Of a stretch of 64,000 nucleotides of DNA, positions 1 to 64,000 are shown in pieces (positions within the stretch are counted from its first letter, which is position 1; the number at the start of each line of letters is the position of its first letter). The stretch spans positions 992,001 through 1,056,000 of the forward strand of contig NZ_BBWW01000001.1 of NCBI RefSeq assembly GCF_001485215.1, read 5' to 3'. A program made the translations under genes and the position numbers. The stretch is from Leptolyngbya sp. NIES-2104 (lineage in GTDB: Bacteria > Cyanobacteriota > Cyanobacteriia > Leptolyngbyales > Leptolyngbyaceae). Under the pieces are notes generated by a model. It was not told where the DNA came from, did not search any database, and was given only the letters and a program-made list of their open reading frames with translations.

Positions 1-802
1 GAAAAAGTGCGATCGCAAAAATGGTCGAGCCAACAGGTTCTAAAAGAATGATTAATGTGACGATCGTCGGCGGTAAATGACGCATCGCCCAGTTAAAACT
101 CGTATGTCCAATCAGTTGTGGAAATACTGCCATCAACGCAACGTAGACATAAGTGAGAATGGGATAGCCAAGATACGATGAACCAAACAGGAACGGTAGC
201 GGAAATAGTGTGATTGCAGCAGTACTATACGCAATGGTTACGTAGCTTCCAACATTTAAGCCTTGTCTTTGTGCTTCTCTTCCCAACAAGAGATACAGAC
301 TTGCTGCCCACGCGCCCACGATCGCGAGTCCATTTCCTAAGAGCGGATTAGCTTCATCTTGGCTTGTACCCTCTAATCCGATGAGAATTCCGCCGATCAT
401 TGCGATTCCGATTCCCCAAAATGTGGCACGAGTCGGCTTTTCTCCAAACCAGAACCAACTCAGTAACGCCACCCAAAGCGGATTCGTCGTGACCAATGTT
501 GTAGAAATCGCGATCGACGTATAGCCTAACGACGAAATCCAAGTCGCGAAATGAATCGCGAGAGCCATTCCAGCCCCGATCGCGAATTTGATCGCAGTCG
601 GTGAAGTAGGTTGAAACGATTGCCAAGTCGGAACCAAAAATAAAGCCGCGATCGATAACCGTGATGCGGCTAACACGAGACTAAATCCGACTCCTGAAGC
701 TCCTGAAACGTCTGTCGCTAATCGAATCAGAATTGCGGCGGTCGAAACAGAGAGAATTCCGATCGTCAGAACGATCGTTAATTGGAGAGAACTCGATCGC
801 AT
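1..802 (-). CDS. DMT/EamA-family transporter, 3' end cut by window
   Basis: I translated this by hand from the ATG at 802; it stays open to the window edge (267 codons), so about 30 C-terminal residues are probably missing. It is a multi-span hydrophobic protein of the drug/metabolite transporter type with two EamA repeats; the link between repeats carries the usual basic WFGEKPTRATFWG-like stretch. Family members export or import small metabolites across the inner membrane; the substrate cannot be told from sequence. Its start lies only 5 nt after the stop of the upstream histidine kinase, so it is probably the last gene of a response regulator-kinase-transporter operon. Confidence 0.85.
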   Translation of the reverse strand, partial: MRSSSLQLTIVLTIGILSVSTAAILIRLATDVSGASGVGFSLVLAASRLSIAALFLVPTWQSFQPTSPTAIKFAIGAGMALAIHFATWISSLGYTSIAISTTLVTTNPLWVALLSWFWFGEKPTRATFWGIGIAMIGGILIGLEGTSQDEANPLLGNGLAIVGAWAASLYLLLGREAQRQGLNVGSYVTIAYSTAAITLFPLPFLFGSSYLGYPILTYVYVALMAVFPQLIGHTSFNWAMRHLPPTIVTLIILLEPVGSTIFAIALF

Positions 803-807
803 AGATT

Positions 808-3111
808 TCAAGTCGGCAATCTCACAGTAAATGTTGCCCCTCGATCGACTCCTGCACTTTCCGCCCGAATCGTTCCATTGTGCAATTCAACTAAGTGGCG
901 CGAAATTGCTAGTCCTAGCCCTAATCCATCCTTAGAACGATTTGAATCCGTATCCGCTTGAGCAAATCGATCGAAGACACGCGGTAAAAATGCTGGATCA
1001 ATTCCTTTTCCAGTATCACGAACAATGATTTCAACCGCAGATGAATCTTTAATCAGTAATGTGACATCAACGCTGCCACCACTTGGAGTAAATTTAACCG
1101 CATTCGTTAATAGATTCGTAATCACTTGCTGCAACCGATGAGAATCACCCATCACCGGATTAAGTGATTGTTCAATCTGCGATCGTAAAGCCACCCCTTT
1201 CGCTTCAGCAGCAAGCTGAATATTCGCGATCGCGGTTTCCACAATCACCGCTAGATTCACCGGAGCGAGATTAATTCGTAAATTTCCTCGAATCATTCGC
1301 GAGACATCCAGCAAATCTTCGATCAGTTGGGATTGAAGCAGCGCATTTCGCTCAATCACCGAAAGGGCACGTTTGAGCGTTTCAGCATCAAAAGTACGGG
1401 CTTGTAGGAGTTTTGCCCAACCTAAAATCGAATTGAGTGGCGATCGCAGTTCATGAGATACCATTGCGAGAAATTCGTCCTTACTGCGATTGGCGGCTTC
1501 CGCTTCGGCTCGTGCTGCTTCCGCTTCAGCCAGTAATCGATCGCGCTCTTGCGCCGCTCGTTTACGATCGCGCAAATCTAACCCGAAACAAATACTGTAG
1601 CCATCTTGTTCATGTCCCTCCATCATTGCAGTCCCGATCAAAATCGGCACGCGAGAACCGTCTTTGTGGTAGTACTCTTTCTCAGCGGGAGGAGCAATCC
1701 CAGTCGCTTTTAACTGAGCTTCGATGATTTGAGCGTGCGCCTCGTATCCAGGGGGAGTCAAGCTGATCCAATTCAGTGCCCCGGCATTCAATTCTTCACG
1801 GGTATAGCCCAGCAAATTGAGAAAAGCCTCATTCGCTTCATAAATTCGTCCACTAAAATCGGCAAAGAAAATACCGATTAAATTCGAGTCCGATAAGCGG
1901 CGAAATTTTGCTTCACTTTCGCGCAGGGCTTGTTCTGCCGATCGACGATCGTTGATATCATTCGTGTTTCCCACCAGTCGAATCGCTCGATGCTGGTCAT
2001 CTCGCACTACGACACTCCGTTCTTGCACCCAAATATAATGACCGTCCCGATGTCGAACGCGATACTCACTCTCAAAGCGATCCTCATGCCTTAATCGTTC
2101 TACAAAATCGATCTGCTCAAACGCTGCCAAATCTTCAGGATGAATGCGATCGTGCCACCATGCGACGGTCGGTTCCGCTTCTTCGGGCAAATAGCCGACG
2201 ACATTCACTAAGCCACGGGTTCGCTCCACTCGTCCGGTGAGCAAATCTAAGTCATACACGAGACTTTGAATGGCATCAATTGCCAGTTCAAATCGCTGAT
2301 TCGATCGCGTTAAAGACAGTTCCAACGTCTTACGCTGCATGATTTCTTGAGACAGTCCCAAAATCTGATCCGGAATGCCCTTTGTCGATCGACGAAACAC
2401 GACTTCTTGAGTATGAAACCAGTGCCATTCACCTTGAGCCGTCCGCATTCGGTATTCAAGCTCAAACACCTGATGATCGGGTGCAGTTTCAAATTGTGCT
2501 AGATGTTGAGGAACGCGATCGAGATCGTCCGGATGCAGCAGTTTTAACAAGACATCGCTGCCGAGTGCCTGAACTTGCTCAGGCGTATAACCGAGTACAT
2601 CTGTGATTTGGCGATTGATAAAAACATTGCGACGCTCGACCAAATCGTAAATGTAGAGAATTCCTGGAACGGCTTCAGTGAGTTGATGAAGAAACCGCTG
2701 CTGATCGTGTAACGCTTGCCGAGTCTGGGTCAGATCGCGTTTTGTTTGAGAATTCTCGATCGCTTTTCGCACCGTAATGTCTAGCATTTCAGGCGTGATT
2801 TGATCAACGAACAAATAATTTTCCGCACCTTGTCGTAGGGCTTGAACTGCGATCGACTCTTTACCACGATCGAGAATTGCAACCATCGAAGGACGCTGCA
2901 TTCCTAACTTTGATTTAATCTCTTCTATTAATGTAATTCTTGAAAATAGAATCAGATCAATTGATTCTGCACAACAAATCGATAAAGCATTTTCGATAGA
3001 ATTTGCTTCTAAAACAATGAAGTTTAATTCAGATAAATATCGACGATAAGTTTCGTGATCGAAGTCATCATCGGCAACGATTAAAATTGCAAGCGAAGAC
3101 TCAGGGAACAT
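808..3111 (-). CDS. PAS-domain sensor histidine kinase with a degenerate N-terminal receiver
   Basis: A 767-residue cytoplasmic sensor kinase without membrane spans. Order: receiver-like domain (1-125), three PAS/PAC modules (about 137-265, 270-392, 393-520), coiled linker rich in Ala-Glu, HisKA with the H-box VSHELRSPLNS (about 550) and HATPase_c with the DTGKGID and GLGLGLAISRHL boxes. In the receiver the phosphoacceptor Asp is replaced by Ser57 (IDLILFS) and the conserved Lys near 102 is absent, so it cannot be phosphorylated in the normal way. The gene follows a single-domain response regulator by 21 nt and is followed at once by a transporter. The stimulus is unknown. The kinase core closely resembles that of the hybrid kinase at 58281-60344. 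Confidence 0.93.
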   Translation of the reverse strand: MFPESSLAILIVADDDFDHETYRRYLSELNFIVLEANSIENALSICCAESIDLILFSRITLIEEIKSKLGMQRPSMVAILDRGKESIAVQALRQGAENYLFVDQITPEMLDITVRKAIENSQTKRDLTQTRQALHDQQRFLHQLTEAVPGILYIYDLVERRNVFINRQITDVLGYTPEQVQALGSDVLLKLLHPDDLDRVPQHLAQFETAPDHQVFELEYRMRTAQGEWHWFHTQEVVFRRSTKGIPDQILGLSQEIMQRKTLELSLTRSNQRFELAIDAIQSLVYDLDLLTGRVERTRGLVNVVGYLPEEAEPTVAWWHDRIHPEDLAAFEQIDFVERLRHEDRFESEYRVRHRDGHYIWVQERSVVVRDDQHRAIRLVGNTNDINDRRSAEQALRESEAKFRRLSDSNLIGIFFADFSGRIYEANEAFLNLLGYTREELNAGALNWISLTPPGYEAHAQIIEAQLKATGIAPPAEKEYYHKDGSRVPILIGTAMMEGHEQDGYSICFGLDLRDRKRAAQERDRLLAEAEAARAEAEAANRSKDEFLAMVSHELRSPLNSILGWAKLLQARTFDAETLKRALSVIERNALLQSQLIEDLLDVSRMIRGNLRINLAPVNLAVIVETAIANIQLAAEAKGVALRSQIEQSLNPVMGDSHRLQQVITNLLTNAVKFTPSGGSVDVTLLIKDSSAVEIIVRDTGKGIDPAFLPRVFDRFAQADTDSNRSKDGLGLGLAISRHLVELHNGTIRAESAGVDRGATFTVRLPT

Positions 3112-3132
3112 TGAGAAAATAACGTTATTTAA

Positions 3133-3516
3133 TTAGCCTGGTAAGCAGTATCGCTGAATCAGGCGCATTAATTCAAGCGGATCAACTGGCTTTGTTAAGT
3201 AATCGTTGAAACCAGAATTGATCGCTTGGAGTCGGTCTTCTTCGCGGGCGTATGCGGTAAGCGCGATCGCGGGCAGTTTTGCGCCTTGAGGCAGTTCGCG
3301 AACTTGTGCGATCAGTTGAAATCCATCCATCTCCGGCATGGCAACATCGCTGACTAACACGGTTGGAAGTTCTTTTTCTAAAAGAGACAAAGCCTCTCTT
3401 GCATTCGTGGCTACTGTAACGATCGCGCCTTCTTCTTCGAGCATAAATCGCAGAAGATCCCGTGTATCAGGATCATCATCGACTACGAAGATGTTGACTT
3501 GCCGCAATGATTCCAT
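3133..3516 (-). CDS. single-domain response regulator (CheY-like)
   Basis: A 127-residue stand-alone receiver. The acidic pair is at D13-D14, the phosphoacceptor is D57 (VLVSDVAMPEMDG), the switch Thr lies in IALTAYAREEDR and the conserved Lys in YLTKPVDP. There is no output domain. It is the first gene of a minus-strand operon with the histidine kinase just downstream and is presumably its partner; the receiver is strikingly like the C-terminal receiver of the hybrid kinase at 58281-60344, which shares the AYAREEDR signature. This suggests that the two loci are split and fused versions of the same signalling module. Confidence 0.93.
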   Translation of the reverse strand: MESLRQVNIFVVDDDPDTRDLLRFMLEEEGAIVTVATNAREALSLLEKELPTVLVSDVAMPEMDGFQLIAQVRELPQGAKLPAIALTAYAREEDRLQAINSGFNDYLTKPVDPLELMRLIQRYCLPG

Positions 3517-3902
3517 TTGTAATTGCTACCTGTACGAAGAAGAGCGCTGAAGGAATTTTTTTAGGAATAGAAAGTGAAGTCTAGACTACGCCTTACGGTA
3601 GGGTGAGTCGTCCACCTAGAGAAAGAGAATTTTTTGAGCGGCATCAAAAACGTAGCCAGAATTGTGATTGTTCTATCAGCTAATAAACGCTCACAAATAG
3701 ATAACAAGCTAAGTACGCTATCGTACATTTTCCTCCGATAGCAGGAGTGGTTCAATGCAGAACTCTAACTTTTGTTGAGGCACAATCTACTCTTAGGAAG
3801 GGATAAACCGAGCATCAACTTTTGTACAGTTTAACTATCAAAAGCTTACTCTCCTCTCTCTGGTAAGGTTTGGTCAGAAGTCCGCCCTGGGTTGTTTAAG
3901 GC
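3517..3902. other. gene-free stretch, 386 bp, possible small RNA
   Basis: No convincing protein gene on either strand; a 64-codon minus-strand frame (3561-3755) has no family look. It must hold the promoter of the response regulator/kinase operon on the minus strand. At its right edge a hairpin followed by T residues faces the plus strand (see 3885-3913), although no plus-strand gene lies upstream. Confidence 0.4.
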
Positions 3903-3913
3903 TCAGGGTTTTT
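3885..3913 (+). terminator. terminator-like hairpin on the plus strand
   Basis: CCCTGGG at 3885-3891 pairs with CTCAGGG at 3902-3908 (7 pairs, one G-T), followed directly by five T. The polarity fits a plus-strand transcript ending at the stop codon of the minus-strand ribokinase gene. On the minus strand there is no T run after the stem. Confidence 0.4.
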
Positions 3914-4829
3914 GCTTGAGAAATTGATCAAAGGTTGATCGATCGACTAGTGAAGTTTGCGCCCCAGATTTTGTCGTTGAAAGCGCTCCTGATGCTGCTC
4001 CCCAAGTCATTGCTTCTCGAATCTGTAATCCTTCTGAAAGGGCAACTGCTAACCCCGCATTAAACGCATCTCCAGCGGCTACAGTATCGATCGCATTCAC
4101 CGAAAACGCTGGAGTTAAGAACCGCTCTCGTTCAGTCGCGCAAAATGCACCTTGTGAGCCGAGTTTAATCACGATTGTTTTTGCGCCTTTCTGCTGTAGA
4201 ACGGTTGCAGCGCGATCGACATCCGATTCATTCTCAATGGGAAAACCGACGAGTTGCGCCGCTTCGATCGCGTTCGGAGTCAGAATGTCGATCAATGGAT
4301 AGAGCGAGTTTGGAAAATTCGTCGGTGCGGGAGCCGGATCAAGGATCACGATCGCACCGATTTGATGCGCGATCGCGGCGGCTAATTCTACGATCGCGAT
4401 CGGAATCTCAAGCTGTAGCAGCAAAATCGATGAATTCGTCAAGGTCGATTGAAGCTTCTCAAGATCAGACTCATCAACATTGCCGTTCGCGCCTGGAATT
4501 ACGATGATATGGTTTTCGCTGCGATCGTCAACCGCAATCATCGCCACACCAGATGAAATAGAGCGATCAACCATGACTAAAGCCGTCTGCACTCCTGAAT
4601 CTTGCAAACTTTTGAGCAATTCTTCTCCAAACGCATCGCCACCCACCCGCCCGATCATTCGAGTCGAGCCACCGAGTTTTGCAGACCCGACCGCCTGATT
4701 TGCCCCTTTTCCGCCTGGAACCGTGACAAAAGAATACCCAGAGAGCGTTTCTCCAGGTTTGGGTAAATGGGGAACTCGTGCGACGAGATCCAGATTGATG
4801 CTGCCAAAGACAATAATCGATCGAGTCAT
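3903..4829 (-). CDS. rbsK: ribokinase (PfkB family)
   Basis: A 308-residue PfkB-family sugar kinase, full length for ribokinase, which phosphorylates D-ribose at O5 using ATP in the cytoplasm and feeds the pentose phosphate pathway. The N-terminal PfkB signature (GSINLDLVARVP, then VPGGKGANQAVGSAKLGG) and the C-terminal signature with the catalytic Asp (AIDTVAAGDAFNAGLAV) are both intact. The gene stands alone: no ribose transporter or repressor lies next to it, so it may serve salvage of ribose from nucleosides. The 62-nt gap from the next gene upstream (permease) leaves operon membership open. Another PfkB sugar kinase activity cannot be excluded. Confidence 0.88.
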   Translation of the reverse strand: MTRSIIVFGSINLDLVARVPHLPKPGETLSGYSFVTVPGGKGANQAVGSAKLGGSTRMIGRVGGDAFGEELLKSLQDSGVQTALVMVDRSISSGVAMIAVDDRSENHIIVIPGANGNVDESDLEKLQSTLTNSSILLLQLEIPIAIVELAAAIAHQIGAIVILDPAPAPTNFPNSLYPLIDILTPNAIEAAQLVGFPIENESDVDRAATVLQQKGAKTIVIKLGSQGAFCATERERFLTPAFSVNAIDTVAAGDAFNAGLAVALSEGLQIREAMTWGAASGALSTTKSGAQTSLVDRSTFDQFLKQKP

Positions 4830-4891
4830 AAAAAATTGAGCGAACGTAGTCTAGATTCTACATTCGCCCAATCTTAGATTTGATTACAGTT

Positions 4892-5764
4892 TTAAGCTAA
4901 TCGACGCTTCATCAAAGGTTGAACTGCAACAAGCGCGATCGCACAAAGTCCGACTAAAATCAGCAACGCTTCACCTAACGTCACATTGCCAAACGGAGCC
5001 TGCATAATCACGCTACCAAAGCTCCAATCGGGATGTAGATATACATAGCGAATTGGCTCGATCGCATAACTCAACGGGTTCAAAGTCGCGACAATCTGCA
5101 ACCATTTCGGCATAAACGACAACGGAACCAATGCAGTACTCGCAAACAATAGCGGTAAGTTCGTCACAAAGATGACCGCCAGCAGTTCAATGTGTCCCGG
5201 TAGCGCAAACGCCAATCCTAAACTTAATGCCGTCACTGCAACGACTAATAACAGAACAATCAGCGCTACCAATGCAAGCCCGATCGCATTCGGTAATCCT
5301 GCACCTAAGAAGGCACTCATCGCAATGATCGCCGCTGTTTGAATCAGGCTTAGAGTCGTGATGAAAATCGCTGAAGCCATCACGATCGAGAACCGCGAAG
5401 CCAACGGAGCGACTAATAATCGATTTAAGAAACCGAATTCTCGATCGAACATCACCGGAAGTCCCGCATTCAACGCCCCACTAAATGCAGTGAATACAAT
5501 CACGCCAGCCCCTAAGAACTGACCATAATTTACTTGATCACCGAATAATCCTCGCGGTGCATTTTGGAACAGTGCGCCAAACAGAAACAACCACATCAGC
5601 GGTTGAATAATCCCAGCTACAAGTGTTGATGGGCGGCGTTGCAGTTGGATAAACAATCGACGGGTCATCGCTGCCGTTTCTTGGAAAAACTCGCCGACTG
5701 GATTCTCAGGCGCGATCGTCGATTTTGAATCGAAAGATTTAGAAGGGGTAATGGTTGTACTCAT
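4892..5764 (-). CDS. ABC-2 type exporter permease, DrrB-like
   Basis: A 290-residue ABC-2 permease with about six hydrophobic segments after a 35-residue polar N-terminus. Typical DrrB-like features are the stretch MFDREFGFLNRLLVAP after the second span and the late PLSFMPKWLQIVATLNPLSYAIEPIR segment. It forms the membrane channel for the ATPase encoded 9 nt upstream (5774-6793). Family members export lipids, antibiotics or glycoconjugates. In cyanobacteria this pair is commonly chromosomal and single-copy; the substrate here is unknown. Confidence 0.9.
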   Translation of the reverse strand: MSTTITPSKSFDSKSTIAPENPVGEFFQETAAMTRRLFIQLQRRPSTLVAGIIQPLMWLFLFGALFQNAPRGLFGDQVNYGQFLGAGVIVFTAFSGALNAGLPVMFDREFGFLNRLLVAPLASRFSIVMASAIFITTLSLIQTAAIIAMSAFLGAGLPNAIGLALVALIVLLLVVAVTALSLGLAFALPGHIELLAVIFVTNLPLLFASTALVPLSFMPKWLQIVATLNPLSYAIEPIRYVYLHPDWSFGSVIMQAPFGNVTLGEALLILVGLCAIALVAVQPLMKRRLA

Positions 5765-5773
5765 AGGGTTTTG

Positions 5774-6793
5774 CTATCTCATACTTTGCTTACGTTCTGC
5801 TTTCGGATCTCGACTGCCCACTGCCGCTAGTTCCGCATCCATCAAGGTTCGTCCGGTTGCTGCCAGATACACATCGTCTAAACTCGGTCGCGATTGAGCA
5901 ATCCCAAAAGTCGGAAGTCCGGCTTGTTGTAAGGTTTGTTGAATTTTGGACAAAGCATCGCTATTTGGAGAAACCACTAAGTTTAGCGAATTTCCTTGGG
6001 CTGAATTGATGATCACTTCCTGAACGATCGGTAGTGCTTCGAGCAGCGATCGCGCTTTCTCGGCTTCATCCAGGGGCGAAAATTCCCGAATTCGTAGGGT
6101 AATTCGTTCACCCCCAACTTGATCTTTTAGTTCTGACGGCGTTCCTGACGAGATGACAATTCCTCGATCGATAATCGCCACTCGATCGGCAAGCGCATCA
6201 ATTTCTTCTAGATAATGGCTCGTGATTAAAACCGTCGTGCCTTGTTCGCGCAGTTGACGTAAGAAATTCCACACGACCACACGACTTTCGATATCGAGTC
6301 CGACGGTCGGTTCATCCAATACCAACACATCCGGTTGATGAAGCAGTCCCGCAGCGAGATCTAATCGTTTCATTAATCCACCCGAATAGGTGCCGCTCTT
6401 TTTATCCGCCCATTCATCAAGTCCTAACAAGTTGAGAATTTCAGCGATTCGGGGCTTAATCGTCGCTTTGGGCAAATGATAGAGAGCCGCTTGGAGTTCG
6501 AGCAATTCGCGACCCGTGAGGACTTTATCAGGCGCGACCTGTTGCGCGACGTATCCTAATCGCTGACGGACGGCGCGGGGATTGTTGATCGCGCTAATGC
6601 CTGACACTTCGATCCTGCCTGAATCCGGTTCGGTTAACGTACACAAACAGCGCAACGTCGTTGTTTTGCCTGCTCCATTCGGACCCAAAAGCCCAAAGAT
6701 CTCGCCCGATTGAACTTCTAGCGACACCTCTTTGACCGCTTCTACGGCTCCATAGCGCTTCTGTAACTTTTCAATTAGCACCGCAGGAGTCAT
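5774..6793 (-). CDS. ABC exporter ATP-binding protein, DrrA-like
   Basis: The ATPase partner of the ABC-2 permease downstream. Walker A GPNGAGKTTT, signature YSGGLMKRLDLA, Walker B VLVLDEPTVGLD and the switch His (TSHYLEEIDALADRV) are all intact, followed by the C-terminal regulatory extension typical of daunorubicin-resistance DrrA proteins (ending RPSLDDVYLAATGR). The open frame can be extended eight codons to 6817, but I chose the ATG at 6793 because AAAGGAGG lies 6 nt in front of it; this gives 339 residues. The upstream intergenic region is shared, divergently, with the OCP gene. Confidence 0.92.
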   Translation of the reverse strand: MTPAVLIEKLQKRYGAVEAVKEVSLEVQSGEIFGLLGPNGAGKTTTLRCLCTLTEPDSGRIEVSGISAINNPRAVRQRLGYVAQQVAPDKVLTGRELLELQAALYHLPKATIKPRIAEILNLLGLDEWADKKSGTYSGGLMKRLDLAAGLLHQPDVLVLDEPTVGLDIESRVVVWNFLRQLREQGTTVLITSHYLEEIDALADRVAIIDRGIVISSGTPSELKDQVGGERITLRIREFSPLDEAEKARSLLEALPIVQEVIINSAQGNSLNLVVSPNSDALSKIQQTLQQAGLPTFGIAQSRPSLDDVYLAATGRTLMDAELAAVGSRDPKAERKQSMR

Positions 6794-6960
6794 CTCACTC
6801 CTCCTTTGTTGATACAAATCTTTAAGATGTTCCCTTTCTATTCTAAGAACTGTAAGCCCCGATAGATCGCACGTTCAAGATATTTATGAAAACTCCAGTA
6901 TTCAAACCACTCTGAAGAATTGATTTAATTTATGAGAGGTATTGTAAAGAAAGATTAACC

Positions 6961-6986
6961 AATTTGTAACAAATTGTGATAATTTG
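6961..6986. promoter_or_regulatory. alternating inverted repeats upstream of the OCP gene
   Basis: AATTTG-TAA-CAAATT-GTGAT-AATTTG: three copies of one 6-bp half-site in alternating orientation, 74-99 bp before the OCP start. It looks like a binding site for a dimeric regulator or part of an AT-rich promoter. Function is inferred from placement only. Confidence 0.4.
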
Positions 6987-7059
6987 TATCGTAACAGGAA
7001 AATAAATCGCTCTAAAGCGAGCTTTCTGCGACTCGTTCAATACTCTAGGTCTTAAAATT

Positions 7060-8019
7060 ATGCCGATTAGCCTTGACTCAGCTCGTAGTATTTTTCCTAG
7101 TACGCTCTCAGCGGATGCTGTCCCCGCAACGACTGCTCGGTTCAATCAACTCAGCGCAGAAGATCAACTGGCATGGACTTGGTTCGCTTACCTCGAAATG
7201 GGCAAAACTGTAACCGTCGCGGCTCCGGGTGCAGCGAGTATGCAGTTTGCAGAACCGACATTAGAGCAGATCAAAAAGATGTCTTTTCCTGAACAAACAC
7301 AGGTGATGTGTGACCTCGCAAACCACGCGGATACACCGATTTGCCGCACTTATGCAACTTGGTCGCCTAATATCAAACTTGGTTTCTGGTTTCAGCTTGG
7401 AGAATGGATGGAGCAAGGCATCGTTGCCCCAATTCCAACAGGTTATCAGCTTTCTGCCAATGCCTCGGCAGTCCTGCAAGCCCTCAGAGAGTTGGATCAG
7501 GGTCAGCAAATCACCGTTTTGCGGAATTCGGTTGTGGACATGGGCTATGACCTGGATAAATTGGGGAGTTTTACCCGCGTCTCAGAACCTGTTGTCGCTC
7601 CTAAAGCACAGTCTCAGCGCACCTCAGTCAAAATCGAAGGCATTAATAATGCAACGGTTCTGAACTACATGGACAACTTGAACGCGAACGATTTTGATGT
7701 CTTAATCGAGTTGTTTGCACCCGATGGAGCCTTACAACCGCCCTTCCAAAAGCCGATCGTGGGTAAAGAAGCAGTCCTCCGATTTTTCCGCGAAGAGTGC
7801 CAAAATCTGAAATTGATTCCAGAAAGAGGCGTAGCTGAACCCGCAGAAGACGGTTACACCCAAATCAAAGTCACTGGAAAAGTTCAAACTCCCTGGTTCG
7901 GCGCAGCGGTCGGGATGAACATGGCTTGGAGATTCTTGATCAATCCTCAAGGCAAAATCTTCTTTGTGGCGATCGATTTACTCGCGTCTCCAAAAGAACT
8001 GCTGAACCTGATTCGGTAG
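7060..8019 (+). CDS. ocp: orange carotenoid protein (OCP1 type)
   Basis: A 319-residue photoprotective protein that binds a ketocarotenoid, is switched on by blue-green light and then quenches excitation energy at the phycobilisome core. The all-helical N-terminal domain (about 20-165) keeps the carotenoid-contact residues Tyr44 and Trp110 and the interdomain Arg155. The C-terminal NTF2-like domain (about 195-319) keeps the keto-group hydrogen-bond pair at Tyr203 and Trp290, which match Tyr201 and Trp288 of the Synechocystis protein after a two-residue linker insertion. It is followed by the FRP gene, as expected for OCP1. It starts at the first ATG after a possible operator region. Confidence 0.97.
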   Translation: MPISLDSARSIFPSTLSADAVPATTARFNQLSAEDQLAWTWFAYLEMGKTVTVAAPGAASMQFAEPTLEQIKKMSFPEQTQVMCDLANHADTPICRTYATWSPNIKLGFWFQLGEWMEQGIVAPIPTGYQLSANASAVLQALRELDQGQQITVLRNSVVDMGYDLDKLGSFTRVSEPVVAPKAQSQRTSVKIEGINNATVLNYMDNLNANDFDVLIELFAPDGALQPPFQKPIVGKEAVLRFFREECQNLKLIPERGVAEPAEDGYTQIKVTGKVQTPWFGAAVGMNMAWRFLINPQGKIFFVAIDLLASPKELLNLIR

Positions 8020-8053
8020 AAATTGACTGAGCGATCGTTGATTATTTTTCCAG

Positions 8054-8079
8054 TGAGCGTTCTAATTTAAGAGCGCTCA
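8054..8079 (+). promoter_or_regulatory. intercistronic hairpin between OCP and FRP genes
   Basis: A 10-bp stem (8054-8063 with 8070-8079, one G-T pair, loop of 6) sits in the 101-bp gap between the two genes. It is followed only by TTGTTGT, so it is a weak terminator at best. It could reduce read-through or protect the OCP message. Confidence 0.5.
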
Positions 8080-8120
8080 TTGTTGTCTAAACCTTTTGGG
8101 ACTGCAATTCGAGTTTAATA

Positions 8121-8450
8121 ATGCAAGTGAGTGAGATTCAGTGGTCTAAGACCGAAAAAGAGATTTCTCGATCTGCCTTCGATCGAGCGTATCAGCGAGA
8201 AATTGACAGCTTAATTCAAACCGTGACTGAAACAGCGAAAACGATCTCAGACATTGATCAAGTTTGGCAACTCCATGATTTTCTCAGCGCAAAACGGCAC
8301 GAGATCGACGGTAAATATGATTATCAATATTCGAGTTTGATCTTTGTGTTTGCGAGATTGGTGCGAGAACAGTGGTTATCGATCGACGAATTGGAAGGAT
8401 TAGAAGCTGAGAAACTTGCGAAAATCTCAGCCCTAGTCAAAATGTTGTAG
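8121..8450 (+). CDS. frp: fluorescence recovery protein
   Basis: A 109-residue helical protein that binds the C-terminal domain of photoactivated OCP, speeds its return to the orange form and ends quenching. The conserved patch WQLHDFLSAKRHEIDGKYDY (Trp49, His52, Asp53, Arg59) corresponds to the OCP-interaction and dimer surface of the Synechocystis protein, whose numbering is one higher. Its location 101 bp after OCP on the same strand fits the known pairing. The two genes may be partly uncoupled by an intergenic hairpin. The stop codon almost abuts the convergent gene at 8452. Confidence 0.95.
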   Translation: MQVSEIQWSKTEKEISRSAFDRAYQREIDSLIQTVTETAKTISDIDQVWQLHDFLSAKRHEIDGKYDYQYSSLIFVFARLVREQWLSIDELEGLEAEKLAKISALVKML

Positions 8451-8451
8451 T

Positions 8452-9186
8452 CTAGCTAACACGTAAACTGTTCGAGAGCGCGGAAGCTGCCCCTAAAACG
8501 CGCTCTCCTCCCGCATTCGTCGCCGCGATTAGGACAAGCAATACGCTGTTATTTGCCTGACGTGCCAATATGACACCGCCCACGGGCTGAGGTTGACCGC
8601 CGATCGTTAAATTTCCCGTCCAATCGATCTGGACTCCACCGGGAATCGATCGAACTTCTCCGGTTTGAAATCCTTCGCCTTGTCGAAACGCATTCTGAGC
8701 CGCCGTTACCAGTGCTTCATTGGGAACTACGCCGCCCGTAATTCCAAGCTGTGATTGCGGTTGAGCGAGAACACTATAAGCCAAGTTCCCGTCTGGAGCT
8801 TCGATCAAGACCGTTCCCGCTAGCGGACTGACTTTGTAACCTTGCAAAATTCCGATGATAAAGCGATTGTTCGGATCTTTGTAGTCGCCGCTCACGGGAA
8901 GTGGAGGAGCCGTAGGAGCCGCAGGTAATGGAGCCGAAACAGTTGGCGTAACAGGAATCACCGGAGCCGTAGGAGAAACTCTCGGTGAAGCGGTGGGCGA
9001 GGGAGATGGGGAAGTCGTCGGAAGCGGAGGACGATTCGCAGGGAGAGAAGGATCAACCGGAATCGGAGCAACCGGAACACCAATTTCCCCAGTTGGAGAA
9101 GGTGAGGGCGTTTGAGCAATGCTAGAAACCGCTGTGAAGACAACGATCGCTAAAGCAAACCATCCGATCAGCCATTTACGTTTCAT
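8452..9186 (-). CDS. secreted proline-rich protein of unknown function
   Basis: A 244-residue protein with a clear signal peptide (MKRKWLIGWFALAIVVF..., likely cleavage after SSIA near 24), then about 75 residues rich in Pro, Ser and Thr, then a compact domain (about 105-244). I do not recognise the family with certainty; the late domain has the look of cyanobacterial PsbP/DcrB-like lipid- or membrane-side proteins, which is a guess. It starts 4 nt after the stop of the nucleoside transporter gene, so it is probably the last gene of the operon 8452-12988, and acts in the periplasm or thylakoid lumen. Confidence 0.8.
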   Translation of the reverse strand: MKRKWLIGWFALAIVVFTAVSSIAQTPSPSPTGEIGVPVAPIPVDPSLPANRPPLPTTSPSPSPTASPRVSPTAPVIPVTPTVSAPLPAAPTAPPLPVSGDYKDPNNRFIIGILQGYKVSPLAGTVLIEAPDGNLAYSVLAQPQSQLGITGGVVPNEALVTAAQNAFRQGEGFQTGEVRSIPGGVQIDWTGNLTIGGQPQPVGGVILARQANNSVLLVLIAATNAGGERVLGAASALSNSLRVS

Positions 9187-9190
9187 GCTT

Positions 9191-10624
9191 TTACCCTCTC
9201 AAAACTGACGGATTACCAAAATAGAAAACTCCAGCCACGCACCCGATCATCAGAGTCGCTAAAGTGGCTGCCCAAAGCGCTTTCCAGCCCAAACTTGCCA
9301 AATCTTTTCGACGCGATGGAATCAGAGTTGAAAAGCCGCCAACGAAGATTCCGACTGAAGGCAAATGAGCGAACCCACAGAGGCAATAACTAATGATGAG
9401 TAAAGCCCGATCGCTAATCGTTCCCTGACTCGCTAATACACCCAATTGCTGATAGACAGGCACTTCCGTTTCAAGCAGTCGCCGCCCAATCAACACCGAT
9501 GCTTGCCAAATCTCATTCCAGTTAGCGGAAACCCCTGTAAGAAATGTCAACGGCACAAACAGCGCACCGACAATGTTTTGCAGCGTAATCACTTGGAAAA
9601 TTAAGCCAATCCGTCGAACAAAGAGATTGTTACTGGTGGCTAATCCGGCAAGATTAGCAAAGAACAGATTCACGAGCGCAACCAGTCCGAGAATTGCAAT
9701 TAAAAGAGCCGCGATCGCGATCGCCAATTTCACCCCGTCCATTGCTCCTAAAATCACACTTTCCATTGCACCCGATGGACGATCTGCGGTCATGCGGTCG
9801 TTTTCTGGGTCTTCTTCGGGCAGTGCTCCTAATGTCTTTGGAACTTCGGTTTCAGGCACCAGCAATTTAGAAATCACAAAACAGGCAGGAATCGCCATAA
9901 TCGAAGCCGAAACTAAATGCCCGGTAATGTTTGGAAATGTGGGGCGCAATGCTCCAGCATAAAGCGCAAGAACGGTAGAAGCAATACTTCCATAACAGCA
10001 AGTTAGAATTGCACAGAGTTCGCTTCGGGTCATACTAGCGAGATAAGGACGAACCACGAGCGCGGATTCGATTCCGACAAAAATATTCATCGAGCCGCTT
10101 AATGCTTCAGCACCACTGAGATTCATTGATCGACGAAAGATCTTGGCGAAAAATTTCACGATCGGTTGAATCACACCCAAGTAATACAGAAGTGACATTA
10201 ATGCAGAGAAAAAGATCACTAAAGGCAACGCTCTAAAAGCGAAGGTATACCCTAGATTGAGATTTTCAGGACTTAAGCGATCGCCTGCAACCGGAACGTA
10301 CGGAGGCGTAATCGCACGAGCAATCCAACGCCCGACTAAAATCGGTCCCGGAGTCACACTCGGTTCTGGAACAAACAGCGATCCAAATAAGAATCGCGAC
10401 CCCGCTTCCGTGGCATCTAAAACCGCATTAATACTATTACTCACGACGCTAATCACAAAGCGCGTCACAGGAAACGTAAACACTAACAATCCGAGAATTA
10501 GCTGTAGCGCAATCCCCCAGAGAATCACCTTCCACGGAATCACACGGCGGTTTTCAGATCCAAGCCATGCGATCGCGCACAGCACAAAGATGCCACCGAA
10601 CGATAAAAAATTTAACCAAGACAT
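9191..10624 (-). CDS. concentrative nucleoside transporter (NupC/CNT family)
   Basis: A 477-residue polytopic inner-membrane protein that matches the CNT family: N-terminal spans with the GLLVFTFPVTR segment, the central re-entrant region (LSGAEALSGSMNIFVGIESALVVRPY) and the conserved C-terminal LCGFAHLPSVGIFVGGFSTLIPSRR motif. CNT proteins import nucleosides with H+ or Na+. The ATG overlaps the stop codon of the upstream glycosyltransferase by 1 nt, so translation is coupled. A nucleoside importer inside a glycosyltransferase operon is an odd combination. The family assignment is firm; the substrate is inferred. Confidence 0.9.
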   Translation of the reverse strand: MSWLNFLSFGGIFVLCAIAWLGSENRRVIPWKVILWGIALQLILGLLVFTFPVTRFVISVVSNSINAVLDATEAGSRFLFGSLFVPEPSVTPGPILVGRWIARAITPPYVPVAGDRLSPENLNLGYTFAFRALPLVIFFSALMSLLYYLGVIQPIVKFFAKIFRRSMNLSGAEALSGSMNIFVGIESALVVRPYLASMTRSELCAILTCCYGSIASTVLALYAGALRPTFPNITGHLVSASIMAIPACFVISKLLVPETEVPKTLGALPEEDPENDRMTADRPSGAMESVILGAMDGVKLAIAIAALLIAILGLVALVNLFFANLAGLATSNNLFVRRIGLIFQVITLQNIVGALFVPLTFLTGVSANWNEIWQASVLIGRRLLETEVPVYQQLGVLASQGTISDRALLIISYCLCGFAHLPSVGIFVGGFSTLIPSRRKDLASLGWKALWAATLATLMIGCVAGVFYFGNPSVLRG

Positions 10625-11544
10625 TATTGATATCGACCTAGCTGCTCATTGAATCGAATTTTGAGTAAATCCAGAAGCATTTTAATCGAGTCTTGGATCA
10701 AATTCACTTTCGACCGCTTTTTCTGATGTTTCTCAGAAACTTTTGCCGGAATTTCTGCGATCGAATAGCCCCAATTTTGCGCTAAATAAATGAGTTCGAC
10801 ATCAAACGAAAATCCAGTCAGCGTCTGATAGAAAAAGAGTTTCTTAGCGGCTGATTTCCGAAATCCTTTTAATCCCGCCTGCATATCGCTGTACTGCAAA
10901 TCGAGCATCCTACGAGGTAAAACATTAAAAATCTTTTCAGCGACTTTTTGCCCGTGGCGAACCTTCTTCTGATTGCCCCGCACTAGGCTACGATTGCCGA
11001 TCGCGACATCACAAGTTTGCAATTTCTCAACTAATAAATCGAGATGCGCTAAAGAATACGCCAAGTCACTATCGAGAAAACAAATCAGATCACCTTCAGC
11101 ATATTCAACGCCGCGACGAATCGCATATCCCTTTCCAGCACGCGGATGATAGGAAATCAATCGAATTTGAGGCGTTTTTGCGAGATGGATTCCAGCAGTA
11201 ATAATTTCTTTTGTGCGATCGCTCGATCCATCGTTCACAAAAATAAACGTGAAGTTCGGATGCGTCTCTAAGTAGCGCAAAACCGCTTCAAATGTTCGAC
11301 GAATACAAGCTTGCTCGTTATAAACCGGAAGCACGATCGAGACTTGAGCGATCGAATTCAACCGAGGGGTTGGAATTGCCCGCCCCGCCTGATGTGAAGA
11401 ATTACGATGAGTTTGACTGTGGCTCTTTCGTTGTGTCCAAGTCTCGATCGGGTTCCAAAGTTTTTTCATTTCAATCACGATACAAGATTCATGCGGGCAA
11501 ATCGCGATCGCATCGCTAAAAGAACTTAATCTTTCTCGACGCAT
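10624..11544 (-). CDS. family 2 glycosyltransferase, polyprenyl-phosphate mannosyltransferase-like
   Basis: A GT-A fold glycosyltransferase of the DPM1/dolichol-phosphate mannose synthase type: VSIVLPVYNEQACIRRTFE, the nucleotide-sugar metal motif ICFLDSDLAYS, DMQAGLKGFRKSAAKKLF, and SFDVELIYLAQ. It likely transfers a sugar from a nucleotide donor to a lipid phosphate carrier at the inner face of the membrane. The first 65 residues are not conserved-looking, so the real start may be internal (ATG at 11469). As drawn, it overlaps the upstream fusion gene by 29 nt and the downstream transporter by 1 nt. Confidence 0.85.
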   Translation of the reverse strand: MRRERLSSFSDAIAICPHESCIVIEMKKLWNPIETWTQRKSHSQTHRNSSHQAGRAIPTPRLNSIAQVSIVLPVYNEQACIRRTFEAVLRYLETHPNFTFIFVNDGSSDRTKEIITAGIHLAKTPQIRLISYHPRAGKGYAIRRGVEYAEGDLICFLDSDLAYSLAHLDLLVEKLQTCDVAIGNRSLVRGNQKKVRHGQKVAEKIFNVLPRRMLDLQYSDMQAGLKGFRKSAAKKLFFYQTLTGFSFDVELIYLAQNWGYSIAEIPAKVSEKHQKKRSKVNLIQDSIKMLLDLLKIRFNEQLGRYQ

Positions 11545-12988
11545 AGAGACACATCTTTAACAGAATCAATCCTTCACGGAAATGAGCAATATTCGACTCT
11601 CCATAAGTTCGAGGCTGATATCGCACAGGCACATCAACGAGATGTAATCCTAACTTCGTTGCACCGAATAATAAATCAAAATCACCAAACGGATCGAAAT
11701 CTCCGAAATAGCTTCGTCCTGCTGCAATTTTCTCGTAGTCGCTGCGTCGTAACACTTTCGTGCCACAAAGCGTATCTTTGATCGACTGCCCTAATAAAAA
11801 CGAGAACATCAAGCTAAAAAACTTATTCGCCCAATTATTCAACCAGGGCATCGCTTTCCCCGATCGCGGATACACCAATCGCGACCCGTTGACGAATTCA
11901 CCTCGATCGCTGGCAATCACTTCATAAAAATGCGGCAAATCTTCCGGCTGTACGGTCAAATCCGCATCCAGAATCATCAAAATATCACCCGTTGCCTGTG
12001 CAAATCCCAGTCGTACCGCATCCGCTTTTCCTTTCCCACTTTGCTGAAAGGCTTTAAGCGTAAATTGCGGGTGCCCTTCTTGAACGACTCGCTGAATCTC
12101 CCTCCACGTGTCATCGCGAGAATGTCCTTCTACGAAAATGACTTCGGTATGACTTCCGAGTTGAGGCAGACGCTCGATCGCATCTCGAATATTTCCCGCT
12201 TCATTCCGAGCTGGAATAATTACTGAACAAGAAGATTGATTCGTTGATGGCACTCCAAACGGTTTCGCCACAACGTAATTCGTCAAGCAAAAATGATTCA
12301 AAACCGGAAGATGTGCCAGCACCCGATTGAACAGCGGCGCGATCAGCGGCACCTGTTTCGGACACAAAAATCGACGGTTCGATCGTAGCGGCAAGTACCC
12401 GGTAATCTGGAGCAAATTCAGCACATCATCCATCGATAACCAACTTTGCGGGGGTTGTGGGCGACGCTGTCCAATTTTTTCAGCAAAATGCAACAAAGGC
12501 TGCCACAAAAAATTGTGAAACGTCAAAATCAACCGCGATCGGGCATGACAAAACGGCAGTAAATTTGCCAAAACTTGCTGCACATCACTTAAGTGTCCCA
12601 ACACCCCAGAAAGGACAATAAAATCAAACTGCGTTTCTGGCAAATCTTCCAAACTCAGCGTTTCCGCATCCAAACAATAAAACTGTAAATGCGGGTATTT
12701 CGCCTGTGCTAAATCGACCATTGATCGAGAAAAATCAATCCCGACTCCAACCGCTGGATCAAGCCCAGCAAGCAAGGTTCCCGTTCCGCAACCGACTTCT
12801 AAAACGCGGCTACCGGGCGGAATGAAAAACTGATGAAAGCGATCGAGATCTTGATAGTAATAGCGATTGCGTTGGTTCCAAGCATCGAGATCAGCGGCAA
12901 CGCGATCGAAATACGATCGTACCTGCGCCTTAAACGCATTTTTGTAGCTCGATTCCGACGATTTCGTAACAGAAGAAGTCATCCGCAT
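11516..12988 (-). CDS. methyltransferase-glycosyltransferase fusion protein
   Basis: A 490-residue two-domain protein. Residues 20-215 are a class I SAM methyltransferase with motif I VLEVGCGTGTLL (62-73), the acidic VGIDFSRSM (82-90) and LDAETL. Residues 252-490 are a family 2 glycosyltransferase: SVIIPARNEAGNIRDAI, the DXD motif LMILDADLTV (about 325-334), FVNGSRL and a C-terminal part resembling polyprenyl-sugar transferases (GDFDPFGDFDLLFGATKLGL). It could methylate and lipid-link, or methylate and extend, a surface sugar. It is the first gene of a four-gene minus-strand operon ending at 8452. The pairing of the two activities in one chain is directly visible; the pathway is unknown. Confidence 0.88.
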   Translation of the reverse strand: MRMTSSVTKSSESSYKNAFKAQVRSYFDRVAADLDAWNQRNRYYYQDLDRFHQFFIPPGSRVLEVGCGTGTLLAGLDPAVGVGIDFSRSMVDLAQAKYPHLQFYCLDAETLSLEDLPETQFDFIVLSGVLGHLSDVQQVLANLLPFCHARSRLILTFHNFLWQPLLHFAEKIGQRRPQPPQSWLSMDDVLNLLQITGYLPLRSNRRFLCPKQVPLIAPLFNRVLAHLPVLNHFCLTNYVVAKPFGVPSTNQSSCSVIIPARNEAGNIRDAIERLPQLGSHTEVIFVEGHSRDDTWREIQRVVQEGHPQFTLKAFQQSGKGKADAVRLGFAQATGDILMILDADLTVQPEDLPHFYEVIASDRGEFVNGSRLVYPRSGKAMPWLNNWANKFFSLMFSFLLGQSIKDTLCGTKVLRRSDYEKIAAGRSYFGDFDPFGDFDLLFGATKLGLHLVDVPVRYQPRTYGESNIAHFREGLILLKMCLYASRKIKFF

Positions 12989-13239
12989 TCGATCCGATCT
13001 CTGAAGTTTAGCCGCTCTATTTTCTCATATTGATTAATAAAGTCTTAACGAGCGATCAAATTCCGACGATTCGCCGTATTGTAATCATCAGTTGTTATTG
13101 TTCTCCGGGATAAGTGCGATCGCGCCACTGCCCGAAGTGGTGCCATTCACACCGCTGTTCCATTATTCGTATCCGGTTGCACTTGTCTTCCTAGACTGCA
13201 ACGATGTAAAAAAGTTTTTGCTACTACGGTGACAAAAGT

Positions 13240-15846
13240 ATGGTGCATAAAAGTTACTCATCCACAGTCGGTCTCGCGCTTCTTCTGACGGGAGTTGCTG
13301 TTGCAGAAGTGCAATTAGTTCGGGCGCAGACGACTTTCAAACTCCCCGATTCTGTTCCCCAAGGCACAAACGTTCGCATTGATGGTTCTGTCAGTATGGC
13401 AGCAGTCAATTCGATTTTGGAGAAGCGATTTGAACAGCAATTTCCCCAAACTCAAGTCACAGCCGCTTCTAATGGTGTCCCTGCGGGAATTCAAGCCGTT
13501 CTGAGCGGACAGGCAGATCTCGCCGCGATCGGTCGCCCACTCAATGACCAGGAAAAAGCGCAAGGCTTGAAAACGGCTCTGGTCGGACGCGACAAAATCG
13601 CGATCGTCATCGGTGCCAACAATCCCTTTAATCGAAGTTTGACGATCGACCAATTCGCCCGCATCTTCCGAGGTGAGATCACAAACTGGTCACAGGTCGG
13701 CGGTCCAAATGTGCCGATTAAATTTGTCGATCGACCCGACAGCAGCGATACTCGCGAAGCCTTCAAGAGCTATCCCGTCTTCAGACAAGCAAAATTCGCC
13801 ACAGGCGCAAATGCAGTCAAGCTGAATGAAGACACAACTGAAGCGGTCGCTTCGAGCTTGGGAAATAACGGCATCAGTTACGCTACCGCCAGCCAAGCCA
13901 GAGGACTCAAGGGCGTGAAAACCGTGACGATGCACGGAACGCAACCCACCGATCTCCGCTATCCGTTCTCGCAAGCACTCTACTATGTTTACAAAGATGC
14001 CGCAAATCCAGCCGTTCAAGCCTTCTTAGGATTAGCAACGACCGAAACTGGACAAACCGCGATCGACAAATCTGGTGTAATTGAATCGATCGCTGTGGCG
14101 AAAACGACCCCCGCTGCAAAACCCACAGCAGAAACCAAACCCGCTAAACCCGCAACAACCACCGCAAAAAATAGCACTCCGACAAAAGACGGAGCAGCGA
14201 CCGCCGAGAAATCAGGAAGCGGTCAAACGGTCACGGGAGCTAAACCCCAAGGCGGCGAAAACCAGCAGGGCGGTAGTTCTCAATCAGGCGGCGGTAATCC
14301 TTTAGCGTTCCTGTTCCCTGACGATAATCCGGGTGGAGCCGCTGCCGATACGGGCAGAGGACTCCCGAACTGGCTTTGGTGGCTCTTACCGATCGGTTCT
14401 GGTGCTGCCCTACTCTGGATGCTAGCAGGCGGACGACGGAATCGCCGCCGTGTCTCTAGTGGACGAGATCAAGGCGCGACCGGAACCTTCAACGCACCGG
14501 GATATACTGATCCTGATAATGGTGCTCCATATGTCGAAGGCGGATACGATCCGATTCAAACAAACGGCGACTATTCCACCACGATCGATGCTCCGGACAC
14601 CAACTTAGAGTGGAACACCGAGAGCAACCAACTTGGTAATCTCGACCTCGACCCGAATGTCAGCAGCAACGTCGATCACTCAAATCCATTCGGCAATTTA
14701 GGCGGTGCAGCATTAGCCGGAGGAGCCGCCGCAGCGGGAGCTTGGGCAGTGAATCGCGATCGTAAGAGTAAAGTCGTGCTCAAATCGCGCAGTTCTCAGG
14801 AAGTCGAAGCGTTCTGGGATATTCCGACCGAAGATCGGCAAGCGATGAAACAACAAGGCGGAGAGAAGTTAGCCCTGCGCCTGTACGATGTCACCGATAT
14901 CGATTTATCGCAGCACCCCGCTCACAGCGTTCAGCAATTCGAGTGTGATGAACTGACCCAGCGCCAACGCTTCCCGATCGCACTTCCCGATCGCGATTAT
15001 TTAGCAGAAATCGGCTACCTCACGCCTGATAACGAATGGCTGAGTTTAGCGCGATCGTCTCATGTTCGCGTTCCGGCTGCACCGGGTAGCTCTTTCTTGG
15101 GCAATGTGACGAAAGCTGGAGGAGCCGCTGTTGCTGGAGGAGCCGCTGCTGCAACGGGCGCGGTCGATTCTGCGAAATCGTTCTTATCGGGCGATCGCGA
15201 TACCGAAACGGAACCGACAACTGAGCCGCAAACTTCAGATGCTCAGTCTCCAAGCTGGTTTGAACGAATTACGCATCGTGTCGGTGATACGACAAACGAT
15301 GTTACACAAACCGGAGGAGCCGCTGTTGCCGGAGCGGGAGCCGCTGCCTGGTCGTTCGTTTCGGGTCAGCGTAATTCTGAAACTACGACTCCAACCGAAA
15401 CCGCATCGTTTACTCCAGAAACCGCATCGTTTACTCCAGAAACCCCATCGTTCACCACAGGTGAAACGACTGAAATTAATCCGTTCATGACGGGTGAAAC
15501 CGTTGCACCACCCGTACCAACCGAGTTGGGTGAAGGTCGTTTAGTCCTGACTCCCCGGAATTCTCGCTGGGCGTATGCGACCTGGGATCTGCCTCGATCG
15601 CTGCGATCGCGAATCGATCGTGATGCAGGCGATAACTTAGTCCTGCGTTTGTACGATGTCACCGATGGCGGCACTCGTCTCCCGTCTCGCTACGAGCAGC
15701 ATGACATTGATGAAATGGCGCTCTCGTGCGATGTGCCGATTCCGTTGAGCGATCGCACTTATATCGCTGAAGTCGGTTATGTGAATTCTGAAAATATCTG
15801 GACTCCGTTAGCTCGATCGACTTCCGCCCACATTCCAGCAAACTAA
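13240..15846 (+). CDS. phosphate-binding-like protein fused to two DUF4912 domains
   Basis: An 868-residue envelope protein. It has a signal peptide (cleavage near residue 29, LVRA/QTT), a PstS-like periplasmic binding domain (about 40-280: SVSMAAVNSILEK, GVPAGIQAVLSGQADLAAIGRPL, FARIFRGEITNWSQVGGP), a Lys/Pro/Thr then Gly/Gln-rich linker, one membrane span (about 375-395, NWLWWLLPIGSGAALLWML) followed by GGRRNRRR, then two DUF4912 repeats (about 511-612 and 766-868) separated by a Thr/Glu-rich region. The repeats share LRLYDVTD and YLAEIGYL/YIAEVGYV. A phosphate signal outside could be passed to the DUF4912 part, but function is not known. The gene stands alone and ends in a strong terminator. 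Confidence 0.9.
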   Translation: MVHKSYSSTVGLALLLTGVAVAEVQLVRAQTTFKLPDSVPQGTNVRIDGSVSMAAVNSILEKRFEQQFPQTQVTAASNGVPAGIQAVLSGQADLAAIGRPLNDQEKAQGLKTALVGRDKIAIVIGANNPFNRSLTIDQFARIFRGEITNWSQVGGPNVPIKFVDRPDSSDTREAFKSYPVFRQAKFATGANAVKLNEDTTEAVASSLGNNGISYATASQARGLKGVKTVTMHGTQPTDLRYPFSQALYYVYKDAANPAVQAFLGLATTETGQTAIDKSGVIESIAVAKTTPAAKPTAETKPAKPATTTAKNSTPTKDGAATAEKSGSGQTVTGAKPQGGENQQGGSSQSGGGNPLAFLFPDDNPGGAAADTGRGLPNWLWWLLPIGSGAALLWMLAGGRRNRRRVSSGRDQGATGTFNAPGYTDPDNGAPYVEGGYDPIQTNGDYSTTIDAPDTNLEWNTESNQLGNLDLDPNVSSNVDHSNPFGNLGGAALAGGAAAAGAWAVNRDRKSKVVLKSRSSQEVEAFWDIPTEDRQAMKQQGGEKLALRLYDVTDIDLSQHPAHSVQQFECDELTQRQRFPIALPDRDYLAEIGYLTPDNEWLSLARSSHVRVPAAPGSSFLGNVTKAGGAAVAGGAAAATGAVDSAKSFLSGDRDTETEPTTEPQTSDAQSPSWFERITHRVGDTTNDVTQTGGAAVAGAGAAAWSFVSGQRNSETTTPTETASFTPETASFTPETPSFTTGETTEINPFMTGETVAPPVPTELGEGRLVLTPRNSRWAYATWDLPRSLRSRIDRDAGDNLVLRLYDVTDGGTRLPSRYEQHDIDEMALSCDVPIPLSDRTYIAEVGYVNSENIWTPLARSTSAHIPAN
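15397..15459 (+). repeat. three tandem 21-bp units inside the DUF4912 gene
   Basis: Units at 15397-15417 and 15418-15438 are identical; the third (15439-15459) is diverged. They encode ETASFTP, ETASFTP and ETPSFTT in the linker before the second DUF4912 domain, a likely site of slippage. Confidence 0.85.
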
Positions 15847-15852
15847 CTCAAC

Positions 15853-15893
15853 AAAAAAGCGGTGAAGATCATTAGGTCTTCACCGCTTTTTTT
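15853..15893. terminator. bidirectional intrinsic terminator
   Basis: A perfect stem AAAAAAGCGGTGAAGA / TCTTCACCGCTTTTTT (15853-15868 and 15877-15892) with an 8-nt loop. It has T runs on both strands and separates the convergent DUF4912 and ABC permease genes. Confidence 0.93.
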
Positions 15894-15905
15894 ATACTGC
15901 GATCG

Positions 15906-16667
15906 CTAACGCGCCCAGTAAATCACCTTCTTCTCAACAAAAATAAAGAAGCCGTAGAGCAATACACCCATCAACGCCAAAATTAACAGCGCCGCGAACG
16001 CGAGTGGAACATTAAAATCAGCAGTTGCCTGCACAATCAAGAATCCCAATCCTGCATTTGAAGCAACCGATTCAGAAATCACGGTTCCAATAAACGCAAA
16101 CGAAGCCGCAATCTTCAGCGATGCGAAGATGTAAGGCAGGGTATGCGGCCATCCTACTTTCTGAAACGTTTCAACCTGGTTCGCACCTAGCGCCCTCAGT
16201 ACGTCTTTCATCTCCGGTTCAACCGTATCTAAACCGAGTGCCACGTTAACCGCGATCGGGAAAAATGCCAGCAAAAACGCCGTCAATGTCGCCGGAATCG
16301 CATTCGCTCCAAACCAAATTGCTAACAGTGGAACCAACGCCGCTTTTGGAATCGTGTTAAACGCCACCAACAGCGGATACAGCGTCAGATAAGCCGCCTT
16401 GGAATATCCGATAATGAATCCCAGCACCACGCCAACTACGACTGCTATCACAAATCCCAACATCGTTGTCCAGAGCGTCCGTAGCGCATTCACGGTCAGT
16501 TGAGGTGCAAAATTGATCAGCGCATTGAGAACATTCGTCGGCGCAGGTAAATTAAACGGCGGAATCTTAAAGATAATGACCGCCAACTCCCACACCACAA
16601 AGAGCAAAACCGTAGCAATAAACGGTAGCACAAAAGCAGCCGATTTTGACTTGAGATACTTTTCCAT
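15906..16667 (-). CDS. ABC importer permease, SsuC/ThiX type
   Basis: A 253-residue BPD_transp_1 permease with about six spans and the cytoplasmic EAA loop (ALGANQVETFQKVGWPHTLPYIFASLKIA). It is the membrane channel for the NMT1/SsuA-type importer whose ATPase ends 2 nt upstream and whose binding protein is the first gene of the operon. Members of this family import sulfonates, taurine, nitrate, or thiamine precursors; sequence alone does not pick one. It is followed by a bidirectional terminator. Confidence 0.92.
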   Translation of the reverse strand: MEKYLKSKSAAFVLPFIATVLLFVVWELAVIIFKIPPFNLPAPTNVLNALINFAPQLTVNALRTLWTTMLGFVIAVVVGVVLGFIIGYSKAAYLTLYPLLVAFNTIPKAALVPLLAIWFGANAIPATLTAFLLAFFPIAVNVALGLDTVEPEMKDVLRALGANQVETFQKVGWPHTLPYIFASLKIAASFAFIGTVISESVASNAGLGFLIVQATADFNVPLAFAALLILALMGVLLYGFFIFVEKKVIYWAR

Positions 16668-16669
16668 CG

Positions 16670-17500
16670 TTAGTTGTGGTGAATGTGTTGGCGAATGCTG
16701 GCGAAATAGTGATTAAACTCGTCGCTGATTTCCATCTCTAATGTTCTCGGACGCGGTAGCTCGATCTTGACTTTGTAAATGATCGAACTCGGACGCGGAC
16801 CCATGACGTAAACCGTATCTGACAAAAACACGGCTTCCCGTAAATCGTGAGTAATCAGAATGCCGACGCACTTCACCCGCATCCAGAGATTTTGCAGCAT
16901 TCCCCACATTTCTTCGCGGGTAAACGCATCTAGCGCCCCGAACGGTTCATCTAACAATAAAATTTCTGGACTATGAATCAGCGATCGACACAACGATGCC
17001 CGCTGCCGCATTCCTCCTGACAACTGCCACGGATACTGCTTCTGGAAGTCCTGCAATCGCACTGTTGCCAAGAGATCCTGCGCCATCCGAACATATTCAC
17101 CTTTGCGCTGCCGAAAATCTTTTTTATACGGCTCTACAATTTCGAGCGGCAGCATCACATTGTCGATCGTATTACGCCACGGCAACATGACTGGATTTTG
17201 AAACGCGATTCCGGTGTTGCGAAGCGGCTTCTTAATCGGCGTTCCCCGGTAGCGAATTTCTCCGATCGGAGCCGGATTCAATCCTGACACCATCCGGAGA
17301 ATCGAAGTCTTTCCGCAACCTGAAGGACCTACAAACGACACGAATTCACCAGGTTGAATCGAGAGGCTAACTTCCTGAATAATCCGGCGCATTGAGCCTT
17401 CAAACGGATACTCTAGACCCACTTTATCGAACTCTAACAGCGGTTCTCCGCCCTGAATGTCAGAGTCGTTCAGCAGGGAATCGATGCGAGGCTGAACCAT
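16670..17500 (-). CDS. ABC importer ATP-binding protein, SsuB/TauB type
   Basis: The ATPase of the importer: Walker A GPSGCGKTS, Q-loop FQNPVMLPW, signature LSGGMRQRASL, Walker B ILLLDEPFGALD, and the H-switch ITHDLREAVFLSD. All are intact and typical of nitrate/sulfonate/taurine importers. The frame opens 15 codons earlier with a TTG (17545), but that extension is hydrophobic and not family-like, so I use the ATG at 17500 (276 residues). It lies 66 nt after the binding protein gene and 2 nt before the permease gene. Confidence 0.92.
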   Translation of the reverse strand: MVQPRIDSLLNDSDIQGGEPLLEFDKVGLEYPFEGSMRRIIQEVSLSIQPGEFVSFVGPSGCGKTSILRMVSGLNPAPIGEIRYRGTPIKKPLRNTGIAFQNPVMLPWRNTIDNVMLPLEIVEPYKKDFRQRKGEYVRMAQDLLATVRLQDFQKQYPWQLSGGMRQRASLCRSLIHSPEILLLDEPFGALDAFTREEMWGMLQNLWMRVKCVGILITHDLREAVFLSDTVYVMGPRPSSIIYKVKIELPRPRTLEMEISDEFNHYFASIRQHIHHN

Positions 17501-17566
17501 AGTTTTTTTGAGAAAAGTAAGGTGGATAAACAAAGGGCTAAGCAAGTCGCCTAGCCCACACGAGTC

Positions 17567-18694
17567 TTAGGAAAGCGGTTTACGATCGCTCGGCAGTGCC
17601 CGCTCTTCTTTCGGCGGCAAGAACTTATCGGTGAAAATATCCGCGATCGCTGGCGTTGCCTTCAGTCCAAATCCTTCAGCCGTCTGCTTCAAGGTTTGTT
17701 CTAATCGTGTTGTGTCGATCGCTCCTAAACCGTTCTTTTCCACTTCTGGATTGACTAGCATTCGCTCTAACGCGATTTGCAACCGCACCTTTTCAGCTTC
17801 TCGATCCATCAGCTTCGAGTCATCCGAAGCCATCACCGCATCGAGTGCAGCCGACGGATCTTTCAACGTGTCTTGAAGCCCGCGCATATAGGCTTTAACA
17901 AATGCTCTTACGGTGTCAGGATTTTGCTCCACAAAGCTTGCTTTCGCTAAAATTGCGTTGCCATAAAATTCCAGTCCATTGTCGGTGTAGTAGAAGATGT
18001 TGACATCTTCAGGTTTTTTCCCACCTTTGAGCAATCCCGGAAGGGCTGAGGTTGCGAATCCACTGATCGCATCGACTTGTCCTTGAAGCAAGAAACTTTC
18101 TCGCAGTCTCGGCTCCATTGTCGTCCACTCAACCGAGTTCGGATCAATGCCAACTTGCTTCGCAAGCACGGGGAAAAGCTTACGAGGACCGTCTCCCGCA
18201 GGTGCACCCAGCTTTCTACCCGTTAAATCCTTGGGCGAATTAATTCCCTTGTCTTTGAGCGTTAGAATCGCAAAGGGTGCTTTGTTCTGAGTCACCGCAA
18301 CCGCCATCACTCGATCGTTCGGGTTTTTCTCATTAAACTCCAGCGCGTTATACATATCGCTGAAGGACAAATCAAATTTTCCGGTTCCGAGTTTGCTAAT
18401 CGTGTCAGAATTCCCGAAGCCGCGCTCATAGGAAACATTCAAACCTTCCTGAGCAAAGTAGCCGTTTTTAATCGCCAGAATCAGCGGTGCATCTAAACTT
18501 TGTTTCAAAAATGAAAGCTGAACTCGAACGGCTTTGAGTCCTTGAGGATTAGTAGCTGGACTCGCCGCAGGGCTACCTGCTGTGCCACCACCCGCTGGAG
18601 CGGTTGCATTCGGTTGAGAATTACAGCCGCCAAAGATCAGCACTGAGGCAGCAAGGAGAGATAGGCTTGAGAGTCGCTTTGATACTTTCTTCAC
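17567..18694 (-). CDS. ABC importer substrate-binding lipoprotein, NMT1/SsuA-like
   Basis: A 375-residue periplasmic binding protein. It begins with a lipoprotein signal ending in a lipobox (LIFGGC, Cys24), followed by an Ala/Gly/Pro-rich tether, then an NMT1/THI5-like domain (VRVQLSFLKQSLDAPLILAIKNGYFAQEGL; later GTGKFDLSFSDM, NDRVMAVAV, LTGRKLGAPAGDG). This fold binds aliphatic sulfonates, nitrate, pyrimidine precursors or aromatic compounds. It is the first gene of the operon, and a GntR/FCD regulator is encoded divergently upstream, pointing to control by a carboxylate-type metabolite. No thiamine riboswitch is visible in its leader. Confidence 0.92.
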   Translation of the reverse strand: MKKVSKRLSSLSLLAASVLIFGGCNSQPNATAPAGGGTAGSPAASPATNPQGLKAVRVQLSFLKQSLDAPLILAIKNGYFAQEGLNVSYERGFGNSDTISKLGTGKFDLSFSDMYNALEFNEKNPNDRVMAVAVTQNKAPFAILTLKDKGINSPKDLTGRKLGAPAGDGPRKLFPVLAKQVGIDPNSVEWTTMEPRLRESFLLQGQVDAISGFATSALPGLLKGGKKPEDVNIFYYTDNGLEFYGNAILAKASFVEQNPDTVRAFVKAYMRGLQDTLKDPSAALDAVMASDDSKLMDREAEKVRLQIALERMLVNPEVEKNGLGAIDTTRLEQTLKQTAEGFGLKATPAIADIFTDKFLPPKEERALPSDRKPLS

Positions 18695-18711
18695 AGTGGT
18701 TCTCCAAAAGC

Positions 18712-18734
18712 AAAAATCGTCGATCGCTGACGAT
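18712..18734 (-). promoter_or_regulatory. possible attenuator in the importer leader
   Basis: Read on the minus strand, ATCGTC-(7 nt)-GACGAT is followed by a run of T about 20 nt before the start codon of the binding protein. The stem is short and overlaps a GATCG motif common in this genome, so chance is possible. Confidence 0.3.
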
Positions 18735-18852
18735 CAACTAACAGAAAAAAGGATTGTAGGGTTTGCAAGAGAGCCGCTTCTAGTCGATGTTGAAACGGCG
18801 CGTACAGTACCAAGGCAAAAAGTCAGGCAGTACCAAAAGCTCATTGTTTGAT

Positions 18853-18871
18853 GTCGTATACGGAATACAAC
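18853..18871. promoter_or_regulatory. putative GntR/FCD operator, importer side
   Basis: The site GTCGTATACGGAATACAAC contains the self-complementary CGTATACG. It is related to the sites at 20017-20031 and 22049-22063 and contains the TNGT half-site known from FadR-type GntR regulators. It lies about 160 bp before the importer start. Confidence 0.5.
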
Positions 18872-19212
18872 ACTTTCCCCTAGAGCATTATTGTGATGAT
18901 TTATCATGCTTTCTGTATCTTCAGATACTTGCTTAAACCTTTCTTTAGAACTAGGAATGCTTCAGTTTCAAACGGTTCTACTCCGAAGAGATAGAATGCA
19001 ATCAAACGGACAATCCAGTGTAAGATTTGCGAAAAGCCAGAGGATTCAGGCAGATTGAACCGCTCTTGTGACTTAGTTCATCAAGAATCTCGATCGCAGT
19101 CAATTTCAAGACTGAAGATAATTTCAGCAAAGTATTGATAACTTTCTATACAAACTTAAACACTTGTATTGTCCGCTGATTGCTTGTCAACGCTGTTGAG
19201 GATATTTCTTTG

Positions 19213-19932
19213 ATGCTTTCTGCTCGATCGCTGCAACGATCCCAACTCTTACACGAACAAACCTACGAAATGCTGCGATCGGCGATTTTGTCAGGCGAAC
19301 TTGCCGCCGGAAGCCGCTTGATCGAAACGCAGCTTGCCGAACAACTTCAAGTCAGCCGAACTCCGATTCGAGAAGCATTACGCCTCCTTCAGCGCGATCA
19401 TCTTGTAACGGTCGATGCTCAGGGTGCGATGCGCGTGGCGCTCTTGTCGATCGAAGACGCGATTCAGCTTTATGACTGCCGCATTGCACTAGAGCAGCTT
19501 TCGGTTTCTGCGGCTTGTCGAATGGCAACTCCTGAGCAGCTTGAGCAGATTGAATCAACCTTGCAGCAAGCAGAACGAGCGATTCTGAATTCCTCTCATT
19601 CGCTGACTCCTTACCAACTTTTGCACCTAGACTATCAATTTCATCGATTGTTAGCAGAGAGTTCCGACAATACCTGGCTAGTGCAAATCTTGGATCAGGT
19701 GTTTGATAAGATGTCGCTTCTACGACTAAGAACGATCGAGCACAATCCCAACGTGTTAGAGATTCGAGGTGAGCACCGTCGGATTCTCGAAGCGATCAGA
19801 AAACGAGATGCACTTGCGGCAATGCAGGCGATTCAGTATCACCTGATTTCGAGTAAAGACCGTGTGGTAGAGGAGATTCAAGCGCTTGATCAGCACTCTC
19901 TCGAACCCTCTGAAAATTCGGAAACGTTTTAG
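19213..19932 (+). CDS. GntR-family transcriptional regulator, FadR/FCD type
   Basis: A 239-residue repressor-type regulator. The N-terminal winged helix (about 10-75) carries the GntR signature SGELAAGSRLIETQLAEQLQVSRTPIREALRLL; the C-terminal FCD domain has the metal/ligand-binding pattern YQFHRLL and EHRRILEAI. FCD regulators usually sense organic acids. The frame opens with TTG at 19180, but GAGG before the ATG at 19213 favours the latter. It is divergent from the ABC importer and upstream of the porin and MFS genes, and similar palindromes lie in front of several of these, so it likely controls them. Confidence 0.9.
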   Translation: MLSARSLQRSQLLHEQTYEMLRSAILSGELAAGSRLIETQLAEQLQVSRTPIREALRLLQRDHLVTVDAQGAMRVALLSIEDAIQLYDCRIALEQLSVSAACRMATPEQLEQIESTLQQAERAILNSSHSLTPYQLLHLDYQFHRLLAESSDNTWLVQILDQVFDKMSLLRLRTIEHNPNVLEIRGEHRRILEAIRKRDALAAMQAIQYHLISSKDRVVEEIQALDQHSLEPSENSETF

Positions 19933-19958
19933 CGATCGCATCTATCTCAAGAAGTAGA

Positions 19959-19974
19959 TTGTATACCAAACTAC
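19959..19974. promoter_or_regulatory. weak GntR operator-like site
   Basis: TTGTATACCA at 19959-19968 fits a TNGT...ACNA palindrome and lies in the gap after the regulator gene and before the porin. It matches the other sites only in the GTATAC core. Confidence 0.3.
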
Positions 19975-20016
19975 AGAACATTCCAGAATTCCCACTGTAT
20001 TAGTTGAGAGAGTTTT

Positions 20017-20031
20017 CGTATACCGGATACG
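20017..20031. promoter_or_regulatory. putative GntR/FCD operator, porin side
   Basis: CGTATACCGGATACG is a near-perfect palindrome (CGTAT / ATACG arms around ACCGG) only 22 bp before the porin start. It is closely similar to CGTATACGGAATACA in front of the importer. Confidence 0.55.
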
Positions 20032-20052
20032 CTCCGGTGTGAAGAGGAGTGA

Positions 20053-21957
20053 ATGGAAGTTATGAGTAAGCGGCTATGGTTAGCCCCTGCTGCTGCATTG
20101 GCGGCAAGTTTTGGGCTGGTGTCGGTTGCAGTAGCGGAACCGATGATCGACCTGCAGCAAGGAAGTGTCTCGATCGGATCGCTAGACGCGACAAAAATTA
20201 AAGAAAGTCCGAAAGCCGCTGAGCCGAATCCGATTGAATCTGTGACATCGCTGTCAGATTCAACCCCGGTTAAGCCTGCAAGCGGAATGCAGCGGGTGAT
20301 GTCTGTTTCAGAATTGAGCGCATCTGAAGCGAAAAAGCCCGTCACTCCTGGAATGAGCCAAGTGACTTCGGTGTCGCAGCTTTCTGATGTCAGACCCACC
20401 GATTGGGCATTTCAAGCACTGCAATCCTTGGTCGAGCGCTATGGCTGTATTGCGGGTTATCCCGATCGTACCTATCGGGGAAATCGTGCTCTCACCCGGT
20501 TTGAATTTGCAGCAGGGTTAAATGCGTGTCTCGATCGCGTCAACGAACTCATCGCAGCTTCGACGGCTGATCTCATTAAGAAAGAAGATTTAACCGCACT
20601 GCAAAAACTTCAAGAAGAATTTGCAGCCGAGTTAGCAACGTTACGCGGACGGGTCGATACGCTTGAAGCTAGAGCAACCACGCTAGAAAGGCAGCAATTC
20701 TCAACAACGACAAAACTAACCGGAAACGTTTGGTTTAACTTAACTGGAGCGTTTCCATCGGGTGATATTACAACCGAGCGGAGTCTGGCAGCAGGCGGAA
20801 GCAGCGCATTTATTCCTCCTACACGAGTTGGTGGAGTGCCAACACGAGTGGCACGGACTAGAACGCCAAGTGTCACCTTCAGCTACTATACATTTCTCAA
20901 CTTGACGACTTCGTTCACTGGAAGAGATCAGTTAGTCACACAGTTGGTTTCTGGAAACGGTAACTCTCCTGCAAATGAGCTTGTTTCTTCAGGGTTCTTT
21001 AACAGCTGGGGTGTACCAATCACTGATCAAACAGGTGTGGTGACGACGGGTTCGCTTGCGGTGCGTGAACTGTTCTACTCATTTCCGCTCAATGACTCGG
21101 TGCGAGTAGCATTTGGTCCACGTCTCAACTTCTACCGCTATTTTGATCAAAACCGCTTCACCTTCTTCTTAACCGGAGCAAGCAGCTTTAACTCTAGCGG
21201 TAGTACCCTTGTGAATGCGGTCGATCGCGGTTCTGGTGCTGTTGTGATCTGGAACATCACCCCGCAATTCCGTCTTACTGGGGCATATTTGGCAGAAAAC
21301 ACCGAATTCTTGAACCCCGCAGCAGGCTTCAACACTTCAAGCAATCCCTCACGCGGACTTTTCCGCAGCACCAACACAATCAGTGCTGAGCTTGCTTATT
21401 CTCCCAGTTCCGCGTTCAACTTCCGTTTCTTGTATACACGATCGAATCTGTTCCCCTACAACGGCTTTATCGGTGGTGGTGTAGGTGAACCTGTTCCTTA
21501 CGGTTATCTCGATGACGGCTTTGGGGGCAGATTGCGCGATTCGACCGCAGATGCGATCGTGGCAAACTTTGATTGGTTGATCACGCCGAAATTTGGGGTG
21601 TTTGGGCGATACTCTTACGGTCGTACCGAAATCAATCCGGTCAGTCCGATCCGGGCAGAAGGTAGCGTTCGTGTTCAGTCGTTCCAGTTTGGTCTTGGCT
21701 TCCCTGACTTGGGTAAGAAAGGGGCGCTAGGTGTACTTTCGTTCTTGGTGCCTCACCAGTACCTCAGCGGTCGTCAATTTCTGCTGTCAGGTAATGGTGA
21801 TGGTGGAACGCAGTACGAGTTAGAAGCTTCTTACTTCTATCCGGTGAATCGTAATTTAGCGATCGTGCCTTCGTTCTACGCGATCTTTAACCCGAATAAC
21901 TTCGATAGCAATCCAACTGTTTTTGTCGGCAACGTCCGGACGCAGTTTAGTTTCTAA
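20053..21957 (+). CDS. SLH-domain outer-membrane porin (iron uptake porin family)
   Basis: A 634-residue outer-membrane protein. It has a signal peptide (cleavage after VAVA near residue 31), an SLH domain (about 110-170: DVRPTDWAFQALQSLVERYGCIAGYPDRTYRGNR is the typical first half), a coiled-coil stretch (about 185-215, LATLRGRVDTLEARATTLERQQF) and an OprB-like beta-barrel ending in Phe (NVRTQFSF). In cyanobacteria such porins pass small solutes and iron. A second ATG at 20062 is a possible start; AGGAG lies close to both. The upstream operator-like palindrome and the neighbouring regulator suggest co-control with the importer. Confidence 0.92.
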   Translation: MEVMSKRLWLAPAAALAASFGLVSVAVAEPMIDLQQGSVSIGSLDATKIKESPKAAEPNPIESVTSLSDSTPVKPASGMQRVMSVSELSASEAKKPVTPGMSQVTSVSQLSDVRPTDWAFQALQSLVERYGCIAGYPDRTYRGNRALTRFEFAAGLNACLDRVNELIAASTADLIKKEDLTALQKLQEEFAAELATLRGRVDTLEARATTLERQQFSTTTKLTGNVWFNLTGAFPSGDITTERSLAAGGSSAFIPPTRVGGVPTRVARTRTPSVTFSYYTFLNLTTSFTGRDQLVTQLVSGNGNSPANELVSSGFFNSWGVPITDQTGVVTTGSLAVRELFYSFPLNDSVRVAFGPRLNFYRYFDQNRFTFFLTGASSFNSSGSTLVNAVDRGSGAVVIWNITPQFRLTGAYLAENTEFLNPAAGFNTSSNPSRGLFRSTNTISAELAYSPSSAFNFRFLYTRSNLFPYNGFIGGGVGEPVPYGYLDDGFGGRLRDSTADAIVANFDWLITPKFGVFGRYSYGRTEINPVSPIRAEGSVRVQSFQFGLGFPDLGKKGALGVLSFLVPHQYLSGRQFLLSGNGDGGTQYELEASYFYPVNRNLAIVPSFYAIFNPNNFDSNPTVFVGNVRTQFSF

Positions 21958-21982
21958 CTTCCGTTTTCACTCTGTCGATTTT

Positions 21983-22009
21983 CCCTCTCTGATGGCAGTT
22001 CAGAGGGGG
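21983..22009 (+). terminator. terminator-like hairpin after the porin gene
   Basis: A 10-bp stem (21983-21992 with 22000-22009, one G-T) with a 7-nt loop, 25 bp after the stop, followed by the pyrimidine-rich CTTCTTTCTC rather than a clean T run. Confidence 0.55.
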
Positions 22010-22018
22010 ACTTCTTTC

Positions 22019-22072
22019 TCTAGACAGTACACGAGCAAAAAACGGGTTCGTATACTGAAGATTCTGTCTAGA
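22019..22072. promoter_or_regulatory. inverted repeat and operator-like motif before the MFS gene
   Basis: TCTAGACAG (22019-22027) and CTGTCTAGA (22064-22072) are perfect 9-bp arms 36 bp apart. Between them lies TTCGTATACTGA (22047-22058), a relative of the GntR sites. The right arm overlaps the ribosome-binding GAGGG of the MFS gene. Confidence 0.45.
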
Positions 22073-22078
22073 GGGTTG

Positions 22079-23371
22079 ATGATGCCATTTCGATCGCTTG
22101 CTGTCTTCCGCTCTTTACGATCACGCAATTACCGCCTGTTTTTTTCAGGGCAAGGCTTATCGTTGATCGGAACTTGGATGACACAAACAGCGGTGATTTG
22201 GCTGGTTTATCACTTGACTAATTCTGCATTGATGTTGGGTGTTGTTGGTTTTGCTCAACAGGCTCCAAACTTTATTCTCAGTCCGTTTGCAGGGGTATTA
22301 GTCGATCGCTGGAATCGTCGGAATACGCTGATTGCAACTCAAGTGTTGTCAATGCTGCAATCGCTGGCTTTAACGATTCTGGCGTTCACAGGTACGATCG
22401 AAATTTGGCACATTATTGCTCTGAGTGTGTTTCAGGGTTGCGTGAATGCGGTCGATATGCCGACACGTCAATCGTTTGTGGTGGAATTGGTCGAGAAGCG
22501 CGAAGATCTGGGAAATGCGATCGCGCTGAACTCTTCGATTTTTAATAGCGCGAGATTAGTCGGACCTGCGATCGCAGGATTGCTCGTGGCAGCAGTGGGA
22601 ACGACGGCTTGTTTTGCGATCGATACAGTGAGCTATTTTGCTGTGCTTTTAGGCTTGTTTGCTATGCGGCTCAAACCTAGAATTATTTCGACTAAAGCAT
22701 CACACTCAGGCGTACTCGCACAATTGCGAGAAGGACTCGCTTACTCGTTTGGATTTCCACCGATTCGAGCGATTCTCTTGTTAATTGGCTTAGTCAGTTT
22801 TGTTGGAATGCCCTACATGGTATTGGCTCCAGTCTTTGCAACACAGTACTTAAAAGGTGGAGCCGAAACACTCGGATTTCTGATGGCGGCTTCTGGACTG
22901 GGTGCCCTCTGTTCTGCGCTTTATCTTGGATCGCGTCGAAGTGTCGTTGGACTAGGGAAAATTATGGCGATCGCTCCCGCTGGATTTGGAACTGCCATTA
23001 TCGTTTTCTCACAGTCCCGAATGCTCTGGTTATCACTAATCGCGATGTTTTTCGCAGGTGCAAGTTTAATTCTGCAATCGACTTCAGGAAATACGATTCT
23101 ACAAACGATCGTAGATGAAGATAAACGGGGTCGCGTCATGAGTCTATATGCACTTGCCTTCACGAGCATGGTCACGTTTGGCAATCTCATCGCAGGAAGT
23201 TTAGCGAATCAAATCGGTGCTCCTAATACCCTCATGGTTGGCGGTGTAATTTGTATTGCGGGATCGCTCTTCTTCGGTCGTCAGTTACCTGCACTCCGGC
23301 AATTGGTGATTCCAATTTATGCCCGACTTGGTATTCTTCAATCTCCTCATCCTTATCAGCCTCATCCTTAG
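22079..23371 (+). CDS. MFS transporter, EntS/DHA3-like
   Basis: A 430-residue major facilitator with twelve predicted spans. Near the N-terminus it has FRSLRSRNYRLFFSGQGLSLIGTWMTQTAVIWLVY and the loop motif GVLVDRWNRRNTL, as in EntS-like exporters of siderophores or drugs. The open frame reaches back into the porin gene, but the ATG at 22079 (or 22082) preceded by GAGGG gives the family-like N-terminus. It is followed 11 nt later by a second, unrelated MFS gene. An iron or organic-acid role is possible from the porin context, but the substrate is not known. Confidence 0.88.
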   Translation: MMPFRSLAVFRSLRSRNYRLFFSGQGLSLIGTWMTQTAVIWLVYHLTNSALMLGVVGFAQQAPNFILSPFAGVLVDRWNRRNTLIATQVLSMLQSLALTILAFTGTIEIWHIIALSVFQGCVNAVDMPTRQSFVVELVEKREDLGNAIALNSSIFNSARLVGPAIAGLLVAAVGTTACFAIDTVSYFAVLLGLFAMRLKPRIISTKASHSGVLAQLREGLAYSFGFPPIRAILLLIGLVSFVGMPYMVLAPVFATQYLKGGAETLGFLMAASGLGALCSALYLGSRRSVVGLGKIMAIAPAGFGTAIIVFSQSRMLWLSLIAMFFAGASLILQSTSGNTILQTIVDEDKRGRVMSLYALAFTSMVTFGNLIAGSLANQIGAPNTLMVGGVICIAGSLFFGRQLPALRQLVIPIYARLGILQSPHPYQPHP

Positions 23372-23382
23372 TGGAGGTGCTT

Positions 23383-24948
23383 GTGACTACTATCGCTACA
23401 AATCGCGATCGCGTTTCTCTCAAAACCTGGATCGGTGTTTTCGGAACCGTTCTTGGTGCATTCATGGCAGTGTTGGATATTCAAATCACGAATTCATCTC
23501 TTCGAGATATCCAAGCTGCATTGGGCGCAACGTTAGAAGAAGGCTCTTGGATCTCGACTTCTTATTTGGTTGCAGAAATTATTGTAATTCCATTAACCGG
23601 ATGGCTGTCACAAGTATTTTCCGTACGGCGATATTTATTAGTCAATGCGACGTTGTTCGTGTGTTTCTCGATCGCGTGTGCATTCGCGTGGAATCTCCCT
23701 TCGATGATCGTTGCGCGAGCCTTTCAAGGATTCACCGGAGGAATTCTCATTCCGATGGCGTTCACAGTGCTACTCACAACACTGCCCCCATCAAAACAAC
23801 CGATTGGAATGGCATTGTTTGGAATCACTGCGACGTTTGCGCCTTCGATCGGTCCAACGTTTGGCGGATGGTTGACTGAAAATTTCAGTTGGCATTATGT
23901 TTTCTATATCAATCTCATTCCAGGATTATTGTTAATTGCTGCGGTTTGGTATGCGATCGATCCAAAACCGATGCAGCTCAACCTACTCAAACAAGGCGAC
24001 TGGGGCGGAATCGTCGCAATGGCGATCGGGCTTGGATCGCTGCAAGTCGTTTTAGAAGAAGGGAGTCGCAAAGACTGGTTTAGCTCAAATTTAATTTTAC
24101 GACTCTCGGTTTTAGCGGTGATTTTCTTGTCGATCTTTTTCACGATCGAACTCATCCGCAAACGCCCATTTATTAACTTACGCCTGCTCAAAGAGCGCAA
24201 TTTTGGTTTAGCCAGCATTATCAATGTCAGTCTAGGCTTAGGACTCTACGGCTCGGTTTACATTTTGCCGCTCTACTTAGGACAAATTCAAGGCTATACC
24301 GCGATGCAAATCGGGGAAGTTTTGATGTGGGTTGGATTTCCCCAGTTGCTTGTGATTCCCTTTGTGCCGAAATTAATGCAAAAAATTGATGTTCGATTGC
24401 TAATTGCCATCGGAGTCGTTTTGTTCTCGACAAGCTGCTTTATGAATTCCCACTTAACGATTGATTCTGGTATCGATCAATTACGCTGGTCACAACTTGT
24501 AAGAGCAATGGGACAGCCGCTGATCATGGTTCCCCTCTCCACCGTTGCAACCGCTGGATTGCCCTCTGCACAAGCAGGTTCCGCATCAGGACTCTTCAAT
24601 ATGATGCGAAACTTAGGAGGCTCATTCGGAATTGCTGCTGTCGCAACACTCCTGACTCAACGCGAACAATTCCACTCAAATCGACTCGGTGAATCCGTTT
24701 CACCTTACAATCCCGCTGCTCAAGAAGCGATCAATCAAGCGACACAGTATTTTGTTAGTCGCGGTTCAGATTTAGCCACAGCACAAAACCAGGCGATTTT
24801 ATTGATCGCGAATCGAGTCCGACAGCAAGCATACATTCAAGCATTCAACGATTGCTTCTATTTCATTGCGATCGCGCTTTTAATCAGTGGAATTGCCGTT
24901 CTATTCATCAAAAAAGTAAAAGCTTCTGGCATGTCTGCCGCCCACTAG
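23383..24948 (+). CDS. MFS transporter, EmrB/QacA (DHA2) type
   Basis: A 521-residue, 14-span exporter: FMAVLDIQITNSSL in span 1, SYLVAEIIVIPLTGWLSQVFSVRR (motif A), GITATFAPSIGPTFGGW (motif C) and a late GLFNMMRNLGGSFGIA. The upstream open frame overlaps the previous gene; the GTG at 23383 with GGAGG 5 nt before it is the better start. The stop codon TAG is created by the left end of a miniature inverted-repeat element at 24945, so the original C-terminus may have been different. The protein ends a few residues after the final span, so it is probably still functional. Confidence 0.9.
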   Translation: MTTIATNRDRVSLKTWIGVFGTVLGAFMAVLDIQITNSSLRDIQAALGATLEEGSWISTSYLVAEIIVIPLTGWLSQVFSVRRYLLVNATLFVCFSIACAFAWNLPSMIVARAFQGFTGGILIPMAFTVLLTTLPPSKQPIGMALFGITATFAPSIGPTFGGWLTENFSWHYVFYINLIPGLLLIAAVWYAIDPKPMQLNLLKQGDWGGIVAMAIGLGSLQVVLEEGSRKDWFSSNLILRLSVLAVIFLSIFFTIELIRKRPFINLRLLKERNFGLASIINVSLGLGLYGSVYILPLYLGQIQGYTAMQIGEVLMWVGFPQLLVIPFVPKLMQKIDVRLLIAIGVVLFSTSCFMNSHLTIDSGIDQLRWSQLVRAMGQPLIMVPLSTVATAGLPSAQAGSASGLFNMMRNLGGSFGIAAVATLLTQREQFHSNRLGESVSPYNPAAQEAINQATQYFVSRGSDLATAQNQAILLIANRVRQQAYIQAFNDCFYFIAIALLISGIAVLFIKKVKASGMSAAH

Positions 24949-25150
24949 GGCGTGTTTTAAAGGCTTTTCACTCCGTTGCTCACTCGCCCCGAATTCCATT
25001 CCGGGGCGAGTGAGCAACGGAGTCCACTGAAGGGGACTAACAGCCAATTTGAGTCTCTTGAGTCCTTTTCAAAGGACTTCGCACCGATAGCCCCGAATTT
25101 CATTCCGGGGCGGAAGTGAACGAAGCGAGAGATTTTGAAACACACCCTAG
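24945..25150. mobile_element. 200-bp miniature inverted-repeat element (MITE-like)
   Basis: Terminal inverted repeats GGGCGTGTTTTAAA (24948-24961) and TTTGAAACACACCC (25134-25147) match at 12 of 14 positions and continue as an imperfect repeat for about 50 bp. The element is flanked on both sides by TA (or CTAG), as expected for a target duplication. It has no gene. Inside are a 22-bp perfect hairpin (24970-24991 with 25002-25023), AGTCCTTT-TC-AAAGGACT near 25071, and a second CCCCGAATTTCATTCCGGGG. It looks like a non-autonomous derivative of a TA- or CTAG-targeting insertion sequence; the parent family is not determined. Confidence 0.8.
24970..25023. repeat. 22-bp perfect hairpin within the MITE
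   Basis: The arms 24970-24991 and 25002-25023 are perfectly complementary around the 10-nt loop AATTCCATTC. It can also act as a transcription barrier after the MFS gene, although no T run follows. Confidence 0.9.
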
Positions 25151-25222
25151 CCCATTTTTACGATCGCTACAACTTACGATCGCTTCAACATCTACATTGC
25201 CGATTTTTCAAACGATCTCACT

Positions 25223-25274
25223 CTATTTTTCCCAAATTTAAAGTGAGCTTTATTTTGACCATTGGGAAAAATAG
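25223..25274. promoter_or_regulatory. 13-bp perfect inverted repeat in the phototaxis leader
   Basis: CTATTTTTCCCAA (25223-25235) and TTGGGAAAAATAG (25262-25274) are perfectly complementary, 26 bp apart, about 55-105 bp before the first gene of the taxis operon. It could be a pair of operator sites or an RNA stem. Confidence 0.6.
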
Positions 25275-25304
25275 ACCTAGAAAATTCTTGGGCAAGTCAT
25301 AAAA

Positions 25305-25327
25305 GCCTAAATCTAGGAAAAATAGGC
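25305..25327 (+). promoter_or_regulatory. possible RBS-masking hairpin before the PatA/PilG gene
   Basis: GCCTA at 25305-25309 can pair with TAGGC at 25323-25327, which touches the ATG at 25328. The loop contains the likely Shine-Dalgarno AGGA. The stem is only 5 bp. Confidence 0.35.
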
Positions 25328-26539
25328 ATGTTAGTTGATGATTCTTCAACCGATTCTCCGAGCGGTTTGCTGGGCATTCGTAGCCGGATGCACTTTAGCG
25401 GACGGTTAGATGTCTTCACCAGCGGACAGCACTGGAGCTTATACCTCTACATGGGTCGGCTCATCTGGGCAACAGGTGGACCGCATCCTCGTCGCCGCTG
25501 GCATCGTTATCTGACTCAGCACTGTCCTCAATTGAATCCGGGCGCAATTGCACTTCCAGCAACCGATACTCCTTGTCATGACTATCATGCACTTGCAGTC
25601 TTGGTCAAACGGCAACAAATCAGTCCAGAACAAGCCGTCGCGGTCATTCGCAGTACGGTTGTCGATGTGCTGTTTGACATTATCCAGCAAGAAGAAACCC
25701 GTCCCGTCACGTTCAAATCCGATGCTGACGACCTGTTAGAGGCATCGCTGGCACTACTCAATGCCGAGCAACTTCTGAGCGAAGTTCAACAACAGTGGAA
25801 TACTTGGCGATCGCTGGGACTTGCCGATCATTCTCCCAACCTTGCACCCGTCCTTCGCCATCCCGAACAACTCCAAGAACACGCCCCAGAAAAAGTTTAT
25901 AAAATGCTCGTCTCGCTCGTAGACGGTCGGAGAACGCTGCGCGACCTCGCGATGCTGATGAAGCAAGACTTACTCCAACTGACCCGCGTTCTCGTGCCGC
26001 TCTATCGAAAGGGACTCGTTGCACTGACTAAAATTCCCGATCTCACGCCTCTAGGAGTGCGCTCAGAAGAGGTGCCAACCTCTGGATCAGCGCGCTCCAG
26101 CGTTCCCAACTCCGGCACAACTCGCTTCGGCATTGTGTCCTCTTCCCCGATCGCAGGTTCAAACAATGCGCCTCTGATAGCCTGCATTGATGACAGCGTG
26201 CGGGAATGCCAAATTATGGAGCGCATTGTCACCGAAGCAGGCTATCAGTTCATAGGCATTCAAGATTCGATTCAGGCATTACCTACTCTGCTAGAGAAAA
26301 AACCGGGATTGATCTTTCTCGATCTCGTCATGCCGATCGCCAATGGCTACGAAATTTGTGCTCAAATTCGTCGAGTGTCCGTCTTCAAGAACACCCCGAT
26401 TGTTATTTTGACGAGTAACGACGGAATCATAGATCGGGTTCGGGCGAAATTCGTCGGCTCTTCGGGATTTCTAGCCAAACCCGTTGATGCCGATCGTGTA
26501 TTAGCTGTCGCACGAAAAGTACTGCCCATTCACGATTGA
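25328..26539 (+). CDS. pixG: PatA/PilG-type response regulator (DUF4388 + receiver)
   Basis: A 403-residue regulator of the PixG/PilG kind. The N-terminal part (about 10-250) is a DUF4388/PatA-like domain (RMHFSGRLDVFTSG near the start, then SLVDGRRTLRDLAMLMKQDLLQLTRVLVPLYRKGLV). After a Ser/Thr-rich linker comes a C-terminal receiver with IACIDDS, phosphoacceptor Asp in IFLDLVMP and the conserved Lys in FLAKPVD. In phototaxis systems it relays signal from the CheA kinase to type IV pilus control. I take the ATG at 25328 with AGGA in front; the longer TTG start at 25262 falls inside an inverted repeat. It is the first gene of the locus 25328-35312. Confidence 0.9.
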   Translation: MLVDDSSTDSPSGLLGIRSRMHFSGRLDVFTSGQHWSLYLYMGRLIWATGGPHPRRRWHRYLTQHCPQLNPGAIALPATDTPCHDYHALAVLVKRQQISPEQAVAVIRSTVVDVLFDIIQQEETRPVTFKSDADDLLEASLALLNAEQLLSEVQQQWNTWRSLGLADHSPNLAPVLRHPEQLQEHAPEKVYKMLVSLVDGRRTLRDLAMLMKQDLLQLTRVLVPLYRKGLVALTKIPDLTPLGVRSEEVPTSGSARSSVPNSGTTRFGIVSSSPIAGSNNAPLIACIDDSVRECQIMERIVTEAGYQFIGIQDSIQALPTLLEKKPGLIFLDLVMPIANGYEICAQIRRVSVFKNTPIVILTSNDGIIDRVRAKFVGSSGFLAKPVDADRVLAVARKVLPIHD

Positions 26540-26577
26540 ACGGTGACAATCCCTCAATCTCAAACTCGGAGGAATGT

Positions 26578-26943
26578 ATGAAAACGGTTCTGGTCGTCGA
26601 AGATAGTATGACCGAAATGCAGCTTCTCACAAGCTATCTACAAAAAGCAGGCTTAACTGTGGTGAGTGCCCAAAGTGGCGAAGAAGCGCAAACGAAACTG
26701 ATGGTTCAAATCCCTGACTTAATCGTGCTGGACGTGATTTTGCCCGGTCAAAGCGGGTTTGAACTCTGCCGCGAACTGAAAGCTGATCCTAAAACAAACC
26801 AAATTCCCGTCGTCATCTGCTCAACCAAAGACACTGATGTCGACATGATGTGGGGCAATCTATTAGGTGCAAACGCTTATCTTCCCAAGCCTGTTGATCC
26901 GACTGCCCTCCTGAGTACGATTCGTCAACTCATGGTGATCTAA
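26578..26943 (+). CDS. pixH: CheY-like response regulator (PixH/PilH type)
   Basis: A 121-residue single receiver: VLVVEDSMTEMQLL, phosphoacceptor Asp in LIVLDVILPGQSGFELCREL, switch Ser/Thr in VVICSTKD and Lys in YLPKPVDP. The ATG at 26578 follows CGGAGGA closely. It is the second gene of the taxis operon, 38 nt after the PatA/PilG gene and 2 nt before a CheW gene. In Synechocystis and Nostoc systems, the equivalent protein helps set pilus polarity or acts as a phosphate sink. Confidence 0.93.
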   Translation: MKTVLVVEDSMTEMQLLTSYLQKAGLTVVSAQSGEEAQTKLMVQIPDLIVLDVILPGQSGFELCRELKADPKTNQIPVVICSTKDTDVDMMWGNLLGANAYLPKPVDPTALLSTIRQLMVI

Positions 26944-26945
26944 CG

Positions 26946-27503
26946 ATGTTTGCTGAATTCTCGACATCGCCCCTGTCAACTGCTTCGATTACCAGTTTGG
27001 AATCATTGCTAAATCCACCTGCTGCGATCGAGCCACTGCAAAAATTTCTCCGGTTCCAGATTGATTCAACTCAATCGATGCTGCTTCCAGTCGAAGAAAT
27101 TGCAGCAGTACAGACGCTTCACATCTTGGACATTTTGCCTGTTCCACAGATGAGCGCCTGTATTTTAGGCATGTCGAACTGGCGAGGTGAAGCACTTTGG
27201 CTGGTGGATTTATCTCAACAGTTAGGCTTTAAAGCGATCGCTCAACAAGCTGACCGAGTTACCACCCTCAGCGCGATCGTGATTCAATCCGGTCGAAAAT
27301 CCCTTGGTCTTATCGTTCGAGAAATTGACGAAATTGAGGAGTACAACCTAGATAACTTGGTGATCCCCTCTCCTGATTTGTTTCCTCAATCCATTTCTCC
27401 ATTTATCAAAGGATATTTTACGCACGATCGCAGCGTTGTCTTAAGTGGTGCCGCGATTCTGCAAGACCCAGCTTTACACGTTCATCATTTGAATTCCCTT
27501 TAA
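26946..27503 (+). CDS. pixI: CheW-like coupling protein (PixI)
   Basis: A 185-residue CheW-domain protein (about 30-175) that links the chemoreceptor to the CheA kinase. Family marks are MLLPVEEIAAVQTL, ILGMSNWRGEALWLVDLSQQLG, and the late LGLIVREIDEIEEYNLDNL. It sits between the CheY gene (2 nt) and the receptor gene (27 nt). A second, different CheW is encoded at the end of the operon. Confidence 0.93.
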   Translation: MFAEFSTSPLSTASITSLESLLNPPAAIEPLQKFLRFQIDSTQSMLLPVEEIAAVQTLHILDILPVPQMSACILGMSNWRGEALWLVDLSQQLGFKAIAQQADRVTTLSAIVIQSGRKSLGLIVREIDEIEEYNLDNLVIPSPDLFPQSISPFIKGYFTHDRSVVLSGAAILQDPALHVHHLNSL

Positions 27504-27530
27504 TTTTTCCTAGCCTCCTGGAGACTGCTC

Positions 27531-30500
27531 ATGTCCGCATCGCGTCGTACTGAACCCACTCTTGATATGTCCTCTATGTTTTCCGCAGAACCCACCCTTG
27601 AAGAATTTACTGCTTTTCTCTCAGAGACCCCTGTCGAACCAAACGGAATGGATTCTACGATCGACTTTCAAGAACCGACAGAGAACGGTTCTAGCCGACC
27701 GGAATTAGAGGACACTGGGCGAGAAATCCAGCAAGTCGTAACGGCTCTCACTGGATTAAAATCAGAACTCAAACGTGCCGGACTTTTAGACAAGCCAAAC
27801 GTTCAAAACCTCTTTCGTCAAGTGGCTGAGTTTGCTGCAAATCAGCCAAAGAAATCGAATCAGCAAGGCGCATCGAGGGAACTCCGCTATCAACGCAAAC
27901 AACTCAGCGCGATCGCGGCTCAAATGCGCCAAATGCCCGATCTCGATACGTTGCTAAAAGTGTTCGTCAAGATTGCTCGCGAAACATTGCAAGTCGATCG
28001 AGCAATTATTTACCGATTCGGATCACAAGACACTGGCTCGATCGTGGCTGAATCGCTCCAACGGGGATGGACTCCCGCTTTAGGTGAATCACCTGCTGTC
28101 ACTTGCTTTTGTTTCGATCAACCCGAAGACTATGTGAAGCAACAAGTTGTCGTGATCGAAGATGTGAATCGCGTCGATTTGATGCCATACCAACATCAGC
28201 TTCTCGAACAACTTCAAGTAAAAGCCAGTCTGAGCCTACCAATTCGCGTCTCTGGTCAAGCATGGGGCTTACTCGTCGTGCACCAATGCTCTCGTACCCG
28301 ACTCTGGCAAGAAGTTGAAATTAATCTCCTGCATCAACTGTGTTTAGAACTAACGATCAATCTACAGCAGTCGGAGTTCTCGACCAAGTTGGCTCAGCAA
28401 GATGAAGCAGAACGGGCGATTTTCAAAGTGATCGATCGCATTCGTCGATCGCTCGATATTGAGACTGTTTTCCGCACCACAACTCAAGAAATCCGACAGT
28501 TATTGAGAGCCGATCGAGTTAGTATTTATCGCTTTGAAGAAGATTGGAGCGGGGAATTTGTGGCGGAAGCGATCGCGCCTGGTTGGAGTTCGCTACTTCA
28601 AGAGCAACTCGACAATCCCGTCTTGAAGCAAAACGTTATTGAATGTAGTGCGAAAACCTTCGGGAATGGATCAACGCGGTTAACTGATACCTATCTTCAG
28701 CAGACCCAAGGTGGCAAACTCGCGCAAGGAACAGCTTTCCGTACAGTGAGCGATATCTACGAAGCTGGCTTCTCGCCGTGTTACGTCGAAATGCTGGAGC
28801 GTTATCAAGCGAGAGCTTATGTGATTGTTCCGATTCTGCGAAACCAGAAACTTTGGGGATTGCTGGCGGCGTACCAGAATTCGGGTCCCCGTTGTTGGCA
28901 GGATGCCGAGGTTGCACTCATGACACGGCTTGGAACACAGCTAGGAGTCGCGATTCAGCAGGCTGAAAACTTGCAGCAAGTGCGATCGCAAACCGAGCAA
29001 CTCTCAAAAGTCGCGGAACGAGAACGGGCAGCAGCGCGAGTGGTTGATAAGATACGCACATCACTCGACCTCAATACTATCTTCAAGACGGCAACTCAAG
29101 AGGTGCGGCAGTTCTTAAGCACTGATCGCGTGGGGGTCTATCGATTTAACCCAGATTGGAGTGGTGAATTCGTCTCAGAATCCGTTACACCAGGCTGGAT
29201 TTCGCTGATGGAAGAACAACTTCAGAATGCTTCATTCAAGGAGAATGCTAGCGATTGCGACATCAAAACGATCGGGAAAGCGAAATCGATCGATACTTAC
29301 CTCCAGCAAACTCAGGGCGGAGCCTACACGAAAGGGGCGAACTTTAGAGCCGTTGCAGACATCTACAAGGCGGGATTTTCACCCTGCTACCTCAATGTCC
29401 TAGAACATTACCAAGCTAGAGCCTACATCATCGTTCCCATTATGCAGGGTGAGAAGCTGTGGGGATTGTTGGCAGCCTATCAAAATTCTGGGGTGCGGCA
29501 CTGGGAAGAGTCTGAAATTACTTTGATGATTCAAATCGGAACTCAGCTTGGGGTCGCTATTCAGCAGGCGGAGTATCTGAAGCAGGTTGAAACTCAGACC
29601 GAACAATTGGCAAAATCGGCAGCACGAGAACGCAACTTTATTCGCGTGATCGATCAGGTGAATAAGTCGGTACTGGAGCGAATTCGCCAGTTTGATGACA
29701 TTGAAACGATTTTCGGACAAACTACGCAGCAGATTCGACAATGTTTGCAGGTCGATCGCATTGCTATCTATCGCTTCAATGAGGATTGGGGTGGCTCATT
29801 CGTTTCAGAATCAGTTGCACCGGGTTGGTCGCGGTTAGTGGAGGCTGCTGTTCACACGGCTTGGGATGATACCCATCTGCAAGAAACTCAAGGCGGACGA
29901 TATCGGAACAACGAAAGTTTCGTGGTCGATGATATCTACAACGTGGGTCATTTACCGTGCCACATTGAGATGCTAGAACAGTTTCAAGTCAAGGCATATT
30001 TGATTGTGCCAATCTTTTCAGGACAGAAGCTTTGGGGCTTGATGGGAGCTTATCAGAACAGTGGTTCGCGTCACTGGGAAGAATCTGAAGTAAATGTGCT
30101 GACTCAACTCGGTGCCCAGTTAGGAGTCGCAATTCAGCAATCGGAATATCTGTCGCAGATTCAGCGGCAAGCAGAGCGGGAAAAGATTTTAACAAAAGTC
30201 AGCGATCGTATTCGGCACTCGATCGACATTATGCGCCAATCTTCAGATATCAGTTCAATCTTCCAAGTGACAACTCAAGATATTCGCCAACTCATAAAAG
30301 TCGATCGCGCGGCAATCTACCGCTTCAATCCAGACTGGAGCGGTGATTTCATTTACGAATCGGTTGCGAGTGGCTGGGGCAAGCTGGTCGGAACTGAAGT
30401 CGGAACCAACGTAAAAGATACCTACCTGCGTGAGACTCAAGGGGGACGCTACCGCAACCGGGAAAGCTTAGCGATTAGTGATATCTACAATGCAAGTCAC

Positions 30501-31757
30501 GATCCTTGCCACATTGAGCTTTTAGAGAAGTTTGAGGCGAGAGCTTATGTCCTTGTTCCTGTCTTCAAAAGTCAAGAACTTTGGGGAATTCTCGCAGTTT
30601 ATCAGAACGGCGAGACTCGCCATTGGGAAGAAGCGGATGTTGTCTTGCTCAATCAGATTGCGGGACAGCTTGGAGTCGCGCTCGAACAAGTAGACTCGCT
30701 AGAAAAACTCAAAACGCAGTCTGAACAATTGATGCAAGCTGCTCAACGTGAAAAGACTGCAAAAGAACAATTGCAAATGCAGGTGATTCAATTACTAGGA
30801 GCGATCAAGCCTGTATTCTCAGGAGATTTAACGGTTCGAGTTCCAGTCGTTGAAAATGAAGTCGGCACGATCGCTGATGCTTACAACAACACAATTCAGA
30901 GCTTGCGAAAGATTGTGACTCAGGTACAAACTTCCGCAACGAAAGTGACAAGTACTTCTCGAAGCAGTAGTGGTGCGATCATGAAGCTGACTCAGCAAGC
31001 TGAACAGCAACTACAGGAAGTGACTCGTGCTTTAGATCAGCTTCAAGCAATGATTAGTTCGACTCAAGCAGTAGCAGCAAATGCTCGTCAGGTCGAAACT
31101 GCACTACAACAAGCAAACCACACGGTTCGATCAGGTGATGCCGCGATGAACCGGACTGTAGATGGAATTCTAGCGATCCGAGAAACGGTGGCGGAAACCA
31201 GTAAGAAAATTAAGCGACTGAGTGAATCGTCTCAGAAGATCTCGAAAGTCGTGAGTTTGATTAGCAGTTTCACCACTCAGACTCAATTGTTGGCGCTGAA
31301 TGCTTCGATCGAGGCGACGCGTGCTGGAGAGTATGGACGCGGATTTACAGTGGTTGCAGATGAAGTACGATCGCTTGCAAGACAATCCGCTGAGGCGACT
31401 CGTGAGATTGAAAAGCTGGCACAAGAAATTCAATCGGAAACGAGTGCAGTCGCGACCGCAATGGATACTGGAATTCAGCAAGTCGTGAGCGGGACTGGAT
31501 TGGTCAATGACACTCGCCAGCAGTTGACTGAGATCATGACTGCGACTTCACAAATTAGTCAGTTAGTTCATGGGATTACTCAGGCAACCTTAGCGCAGAC
31601 TCAGCAATCCAAACTGGTGACGCAAGCCATGACCGATGTAGCAACCTTAGCGAATAAAAACTCAGCTCAGTCAGGTCAAATTTCTGCTTCGTTCCAAGAA
31701 TTGCTGACCACCGCACAACACCTGCAAACCAGTGTTGGACAGTTCAAAGTGAGTTAG
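27531..31757 (+). CDS. pixJ: soluble photosensory chemoreceptor with five GAF domains (PixJ/PtxD-like)
   Basis: A 1408-residue methyl-accepting protein. It has an acidic, disordered N-terminus; GAF1 (about 137-270); GAF2 (305-476), GAF3 (505-680), GAF4 (710-870) and GAF5 (895-1065); a HAMP-like segment (about 1085-1130); and an MCP signalling domain (to 1408) with [22 protein letters not shown] see no membrane span, unlike Synechocystis PixJ1. GAF4 and GAF5 have the cyanobacteriochrome bilin-Cys motif Cys-His (Cys810, Cys993); GAF2 and GAF3 have Cys-Tyr (Cys417, Cys619) plus an additional Cys (372, 576). GAF1 lacks the Cys. GAF4 keeps Trp778, typical of red/green types. It likely senses light colour or direction and signals to CheA. 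Confidence 0.94.
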
Positions 31758-31764
31758 GGAATTT

Positions 31765-31799
31765 AAGGTTAAGTTCTGGAATTTCTGGAACTTAACTTT
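31765..31799 (+). promoter_or_regulatory. hairpin between the receptor and CheA genes
   Basis: AAGGTTAAGTTC (31765-31776) pairs with GAACTTAACTTT (31788-31799), 12 pairs with one G-T, loop of 11. It lies right after the receptor stop codon and has no following T run. It may moderate expression of the downstream CheA gene. Confidence 0.6.
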
Positions 31800-31839
31800 G
31801 ATCGCATCTTCTGCCCAAATCTAGCCCTCTGAGTTCCCT

Positions 31840-34830
31840 ATGGTTTCTGACCCTCAACTCCGTGAACAAACTTACTCATACTTTCTGACGGAAGCCCAAG
31901 ATTTACTGCAATCGATCGAGCAAAATCTGTTCTTGCTTCGTCAAGATCGTTCCGCTGCGAAAGTCCATGAATTAATGCGTGCTGCTCATACACTCAAAGG
32001 AGCCGCCGCCAGTGTGGGCTTTGAAAGCATGAAATCGATCGCACATTCGTTTGAGGATGTGTTTAAGGCGCTCTATAAGCCTGAAGTCGAAGTTGATTCA
32101 GAGCTAGAGGCGTTGCTGTATGAAGGATACGACTGTTTAAGATTACCGTTGACAACTGCGATCGCAGGAGTCGCATGTCAGGATGCAGAATTGTTGAATC
32201 GATCTGAAGCGATCTTTTCTAAGATTCGGAACAAGCTCGGTAAACATTTTGATACAAATGCTGCACTGCCAACCTCAGCGGAATTAGGGTTTGATATCGT
32301 TCAATCGCTGTTTGAGACGGGAGTGCGGGAGCGGTTAGAACAGTTAGCGATCCTGATTTCAGAAGGAAATTCGACTACGATCGCTCAAACGCTAGAAACT
32401 CAAGCAGAAGTATTCTTAGGATTGGCAGAGTCGCTGAACTTGAGTGGATTTGGTGCGATCGCTCAAACAGCGATGACTGCTCTCAAACGCAATCCAGATC
32501 GAGCGGTTGAAATTGCTCAAGCTGCACTTGCAGATTTTCGTCAAGGACAAATTGCAGTGCTGGAAGGGGATCGTGATTTGGGGGGTGAAGTTTCAGCAGT
32601 GCTCAAACAACTCGCAGGATTGCAAAAATCGCATCGAGTGGAGTCTTCAGGAAAGCAGAGTACTTGGGCGCGATTAAAGGGATTCTTTCAGCGTTCAGCG
32701 ATCGCATCTCCTGCCAAACTTCCAGCAATTACCCCCGCTCAACCTGTTCTGGAGGTCAATGATCCATTTATCGTTGATTCTGAACTTGAAGCGTTAGCGA
32801 CTCAGTTTGAGGCACTTGGAGAAGGATTATCGAAGGGTACAGACTTAGAATTTGAGCGATGGAATGGGTCAGTTTCTCAGGCTGATTCATCGAGTCCAAC
32901 CCCTCAGATCGAATCGGCGCACGTCGCTTCTCAAAAGCTGACCGTTCAAGATACAGTTCGGGTTAATCTAGCACATTTAGAATCGCTGAACTTTACTACC
33001 AGCGAATTGCTAATTCACCAAAACCAGCAATTACTGCAAGACGAACGGCTTCAAGTCATGTTGAGGGAATTGCTCGATCGATTGAATCATCATCAGCAAG
33101 TTTTGACACAACTGCGAGATTGGGCTTTTTTTGCTCCAGAACGCTTGGCAAATCAAACTCAGTCTTTGACAGCGGCAAGCAAGATCAAGCAGCGGTTTGA
33201 TTCACTCGAACTCGATCGATACAATGAACTTCACCTGTTATTGCAAACCGCGTTAACGGGAGCTGAACAACTGGAGACATCAGCAGAAGCGATCGACTTC
33301 TTGGCGCGAGAGTCCCGATTGGCACGAGGAAAGCAGGGAAGACTTTTGACGAATCTGCGGGATGACTTGATGACGGTTCGGATGATGCCGATTGGAGCAA
33401 TTCTGAATCGACTTCCAGCGGTCATTCAACAACTCAGCGAAACGCATGGTAAGACAGTCAACCTAAAGCTAGTTGGAACTCAAGTGATGGTTGATAAAGC
33501 ATTGGCTGAGAAGCTTTATCAACCATTGCTGCATTTAGTTCGCAATGCGTTTGACCATGGGATTGAATCGGATGTCGATCGACAAAGACAAGGAAAGCCG
33601 ATCGGTGAAATCGAAATTCGTGCTTATCAACAAGGAAATCGGACATTTGTTGAAGTGAGCGACGATGGGCGAGGTTTAGATTTACAAGCAATCTGCCAAC
33701 AGGGATTTGAACAACAGCGATTAGCATCGAATCAAGTCGAGCATTTTAATGAAGCTGAATTGTTCAGTTTGTTGTTTGAGCCGGGATTCTCGACTGCTCA
33801 GGGTGTAACCGATCTATCCGGTCGAGGGATTGGGCTGGATGTAGTGCGATCGCAAATGAGAGCGATTCAAGGTAATGTAGCTGTCACCTCTGTTCCAAAT
33901 CAAGGAACAACGTTCTCGATGCAATTACCGCTGACCTTGATTAGTGCGCGATTGCTACTGTGTCAAGCAGGTCAAGCAATCTATGGTGTGATTTCCGAGG
34001 AAGTGACTCGAATTGTGTCACCGAATGCGACAGAAATTGAACAGTTGGGTAATCAACGGATGTTACGCTGGCACTTTGAAGGCGAAGAGCACACCGTTTC
34101 TATTCATTCGCTCCCTCAGGCAATCACCCATACAAATTGGTTAGCGGGAATGCAATCGACAGGAAACGCTACTGAGGAGTTTGAAACTGTTCCGACTTTG
34201 ACTTCATCGATTCTGATTCTCAAACATCAGAAAGGCTGGATTGGAATTGAAGTCGATCGCGTTTTGAATGAACAGGAGTTAGTATTGCGACCCGTGGGAA
34301 GCGCGATCGCGCCTCCAAGCTATGTGTATGGCTGTAGCGTCTTGGGAAATGGTCGATCGCTGTTGGCGATTGATCTCGTGGCGCTGATCGAACAGAATCG
34401 TACCAGGTCCCGCGTTGCGCCTGTTGCTCCACAGTCAGTTGCTCGATCGACTCGAACGATTCTCGTGATTGATGATTCAATGACAGTCCGGCAAGTGGTG
34501 TCAGCGGCGTTAGACAGTGCTGGCTATCAAGTAATTCAAGCAAAAGATGGATTAGATGCGATCGAACAGTTGCAGCAACATCCTGAGATTGAGTTGATTA
34601 CTTGCGATGTTGAAATGCCACGCTTGAATGGATTTGAATTTCTGACGCGGTATGAGCAAGAAGCCCAACTCGCTCAAGTTCCCGTCATTATGTTGACTTC
34701 TCGTAGCAATGAAAAGCATCAGCAGTTAGCAAAACAATTAGGAGCAGCGGCATATCTCACAAAGCCATTTGACCAAACTGAGTTAGTTGAGTTTGTGAAT
34801 CAGTTGATTGAAGGAAAGGTGGCACGATGA
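31840..34830 (+). CDS. pixL: CheA-type hybrid histidine kinase (PixL)
   Basis: A 996-residue CheA hybrid. The N-terminal Hpt domain has the phosphorylated His in AAHTLKGAAASVG (about 48). A long, poorly conserved region follows, then a dimerisation domain, an HATPase (N box HLVRNAFDHGIES, G boxes SDDGRGLDL and LSGRGIGLDVV), a CheW-like domain (from about 700) and a C-terminal receiver with VIDDSMT, Asp in ITCDVEMPRLNGFEF and Lys in YLTKPFD. It is the central kinase of the taxis operon and passes phosphate to the CheY and PatA/PilG proteins. Its last bases overlap the next gene by 4 nt (ATGA). Confidence 0.95.
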   Translation: MVSDPQLREQTYSYFLTEAQDLLQSIEQNLFLLRQDRSAAKVHELMRAAHTLKGAAASVGFESMKSIAHSFEDVFKALYKPEVEVDSELEALLYEGYDCLRLPLTTAIAGVACQDAELLNRSEAIFSKIRNKLGKHFDTNAALPTSAELGFDIVQSLFETGVRERLEQLAILISEGNSTTIAQTLETQAEVFLGLAESLNLSGFGAIAQTAMTALKRNPDRAVEIAQAALADFRQGQIAVLEGDRDLGGEVSAVLKQLAGLQKSHRVESSGKQSTWARLKGFFQRSAIASPAKLPAITPAQPVLEVNDPFIVDSELEALATQFEALGEGLSKGTDLEFERWNGSVSQADSSSPTPQIESAHVASQKLTVQDTVRVNLAHLESLNFTTSELLIHQNQQLLQDERLQVMLRELLDRLNHHQQVLTQLRDWAFFAPERLANQTQSLTAASKIKQRFDSLELDRYNELHLLLQTALTGAEQLETSAEAIDFLARESRLARGKQGRLLTNLRDDLMTVRMMPIGAILNRLPAVIQQLSETHGKTVNLKLVGTQVMVDKALAEKLYQPLLHLVRNAFDHGIESDVDRQRQGKPIGEIEIRAYQQGNRTFVEVSDDGRGLDLQAICQQGFEQQRLASNQVEHFNEAELFSLLFEPGFSTAQGVTDLSGRGIGLDVVRSQMRAIQGNVAVTSVPNQGTTFSMQLPLTLISARLLLCQAGQAIYGVISEEVTRIVSPNATEIEQLGNQRMLRWHFEGEEHTVSIHSLPQAITHTNWLAGMQSTGNATEEFETVPTLTSSILILKHQKGWIGIEVDRVLNEQELVLRPVGSAIAPPSYVYGCSVLGNGRSLLAIDLVALIEQNRTRSRVAPVAPQSVARSTRTILVIDDSMTVRQVVSAALDSAGYQVIQAKDGLDAIEQLQQHPEIELITCDVEMPRLNGFEFLTRYEQEAQLAQVPVIMLTSRSNEKHQQLAKQLGAAAYLTKPFDQTELVEFVNQLIEGKVAR

Positions 34831-35312
34831 ATTCAGTCATAAATCGATCTCAGACTTCAACTCAGAAAGACATCGTTCGATTGATTGTGTTTACGATCGC
34901 AGGCTATCGATTGGGCTTACCCATTGATCAAATTCTGCGCGTCGTGAACTGTCCAGATGAATTCAGAGTACCAACTTCAGATGTGCTTGAATTGCTTCCT
35001 CTAGGGCAGCAGATGATTTCAGTCTTGAATCTGCGATCGCAACTCAGTCTCAATCCAGGACAGAACACACCCGAAAGCGAATTTCTAGTCGCTGCAAAAG
35101 TCGGTACAGAACTTTGTGCGATTCGAGTCGATGCACCACCGGATTTGATCGAAGTGGAGGTGGCAACAATTCGACAGCTACCTGCTCCATATCGTCAAGG
35201 TCATCCGCTCAGCATTGCTAGTCAAGTCGTGGTGTTGCCACAAGGAAAAGCAACCCTAGCCATTTTCTTACTGGAACTGAAGCGAGTTTTAGCGATGTTA
35301 GGAAAGGTCTAG
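34827..35312 (+). CDS. second CheW-like protein of the taxis operon
   Basis: A 161-residue CheW-domain protein: RLIVFTIAGYRLGLPIDQILRVV, then ISVLNLRSQLSL, and FLVAAKVGTELCAIRVD. Its start overlaps the end of the CheA gene by 4 nt (ATGA), so translation is coupled. The operon thus has two CheW proteins of different sequence. This one may act as a competing or output-specific coupling factor. It ends convergently, overlapping by 4 nt the gene at 35309. Confidence 0.88.
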   Translation: MNSVINRSQTSTQKDIVRLIVFTIAGYRLGLPIDQILRVVNCPDEFRVPTSDVLELLPLGQQMISVLNLRSQLSLNPGQNTPESEFLVAAKVGTELCAIRVDAPPDLIEVEVATIRQLPAPYRQGHPLSIASQVVVLPQGKATLAIFLLELKRVLAMLGKV

Positions 35313-35551
35313 GAGTGGTATTTCCAGCAGCGTTCTAGAGTTTCAGCAAGGATTTGACGTGGAATCGTGGCTTGCCGCATCACGCTCCAGAATTGGATAA
35401 ACGCGATCGGGCTGTTAATCTGAACGGTCAGCGGTTGATAGGCGGCACAAGTACAAGAAATTCCCAGTTCACAGAGACGACGATAAATTTGCCAGCGATG
35501 TCCGGTGTGAATGGTGAGTTGAATCGGGGCGGATGTGGGATCGAAATTCAT
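35309..35551 (-). CDS. small conserved cyanobacterial protein (Asr1405/Asl0597-like)
   Basis: An 80-residue protein from the ATG at 35551 (the frame opens at a TTG at 35581). It has the pattern W-Q-IY-RRL-C-LGISC-C...QPL-V-I, typical from memory of the small cyanobacterial Asr1405/Asl0597 family of unknown function. No signal or membrane span is visible. It follows an InsA-like gene on the same strand and its stop overlaps the convergent CheW gene by 4 nt. I am fairly sure it is a gene, less sure of the family name. Confidence 0.7.
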   Translation of the reverse strand: MNFDPTSAPIQLTIHTGHRWQIYRRLCELGISCTCAAYQPLTVQINSPIAFIQFWSVMRQATIPRQILAETLERCWKYHS

Positions 35552-35577
35552 GCCGATGTTCCAATGAAGAAAGTTTT

Positions 35578-35913
35578 TCAATAAGTTTGATTCGAGTCGT
35601 TTGTAGTTGCTGAAGGTTGCACAGATTCGTCAGGATGATCTTCAATTTCGGCAGCATCATTTGATTCAGATTCAGATTGCTTTACCCAATTGATAATGGT
35701 GTTGTGACTGATTCCGGTTGCACGTTCGATCGCTCTAAATCCGATCCCATCACGATACATCTTTAAGCATATTTGTTTCGCATCTTCTGAATAACCGCGA
35801 TTGGAGCGCGATTCGACGAACTGGCGACCACAAGCTTTACAGCGGTAATTTTGCTTACCTCGGCTATGACCATTTTTATTAATATGAGTAGAACCACAAT
35901 TAGGGCATTTCAT
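35578..35913 (-). CDS. orphan InsA-like zinc-ribbon/HTH protein
   Basis: A 111-residue protein with an N-terminal zinc ribbon (Cys3, Cys6, Cys25, Cys28; KCPNCGSTHINKNG...NYRCKACGRQF) and a helix-turn-helix (GIGFRAIERATGISHNTIINWVK), as in the InsA part of IS1-type transposases. It ends in an acidic, Ser/Asn-rich tail rather than continuing into the InsB DDE domain. No InsB frame, inverted repeats or second half are present nearby. It is either a remnant or a domesticated DNA-binding protein. The next gene downstream follows by 26 nt. Confidence 0.8.
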   Translation of the reverse strand: MKCPNCGSTHINKNGHSRGKQNYRCKACGRQFVESRSNRGYSEDAKQICLKMYRDGIGFRAIERATGISHNTIINWVKQSESESNDAAEIEDHPDESVQPSATTNDSNQTY

Positions 35914-36177
35914 TACAGAGTTGTGCAGTCCGATTTCTTAGGAGCTAAATCATAAATAAAGATGGCATTTACTAACACAAATAAAACAAAATAAATTCTC
36001 AGTTAGTGTGAATAAAGAGATTAAAAAAACTCGGTCAAATCTTGATTTCTAGTGGAAAATATGAGTCAATCGTGAGTGAGTAAGAAGCGAATGAATTGAG
36101 CAGGATCGCTCTCGTAGTTGAAGAGTTTTCCCGTTTCAAGTGTTACACCAAGTACTTTCAGTGATCAGGAGAAGAGA

Positions 36178-36708
36178 ATGGCTAACACTAATGTTCTGAT
36201 GCGTCCTTTTGGTCAGATTGTGGACAATCCGATTGCTCTAGAACACAACGTTACTGAACCAGTTTGTGAAGGATTAAATGCGCTGCTGGCTAGTTTTCAA
36301 GCACTATATTTGCAGTATCAAAAGCATCATTTTGTGGTTGAAGGGGCGGAATTTTACTCTTTGCATGAATTTTTCCAGGAGAGTTACACAGCGGTGCAGG
36401 AACATGTTCATGAAATCGGTGAGCGATTAGAAGGATTAGGTGGCGTTCCGGTTGCAAGCTTTTCTAAGCTGGCTGAGTTGTGCTGTTTTGCTCCGGAACC
36501 GGATGGGGCTTACAGTTGTCGATCGATGTTGGAACATGACTTAGTAGGCGAACAAGCCGTGATCAAATTGCTGCGCCAGCAAGCATCGCAAGCAGAAAGT
36601 TTAGGCGATCGAGCGACCCGATATTTGCTCGAAAAAATTCTGCTGGCAACCGAAGATCGGGCGTTCCACATTGGTCACTTCCTCGCGCCTGATAGCCTCA
36701 AGATTTAA
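36178..36708 (+). CDS. dps: Dps-family ferritin with His-type ferroxidase centre
   Basis: A 176-residue Dps miniferritin that stores iron and removes peroxide as a cytoplasmic dodecamer. The ferroxidase ligands in E. coli numbering are His51, His63 and Glu82 ([25 protein letters not shown]), but position 78 is His instead of Asp. This matches the unusual three-His site reported for Thermosynechococcus DpsA. The ATG at 36178 follows AGGAGAAGAG, so the 20-codon upstream extension is left out. It ends in a good terminator. The leader of about 260 bp is AT-rich. Confidence 0.94.
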
Positions 36709-36775
36709 GTGAATTCTAGATTTCTATGACGTGAGCTTCTCCTTAGAAAGACATCAAGTTTTTCAAAACAAATTT

Positions 36776-36808
36776 CCTCTTCTCTGAAACAAAGGGAAGA
36801 GGTTTTTT
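36776..36808 (+). terminator. intrinsic terminator after dps
   Basis: CCTCTTCTCT (36776-36785) pairs with AAGGGAAGAGG (36793-36802 core), loop about 7, followed by six T. It is well placed 68 bp after the dps stop codon. Confidence 0.85.
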
Positions 36809-36966
36809 AATGATTGAGAAGGTTACTGTTGAAACTTCTTCTCAATAGAGAAGATAGGCTAATTGAGAAAAAACGTCAAGCTTTACTTAGATAAAATGTC
36901 GCTTTAATTTGATCTTGCCTGGGAATCGCCTGCCGAGTTCGTCAAAGAATCCCGCTGAAACTTAAA

Positions 36967-37929
36967 TTAATTTGATTGGTTTCCTGATGCGAACAATTGT
37001 CTCCAGATATAAAACGGACTCAGCAATCTGCCGATAAAAAATTGCAGTTCGCAAGCAGTAATCAGATCGCTGGATTGACGATGCTTAAATTGGTGAGATG
37101 CAATTTTTTTCAGATCATTGAGAAACAGCAAAGGAAACATGAAAGGACGTTGCCAAGGTTGATAACGGAGCATTCTAAAGCGATGCTGGCTCAGTCCGAT
37201 GACTTTAAAGAACTTCAGCAAATAGGCTGCTTCTAACCGCCACTTGGGAATTTTATGCACGATCGACATTTCCGAGTTGTACCAAATCTCCCAATTTGCG
37301 GCTTTGATTTTCCACAAAGCTTCGATCTCTTCACCTTTGAGCACAAATCCACGACCCACTGGACCTTGAATGATCTGCGTCCCGATCACGTGGTCAAGCC
37401 AAACTTGTCTGCGAATCACAAGTCCCGCACCTACAGGCATTCCTCGAAGGTGAGTGTCGTACTGGAAAGATTCTTTACGCAGCATTGTTGGCATGTAGTG
37501 AGCAATGCGATCGAAGTTCTGCGGCGGTTCGACTTCGTAATCTGGGAAAATGCGGCTCCCAAATGCGCCCGCTCTAGGGTGATTTTGTGCAAATTTGTAG
37601 GCTTTCTCGATCCAATCTAGAGCAGGAAGATTGTCGTCATCGAGAAAGCCGATGAACGTTCCTTTAGCTTCTTGAATCGCACGTTTACGAGCAATCACGG
37701 CTCCTTGTTGTGGCTCTAATACGCAGCGGAGTTCAGAGCATGGGAGCCATTGCGCTTGATACTTTTGGATAATTTCTGCGGTGTTGTCGGTGCTATTGTT
37801 ATCGACGATCAGCACTTCCCAACAAATTGAAGCGGTGTGTTGCTGCGATCGCAATTGGTTGAGCAGCGATGGAAGACGGTCTGCGGCGTTGAATACTCGA
37901 ATTGCGACAGTGAAATCAATCGGCAGCAT
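36967..37929 (-). CDS. hpsE: family 2 glycosyltransferase, HpsE-like
   Basis: A 320-residue GT-A glycosyltransferase: DFTVAIRVFNAADRLPSLL, VDNNSTDNTAEI, the metal-binding FLDDDNLPALDW, and a hydrophobic C-terminus. The start pattern FTVAIRVFNAADRLP resembles HpsE, which in filamentous cyanobacteria helps make hormogonium polysaccharide needed for gliding. This fits the taxis locus nearby but is not proof. It is a single gene without other hps genes beside it. Confidence 0.8.
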   Translation of the reverse strand: MLPIDFTVAIRVFNAADRLPSLLNQLRSQQHTASICWEVLIVDNNSTDNTAEIIQKYQAQWLPCSELRCVLEPQQGAVIARKRAIQEAKGTFIGFLDDDNLPALDWIEKAYKFAQNHPRAGAFGSRIFPDYEVEPPQNFDRIAHYMPTMLRKESFQYDTHLRGMPVGAGLVIRRQVWLDHVIGTQIIQGPVGRGFVLKGEEIEALWKIKAANWEIWYNSEMSIVHKIPKWRLEAAYLLKFFKVIGLSQHRFRMLRYQPWQRPFMFPLLFLNDLKKIASHQFKHRQSSDLITACELQFFIGRLLSPFYIWRQLFASGNQSN

Positions 37930-37992
37930 AGAGGGATTTGTGCTAGAAGAAGCAGGGGAATTTCTCTCTATAAGGTGCCCAAGAAGGTGGAT

Positions 37993-38021
37993 CGGACTCG
38001 ACCGTAATTTGATCGAGTCCG
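37993..38021. terminator. hairpin after the 133-residue protein gene
   Basis: CGGACTCGA (37993-38001) and TCGAGTCCG (38013-38021) form a perfect 9-bp stem 10 bp after the stop (minus direction). There is no T run, so it may stabilise or weakly end the transcript. Confidence 0.45.
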
Positions 38022-38031
38022 GTTTAGGGGA

Positions 38032-38433
38032 CTATCCCGCGAAAATCGAGGTTTTGGCTTGCTCGTTGAGGAGAACTTGTCCTTTACCATCCATGCTGAA
38101 ATCATGTCCGGGTTGGTAGCCTCGATTGATCAGACGGCGGTAAATAGTGACAGAGGTGATTCGGCGGATTTCTCGCATCACGTAGCCAGGAATCACTTGC
38201 TCGATCGCCCAACAAAAGGCGAGTTGATCTGTCCAAATTAAGCGCTCTAAGCTGACAATCACCATCCCTGCGACTTCTCGAAGCGTGAGGCGGCTTCTCA
38301 AGTTAGCGATGACGGCTTTGCCGATTTCAGCGTTTCGGGTTGCGAAAGCACAGGTGAGGCGATTCAATTCTTGTTCGAGGTCTAAACTGCTATAGTCTTC
38401 CACGGATTGTTTCTTCTCCCAAAGGTTCAGCAA
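38032..38433 (-). CDS. conserved protein of unknown function
   Basis: A 133-residue protein that I do not recognise by name. It is mainly helical: DLEQELNRLTCAFATRNAEIGKAVIANLRSRL, then a hydrophobic VAGMVIVSLERLIWTDQLAF and VIPGYVMREIRRITSVTIYRRLINRGYQPG. No signal peptide or full membrane span is visible. Composition and codon use look native, and a hairpin follows the stop. It stands between an HpsE-like glycosyltransferase and a small membrane protein. No catalytic motif is visible. Confidence 0.65.
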   Translation of the reverse strand: MLNLWEKKQSVEDYSSLDLEQELNRLTCAFATRNAEIGKAVIANLRSRLTLREVAGMVIVSLERLIWTDQLAFCWAIEQVIPGYVMREIRRITSVTIYRRLINRGYQPGHDFSMDGKGQVLLNEQAKTSIFAG

Positions 38434-38537
38434 TGTGTCGTTACAACAAAGTTTGTCTGAGTATATCCTGGGATAGATTTACAGCAATGAAGAAATAAGC
38501 AGCGCAATAAAACTTTATAAATGTAGTGAAAATAAAA

Positions 38538-38565
38538 CCCTGATGACTTTAGTGAATCATCAGGG
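38538..38565 (-). terminator. intrinsic terminator, minus strand
   Basis: CCCTGATGA (38538-38546) and TCATCAGGG (38557-38565) form a perfect 9-bp stem; on the minus strand TTTTATTTT follows. It ends the gene at 38586-38960. Confidence 0.9.
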
Positions 38566-38585
38566 CTACAGAAAGTTTCTGAATG

Positions 38586-38960
38586 TTAACCCCAAGAATC
38601 AAGATCGAGGGCGGCTGAGCCACCTTGTTCGATTTGAGTCAGGATTTTACCTAACTGCCACCAGACAAGCCATGCTGTTCCGATCGTTAAAGGCAAAGAA
38701 ACGCCATAAGCGAATGCGGTGGGAATGCCAAAGATTTCGACTCCTGCACCGAGGAAGAAAAATGCGCCGCCTGCCATTCCCAGGAACGGCGTAAAGAGCG
38801 AGGGTCCGCGCATATTCGCGAGGCTGCGAGTCGATTTATTTTCGTTCCACTCTTTTACGGATTGTTTTAAGACTGCTTCAAATGCGAGTCCGGAGGCAAT
38901 ACTCGCCAACAGTCCAGCAATCAGCAGTAAGTAAGGAGGTTGAGGAAAAAAGTATTGCAC
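38586..38960 (-). CDS. small conserved membrane protein
   Basis: A 124-residue protein with an N-terminal hydrophobic span (about 9-29), a polar loop (KEWNENKSTRSLANMRGP) and two further hydrophobic stretches (55-78, 80-102), then an acidic C-terminus. I know of no function; it looks like a conserved cyanobacterial integral membrane protein. It stands 41 nt after the UbiB-like gene on the same strand and ends with a clear terminator, so the two may be co-transcribed. Confidence 0.7.
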   Translation of the reverse strand: MQYFFPQPPYLLLIAGLLASIASGLAFEAVLKQSVKEWNENKSTRSLANMRGPSLFTPFLGMAGGAFFFLGAGVEIFGIPTAFAYGVSLPLTIGTAWLVWWQLGKILTQIEQGGSAALDLDSWG

Positions 38961-39001
38961 GATGGATGATTTGGATTAAGGGATGCCTTTGTCCCCATAT
39001 C

Positions 39002-40774
39002 CTACCGTTCAAGCTTGATCCCCGTCAAAGAAGAAACCGTGGGGATCAAAGCAGCAGCAGGAGAAAGTTCTGCAAATGCACCCAGTGCAGCCGTGACGAG
39101 TCGGGCAGGTTTGATGTCGTCTTTAACCAGTTGCCAGAGGCGTTGAACTTCTTCGGTGTGTAGGCGATCGTCTTCGGTGAGCGCAATCAACAACTGGCGA
39201 CGGAGAAACTGACCTTCATCGGAAAGTAGGTACTGTAAGCCGAGTTGAGCGGTCGGAAGAATATCGAAATTGGAATCCGATCGAGCGATCGTAATCATGT
39301 TCTCTAAGCGATGCCACTGGAATTTGCCATCTTTGAACAGAACATCGATCAAACGACGACGCAGGCGCGGCGATTCACCAGTGAGTAAGCGACGAGCAAC
39401 GTAGGGATAAGCGATTTCGACGATCTTGAAGTTTGGATCGAGGGTGAGGGCTAAACCTTCTTGAGTGACGAGCGATCGGATAATCAGCGCGAATTTTGCC
39501 GGGACGCGGAACGGGTATTCGTACATTAACTCGCTAAAGCGATCAGTAATCGTTTTGAAGTTGAAGTTAACGACGCTTTCGCCCATGATGTCACCGAGAA
39601 CGGCTTCGAGTGCGGGAACGATCGGGTAAATGTCAGTACCGGGTGCAAGAAATCCGAGTTTCACGAAGTCGTGAGCGAGGTCGATGTAATCTTTGTTGAT
39701 TAAGTGAACGACCGCATCCACGAGCGTTTCTTTGGCTTCTTCTTCGAGTTGATCCATCATGCCGAAATCGATGTAAGCCATTTGCCCACCGGACGGAGTG
39801 GGAACAGCGAAGAGGTTTCCAGGATGCGGATCGGCGTGGAAGAAACCGAATTCGAGAAGCTGACGTAAGCCAGAAGTGACTCCGATTCGGATGATAGCGT
39901 TTGGATCACTGCCAGCAGCACGAATCCCTTCGACATCGGTTAATTTATAGCCGTTAATCCATTCGAGAACAAGGACGTGCTGTGAAGTTTGCTGCCAATG
40001 GATTCGCGGCACTTTCACAGAAGAATCGTTGCGGAAGTTGGCGGCGAATTTTTCGGCGTTGCGTCCTTCGTTCAGATAGTCGATTTCTTCAAATAACTTA
40101 GTTCCGAATTCGTCCACGATGAGTGTTAAATCGTGTCCCAGATTTAGAGGAAGCCAAGGAGCTAACCAACCCGCTGCCCAACGCATCAGGTAGAGATCGA
40201 GCGTTAGAGTCGGGAGAAGATTCGGGCGTTGGACTTTGACTGCGACTTCTTCGCCGTTCTTGAGGGTGGCGCGGTAGACCTGACCGAGAGAAGCAGCGGC
40301 GATCGGGTTTGGGGTAATTTTGGCAAAAATTTCATCGACTTCGGCATCGAGTTCAGTTTCGATGATGCGAAAGGCGATGTCATTTGGAAAGGGAGGTAGC
40401 TGATCTTGCAGTTTGGTGAGTTCGTCGAGAAAATCGCGGCGAATCAAATCGGGACGGGTTGAGAGGGCTTGACCGACTTTGATAAACGTGGGACCGAGCG
40501 TGGTCAAGATTTGGCGGAGTTGGGTGGCGCGTTTGAATTTGTTGCGGTCTGCGACTCTCTGCCAATCGTCCCATTTCAGACCCAGAATGAATCCGACAAA
40601 CAGAAAAGTGATTCGGAGCGATCGCCAAATGACTCGCCAAGGACGGACGCGGTAGTGATTGGCGATCGCAGTCGAGTCGTAACGTTTCAATTGGAAAAGG
40701 GAAGTTCGAGCCACGGTACTATCTGCCTCTTTCTCGATCAAGGAATCGCAATCACCCAAGAGCGATGCCTGCAT
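39002..40774 (-). CDS. ABC1/UbiB/AarF atypical protein kinase
   Basis: A 590-residue member of the ABC1 (UbiB) family. It has the KxGQ motif (FIKVGQALSTRPDLI), an Ala-rich nucleotide loop (AAASLGQVYRATL), the Lys VAVKVQRP, catalytic FHADPHPGNLF and metal-binding YIDFGMM. Cyanobacteria carry several paralogues, related to plastid ABC1K proteins of plastoglobules, which affect prenylquinone metabolism and high-light stress. The C-terminal hydrophobic stretch may bind the thylakoid membrane. No transcription partner is obvious except the small membrane protein downstream. Confidence 0.92.
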   Translation of the reverse strand: MQASLLGDCDSLIEKEADSTVARTSLFQLKRYDSTAIANHYRVRPWRVIWRSLRITFLFVGFILGLKWDDWQRVADRNKFKRATQLRQILTTLGPTFIKVGQALSTRPDLIRRDFLDELTKLQDQLPPFPNDIAFRIIETELDAEVDEIFAKITPNPIAAASLGQVYRATLKNGEEVAVKVQRPNLLPTLTLDLYLMRWAAGWLAPWLPLNLGHDLTLIVDEFGTKLFEEIDYLNEGRNAEKFAANFRNDSSVKVPRIHWQQTSQHVLVLEWINGYKLTDVEGIRAAGSDPNAIIRIGVTSGLRQLLEFGFFHADPHPGNLFAVPTPSGGQMAYIDFGMMDQLEEEAKETLVDAVVHLINKDYIDLAHDFVKLGFLAPGTDIYPIVPALEAVLGDIMGESVVNFNFKTITDRFSELMYEYPFRVPAKFALIIRSLVTQEGLALTLDPNFKIVEIAYPYVARRLLTGESPRLRRRLIDVLFKDGKFQWHRLENMITIARSDSNFDILPTAQLGLQYLLSDEGQFLRRQLLIALTEDDRLHTEEVQRLWQLVKDDIKPARLVTAALGAFAELSPAAALIPTVSSLTGIKLER

Positions 40775-40935
40775 CGAGTTTGGGACTGTCTCACTGCCCT
40801 GTGATGATTACTATTCTTTATGTTTCATCTCATTCTAGTATATAAAACTACAAGTTTTTGGACGGAAATCCGTCGATGTTATTTGCCGAAAACAAGAACG
40901 TATAAGCATTTCGGCGATCGAGCATCGAGTTTAAT

Positions 40936-42045
40936 CTAACCCAGACAATCTTTCAAACTGTAAATCACTTGGTCTTGTTGTTCGGGGGAAAGTTCGGGAA
41001 ACATCGGTAGGGATAGGACTTGATTCGCGGCTCGATCGCTTTCTGGGAGTTGTCCCGATTGATACCCTAGCGATTTGTAGACAGGCTGCAAATGCAAGGG
41101 GATCGGATAGTAAACGGCAGTATTCACGCCTTTTGCTTGTAGATCAGTTTTGAGTTTGTCTCGATCGCGTTCGACTCGAATCGTGTATTGGTTCCAAACG
41201 CTGCGACCGCCTTCGATGAACTTGGGGGCAGTAATTCCGGGAATCGGAGCCAAAAGGGAATGATAGCGATCGGCGATTTCGGTGCGCTGTTGATTCCAAG
41301 AATCGAGATAGCGCAGTTTGATCTGGAGAATGACCGCTTGAACCGCATCGAGTCGGCTATTTACGCCCAATTCTTCATGATAGTAGCCGCTGTAACGTCC
41401 GTGATCTCTAAGCATTTTCAGCTTCGCGGCAATTTTTGGATCGTTGGTTGTAATTGCGCCACCATCACCGCAAGCCCCAAGATTCTTAGTCGGGTAAAAG
41501 CTAAAACAGCCGATTTGTCCGATGCTGCCGACTCGTTTTCCTGACCATTCTGCTCCGGTGGATTGGGCGCAGTCTTCGATCACGTAGAGATTGTGGGCAT
41601 TCGCGATCGACATTAAGCGCGTCATGTCCACGGGCTGACCGAATAAGTGAACCGGAACGATCGCTTTCGTTCGTTCAGTAATAGCAGACTCAAGTTGATC
41701 GAGATCGAGGTTAAAGGTTTTCGGGTTGATATCGATAAAGACCGGAGTAGCACCGACCGCGCTAATCGTTTCTGCGGTGGCGATGAAGGTGAAAGGTGTG
41801 GTGATTACTTCGTCGCCTGCACCGATATTAAGGGCGCGGAAAGCGAGGAAAAGGGCATCAGTCCCCGAATTGCAGGCGATCGCAATTTCAGAACCGATGT
41901 ATTGAGCGAATGCAGTTTCAAAATTCTCGATCGCGGCTCCGCCAATGTATCGACCGGATGCTAAGACTTCTAAGACAGCTTGATTAATTTCGGAGCCAAT
42001 GAGTTTGAATTGCTCGGACAGATCGAACGGGGGAATTGTATTCAC
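40936..42045 (-). CDS. DegT/DnrJ/EryC1/StrS aminotransferase
   Basis: A 369-residue PLP-dependent sugar aminotransferase of fold type I. PLP-binding features are NSGTDALFLAFRAL, VIEDCAQSTGAEW and the catalytic Lys in FSFYPTKNLGACGDGGA. It makes amino sugars for surface polysaccharide from keto-sugar nucleotides. It is divergent from the FetB-like permease (113 bp). No other sugar-nucleotide genes are adjacent, though glycosyltransferase genes lie elsewhere in the window. The exact sugar cannot be told. Confidence 0.92.
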   Translation of the reverse strand: MNTIPPFDLSEQFKLIGSEINQAVLEVLASGRYIGGAAIENFETAFAQYIGSEIAIACNSGTDALFLAFRALNIGAGDEVITTPFTFIATAETISAVGATPVFIDINPKTFNLDLDQLESAITERTKAIVPVHLFGQPVDMTRLMSIANAHNLYVIEDCAQSTGAEWSGKRVGSIGQIGCFSFYPTKNLGACGDGGAITTNDPKIAAKLKMLRDHGRYSGYYHEELGVNSRLDAVQAVILQIKLRYLDSWNQQRTEIADRYHSLLAPIPGITAPKFIEGGRSVWNQYTIRVERDRDKLKTDLQAKGVNTAVYYPIPLHLQPVYKSLGYQSGQLPESDRAANQVLSLPMFPELSPEQQDQVIYSLKDCLG

Positions 42046-42158
42046 TCGGTTACACCACGCACCTGTAAAGATTGGTCTTATCCTTTAGACCGGGAAGGTT
42101 TGAGTTTGGTTTCTCAAATCTTGAATCTAAAGATATCAGGCAAGGGGAAAATCAATCA

Positions 42159-42923
42159 ATGGATTTAGCGATTCAAGCGGTTTGGGCGATCGGGCTAGTT
42201 CTAGCAGCGTTCGCGGTTGCGTCGTGGCAACAATTGGGACTTGAAGGAAGTTTGATTTTGGCAGCGGGGCGGGCGATCGTTCAGCTATCTGTTGTGGGAT
42301 ATGTTCTAGCAGTCGTGTTTGCGCCGCCTCAAAGTCCGTTTCTGATTTTGTTTGTGCTGGCAGTGTTGCTGATCATTAGCGCGATCGTGACTCGAAATCG
42401 AATTAGCCAGAAGTTGCCGATTTTGCCTTGGATTGTGGGATCGTTTTTGATTACGACAATGATCACGATCGCCTATGTTCAAATCATCGTCGTACAACCG
42501 CAAACCTGGTATGAGCCGAGATTTTTGATTCCGTTGGGCGCGATCGTACTTTCTCAAGCGATCAATGCGGCAACGATTTCGGGAGAGCGGCTCTTTAGTG
42601 CGCTCAATTCTAATGTGTTGGAAATTGAAACGCATTTGAGTTTGGGAGCGAGTCCAAAACAAGCGATCGCACAATATCGCAAAGATGCCGTTCGAGCGGG
42701 AGTTTTGCCTGTGATTAATGCAATGTCGATCGTTGGATTGGCAACGCTACCGGAATTACTCAGCGGTCAACTTTTGGGGGGAGCCGAGCCGATTCGTGCG
42801 ATCGCATTTCAGATCGTTGTCTTATTTATGGTGGCGTTTTCAACGATTTTGGTCACGCTCTTGATCACACAGGGAATTGGGCGGCAGTTTTTCAATTCCG
42901 AGGCGCAACTGATTCGATGGTGA
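42159..42923 (+). CDS. FetB-type permease (UPF0014)
   Basis: A 254-residue protein with about seven spans, of the UPF0014/FetB family: FAVASWQQLGLEGSLILAAGRAIVQLSVVGY at the N-terminus, then VLSQAINAATISGERL, LSLGASPKQAIAQYRKDAVRAGVLPVINAMSIVGLATLPELLSGQLLGGAEP. FetAB is an ATP-driven iron exporter in E. coli. No FetA ATPase gene is adjacent, so its partner must be elsewhere. The ATG at 42159 is chosen because the upstream 29 codons are polar and atypical. Confidence 0.88.
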   Translation: MDLAIQAVWAIGLVLAAFAVASWQQLGLEGSLILAAGRAIVQLSVVGYVLAVVFAPPQSPFLILFVLAVLLIISAIVTRNRISQKLPILPWIVGSFLITTMITIAYVQIIVVQPQTWYEPRFLIPLGAIVLSQAINAATISGERLFSALNSNVLEIETHLSLGASPKQAIAQYRKDAVRAGVLPVINAMSIVGLATLPELLSGQLLGGAEPIRAIAFQIVVLFMVAFSTILVTLLITQGIGRQFFNSEAQLIRW

Positions 42924-42979
42924 ATTGAGCCAAACAGCGATACACTGAGGGCAATCTGTTACCCGATCGAGCGTTCGCA

Positions 42980-43732
42980 TTGAATCCTCATCTTTATCGA
43001 TCGATTCCTGCTTTCTTTAAGGGCATCGCTCTTTTTACACCAGGGGGCGATCTGGTTTACTGTATTGATCCGGACAAGAAAGGGCGATGGCATTTGAATC
43101 TGTGTACGGCTCTACAAGATGTACTAGAACTGTCTGAACCGCCCCATTTTTTAGTGCCTTGTTACACGGCAACGCTCGATCGATGGTTTGATGCGCGATC
43201 TCAACAGGTGCGAGTGTTCGCGGAAGCTTATCCGCCTGTCTATCGATATCGATCGCTGTTGAATACGGTCTTTGAATCGGGCGATCTCGCTTGGCAGGTT
43301 GCTCCTTCTCAAGAAATTTGTGATCCGATCATTCTCGAAACTTACCGTCATCAGTTTCCGCAGCTTTGGGAAAATCATGATTTAGTCATGCGCTACGAAC
43401 CGACTCCGATCGCGCAACCTGCCGCACCTGCTTCTCCTTATCCACAGGGCTATGTGCTGAGATTGTTTGTGTCGGGTTACAGTGCTGCAACGACCAGAAT
43501 TCTCCAGAACTTACACGCACTGTTAGAACAATCACTAGATAGTCCTTACACGCTGAAAGTGATTGATATTTTCAAACATCCAGAGCAAGCCGAATCCGAT
43601 CAAATCTCTGCAACGCCTACACTAATAAAAGTGTACCCGCGTCCGGTGCGTCGAATTGTTGGAAATTTAGACGATGCCGATCGCGTTTTACGCTTGTTGG
43701 GCGCGTTAGATGAAGGATTGCGAGATGATTGA
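42980..43732 (+). CDS. KaiB-domain protein with an N-terminal extension
   Basis: A 250-residue protein that starts with TTG at 42980. Residues about 158-250 are a KaiB-like thioredoxin-fold domain: [49 protein letters not shown], very like the core of clock protein KaiB. Residues 1-140 are a separate domain ([31 protein letters not shown]). It is not KaiB itself but a longer relative found in cyanobacteria. Its stop overlaps the start of cofH by 8 nt, so the two are co-translated. A link between a clock-type domain and deazaflavin synthesis is only a suggestion. Confidence 0.88.
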
Positions 43733-44861
43733 TGCCATTTTAGACAAAGCACGATCGAGAATTGATTTATCTCCTGAAGAAGGGGTTTTACTGCTGAAAT
43801 CGAACGAGGTTGAGAAAATTCGGGAAGTCAGCGATCGACTCCGGCAAGAACAAGCTGGAGAGACTGTGACTTATGTGGTGAATCGCAATATTAACTATAC
43901 GAATATCTGTGAGCAACACTGTAGTTTCTGTGCGTTTCGTCGGGATGATGGAGACGATGGCGCTTACTGGTTGGACTGGGCGCAGATTTTGGAGAAAGCG
44001 ATCGATGCCGTAAAACGAGGTGCGACTGAAATCTGTATGCAAGGTGGATTGAATCCCACTGCAAAAATCGATGGCAGTTCACTCAAGTACTATCAGCAAT
44101 TAGTGCATACGATTAAGTCCGAATTTCCTCAGCTACACCTTCATGCCTTTTCACCGCAAGAAGTTCAATTTATTGCACGAGAAGATCATTTAACCTTTGC
44201 CCAAGTGGTCGTCGGGCTGCGAGATGCGGGAGTTGATTCGATGCCAGGAACGGCGGCAGAAGTGTTAGATGATCAGGTTCGCAAAGTTCTCTGTCCTGAA
44301 AAGATCGATAGCGACACTTGGATCGAAATTGTTCGGACAGTTCACGAACAAGGCGTTCCCACAACTAGCACAATGCTATCCGGACATATTGAAACACCGG
44401 AACAACAGATTTGGCATTTAGAAAAACTACGATCGCTGCAACAATCCGCCAAACAATCCGGATACACAGGAATCACAGAATTTATTTTGCTGCCGTTTGT
44501 CGGTCAAGAAGCCCCGAAACCTTTACGTCGCAGAGTTGGAAGAGATCAACCTGATTTAGCGAATTCATTGTTACTTACAGCGGTTGCTCGAATTTACTTA
44601 GGAAACTGGATTCCGAATCATCAGCCGAGTTGGGTCAAACTAGGACTCTCTGGAGCCGTGGAAGCTTTGCGATGGGGCTGTAATGATATTGGCGGCACAT
44701 TGATGGAAGAACATATCACCACAATGGCGGGCGCGATCGGGGGAACTTGTATGGAAGTTGAAACCTTGCAGAATGCGATCGCGTCACTCGATCGACCTTA
44801 TCAACAGCGAGATACGTTGTATCGACCCCTCGCTGTCTCTTACGAATGTTTGAGTTTTTGA
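43725..44861 (+). CDS. cofH: deazaflavin (F0) synthase subunit CofH
   Basis: A radical SAM enzyme of 378 residues. The 4Fe-4S motif is Cys62-x3-Cys66-x2-Cys69 ([12 protein letters not shown]). CofH joins tyrosine to 5-amino-6-ribitylaminouracil; CofG then finishes the deazaflavin ring, the F420 and photolyase antenna chromophore. Family signs are [43 protein letters not shown] and [10 protein letters not shown]. No cofG lies nearby. The ATG at 43725 overlaps the KaiB-like gene; an in-frame ATG at 43710 is also possible. Confidence 0.93.
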
Positions 44862-44938
44862 ACATTCAAAAAGTCGTCACAGATTCCTAAGTCTTTGCTA
44901 AAGTGACAACGGCAATACACCTCGACTTGTCGCATCTT

Positions 44939-46636
44939 ATGAACGCCCCGACCAAACCCAGACCTCAGAAGCAAAAACCGCCTTTACCCCTCACGATCGG
45001 TGCTGCCGCTGCACTGGTCGCCGGAGGATCGATCGCATTTTGGGCACTGACTCGCCAACAGCAGTTAAACGTGATGCCAGTCGGGGCAAGCGCGATTCCA
45101 CAAGATGCGCTGATGGTCGTCTCAGTTTCAACGGATGCAGGCAAGTGGCAGCAATTGAGAGAATTCGGAACGCCTCGATCGCAAGCGGCTTTCGACCAAA
45201 GTTTGGCACAATTGCGCGATCGCTTTCTCAAAAGTCGCAATCTCGATTTTCAGCGGGACATTCAACCGTGGATCGGAAAAGAAGTCACGATGGCATTTTT
45301 GGCACCTCAAGCGGGGGTGAACGTTCCGCCACCCGGACAGGCTGCAATTCCTCCGAATCCACAGCCGACTGTGATGATTTTGCCGATCGCGGATGCGCTC
45401 AAAGCGAAAGAAGTTCTAGAACAATCGCCTGCGACAAAAGACGGCAAATGGACTGAGCGCGATTACAAAGGGGTGAAGATTCGGGAAAATCAAGAATCCC
45501 CGACTCAAAGCGCATCGATCGCGGTTTTAGACACAACTCAAGTTTTGGTGGCGAACAATCCAAGCGCGATCGAACGAGCGATCGACACCGTAAAAGGTAG
45601 CCCGTCTTTATCGCAAACTCCCGGATTTGGAGATGCCTTATCGCAGATTCAATCTGAAGATGCGATCGCTAGACTGTATGTAAACATTCCTGCCGCTGCA
45701 AATACATCTGCTGCGAACTCGAACCGTCCAGTGCCACCGCAAACCCTCGCACAACTCCAGCAAAATCAAGGATTAGCAGCAACCGCAACACTCGCAAACG
45801 AAGGAATTCAATTCAAAAGTGTCTCTTGGTTAAAACCCGACAGTCAACGCAAATTTGACACAAGCAACAATGCCAAAATGATGCCAACCCGATTACCGGG
45901 AGACACGCTAATGATGGCATCGGGTGGAAACTTGCAGCGATTCTGGCAAGATTACACTCAAGGTGTTTCGGCAAATCCGATTCAGTTCGTGAATCCAGAA
46001 GCGCTCAGACAAGGACTTAGAACCACGATCGGGCTTGATTTAGAGAAAGATTTGCTCAATTGGATGCAGGGTGAATATTCATTATCGTTAGTTCCGGCTC
46101 CTCAAGGTGCACCTGCAAACCTGCCTGCAAGTCTGGTCTTTATGGTGCAAACCAACGATCGACGCGCTGCTGAAGATACGTTGAAAAAGCTCGATGGCGT
46201 GATGGCGAATAAATACGCCTTCAAAGTCGAAGAATCGAAGATCGAAGGGCAATCGGTGGTGAATTGGTCGCTTCCTGCGGCAAATGTAAATATTACTCGC
46301 GGCTGGCTCGATGGCGATGTGGCATTTCTCTCACTCGGTGCGCCTGTTGCGGGTTCATTCTTACCAAAACCGCCAACCACTTTGGCTGAAAATGAACTGT
46401 TCCGCAAGAGCACACAATCTCAGCTTGGCGCAAAAAACGGTCACTTTTTCGTAGATATGGATCGAGTGCTGAAACTTCAGAATTTCCCGCTGCTTCAGAT
46501 TCCGGCTGCAAATCGAGCCATGTTAGAAGGAATTCGATCGATTGGTGTCACCGCTGCGATTACGAGCGATCGCACGTCTCGATATGATGTGTTCGTCTCG
46601 TTGCAGAAAGGCAATCCGCCTGGAGCGTTACCCTAA
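44939..46636 (+). CDS. DUF3352 protein, membrane-anchored
   Basis: A 565-residue protein with a short positively charged N-terminus, one membrane anchor (about 20-45, PLTIGAAAALVAGGSIAFWAL) and a large outer domain with DALMVVSVSTDAGKWQQL, a DUF3352 start pattern. Family function is unknown; members are found across cyanobacteria. There are Pro- and Gln-rich stretches (VPPPGQAAIPPNPQP) and repeating ..DTLMMASGGNL.. segments. The GTG at 44903 would add 12 polar residues; ATG 44939 is preferred. It converges on the endonuclease III gene, overlapping by 9 nt. Confidence 0.85.
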   Translation: MNAPTKPRPQKQKPPLPLTIGAAAALVAGGSIAFWALTRQQQLNVMPVGASAIPQDALMVVSVSTDAGKWQQLREFGTPRSQAAFDQSLAQLRDRFLKSRNLDFQRDIQPWIGKEVTMAFLAPQAGVNVPPPGQAAIPPNPQPTVMILPIADALKAKEVLEQSPATKDGKWTERDYKGVKIRENQESPTQSASIAVLDTTQVLVANNPSAIERAIDTVKGSPSLSQTPGFGDALSQIQSEDAIARLYVNIPAAANTSAANSNRPVPPQTLAQLQQNQGLAATATLANEGIQFKSVSWLKPDSQRKFDTSNNAKMMPTRLPGDTLMMASGGNLQRFWQDYTQGVSANPIQFVNPEALRQGLRTTIGLDLEKDLLNWMQGEYSLSLVPAPQGAPANLPASLVFMVQTNDRRAAEDTLKKLDGVMANKYAFKVEESKIEGQSVVNWSLPAANVNITRGWLDGDVAFLSLGAPVAGSFLPKPPTTLAENELFRKSTQSQLGAKNGHFFVDMDRVLKLQNFPLLQIPAANRAMLEGIRSIGVTAAITSDRTSRYDVFVSLQKGNPPGALP

Positions 46637-47338
46637 TCGAGCTTGACCGTAGGGACAAAGGGACAGGACAACACAGCGATCGCAGTTTGGATTTCGATAA
46701 AAACAACAGCGCTGTCCATGCAGCATCAAAACTTCGTGATTGTCATAAACCTGCTGTGCTGTCCATTCGGAGGGCAATTGTGCCTCTAATACATCGTGAG
46801 CGGGAGCAACCGCTGTCGTTTCAGGAATCAATCCCAAACGAATTGCGACGCGATGATGGTGACTATCGACAGGTAAAGCACGTCTGCGGAGATTACTAAA
46901 GGCAAGAACGGCGGCGCTGGTTTTCCGTCCGATTCCGGGAAAAGATTCGAGCCAGTTTCGAGCCTCTTCCACGCTCAGATCGGCTAGAAAATCGATCGAC
47001 AATTCGCCCCGCTGTTCGGTAATCTGCTGCAAAATCTGCTTGAGTCGAATCGCTTTTTGATCCGCCCAAGTGCAAGATGCGATCGCATCCTCGATTTCTT
47101 TTTCCGACGCATCCCGTACCGCTTCCCAGGTCGAAAATTTTGCCTTCAATCGTTTGAATGCTCGATCGGAATCTGCATTTTTCGTGCGATGAGATAACAG
47201 GGCTGAAACGAGTTCGCTGAGTGGATCAAGGCTGTGAAAGTAAGGAATTGGGCAACCGTATGCTTCACATAAACGATCGTGGATTTGAATCAATTTCTGC
47301 TGAAGTTCGGGCGTAACAGAGGGAGTTTTCGATCGCAT
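46628..47338 (-). CDS. nth: endonuclease III (Nth family)
   Basis: A 236-residue base-excision repair glycosylase/AP lyase. The helix-hairpin-helix LESFPGIGRKTSAAV carries the catalytic Lys, ALPVDSHHHRV holds the catalytic Asp, and a C-x6-C-x2-C-x5-C cluster at the C-terminus (CFYRNPNCDRCVVLSLC) binds 4Fe-4S. The substrate is oxidised pyrimidine in DNA. A hairpin with T run lies directly upstream of the ATG (47339-47379). The 3' end overlaps the convergent DUF3352 gene by 9 nt. Confidence 0.92.
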   Translation of the reverse strand: MRSKTPSVTPELQQKLIQIHDRLCEAYGCPIPYFHSLDPLSELVSALLSHRTKNADSDRAFKRLKAKFSTWEAVRDASEKEIEDAIASCTWADQKAIRLKQILQQITEQRGELSIDFLADLSVEEARNWLESFPGIGRKTSAAVLAFSNLRRRALPVDSHHHRVAIRLGLIPETTAVAPAHDVLEAQLPSEWTAQQVYDNHEVLMLHGQRCCFYRNPNCDRCVVLSLCPYGQARLG

Positions 47339-47379
47339 AAAAAGAGGGATGAAAACCTAATACTTATCAGGTCATCCCT
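47339..47379 (-). terminator. terminator hairpin abutting the nth start codon
   Basis: AGGGATGA (47345-47352) and TCATCCCT (47372-47379) form a perfect stem; on the minus strand CTTTTT follows and runs into the ATG at 47338. It ends the NUDIX transcript or attenuates nth. Confidence 0.7.
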
Positions 47380-47431
47380 AAGCTTGAAATCTTCTAAGTG
47401 AGAGATTTATTTGATCAAAGAATCGATCGAG

Positions 47432-47887
47432 TTAAGCGATCGTCGTTTTTCCCTCAAAATAATCCTGTAGCTGTTTGGCATGATCATGGGACAACCGACC
47501 CGGCGGCAAATGCGAACAATCAAACGCCTGCACGTCCGCTACTTCACCCGTATCTTGAGGGTTAAACGTTCCAGTTGCTTCCACTTCCACCACAACACAA
47601 ATCGAGTGCATTCGCGGATCGCGATCGGGAGCCGAATAAACTCCGACCAGTCGCCGAATTTTCGTTAACTCCAGTCCCGTTTCTTCCGCCAATTCGCGCC
47701 GAATTGCACTCGGCAAATCTTCGCCCCAATCGACAATCCCGCCCGGAAGACTCCACAAGCCGTTATCCCGCCTACGAATCAACACAATTCGATCGTCCGG
47801 CAACACCGTAATGATGCTCGTTCCCGTGACGGGATGCCGAAAAATCACGCCTAAAACTGTTTGAAAATATTGCCAAAGCCGACGCAT
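47432..47887 (-). CDS. NUDIX hydrolase
   Basis: A 151-residue protein with a complete Nudix box G-x5-E-x7-REL-x-EE-x-GL (GIVDWGEDLPSAIRRELAEETGL, split here by function: the REL and EE bind the metal). Family members cleave nucleoside diphosphates linked to another group. A hydrophobic start (FQTVLGVIFRHPVTGTSIITVLPDDRIVLI) is normal for the beta strands. It is upstream of nth in the same direction, separated by a terminator-like hairpin. The substrate cannot be determined. Confidence 0.9.
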   Translation of the reverse strand: MRRLWQYFQTVLGVIFRHPVTGTSIITVLPDDRIVLIRRRDNGLWSLPGGIVDWGEDLPSAIRRELAEETGLELTKIRRLVGVYSAPDRDPRMHSICVVVEVEATGTFNPQDTGEVADVQAFDCSHLPPGRLSHDHAKQLQDYFEGKTTIA

Positions 47888-47962
47888 AAACTAAGGGAAC
47901 AAAGGGCAGGGATGATACGTCGAAAAGTCAGGAACATGATCTTTTATATAGATACAGAGAAT

Positions 47963-48421
47963 TTAAATCAAATCAGTGAGAATTTGAGTCGCGTGAAGAT
48001 CAGGTTTGACTTTGCGATAAATCTTCTCGATCGTACCATCTGAACTGATCACAAAGGTATTGCGAGTAATCCCTAAATACTCTTTGCCCATGAATTTTTT
48101 GAGTCCGTAGCTTTCGTATTGTTCCGAAACTTTTCCACCTTCATCGATTAGCAATGGAAACGGAAGATTGAACTTTTTTACGAACTTTTGGTGCGATTTT
48201 GCATCGTCAGTACTCACACCTAACACGATGATTTCTTGTGATTGATATTGCTCATAAGCATCTCGAAATCCACATGCTTCTTTGGTGCATCCCGGTGTGT
48301 TGTCACGCGGATAGAAGTACAAAACAACACGCTTTCCTTTGAGATCTGAAAGCTTTACGGTGTTTCCATCTGTATCTGGTAAAGCAAAATCCGGAGCGCG
48401 ATCGCCAATATTCAAGCTCAT
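47963..48421 (-). CDS. bcp: peroxiredoxin Q / BCP
   Basis: A 152-residue thiol peroxidase: [22 protein letters not shown], and the catalytic [17 protein letters not shown], with peroxidatic Cys and a resolving Cys five residues later, as in the 2-Cys atypical PrxQ/BCP type. It reduces hydroperoxides using thioredoxin. Full length. It sits 3 nt after the argH gene's start side (minus strand order: argH upstream is at higher coordinates), so it may be transcribed with argH; their boundary is only 3 nt. Confidence 0.93.
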
Positions 48422-48424
48422 GTT

Positions 48425-49834
48425 CTAACCCTGTTGAAATCGTTGTTTTGCAGACTGGAGAGCGCGATCGATTTGCTCGAATCCCGTTCCGCCAAAACTA
48501 TTGCGAGCGGCAACCACCTGAGATGGCGCGATCGTGTCGTAAATATCCGATTCAAACGCTGGATGTAGCTCTTTCCATTCTGCAAGGGAGAGATCTTTTA
48601 ATAACTTGTTTTGAGCGAGGCACGAGCGTACAACTTTCCCCACCAAGTTGTAGGCTTCCCGGAACGGAACGCCTTTCGATGCGAGATAATCCGCGACATC
48701 CGTGGCATTGGAAAAGTCTTCTGCGACTGCTTCATTGAGTCGGGCTGTCCGAAACTCCAACCCTTCTCGAAACAGAATTGTCATCGCTTCCAGACATGCC
48801 TTCACGGTTTTCACCGCATCGAACAAGGCTTCTTTGTCTTCCTGCAAGTCCTTGTTATATGCCAGCGGCAATCCTTTCATCAGCACTAACATTCCTTGCA
48901 AGTGTCCAAAAACTCGCCCCGTTTTGCCGCGCACTAATTCTGGCACATCGGGATTCTTCTTCTGCGGCATGATGCTAGAACCCGTTGCACAACTGTCTTT
49001 TAGTGTGACAAAACTGAATTCTTGAGATGCCCAGAAAATCACTTCCTCGGATAATCGGCTGAGGTGAACCATGATCAAACTCGCCGCACCGAGAAACTCG
49101 ATCGCGAAATCTCGATCGCTCACTCCATCCAAACTATTTTCGTACAGTCCACCGAACTCTAAAAGTTCCGCGGTGTAATGTCGATCGATGGGAAAAGTCG
49201 TTCCCGCCAACGCTCCAGATCCCAGAGGCGACACATTCACCCGCTGATAAATTTCACCGAGTCGCGTCCAGTCCCGCTGCGTCATCTCAAAATATGCCAG
49301 TAAATGATGCGCGAGACTAATCGGCTGTGCCCGCTGAAGATGCGTATAGCCCGGAATCAGCGTTTTAACGTGCTGCTCAGCGAGTCCAAGGAGAACGCTT
49401 TGGAATGCTCGAATCTGCTGGCGAACTTCTGTAATTTGAGCACGCAAATAAAGACGGGTATCGGTTCCCACCTGATCATTTCTCGATCGTGCCGTATGCA
49501 GTTTCTTACCGACATCGCCCGTAATCTCGGTCAATCGCTTCTCAACCGCAAAATGCACATCCTCGGCATCTACGCCTGGTTGAAACTGTCCTTGGCGATA
49601 TTCCTGGCGAATCTGCTCTAATCCATTCACCAACTGATCGCCTTCTGCGTCAGAAATGATGCCCGTTTTCGCCAGCATTTTCGCGTGTGCCTGCGATCCG
49701 GTGATGTCGTACTCGATCAATTCAATATCAAAACCAATACTGGCGTTGAATTCTGCGATCGCAGGGTGCAATGCAGATTCAAATCGCTGGCTCCAAGTTT
49801 GCTGGGATTTGTTTTCAGGGAACTGAGGATTCAA
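48425..49834 (-). CDS. argH: argininosuccinate lyase
   Basis: A 469-residue enzyme of the fumarase/aspartase superfamily that splits argininosuccinate to arginine and fumarate, the final step of arginine synthesis. Signature [12 protein letters not shown] is intact, as are [11 protein letters not shown] and [12 protein letters not shown]-like ([13 protein letters not shown]). Full length, active as a homotetramer in the cytoplasm. The bcp gene follows 3 nt after its stop. Start at 49834 gives [20 protein letters not shown], a normal N-terminus. Confidence 0.97.
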
Positions 49835-49937
49835 GACAACTCAATCTCGCGCTCGACTGCAAGTTCTAAGCCTACCGCAAACGGTTAAATCGCGGGGATG
49901 AAGCAGAAATTAATTTTTTCACCCCCACGGAGCGCAA

Positions 49938-50168
49938 TTAGCCGAACGAAGTAAAAGTTCTGACAAAATAGCCCAGTCCAATTCCCAACACAAACGCCCA
50001 AACTTGCCCAGTTCTGACAAAGTGGTTCCAGCTTTTGCCCACATTTCCGGTGATGTCTGTCTGCTTAAATTCTTGTGCCAAAACGGTGACATCGATCGAT
50101 TGAACGAAATCGCTTACATGAACCGTGTGATCAATCCAGTTGGAAAGGTCTAAAACAAAATGAATCAT
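49938..50168 (-). CDS. small membrane protein of unknown function
   Basis: A 76-residue protein. The first 45 residues are amphipathic (FVLDLSNWIDHTVHVSDFVQSIDVTVLAQEF) and the C-terminus has a membrane span (VWAFVLGIGLGYFVRTF). I do not recognise it. It starts from an ATG with a plausible leader and lies between argH and a response regulator, all on the same strand. Confidence that it is a real gene rests on length, composition and its position in a gap that would otherwise be empty. Confidence 0.55.
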   Translation of the reverse strand: MIHFVLDLSNWIDHTVHVSDFVQSIDVTVLAQEFKQTDITGNVGKSWNHFVRTGQVWAFVLGIGLGYFVRTFTSFG

Positions 50169-50244
50169 GATAACTCTCTGGGTGCGGCGTATTCTTTCAG
50201 CACAGTGTTACCACATCAATTCAGGTCAAGAGTCCGAGAAAATG

Positions 50245-50955
50245 CTAGTTCAACAAAGGCATCACCGAGGTTGCAATGATCGCGGCTTGCGTACGATCGC
50301 GTAAATTCAAGCGTCCTAAAATACTCGCAACGTGGTTTTTCACCGTTCCTTCAGAAATATCGAGGGTTCTCGCAATCTCTCGATTGCTCGATCCTTCTGC
50401 GATCAGTCTTAACACTTGGCGTTCTCGTGCGGTGAGCTTGGAAAATCCGGGTGGTAAATTGCTGGCGGGAGTCCGTCGCTGAGACGGCATAAACGGGAGA
50501 ACATTTGTCGCGGGTTCAATCGGTTCAATCGGGGATTCATCGATCGAACCCGCTAATGCTTTCTGCAAAATTCCCGGACTCAGTTGAGTAAACCCTTTAT
50601 GAGCCGTCCGGACTGCATTGGCTAACTCATCCGGCGACATATCTTTGAGGAGATAGCCTCGTGCCCCAACTTGGAGCGCGGTTCGGACAGAAGCTTGGTC
50701 ATCTGAGGCAGTTAATACCAAGACGCGAGTGTCCGGGCAGCGTTCACAAATGGTTTGAGTCGCTGTAATCCCGTCCATTCTTGGCATTTTCAAATCCATC
50801 AGCACCACATCGGGCTGAAGTGCTTCCGCTTGTTCGACCGCATCACAACCATTATCCACATCCGCGACGACTTGGAGGTCAGGCTCTTGTTCCAAAAGGG
50901 CTTTGAGACCCTCTCGAATCAGATTTTGATCATCTGCTAACAATACGCGAATCAT
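50245..50955 (-). CDS. NarL/LuxR-family response regulator
   Basis: A 236-residue two-domain regulator. The receiver (1-120) has LLADDQNLIREGL, phosphoacceptor Asp in VVLMDLKMPRMDG, and Lys in GYLLKDMSPDEL. After a Pro-rich linker, the LuxR-type helix-turn-helix (about 170-230) is LTARERQVLRLIAEGSSNREIARTLDISEGTVKNHVASIL. No partner kinase is next to it, so it is an orphan regulator. The 241-bp gap upstream leads to the divergent PMT gene and contains AT-rich sequence with no clear signal. Confidence 0.93.
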   Translation of the reverse strand: MIRVLLADDQNLIREGLKALLEQEPDLQVVADVDNGCDAVEQAEALQPDVVLMDLKMPRMDGITATQTICERCPDTRVLVLTASDDQASVRTALQVGARGYLLKDMSPDELANAVRTAHKGFTQLSPGILQKALAGSIDESPIEPIEPATNVLPFMPSQRRTPASNLPPGFSKLTARERQVLRLIAEGSSNREIARTLDISEGTVKNHVASILGRLNLRDRTQAAIIATSVMPLLN

Positions 50956-51196
50956 GACTGTGCTTCCTTTTAACAGAGATTTGAGTTAAGCGACGGGGGT
51001 GATCGATCAACTCATAGAGGACATGAAATCGGGCAACGGTTGAGAAAATTGATTTTTTCGTTAAATAGTTTGTAAAACTTTACCAAATTATCTTTTAGTT
51101 TTTACGCGAATAAATCAAGTCTGTTGTGACAGAAATTTACCAAAACAGAGAAGAAGTCAGTATGCTGAAAGACTAGAAAACGGCAGAACAAGAATC

Positions 51197-52681
51197 GTGA
51201 TGCGGAAGCCTGATCAATCTATCAAGCCGATTCCCTGGTTTCGGCTCGGACTTATTGGAATTTTCCTAATCTCGTTGAGTCTTCGCTTTTGGGGACTCGG
51301 ACGATTTAACACCCTGGTCTTTGATGAAGTTTACTATGCCAAGTTCGCGAATAACTATCTGACAGGAACGAAATTTTTCGATGGTCATCCGCCTTTGAGT
51401 AAGTATTTGATTGCGATCGGAATTTGGATCGGAAATCAGCTTCCTATCGGTCAAGACACCGTAAATAATCTTGCAGGTTCGACCTTAAGCACTTGGAGTT
51501 ATCGCTGGCTGAATGCGTTAACAGGATCGTTTATTCCACTGGTCATTTCTGCGATCGCGTTTCAATTAAGTCAGCGTCGAAGTTATGCGCTGATCGCTGG
51601 AAGCCTTGCTGCAATGGATGGTCTGTTTCTAGTTGAATCACGATATGCATTGAACAACGTCTATCTTGTGCTGTTCGGATTAATCGGGCAATGGTGTTTG
51701 TTATTAAGTTTACGATCGCCCAAAAGATTCAATCACTTTCTAGTCATTTCTGGGGTATTTTTTGCTGCTTCTGCCTCGATCAAATGGAACGGGTTATGGT
51801 TCTTAATGAGCACCTATTTCTTATGGGGAATTGCTTGGATTTTTCGTTTCTTAAACTGGACAAATCAAGGATCAAAACGATCGACAGAAGTCCCTAGCAA
51901 TTCATTACCAACTTCGCCTTTGTATCGACTAACACAAATTAACTTGTTTTATTTTTTACTCTGTTTTGCAGCGGTTCCTGCTTTGTTTTATTGGTTAATT
52001 TGGCTACCGCATATTCATTTCAATCCTGAATTTGGATTCATCGAAGTTCAGCGACAAATTTTGTCGTATCATCAGCGGGTTGGCAGCGGTTCAAATATTC
52101 ATCCTTACTGTTCAACTTGGTACAGTTGGATACTGATGCTGCGTCCTGTTGCGTATTATTACCAAGTCGCGAATTCGATATTTGATCCGATTCCAAACGG
52201 AAATTCTGCTTTGGTATTAACGCCAGGACGGGTCGTTTACGATGTTCACGCGATGGGAAATCCGGCGCTTTGGTGGCTTTCGGCGGTTGCGATCGTGTTT
52301 CTCATTTGGATACTGGTAGAACACTGGAAATTTTTACCGAGTCTTGCCAGCGTTCATGCACCGCGTCTAAGTTTCCTGCCGCCTCAAGAGTTGTGGATCG
52401 TTCTCTTTTTGTTCGTAAGCTACATTGCGAATCTGTTGCCGTGGATGCCTGTCACGCGGTGTGTATTTTTGTATCACTATATGGGTTCATTGGTATACGC
52501 GACGATGGCACTGGCTTGGTTTGTCGATCGCTGGTTTCGGACACGGGAATTTCGAGCGATCGGGATTGGGGTGATGGTGATTTGTGCGATCGCGTTTGTG
52601 TTCTGGATGCCGATTTATCTGGGATTGCCGTTGACACAAGCAGAATATCAAATGCGAATGTGGTTGCCTTCGTGGATTTGA
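51197..52681 (+). CDS. PMT-family mannosyltransferase (GT39)
   Basis: A 494-residue polytopic membrane protein, about ten spans, of the dolichyl-phosphate-mannose-protein mannosyltransferase family. The first loop carries the catalytic-type acidic pair in LVFDEVYYAKFANNYL, then FFDGHPPLSKYLIAIGIW. Bacterial members use polyprenyl-phosphate sugar to decorate proteins or lipid A. The polyprenyl-phosphate sugar could come from the GT2 at 10624. A late motif VTRCVFLYHYMGSLVY is present. A terminator follows. Confidence 0.9.
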   Translation: MMRKPDQSIKPIPWFRLGLIGIFLISLSLRFWGLGRFNTLVFDEVYYAKFANNYLTGTKFFDGHPPLSKYLIAIGIWIGNQLPIGQDTVNNLAGSTLSTWSYRWLNALTGSFIPLVISAIAFQLSQRRSYALIAGSLAAMDGLFLVESRYALNNVYLVLFGLIGQWCLLLSLRSPKRFNHFLVISGVFFAASASIKWNGLWFLMSTYFLWGIAWIFRFLNWTNQGSKRSTEVPSNSLPTSPLYRLTQINLFYFLLCFAAVPALFYWLIWLPHIHFNPEFGFIEVQRQILSYHQRVGSGSNIHPYCSTWYSWILMLRPVAYYYQVANSIFDPIPNGNSALVLTPGRVVYDVHAMGNPALWWLSAVAIVFLIWILVEHWKFLPSLASVHAPRLSFLPPQELWIVLFLFVSYIANLLPWMPVTRCVFLYHYMGSLVYATMALAWFVDRWFRTREFRAIGIGVMVICAIAFVFWMPIYLGLPLTQAEYQMRMWLPSWI

Positions 52682-52690
52682 TTCCAATAA

Positions 52691-52719
52691 AAAAAGGCGT
52701 GAGCGAATCAAGCCTTTTT
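52691..52719. terminator. bidirectional terminator
   Basis: AAAAAGGC (52691-52698) and GCCTTTTT (52712-52719) around a 13-nt loop give T runs in both directions, between the convergent PMT and Ycf66 genes. Confidence 0.85.
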
Positions 52720-52738
52720 CTAAATCTCTAATCGGTCA

Positions 52739-53572
52739 TCACACCGTCTCAGGCGGATCAGATGGAATGTCTTTCTCTTCCGCATCTTCTACTGCCGCCT
52801 CGACCAGTTCTGGTGTTGGCGGATGGGGTGGCACAGCTTGAGGGTGACTCGCTTCAAACGCAACCTCTTCTTGCACAATCTCATCGGCTGTAGAAGTCGA
52901 TTCTGAAGCACCATCTTGATCGATCGCAACAGAATTCGATTCGATCGCTTTTTCCGCCGCTACGATGTCCTCTTCAAAATTGAAAGCATCATCGGTTTCA
53001 GCAGATTCTTCGCGAAATTCTTTCCGAACGTAGGTCGTCTTATTCTTTTCAGGCTTCTTGAATACGCTCCCGATCGCAGTTCCGACCGCGCTAATCTTTC
53101 CCATCACATCAGCTTTACCTGCCTCCGGAGCCGGATTACCAAAATCCTCGCGCCTCAGCGGTTCGTACGGTTCAGCAGGCGGAGTTGCAGGCGCTTTATT
53201 CAACAAGGCTGAGGCGCGATCTTTCACGGTCGTAAACGTTTTCTTGCCTTGCTCCACAACTTTCGCGGTATTTTCCGAAGCGAGGACATCATCGAGCTTC
53301 GATCGTAGTTCTGAAGTCGATGGCGTGTAGCCGAGTCGGGAAGTCAGCGATTGATAGCCGAACCAGCCAATTAAAGAAACGCTGGCGATTTGTCCGAGCA
53401 ACACTGCACCCGTAATGCGATCGGCACAAATCCACAGCACCAACGCATAAAACAATCCCACACCCGAAAGCGTCAGATCGCCTTTGCGATAAATTTCTGG
53501 ATAAAAAAAGGCGGACATGTACAGCCCGAAGCTACCTAATGCGATCGCCAATGCTAAAAGATATGTCAGCAT
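52739..53572 (-). CDS. Ycf66-family protein
   Basis: A 277-residue protein with three N-terminal hydrophobic segments (MLTYLLALAIALGSFGLYMSAFFYPEI, LSGVGLFYALVLWICADRI, VLLGQIASVSLIGWFGYQSL) matching Ycf66 from cyanobacteria and plastids, followed by a long acidic, Pro/Ala/Glu-rich tail. The function of Ycf66 is not known; it is likely a thylakoid or inner-membrane protein. The frame opens at a TTG 15 nt earlier, but the ATG at 53572 gives the family-like start. Confidence 0.9.
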   Translation of the reverse strand: MLTYLLALAIALGSFGLYMSAFFYPEIYRKGDLTLSGVGLFYALVLWICADRITGAVLLGQIASVSLIGWFGYQSLTSRLGYTPSTSELRSKLDDVLASENTAKVVEQGKKTFTTVKDRASALLNKAPATPPAEPYEPLRREDFGNPAPEAGKADVMGKISAVGTAIGSVFKKPEKNKTTYVRKEFREESAETDDAFNFEEDIVAAEKAIESNSVAIDQDGASESTSTADEIVQEEVAFEASHPQAVPPHPPTPELVEAAVEDAEEKDIPSDPPETV

Positions 53573-53655
53573 TTTTGCTGCCCCCAACTCGGAAAAACTA
53601 CTCTCAATGTACTCTGAACCGCCGATTCAAGAAGGTAGGGTTAACAGAACACAAT

Positions 53656-54573
53656 TTAAGCGAGGATTTGGTCATCGAGTGAAAAATCAATTTCAGCTCG
53701 ATCGCGTCCAACCTTTAAATAGTCGTTCTGATAGGAATCTTTCAGCCCAGAAACAAGATCAAATTCTGGCTCCCAATTCAGTTCGGTTTTCGCCTTGTGA
53801 ACGTCTGCAAAGAAATGCTGAGTTCGCATCGGAAACGCTTTCTTTTTGCCGAAATCGAACTGTTTTGGATCGTAATGCACGATTTTTACTTCTTTACCGA
53901 TCGCGTCTCCACAAGCCCGCGCTAATCCATCAAACGTCACGGCTCGATCGCCCGACACATTGTAAATTTGCCCGATCGCGGTTTCATTTCCCAACACGTT
54001 TGCCATCGCTGCCGCGAGATCTTGAACGTGTCCGAATTGTGTAAAGTGCTGTCCGTGTGCGGGAATCGGAACAGGTCGATCGCGCACAATGCGATCGAAA
54101 AACCAAGCTTCTAAATCGTTATAGTTCTGCGGTCCATAAATATAAGTCGGACGAATCGAGGTAAACGGAATTCCCGCTTCAGCCAAATAAGATTCCGTCT
54201 CGTGTTTTCCTTTGTGCCGACTTTTCGGATCAACGGCATCCCCTTCGACGTGCGGCATCTGATCTGATTTGAGGTAGACCCCTGCCGAACTCATATAAAT
54301 AAAGTGCTGAATTCGATTTTTGAACAGTTCAGCTAAGGGTTGAGTGTCCGTGAGTTCGCGCCCGTTATTGTCGAAAATTGCATCGAACTCGATCGATTTC
54401 AACTGCTCCAAATCTGTTGCACTGGTACGATCGCCTTGAATTTGCTTGACTCCTTCCGTAGGAGCAGGTTTATTGCCGCGATTGAACAGCGTCACCTCAT
54501 GCCCTTTTGACACTAAAAGCCGAGTGAGATAGACCCCGATGAATCGAGTCCCGCCCATAATCAGAATTCGCAT
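53656..54573 (-). CDS. NAD-dependent epimerase/dehydratase, CSP41b-like
   Basis: A 305-residue Rossmann-fold protein: MRILIMGGTRFIGVYLTRLLV, then FIYMSSAGVYL and a C-terminal half RTYIYGP-like (IRPTYIYGPQNY). It resembles the plastid RNA-binding CSP41b and its cyanobacterial relatives, which derive from sugar-nucleotide epimerases but may bind ribosomes or RNA. The usual catalytic Tyr-x3-Lys of epimerases is not obvious (the motif reads YLKSDQ / HKGKHETE). It is divergent from an ExoD gene. Confidence 0.88.
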   Translation of the reverse strand: MRILIMGGTRFIGVYLTRLLVSKGHEVTLFNRGNKPAPTEGVKQIQGDRTSATDLEQLKSIEFDAIFDNNGRELTDTQPLAELFKNRIQHFIYMSSAGVYLKSDQMPHVEGDAVDPKSRHKGKHETESYLAEAGIPFTSIRPTYIYGPQNYNDLEAWFFDRIVRDRPVPIPAHGQHFTQFGHVQDLAAAMANVLGNETAIGQIYNVSGDRAVTFDGLARACGDAIGKEVKIVHYDPKQFDFGKKKAFPMRTQHFFADVHKAKTELNWEPEFDLVSGLKDSYQNDYLKVGRDRAEIDFSLDDQILA

Positions 54574-54701
54574 AACCGCGATCGCTCTTTACGCAACAAT
54601 TTCTAATCTTAGAGCGAGTCCGTCCCCGACTTATGAAAAATCAAAAGACCTGATCTGCCAAAATTTGCGTCAGAATTTTGGTACCGCCTTACTCGATCTT
54701 T

Positions 54702-55304
54702 ATGCACCTGCGTTTTTCTCAAGACATTGAATCTCTACTGAAGCGACTGTCCGAAGAACCTTTGACGATCGCTTCAATTCTCGCAGAAACTTCAGAACGT
54801 GGGTTTTGTCTCGTGATTGCGCTCTTGGTGATTCCGTTTCTATTTCCGATGCCGCCTGGATTAACCGGAATTCCCGGAACTGGATGTGTGGTGTTAGGGA
54901 TGCAGATGGCACTTGGAAAACGATCGCCCTGGTTGCCTAAGAAGGTCGCACAGTTTCGATTTCCAACAGCGATCGTTCGTCAATTGCTAAAAAATATCGG
55001 ACGAGTAACGCGCATTCTCGAAAAAATTACGCGCCCTCGTCTCGGTCGAATTGCATCAAATCCGCATATCTGGCAGTTCAATGGATTGTGTATTACTTGG
55101 TTAGCAATTCTATTAATCGCACCGATTCCATTTACGAATCCTTTTCCAACGATTGGAATATTGCTGCTTGTGGTTGCGATGCTCGAATCAGATGGATTAC
55201 TGATGTGTGTCGCTTATGGATTAACGGCATTGATTACGGGAATTTGCGCGATCGTTGTTTACTTACTTTGGAGAGCACCTGAACTACTGAATCAATGGCT
55301 GTAG
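54702..55304 (+). CDS. ExoD-family membrane protein
   Basis: A 200-residue protein of the ExoD family: helical N-terminus (LRFSQDIESLLKRLSEEPLTIASILAETSERGFCLVIALLVIPFLFPMPPGLTGIPGTG), then three or four spans. ExoD affects exopolysaccharide formation in rhizobia. The core motif PMPPGLTGIPGTGCVVLGMQMALG is typical. The ATG at 54702 gives the best start; the 8-codon upstream extension is weak. It is divergent from the CSP41-like gene. Confidence 0.88.
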   Translation: MHLRFSQDIESLLKRLSEEPLTIASILAETSERGFCLVIALLVIPFLFPMPPGLTGIPGTGCVVLGMQMALGKRSPWLPKKVAQFRFPTAIVRQLLKNIGRVTRILEKITRPRLGRIASNPHIWQFNGLCITWLAILLIAPIPFTNPFPTIGILLLVVAMLESDGLLMCVAYGLTALITGICAIVVYLLWRAPELLNQWL

Positions 55305-55338
55305 AATGAAGACTAACGATCGCTTGTGAGCTAGTGTG

Positions 55339-55986
55339 ATGACTTTACTCGAAACTCAAATCTCGCTCAATACGTGGATTCCTGCTGCTTGGGAGGAGTT
55401 TGTCAAAATCGCGGATGATCCCGCTTCAAGCAAGCTCAAGGGATATTACTATGAAAAAAGGATGAGATTTGAATCGATGTCTACCGGCTCTGACCACTCA
55501 AACGATCACGCTGTCATTGGGTTCGCTCTGATCTTCTTTGCGGCTCAGCGTCAGATTCCAATGACAGCTAAAGACGGGTGTTCTTTTCGCAGACCTGGAA
55601 TCGAAGAGTTTCAGCCCGATTTTTCCTACTACATTGGTGAGAATGCCGATGCCATTCCTTGGGGCACAAGAGTGATTGATCTGAATCTCTATCCGCTACC
55701 GAACTTAGTCATTGAGGTTTCAGATACATCGTTGTCTGACGATTTGGGTGAGAAACGCTTGCAATATGAGGATTTAGGCATTCCTGAGTATTGGAGTCTG
55801 AATGTCCAAAAGGCTCAAATTCTTGCGTTTTCGTTTGCTTCTGATGGAAGTATTCGGCGAATTCGCGAATCGATCGTGCTTCCTGGGTTAAAGCTCGATA
55901 TTTTGGAGCAAGCTTTACAGCGTTGCCGTCAAGAAAATCAATCGATGGTGACTGCATGGCTCATGACTCAGTTTCAAACTCACTAG
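55339..55986 (+). CDS. Uma2-family endonuclease-like protein
   Basis: A 215-residue Uma2 protein (PD-(D/E)XK fold): [41 protein letters not shown], then the late [10 protein letters not shown]. This family is widely multiplied in cyanobacteria; its biological role is unclear. A GTG three nucleotides earlier (55336) is an alternative. The stop overlaps that of the convergent thrB gene by 4 nt. There is no sign of a toxin-antitoxin partner. Confidence 0.93.
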
Positions 55987-56888
55987 ATCAAGCTTGTGCC
56001 GTGAGGGTCGATCGCTAAATTTTTCACCTGCACTCCAATTCCTAATTCTGTCCACGCCTTTTCCATTGCAGCATTCACCGTTTCAGCCTTTTCTTGATGC
56101 GCCAATGCCAAGACAGTCGATCCGGCTCCACTAATCACCATGCCGTAAGCACCAGACTCGATCGCGGCGGTTCTCACCTTGTCATAGCCTTTAATCAACT
56201 TTTCGCGATACGGTTGGTGGATTCGGTCTTGCAATGCTGCCTTTAACCAGTCAGCATTCCCGCTTTCTAATCCACGAATCAACAATCCTAAATGTGCTGT
56301 GTTGAAGATGGCATCTGCACGACTATAAGTCGTCGGTAGAACACTTCGAGCCTCAGCCGTTGAGAGTTCAAAATTCGGAATTGCCACGATCGGGATAATG
56401 CTCGAATGCCAAGCTAAACCGCAAATTTCCCAAGCCCGATCGAGACCCGATGCCGCTAATCGACAGCCTCCGATCAATGCAGGCACAACATTATCTGGAT
56501 GTCCTTCGATTTCAGTGGCGAATTCTGCAATTTCAGCTTGAGATAGCGGTGATCCAGCAAGTTCATTCGCGCCAACTAATCCACCGACGATCACAGTTGC
56601 AGAACTTCCCAAACCGCGTGCGAGTGGAACTTCCATTTTGATATCGAGTTGAATCGTGGGAACTGTTCGACCGATGCGATCGAATAATTTCACAAACGCC
56701 TGATAAACCAGATTACTTGTGCCCAGAGAAACGCGATCGGCTTCTGTTCCCGTTGCTGTGATCTTTAATCCGGTGTCAATTTCGGAAAATTTGAACTCGT
56801 TATACAGTGTGAGAGCAGCTCCCACACAATCAAAACCTGCACCCAGATTAGCAGTCGTTGCAGGAACGCGAACAGTAACAGTAGACAT
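55983..56888 (-). CDS. thrB: homoserine kinase
   Basis: A 301-residue GHMP kinase that phosphorylates homoserine in threonine synthesis. Signatures are [18 protein letters not shown], the ATP loop [17 protein letters not shown] and the late [12 protein letters not shown]. The frame could open 17 codons earlier at a TTG (56939), but ATG 56888 gives the standard N-terminus. It is divergent from folC by 60 bp. The 3' end overlaps Uma2. Confidence 0.96.
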
Positions 56889-56948
56889 GAGCAGCGATCG
56901 CAATAAACCGTTTTCTATTGTAGAGTTAGACGATCGCAATTTTCAGAC

Positions 56949-58199
56949 ATGCCAAATTTGGACACGATTCAAAAAATAGAAGCGCTATTGCAATCTTATG
57001 AGCGCTTCGGAGTTCATCTTGGGTTAGAAGCGAGTCTAAAGTTACTGACAGACTTGGGAAACCCGCATGAGCAAGTGCCAGTGATTCATGTGGCGGGCAG
57101 TAACGGTAAAGGTTCTGTTTGTGCGTATCTTTCATCGATTTTGACTGGATCAGGCTACAGAACGGGACGCTATACTTCACCGCATTTGATCGATTGGACT
57201 GAGCGAATTTGTATCAACAATCAATCGATCGAGCCTGAAGCGTTGTATCGATCGCTCTTGAAAGTTCAAGCTAAAGTTGATCCGAACTGTTCCCCTACTC
57301 AGTTTGAAGTGTTGACTGCTGCAATGTGGCTGTATTTTGCAGAACAGAAGGTCGATATTGCAGTGATCGAAGTCGGATTAGGCGGGCGATTAGATGCAAC
57401 GAATGTGATCGAACATCCGTTAGTGAGCGTGATTGTTTCAATTAGTCGAGAACATTGGCAACGATTAGGGTCTACTTTGTCAAAGATTGCTTTTGAAAAA
57501 GCTGGAATTTTGAAATCTAACTGTCCGGCAGTGATTGGACAATTACCACCGGAAGCGAGGAGCGTGATCGATCGACGAATTGCCGATCTCGATTGTCCCG
57601 TCATTTATCCCGAACCTGCTCGATCGATCGACGGTTGGGCACACAAAGATCATTTCAAGTATCAGTTACCGCTACAAGGCGAAATCCAATTACACAATTC
57701 TGCATTAGCGATCGCAGCAATTGAATTTCTCAGACAGCAGAATTGGAACATTTCTGATCATGCGATCGTGAATGGTATTCAAAATACTACTTGGGCAGGA
57801 CGGATGCAGTGGTATGACTGGAACGGAAATCGAATTCTAATTGACGGCGCACACAATCCAGCAAGCGCAGAAGCGTTACGGCAATACGTGGATCAAATCG
57901 GGAAAGCCCCGATTCAATGGGTTATGGGAATGTTATCGACCAAAGATCACGCGGATATTTTCAAAGCATTATTGCGATCGCAAGACTCACTTTTTCTAGT
58001 CCCTGTACCGGATCATAGTTCCGCCGATCCAACTGAACTCGCCAGCCTCGCAGCAGAACTTTGCCCAGACCTTAGAACCTGTCAAATTTATCCAGATGTT
58101 CCAACCGCATTGAAAACTGCGATCGGGCAACCGGAACTCACGGTGTTTTGCGGTTCGCTCTACCTAATTGGGGACTTTTTTAAGCAGCAGCGATCGTGA
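56949..58199 (+). CDS. folC: bifunctional folylpolyglutamate/dihydrofolate synthase
   Basis: A 416-residue Mur-ligase-type enzyme: the nucleotide loop HVAGSNGKGSVCAYL, TSPHLIDWTERICIN, VEVGLGGRLDATNVI-like (IEVGLGGRLDATNVI), and DGAHNPASAEALR. It adds glutamate to dihydropteroate and folates in the cytoplasm. Full length. It starts 60 bp from divergent thrB. A hybrid kinase gene follows 81 bp downstream on the same strand. Confidence 0.95.
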   Translation: MPNLDTIQKIEALLQSYERFGVHLGLEASLKLLTDLGNPHEQVPVIHVAGSNGKGSVCAYLSSILTGSGYRTGRYTSPHLIDWTERICINNQSIEPEALYRSLLKVQAKVDPNCSPTQFEVLTAAMWLYFAEQKVDIAVIEVGLGGRLDATNVIEHPLVSVIVSISREHWQRLGSTLSKIAFEKAGILKSNCPAVIGQLPPEARSVIDRRIADLDCPVIYPEPARSIDGWAHKDHFKYQLPLQGEIQLHNSALAIAAIEFLRQQNWNISDHAIVNGIQNTTWAGRMQWYDWNGNRILIDGAHNPASAEALRQYVDQIGKAPIQWVMGMLSTKDHADIFKALLRSQDSLFLVPVPDHSSADPTELASLAAELCPDLRTCQIYPDVPTALKTAIGQPELTVFCGSLYLIGDFFKQQRS

Positions 58200-58280
58200 G
58201 TCTACCTAAAGATAGACGTGACTGCCTATCGAGAGAGTTAGTCTAATTAAAATGCCCCTGTGCGGGAGTTATTTCTGGTT

Positions 58281-60344
58281 ATGGTGGAACATTCTCGATC
58301 GAGCGATTCGTATGAGGTCTACTTGCACCCTTATTCTGAGGGTCAGAGCGCAGAATTGTCTGAGCCAAAGTTAACCTACTCGCAAGTCTTAGAGCGACTC
58401 CAGCAAACCGAAGCAGCCCTACGAAACGCTGAAGCACGATTTGAACGATTCGAGCAGGGCAGTCGAGACGGGTTTTGGGATTGGAATATCATCACGAATC
58501 AATGGTATGTGTCCAATCGCTGGAAAGAACTACGCGGCATTGCAGCCGATGAAACCCTTTCCGATTCCGTCTCTGTCTGGTGCGAAACGGTGCATCCAGA
58601 AGACCGCGATCGCGTTCTCGATCATTTTCACGGCTACATCGCTCAAGGATCAGGACAGTACAGCGATGAATATCGAATCTTACGGAGCGACGATACGATC
58701 GTTTGGGTACTCGATCGCGGTCAAGCGGTTTGGGACGCTACCGGACGAGCGATTCGAGTGACTGGCTCACAAACTGATATTACAAAACTAAAACACACAG
58801 AAGACGCATTAGAAGAAAGCCAACTGATTTATAAAACGCTGGCAGACACAATGCCGCAAATGTTTTGGATCACACAGCCCAACGGATATCACGAATACTT
58901 TAATCAACGCTGGTACGACTACACAGGAACACATCCCGGTGAAACCGACGGTGAAGGCTGGCAAAACTGCTTCTACCGTGAAGATGCTGAAAAAGCTAAC
59001 GTAGTTTGGCAACATTGCCTCAGGACCGGCGAACCTTATACCGTTGAATATCGCTTAAGAAATGCGAAAACCGGAGAATACCGCTGGCATCTCGGAAAAG
59101 CTCTTCCACTGCGCGATGCAGACAGCAATATTATTCGGTGGTATGGTTCTTGTACCGACATTCACGATCAGAAAATGCTGATCGAACAACGTGCAAATGC
59201 ACTGGAGCGAGAACGGGCAGCTCGTCTAGAACAAGAAAAAGCCAACCGGATCAAAGATGAATTTCTCGCCGTCGTTTCCCACGAGTTACGCTCCCCCCTC
59301 AATCCGATCTTAGGCTGGGTCAGACTGCTCAGAACTCGCAAAATGAGCGACACCCAAATTCAACAAGCCTTAGAAACGATCGAGCGAAACGCCAAACTGC
59401 AATCCCAACTGATCGAAGATCTGCTCGATGTCTCCAGAATCCTACGGGGTAAATTAGCCTTGATTTTTGCACCTGTGAACCTGGTGACTGTCGTCGAAGC
59501 CGCGATCGAAACCGTTCGCCTTCCTGCCCAAGCCAAAAACATCCAAATTCAAACCCGGTTAAATTCCACATTCACGAACGTTTCCGGCGACTTCAACCGC
59601 CTTCAGCAAATTGTCTGGAACCTTTTATCCAACGCTGTAAAATTCACTCCTGAAAACGGCACGATCGTGATCGAGCTTTCTAGCCGAGATTCGATGATTG
59701 CGCTGCAAGTAACCGACACCGGAAAAGGCATCGCCCCCGAATTTTTACCGCACGTCTTTGAGCAATTCCGTCAAGCCGACAGCAGCATCACTCGACAGTT
59801 CGGCGGATTGGGACTTGGACTTGCGATCGTGCGTCACATTGTCGAACGCCATCATGGTCGAATCAGCGTTGATAGTTCCGGTGAAAATCTCGGTGCAACC
59901 TTTACCGTTGAGCTACCGTTACTCACTACTTCAGTGCAGCCGCCACTTGCCGCGATCGATCGCATTCCTGACGATCAACTCACCGGACTTTCGATTCTAG
60001 TTGTCGATGATGAAGCCGATGCGAGAGATCTTCTGGGATTTCTACTCGAACAACAAGGGGCAAAAATTACGATCGCTCATTCTGCTGAAGATGCTCGATC
60101 GAAACTGGCAGAAATGCAGCCGAATGTTTTGGTTAGTGATCTGGGAATGCCTGGAGAAGACGGCTTTCAACTGATTCGACAGTTACGCGCTCAAGGTTGG
60201 AACACTCCAGCGATCGCGGTGACTGCCTACGCCCGTGAAGAAGATCGACAAGCCGCCCTTGCTGCCGGATTTCAAGCACACGTCACCAAACCGATCGAAC
60301 CCACCGAACTTTTTAAAGCCATTCGATCGGCGGTTCGTGATTAG
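58281..60344 (+). CDS. hybrid sensor histidine kinase (two PAS, receiver)
   Basis: A 687-residue soluble hybrid kinase. Order: coiled N-terminus, two PAS/PAC modules (about 50-180 and 182-305), HisKA with VSHELRSPLNPILGWVRLL, HATPase (DTGKGIAPEFLPHVFEQF, FGGLGLGLAIVRHI) and a C-terminal receiver (about 565-685) with VVDDEAD, Asp in VLVSDLGMPGEDG and Lys in HVTKPIEPTEL. GTG at 58260 is an alternative start. Core and receiver are close to the separate kinase and response regulator at 808-3516. The stimulus is unknown. A terminator follows. Confidence 0.93.
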   Translation: MVEHSRSSDSYEVYLHPYSEGQSAELSEPKLTYSQVLERLQQTEAALRNAEARFERFEQGSRDGFWDWNIITNQWYVSNRWKELRGIAADETLSDSVSVWCETVHPEDRDRVLDHFHGYIAQGSGQYSDEYRILRSDDTIVWVLDRGQAVWDATGRAIRVTGSQTDITKLKHTEDALEESQLIYKTLADTMPQMFWITQPNGYHEYFNQRWYDYTGTHPGETDGEGWQNCFYREDAEKANVVWQHCLRTGEPYTVEYRLRNAKTGEYRWHLGKALPLRDADSNIIRWYGSCTDIHDQKMLIEQRANALERERAARLEQEKANRIKDEFLAVVSHELRSPLNPILGWVRLLRTRKMSDTQIQQALETIERNAKLQSQLIEDLLDVSRILRGKLALIFAPVNLVTVVEAAIETVRLPAQAKNIQIQTRLNSTFTNVSGDFNRLQQIVWNLLSNAVKFTPENGTIVIELSSRDSMIALQVTDTGKGIAPEFLPHVFEQFRQADSSITRQFGGLGLGLAIVRHIVERHHGRISVDSSGENLGATFTVELPLLTTSVQPPLAAIDRIPDDQLTGLSILVVDDEADARDLLGFLLEQQGAKITIAHSAEDARSKLAEMQPNVLVSDLGMPGEDGFQLIRQLRAQGWNTPAIAVTAYAREEDRQAALAAGFQAHVTKPIEPTELFKAIRSAVRD

Positions 60345-60357
60345 CTTCACAAACTAG

Positions 60358-60405
60358 AAAACTGGTCTCGACGCTTCACATTGGAGAAGTCAAGACCAGT
60401 TTTTT
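60358..60405 (+). terminator. intrinsic terminator after the hybrid kinase gene
   Basis: CTGGTCT (60362-60368) pairs with AGACCAG (60393-60399), with further GAC/GTC pairs inside, followed by six T; a run of A precedes the stem, so it can partly act both ways. Confidence 0.85.
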
Positions 60406-60456
60406 ATCGAAGACAAGTTTTTATATTTGGGGCGATGAGTGCTCCTGTTGAAAATC

Positions 60457-60475
60457 CCCAGCATTTATACCTGGG
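60457..60475 (-). terminator. weak hairpin after psb35
   Basis: CCCAG (60457-60461) and CTGGG (60471-60475) form a short stem; on the minus strand GATTTTC follows, 25 bp beyond the Psb35 stop. Confidence 0.35.
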
Positions 60476-60499
60476 TTAATATCCAGCGCTTCGATCGAC

Positions 60500-60703
60500 T
60501 TAAAGACCAGGAGTTTCTTCCTTCTGGACTTCAGGAACGATATCGGGACGTTCTTTATCTTCCCAACCGACCGGGCGCTTTGAGTTGTACCAAGCCAGCG
60601 AACCGAAGGTCACGGCTGCAATAAATCCAACGACATAAACAGCGGTAAAAGACGCCGGAAACTGCATTCCGGGCTTCGTTGCAACTTCTAATAGAAGGTT
60701 CAT
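60500..60703 (-). CDS. psb35: photosystem II assembly protein Psb35
   Basis: A 67-residue protein with one membrane span (about 20-40, FTAVYVVGFIAAVTFGSLAWY) and the conserved stretch NSKRPVGWEDKERPDIVP. I recall this as the Ssl2148/Psb35 family, a small thylakoid protein found with CP47 assembly modules and high-light-inducible proteins. It starts from an ATG preceded by AGGAGC-like sequence. It is a single gene between the hybrid kinase (convergent) and the PBP1A gene. Confidence 0.78.
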   Translation of the reverse strand: MNLLLEVATKPGMQFPASFTAVYVVGFIAAVTFGSLAWYNSKRPVGWEDKERPDIVPEVQKEETPGL

Positions 60704-60808
60704 GTAAAATGCTCCTGTGAATTTTTTACTGAAACCAGAGTATCAGAGACACTGATCCAAGTCATCTTTCGGCAGTCCGATTGTGAACTTAGAACCGGGT
60801 AATATTCC

Positions 60809-63169
60809 CTAGTTCCCAGGGGGAGGAAGGGGATCAGCCGCAGCGGGGGGAGCAGGCTCTGGAGGAGTAGCCGGAGCGCTAGGAGCAGCAGGCTCTGGAG
60901 CAGGGACGGGTTCCGGAGGGGTAGCCGCAGCCGGGGGTTCTGGAGCGGGAGCGGGAGCAGGCTCAGAATAGCGAGGCGGTTCAGAGTAGGCGGGTTCAGG
61001 CGCAGGCTCTTCGTAATATCGCTGTCTGCGAGGTTCTTCAACTGGATCGGAACCTTGACCAAGCGATCGAGTCCGATTCGGTTTCACAGGTTGCGGCTTG
61101 ATCGTGCCTTTACGGTCTTCGATATTGTCCGGCAGTTCCGCAAATTTCTGAACGGGCATTCCTTGAACCGCTTCTTTCATGAATTGATGCCAAGTGTAAG
61201 CCGCCGTTCCACTACTTCCCCAAGTCGGTGAATTGTCATCGTTTCCGAGCCAAACTCCCGTCACCAGTTGGGGAATGTAGCCGATAAACCAGAGATCACG
61301 GGCATTTTCAGAGGTTCCCGTTTTTCCGGCAACGGGTCGATCGATTTGTGCAGGTCGCCCGGTTCCCTCGCTGACTACTTCCCGCATCATCCAGTTCGTG
61401 ATCGTTGCCGTATCTGCGTCTAAAACGCGCTTGGGCTTGTAGTTAGAATCGTAAAGGACTTTTCCATTACGATCGATGACGCGACGAATGGCATGAGGCT
61501 TAACGTGATTCCCTTGCGTCGCAAACACACCGTAAGCGCTTGTTAATTCCAGCGGATTTACTTCATAGGCACCGAGTGCCAGCGAGTAAGTTGGCTCCAT
61601 TTTCGAGCCGATGCCCATACTGCGAGCAAGTTTAATCACTGGCTCAAATCCAACATCGATCAGCACTTTAACAGCAACGGTATTAATCGATTTGGTGAGT
61701 GCCGATTTCATACTTTGCCAGCCTGAATATTTATTGCCGTAATTCTTCGGCTGATAGCCATCGACCATAAATCGCTCATCAAGGTAAGAGCGATTCGGAG
61801 AAAATCCGGCTCCTACAGCGGTTGCATACACAAATGGTTTGAAGGTCGATCCCGGTTGTCGTTGGGCTTGAGTCGCTCGGTTGAATTGGCTTTCTTTGTA
61901 AAAATCGTAGCCGCCGACCATCGATCGAATTTCACCGTTACGCGGATCGATCGCAACTAAAGCCGCTTGCTTGAATCCTTCAGCATTGCCATCGACGGTG
62001 ATTGCGTCTCGAATCGCTTTATCTGCTGCTTTCTGCCATTTTGCATTCAAAGTCGTCTCAACCGTGACTCCTCCTGCTGCAATTTTGTCTTTTGGCACGA
62101 GTTTTTCAAGCTCTTGCTGCACGTAATAAGTGAAATAGGGCGCAGCGCTCTGAATATTCTTCGGTGTACTCGGCTTTACGGCTAATTTTTCAGCTTGTGC
62201 CGCTTGCGATTCGATTTCGGTAATGTAGCCAGCGACGACCATTTTATCGAGTACGACATTGCGCCGCTCTTGTGCCTTCTCTAAACTGACCAGCGGAGAA
62301 TATAAGCTCGGAGCCGGGGGCAATCCTGCGATCGTTGCCATTTCCCCAAGCGTCAGTTGATCCACCGACTTGCTGAAATAAATCCAAGCCGCGTCTGCCA
62401 CTCCATACGCATTCGAGCCGAGGTACACAAAATTGAGATATTTCTCTAGAATCTGCTTCTTATCGACATTGCGTTCGAGCTTCTGAGCGATCAACGCTTC
62501 TCGGACTTTTCGCCCCATACTGCGATCGTCTTGATCGAGAAACACAATCCGCGACAATTGCTGCGTGATTGTGCTTCCCCCTTCGACTACATCGCGAGAA
62601 GTCAAGTTCCGAAATACAGCGCGTCCGATCCCCTGAAAATCGAGACCGTTGTGATCATAGAATCGCCGATCTTCAGAAGCGACAAAGGCTTGAACTAAGC
62701 GATTGGGCATTTTGTCGATCGCCAATCGTTCTCTAGTCGCCGGACCCAACTGGTGCAGCACTGTTCCATCTGAAGCGCGAATCGTCACCGTTCCGGGACG
62801 AGCAAACGTCTTGAGTTCAGCCGCATCTGGCAAGCCTTGATCAATTTCGATCGATGCCGCTCGAATCGCCGTTGCGCCGATTACCACCACACTGCCCGCA
62901 ACGATCCAATTGCGTGCCTTCTTCGTTTTCAGCGGTGCGGGAATTTTCTGTTCAAGGGCTTGCAGTCGGGCGGTCGCTCCATCGAGCCAACTCCGGAATC
63001 CTGCTAAGCGTGGATGCTCCATCAGCTTTGCGACCCTGCGCTGTGACCGTTCTCGCCGCGGTTTAGTCGGGCGTTTCTTTCCGTCGGTTCCGTCTGTCAT
63101 GGAGTCCAACCCTGTTGGGGAGTGATCATTCTGAATGGGTTTACTGCGCTTCGAGCTACTCTTCGCCAC
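60809..63169 (-). CDS. class A penicillin-binding protein (PBP1A)
   Basis: A 786-residue bifunctional peptidoglycan synthase. A basic cytoplasmic N-terminus (KKRPTKPRRERSQRR), one membrane anchor (about 88-105), a GT51 glycosyltransferase domain (EDRRFYDHNG about 165, GGSTITQQLSR), and a transpeptidase domain with SxxK in QPGSTFKPF (about 441), KSINT, and KTG in AGKTGTSEN (about 615). The last 85 residues are Pro/Glu/Ala-rich (PAPEP, PPEPAP repeats) and probably lie in the periplasm. It polymerises and crosslinks the cell wall. The Pro-rich tail may be long because of repeat expansion. Confidence 0.95.
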   Translation of the reverse strand: MAKSSSKRSKPIQNDHSPTGLDSMTDGTDGKKRPTKPRRERSQRRVAKLMEHPRLAGFRSWLDGATARLQALEQKIPAPLKTKKARNWIVAGSVVVIGATAIRAASIEIDQGLPDAAELKTFARPGTVTIRASDGTVLHQLGPATRERLAIDKMPNRLVQAFVASEDRRFYDHNGLDFQGIGRAVFRNLTSRDVVEGGSTITQQLSRIVFLDQDDRSMGRKVREALIAQKLERNVDKKQILEKYLNFVYLGSNAYGVADAAWIYFSKSVDQLTLGEMATIAGLPPAPSLYSPLVSLEKAQERRNVVLDKMVVAGYITEIESQAAQAEKLAVKPSTPKNIQSAAPYFTYYVQQELEKLVPKDKIAAGGVTVETTLNAKWQKAADKAIRDAITVDGNAEGFKQAALVAIDPRNGEIRSMVGGYDFYKESQFNRATQAQRQPGSTFKPFVYATAVGAGFSPNRSYLDERFMVDGYQPKNYGNKYSGWQSMKSALTKSINTVAVKVLIDVGFEPVIKLARSMGIGSKMEPTYSLALGAYEVNPLELTSAYGVFATQGNHVKPHAIRRVIDRNGKVLYDSNYKPKRVLDADTATITNWMMREVVSEGTGRPAQIDRPVAGKTGTSENARDLWFIGYIPQLVTGVWLGNDDNSPTWGSSGTAAYTWHQFMKEAVQGMPVQKFAELPDNIEDRKGTIKPQPVKPNRTRSLGQGSDPVEEPRRQRYYEEPAPEPAYSEPPRYSEPAPAPAPEPPAAATPPEPVPAPEPAAPSAPATPPEPAPPAAADPLPPPGN

Positions 63170-63433
63170 ATTCGTGCCTCACACACAAAGATGCTAGTTA
63201 TCCGCGAGAATCAGGCTTTAACCTTCGCTAGATTGACGGAAAGCGGTTTCCGAGTCAACCGTATGTGTAAAAGTGGAATGAATTCTGCTGCGGAAACAGA
63301 AAACATTTCACAATTCGTAGAATTACTGAGGTTTAGTTTACAAGACTTTATCGAGTTTGCGATCGCACCCCTCAGATTTTCTCACTTGCGGTTCGTCATC
63401 CGGAGCATCGTTCACGATCGTAAAATCGATTTT

Positions 63434-64000
63434 TTAATCAGACAAAGGCAATTCGATCCAAAAAGTGGTGCCTTGGTTCACGACCGATTCACACTGCAAT
63501 CTGCCGTGATGCTGTTCGGTGATAATTTGATAAGCGATCGATAATCCTAATCCAGTGCCTTGACCAATCGGTTTTGTTGTAAAAAATGGATCAAAAATCT
63601 TCGCCTGAAGGTGCTGAGGAATTCCGATTCCGTTATCGGTGATTTCGATTTGGATCTGATGAGGTGTTGCGGAGGTGCGAATCATGATTTTGGGGTGATC
63701 ACGATGTTTGAGTGCATCGATCGCATTACTGAGCAAATTCAGTAGAACTTGGTTGAATGCTGACGCGTAACATTCAATTTTTGGCAATTCTCCATAGTGT
63801 TTAATCACCTCAATCTTGGAGTTCAAGCGCGATCCCAAAATCATCAACGTACTATCTAAGCCTTCATGCAAATCGACGACCTTGAGTTCAGCTTCATCAA
63901 GGCGGGAAAAGGTTCTCAGCAATCCGACAATTTCTTCGATGCGTTCGGCTCCGGTTTGCATCGATCGTAGAACGTGCAAAAAATCTTCCAGGACAAAGGG
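63434..64000 (-). CDS. sensor histidine kinase, C-terminal part, runs off the window
   Basis: The frame is open to the right edge (a TTG at 63979 is only an internal codon). Visible are the end of a dimerisation region (MQTGAERIEEIVGLLRTFSRLDEAE) and a complete HATPase domain: N box NQVLLNLLSNAIDAL, G1 ITDNGIGIP, FDPFFTTKPIGQGTGLGLSIAYQI. The LLRTFSRLDEAE segment is common in cyanobacterial multidomain kinases whose sensor domains lie N-terminal. It ends at 63434. The sensory part is outside the window, so the input cannot be named. Confidence 0.93.
   Translation of the reverse strand, partial: PFVLEDFLHVLRSMQTGAERIEEIVGLLRTFSRLDEAELKVVDLHEGLDSTLMILGSRLNSKIEVIKHYGELPKIECYASAFNQVLLNLLSNAIDALKHRDHPKIMIRTSATPHQIQIEITDNGIGIPQHLQAKIFDPFFTTKPIGQGTGLGLSIAYQIITEQHHGRLQCESVVNQGTTFWIELPLSD

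Follow-up and report, generated by a model that had tools for sequence, protein, structure and literature searches.

A probable soluble five-GAF taxis receptor of the PtxD/PixJ type with two insert-Cys cyanobacteriochrome domains in Leptolyngbya sp. NIES-2104

Receptor Gene and Taxis Cluster

The window, the whole 64,000-nucleotide stretch of Leptolyngbya sp. NIES-2104 DNA that was analyzed, contains at 27531..31757 a gene for a five-GAF cyanobacteriochrome taxis receptor of the PtxD/PixJ type, assigned from its open reading frame (ORF), Pfam matches, and a reciprocal best match; this and all other features described lie on the plus strand. The ORF encodes 1408 amino acids from an ATG, and no other ORF of at least 800 amino acids is found at these positions. 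Pfam recognizes GAF in five stretches (E = 1.8e-108) and an MCP signaling domain (MCPsignal, 31182..31646, E = 3.8e-39), so that tandem cyanobacteriochrome GAF domains are fused to an MCP output, as in the PtxD/PixJ type. A 17-residue stretch inside the MCP domain is presumably the hairpin tip. Between the GAF and MCP parts lies a HAMP-like stretch without a membrane span (30819..30908), whose Pfam HAMP match, at 20 bits, is below the cut-off of 25. The highest 19-residue Kyte-Doolittle window of the whole protein is only 1.22, and five of the six top windows fall within GAF strands or the HAMP-like part; a reading as a membrane receptor was rejected on this hydropathy profile, and the view from the sequence-only reading that no membrane span is visible holds.

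The receptor is the fourth of six clustered genes, an arrangement with a PATAN regulator, CheY, CheW, and CheA that also characterizes the PtxD/PixJ type. The first encodes a PixG-like PATAN (DUF4388)-response regulator (25262..26539, listed start TTG; DUF4388, 8.1e-10; Response_reg, 1.1e-18), followed by a PixH-like CheY regulator (26536..26943, start TTG; Response_reg, 1.5e-23) and a CheW-like adaptor (26946..27503; CheW, 6.5e-17). Downstream of the receptor are a CheA hybrid with Hpt, HATPase, CheW, and C-terminal receiver domains recognized by Pfam (31840..34830) and a second CheW-like adaptor (34827..35312; CheW, 1.5e-10). The order is identical at all nine family-group loci (L039-L047), which are the best-scoring other genomes in the family search: the regulator, CheY, first CheW, and CheA genes are in place at 9/9, and the full set of six, including the second CheW, at eight, the contig of L044 ending inside CheA. 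The receptor of L045 is spread over three frames. Eight further loci from the family search (L048-L055) match the receptor GAF domains and do not have the cluster, so this GAF type extends beyond the present receptor. One match to a ferredoxin-type bilin reductase (271 bits) was identified in the genome.

The Tax1/Pix system of Synechocystis (PixG, PixH, PixI, PixJ, and PixL) has the same content, and its genes likewise run regulator, CheY, CheW, receptor, CheA. Synechocystis PixJ, however, spans the membrane and its bilin GAF domain is of the DXCF kind, unlike the Leptolyngbya receptor. Promoter and terminator scans gave counts equal to those of shuffled sequence or below (11 against a mean of 11.2, and 6 against 10.6), and no earlier report on this very Leptolyngbya protein was found by title in the literature listings searched.

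The Five GAF Domains

In GAF1 (27891..28391) the attachment site is Tyr-Gln, confirming that the canonical bilin Cys is absent. The domain carries two other cysteines, C192 (28104-28106) and C194 (28110-28112), in a V-T-C-F-C-F stretch, the former (VTCF) aligning with the Cys position of the DXCF motif. None of the five domains pairs a DXCF motif with a canonical Cys, the corresponding motif being DTYL in GAF2, GAF3, and GAF5 and DTHL in GAF4; the DXCF type was rejected.

GAF4 (29625..30161) is of the red/green type. It has C810-His (29958-29963), W778 (29862-29864) before DTHL, the beta2 Phe, and the helix Phe, and in all four it resembles AnPixJg2 and NpR6012g4. It groups with these two proteins in a 26-row clade whose ultrafast bootstrap of 94 is just below the tree program's mark of 95 (SH-aLRT 83); Slr1393g3 falls outside this clade. 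GAF5 (30177..30710) has C993-His (30507-30512), the beta2 Phe, and the helix Phe, yet it differs from AnPixJg2 and NpR6012g4 at the Trp column before DTYL, where it has V961 (30411-30413) and where Val is found in all ten family-group rows; by its residues it is therefore red/green-like only. The closest solved structure for both domains is NpR6012g4 (6bhn; 2.5e-71 for GAF4, 2.8e-62 for GAF5). The Cys-His sites, Trp778, and the Val replacement had all been noted before, and the sequence also backs the proposal of at least three kinds of bilin-type GAF in one protein.

GAF2 (28407..28982) and GAF3 (29019..29588), 60% identical to each other, have Cys-Tyr attachment sites (C417-Tyr, 28779-28784; C619-Tyr, 29385-29390) and, as claimed, an extra Cys in an insertion. 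C372 of GAF2 (28644-28646) begins C-S-A-K and C576 of GAF3 (29256-29258) begins C-D-I-K, each insertion preceding DTYL, with the Cys 14 and 12 residues, respectively, upstream of the Asp. No direct repeat of at least 60 bases was found within the receptor gene, and a recent DNA duplication giving rise to the pair was rejected on this ground. In insert-Cys cyanobacteriochromes the second Cys lies in an insertion loop with a CXXK/R motif (PMC5240096). GAF2 and GAF3 have this motif (CSAK and CDIK), Asp and Tyr at the DXCF place (DTYL), and the first bilin Cys; three of the GAF2 rows (L045, L046, and L047) have V or Q as the fourth motif residue. They share the insertion CXXK, the D-T-Y-L, and the upstream second Cys with Mbr3854g4, Mbl3738g2, NpF2164g3, and NpR1597g2 (PMC5240096), which belong to other host proteins and were compared by description except for Nostoc counterparts of NpF2164g3. 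The sequence-only reading was right that IECSAKT and SDCDIKT depart from the DXCF form, but these motifs can be placed: by motif, the extra cysteines are the hallmark of the insert-Cys class already described, and a new two-Cys motif was rejected because they match that subfamily (PMC5240096).

C372, C417, C810, and C993 are Cys in 10/10 family-group rows, and C576 and C619 in all nine that have GAF3; as judged from the alignments, conservation of the named cysteines exceeds chance. In the alignment enlarged by the 25 Nostoc-type rows, 35/35 (GAF2) and 34/34 (GAF3) rows retain the insertion Cys. Most neighboring columns drift, with S373, N368, and P363 of GAF2 among the few that are fully kept. 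This pattern speaks against the insertion cysteines never contacting the bilin, with GAF2 and GAF3 acting as single-Cys orange/red sensors and the loop serving protein contacts, as does the second bond that published insert-Cys proteins form at the same place (PMC5240096). Consistent with such a role of the loop, Cys-to-Ala variants of relatives keep bilin binding and absorb red/orange (PMC5240096), and the insertion loops are modeled at a confidence too low to place the extra cysteines (the blocks of ten residues holding C372 and C576 have mean pLDDT values of 52 and 44). The GAF2 model superimposes on AnPixJg2 (3w2z) with Z 22.1 and rmsd 2.4 over 176 residues. We consider the absence of contact quite improbable and a two-Cys photocycle of both domains, as their residues suggest, likely. 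The cycle need not be labile, since the insert-Cys protein NpR1597g2 retains a stable second bond (PMC5240096).

Relationship to Nostoc PtxD

Two lines of comparison, a reciprocal best match and the arrangement of the cluster, make the receptor, with its five GAF domains, the counterpart of the known phototaxis receptor PtxD (NpF2164) of Nostoc. The reciprocal best match concerns the HAMP-MCP part and one Nostoc-type genome, G320: the Leptolyngbya segment finds the seven-GAF receptor of G320 at 61% identity (runner-up 47%), and the reverse search returns the Leptolyngbya receptor at 60% (runner-up 46%). The six cluster genes occur in identical order in G320 (L086) and in L087.

Nostoc punctiforme PCC 73102 is absent from the 27 Nostoc loci, and NpF2164 was recognized through published landmarks. 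The comparison drew on the 25 loci with a complete receptor and left out L124 and L126, which are fragments from a single species. Counted from the first Met, the insertion Cys of Nostoc GAF3 is residue 546 in 3/12 rows read and 549 in 9/12; its published number is C546 (PMC5240096). From this Cys to the GAF5 Leu of QCYLEILEKIQAKAY the distance is 416 in 18/26 rows, the pattern being unmatched in the remaining eight; the Leu is published as L962 of NpF2164g5 (PMC7504144). In each of the 25 complete receptors the GAF domains run non-bilin, insert-Cys, insert-Cys, three Trp-type, and Trp-less, with Tyr and Cys in one row each at the Trp column of GAF4, and the GAF3 attachment site is Cys-Tyr in every one.

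PtxD and the Leptolyngbya receptor share the sequence of GAF kinds, with two consecutive insert-Cys domains after a non-bilin GAF and a Trp-less last GAF, the MCP output, and the six-gene cluster; the one Nostoc row examined for hydropathy (L102) likewise has no clear membrane span (top window 1.64, in GAF1). They differ in having seven and five GAF domains, respectively, and the identity of Leptolyngbya GAF2 to its Nostoc counterparts GAF2 and GAF3 is about 47-50%, against 60% between the two Leptolyngbya domains. The trees took in 4/25 Nostoc receptors, 7/10 family-group receptors, and 8/10 of loci L086-L095. In the careful tree Leptolyngbya GAF2 and GAF3 and the Nostoc insert-Cys domains are separate branches of an unresolved fan; only in the quick tree did they come together (SH-aLRT 94), and two domains without the insertion fell into the same clade. 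Nostoc GAF7 and Leptolyngbya GAF5 do not group in the careful tree, so the shared absence of Trp may represent separate events. The sequence supports the earlier proposal of a soluble taxis receptor reading several colors; the multi-color idea is already known, since PtxD/NpF2164 has this layout. We regard the receptor type, and the assignment of GAF2 and GAF3 to the insert-Cys class, as very probably correct.

Color Tuning and Proposed Role

Tuning positions III and X, read from alignment columns, are F343 and Y425 in GAF2 and F547 and Y627 in GAF3, and position III precedes the insertion Cys by 29 residues in both. As a check on the column mapping, Nostoc GAF5 shows Phe and Ile at the mapped columns in 25/25 rows, and NpF2164g5 is described as having the beta2 Phe and as lacking the helix Phe (PMC6121604). 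The Phe and Tyr of GAF2 and GAF3 at positions III and X, and the 29-residue spacing (F684 to C713), occur also in Mbr3854g4, a near-UV/green protein (PMC5240096), which points to near-UV/green for GAF2 and GAF3 in place of the blue or violet first suggested for their two-Cys cycle. The color rule derives from variants of two proteins in a single paper (PMC5240096), and we give the near-UV/green assignment a roughly even chance.

A sizable share of the probability, short of even, goes to the same receptor with violet/orange domains, as in NpF2164g3, or near-UV/blue domains, as in NpR1597g2: the insert-Cys subfamily contains both color types (PMC5240096), and NpF2164g3 is the positional equivalent of receptor GAF3. 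The tuning residues argue against violet/orange, being Phe and Tyr as in Mbr3854g4, whereas 24/25 Nostoc GAF3 rows combine Val or Ile with Phe; the engineered changes F684V Y777F shift Mbr3854g4 towards violet/orange (PMC5240096). By the same rule, both GAF2 and GAF3 are predicted to be near-UV/green in 5/6 same-genus receptors keeping both domains, and violet/orange is predicted for GAF3 of Nostoc, L046, and L047 and for GAF2 of L045 (a broken gene). These differences among relatives suggest color swapping between equivalent domains. A tentative proposal, which we think doubtful, is a color-opponent design: two consecutive near-UV/green domains and a red/green domain would share green as their reset, one molecule would report near-UV and red each against green, and among relatives two residues (Phe/Tyr to Val or Ile with Phe) would decide which of GAF2 and GAF3 takes the near-UV/green and which the violet/orange role.

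From relatives we infer bilin binding, photocycles, colors, and pilus output. GAF1 would bind no bilin and serve as a spacer or for dimerization. Phycocyanobilin would be bound at C417 in GAF2 and at C619 in GAF3; in the dark a second bond, from C372 and C576 to bilin C10, would produce a state absorbing in the near-UV, and near-UV light would isomerize the bilin, break the second bond, and yield a green-absorbing state. GAF4 would be a red/green sensor, and GAF5 red-absorbing with an altered pocket, perhaps a fast-reverting sensor of light intensity. If the near-UV/green assignment holds, green would be the reset for the near-UV pair as well as for the red/green domain, so that near-UV and red would each be weighed against green. 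The states would pass through helical linkers to the HAMP-like and MCP parts and set the activity of CheA. Once phosphorylated by CheA, the CheY-like and PATAN regulators would in turn act on the motor of the type IV pili. PMC12288463 treats the roles of PixG and PixH and describes an interaction of the PATAN regulator PixG with PilB1.

The protein is probably, to judge from its domains and cluster, a soluble several-color light sensor steering movement in Leptolyngbya. Mutation of ptxD abolishes positive phototaxis (PMC5812497). In content and order the cluster matches the described ptx and pix phototaxis genes, which weighs against a receptor governing another output, for example photokinesis, aggregation, or the number of pili. 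That alternative draws on the absence of reported movement in the L. boryana type strain, which is in wide use (PMC10581220), and on our finding no motility data for the present strain; we regard it as unlikely.

With a probable role in steering, the receptor extends the PtxD type of multi-color phototaxis receptor to a genus to which a genetic model, L. boryana, belongs. The tuning positions offer exact two-residue predictions for the color of insert-Cys domains, usable in short constructs. If the opponent design is true, a steering receptor would have been retuned in nature through the same two substitutions engineered in the laboratory, and if equivalent domains do exchange their colors, the family would be a natural experiment on the retuning of steering receptors.

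Receptor anatomy and gene cluster

The receptor gene, an open reading frame for 1408 aa at 27531-31757 on the forward strand, agrees with its description in an earlier sequence-only reading, and the residues named there occur at the assigned positions of the protein. Pfam recognizes five GAF stretches (GAF1-GAF5) and an MCP signalling domain, with a HAMP match below the cut-off. The receptor is soluble by hydropathy, as had been claimed, because its highest 19-residue Kyte-Doolittle window reaches 1.22. The window sits in a contig of 5.7 Mb; the whole genome measures 6.39 Mb and contains one match to a ferredoxin-type bilin reductase. It also has two more MCP genes, with frames of 929 and 996 aa, less than 8 kb apart at G000:C1:5134541-5142098; the second frame in addition gives a GAF1-like match (E 2.5e-15).

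Genes for a PATAN-type response regulator, CheY, and CheW precede the receptor gene, and genes for a CheA with a receiver domain and a second CheW follow it (all assigned by Pfam); neighboring genes overlap by 4 bases or are separated by 2 to 82 bases. This order recurs in the nine other genomes that scored best in the family search (L039-L047, which form the family group with the window receptor); the six-gene cluster is complete in eight of these loci, L044 stops inside CheA, and the L045 receptor is spread over three frames. Eight further loci (L048-L055) have a GAF match without the cluster, and in one same-genus draft genome (G023) the search with GAF2 found no strong hit, the best being at 1.5e-22. 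A class-wide search found a GAF2-GAF4 match at E up to 1e-110 in 41 of 388 genomes, own genome included, a figure that counts GAF2-GAF4 similarity, the insertion cysteine having been checked in part of those genomes only. The groups compared are presumably Leptolyngbyaceae and Nostocaceae.

Relation to PtxD

A Nostoc-type genome (G320) encodes a 1774-residue frame with seven GAFs within an identical six-gene order. Its HAMP-MCP part and that of the window receptor are reciprocal best matches (61% versus 47% for the next, and 60% versus 46% in the reverse direction). A scan of named genomes yielded 27 loci of this Nostoc type, 25 of them complete with all seven GAFs. These receptors can be tied to PtxD (NpF2164) of Nostoc punctiforme because two published landmarks, insertion cysteine C546 (PMC5240096) and Leu962 of GAF5 (PMC7504144), recur among them: the GAF3 insertion cysteine falls at 546 in three of 12 rows read and at 549 from the first Met in the other nine, and its 416-residue spacing to Leu962 is found in 18 of 26 rows, the remaining eight lying outside the pattern. 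PMC5812497 states that PtxD contains seven GAFs, of which at least six carry bilin and two a second cysteine, and that positive phototaxis is lost in a mutant lacking PtxD. The PtxD-type Nostoc receptors have seven GAFs and the window receptor five, and the six-gene order is common to both. Among ten distant loci (L086-L095), all six genes are present in L086, L087, and L088, each in a single frame except CheA of L088, which lies in two; five cluster genes were seen in L090-L093, and fewer in L094, L095, and L089.

Kinds of GAF domain

Ten family-group rows (nine for GAF3) and 25 Nostoc rows were compared. GAF1 lacks a bilin cysteine in every row of both groups, as proposed earlier. It contains a V-T-C-F-C-F stretch (window 28104-28112, C192/C194) in which C192 aligns with the DXCF cysteine; both cysteines are conserved in 10/10 family-group rows, and a check of 28 Nostoc-type entries, partial and empty ones among them, found neither TCF nor FCF. 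The Cys-His and Trp reported for GAF4 are present in all 10 family-group rows, and a careful tree places this domain with the published AnPixJg2 and NpR6012g4 (ultrafast bootstrap/SH-aLRT 94/83). GAF5 likewise has Cys-His with Val at the Trp column in all 10, as does the last Nostoc GAF in 25/25; the careful tree unites GAF5 and its positional counterparts in one clade (100/92).

In the careful tree, window GAF2, window GAF3, and the insert-Cys GAFs of Nostoc stand on separate, unjoined branches; a quick tree joined them (SH-aLRT 94), together with two insertion-less domains of L087 and L088. In these two loci, from another family group, the third GAF has Cys-Tyr without insertion or second cysteine. 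Insertion cysteines without CXXK/R (e.g., CQGM, CDSL) occur in L091 (GAF3, GAF5, GAF6), L093 (GAF3, GAF4, GAF6), L090 (GAF3), and L095 (GAF4), and these GAFs lie on other branches of the tree's unresolved fan. The insertion cysteine may have had several origins, or several retentions. In same-genus locus L044 (G022; a short draft contig), the 1244-residue frame has lost GAF3, with GAF2 joined to the linker before GAF4, a natural change in GAF number.

Second cysteine and predicted color tuning

The extra cysteine in the GAF2 and GAF3 insertion (C372 and C576) is kept in 35/35 and 34/34 rows, respectively. Its motif had correctly been observed to differ from DXCF; the domains do not fall outside known types, since both fit the insert-Cys class, in which the cysteine lies in a poorly conserved CXXR/K of an insertion loop and Asp and Tyr are kept at the DXCF place (PMC5240096). 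The earlier reading is sound but known: this is another PtxD/PixJ receptor with insert-Cys domains. AlphaFold models of GAF2 and GAF3 (mean pLDDT 75.2 and 76.7) both have a GAF fold; a structure search, made with the GAF2 model only, matched AnPixJg2 (3w2z; Z 22.1, rmsd 2.4, 176 residues). C372 (model residue 88) is one residue ahead of a segment below pLDDT 50, and C576 (model residue 87) is within one.

PMC5240096 attributes color to positions III (β2 Phe) and X (helix α4): Mbr3854g4 (F684, Y777) absorbs at 384/560 nm; when F684V is combined with Y777F or Y777V, the values become 400 or 393 nm and 591 or 583 nm. We located both positions in the alignment by spacing, which recovered in 25/25 rows the state published for NpF2164g5, β2 Phe present and helix Phe absent (PMC6121604). 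Window GAF2 and GAF3 each have Phe/Tyr. Family-group GAF2 has Phe/Tyr in 9/10 rows and Ile/Phe in L045, a draft-genome locus whose receptor gene is broken and which is given little weight here; family-group GAF3 has Phe/Tyr in 6/9, with Val/Phe in both L046 and L047 and Phe/Phe in L043. All 25 Nostoc rows have Phe/Tyr in GAF2; for GAF3, 19 of them show Val/Phe, five Ile/Phe, and one Phe/Phe. Because of these residues, both window domains are predicted to be near-UV/green, and color swapping between GAF2 and GAF3 among relatives is possible.

The comparisons above show the domain anatomy of the receptor, its conserved residues, its gene cluster, and its match to PtxD. In the mechanism we propose, GAF2 to GAF5 would bind bilin, GAF2 and GAF3 would run a near-UV/green cycle, and GAF4 a red/green cycle. 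GAF5 may sense red with fast reversion, as the last GAF of PtxD may do: PMC6121604 appears to list that domain (as NpF164g7) with the fast-reverting ones. In the careful tree, GAF5 and this PtxD domain do not group. HAMP-MCP would relay the signal to CheA, which would pass it to the CheY-like and PATAN regulators; PixG, of the PATAN kind, interacts with PilB1 (PMC12288463). The two-residue color prediction, with possible swapping between GAF2 and GAF3, is the part of the finding worth testing.
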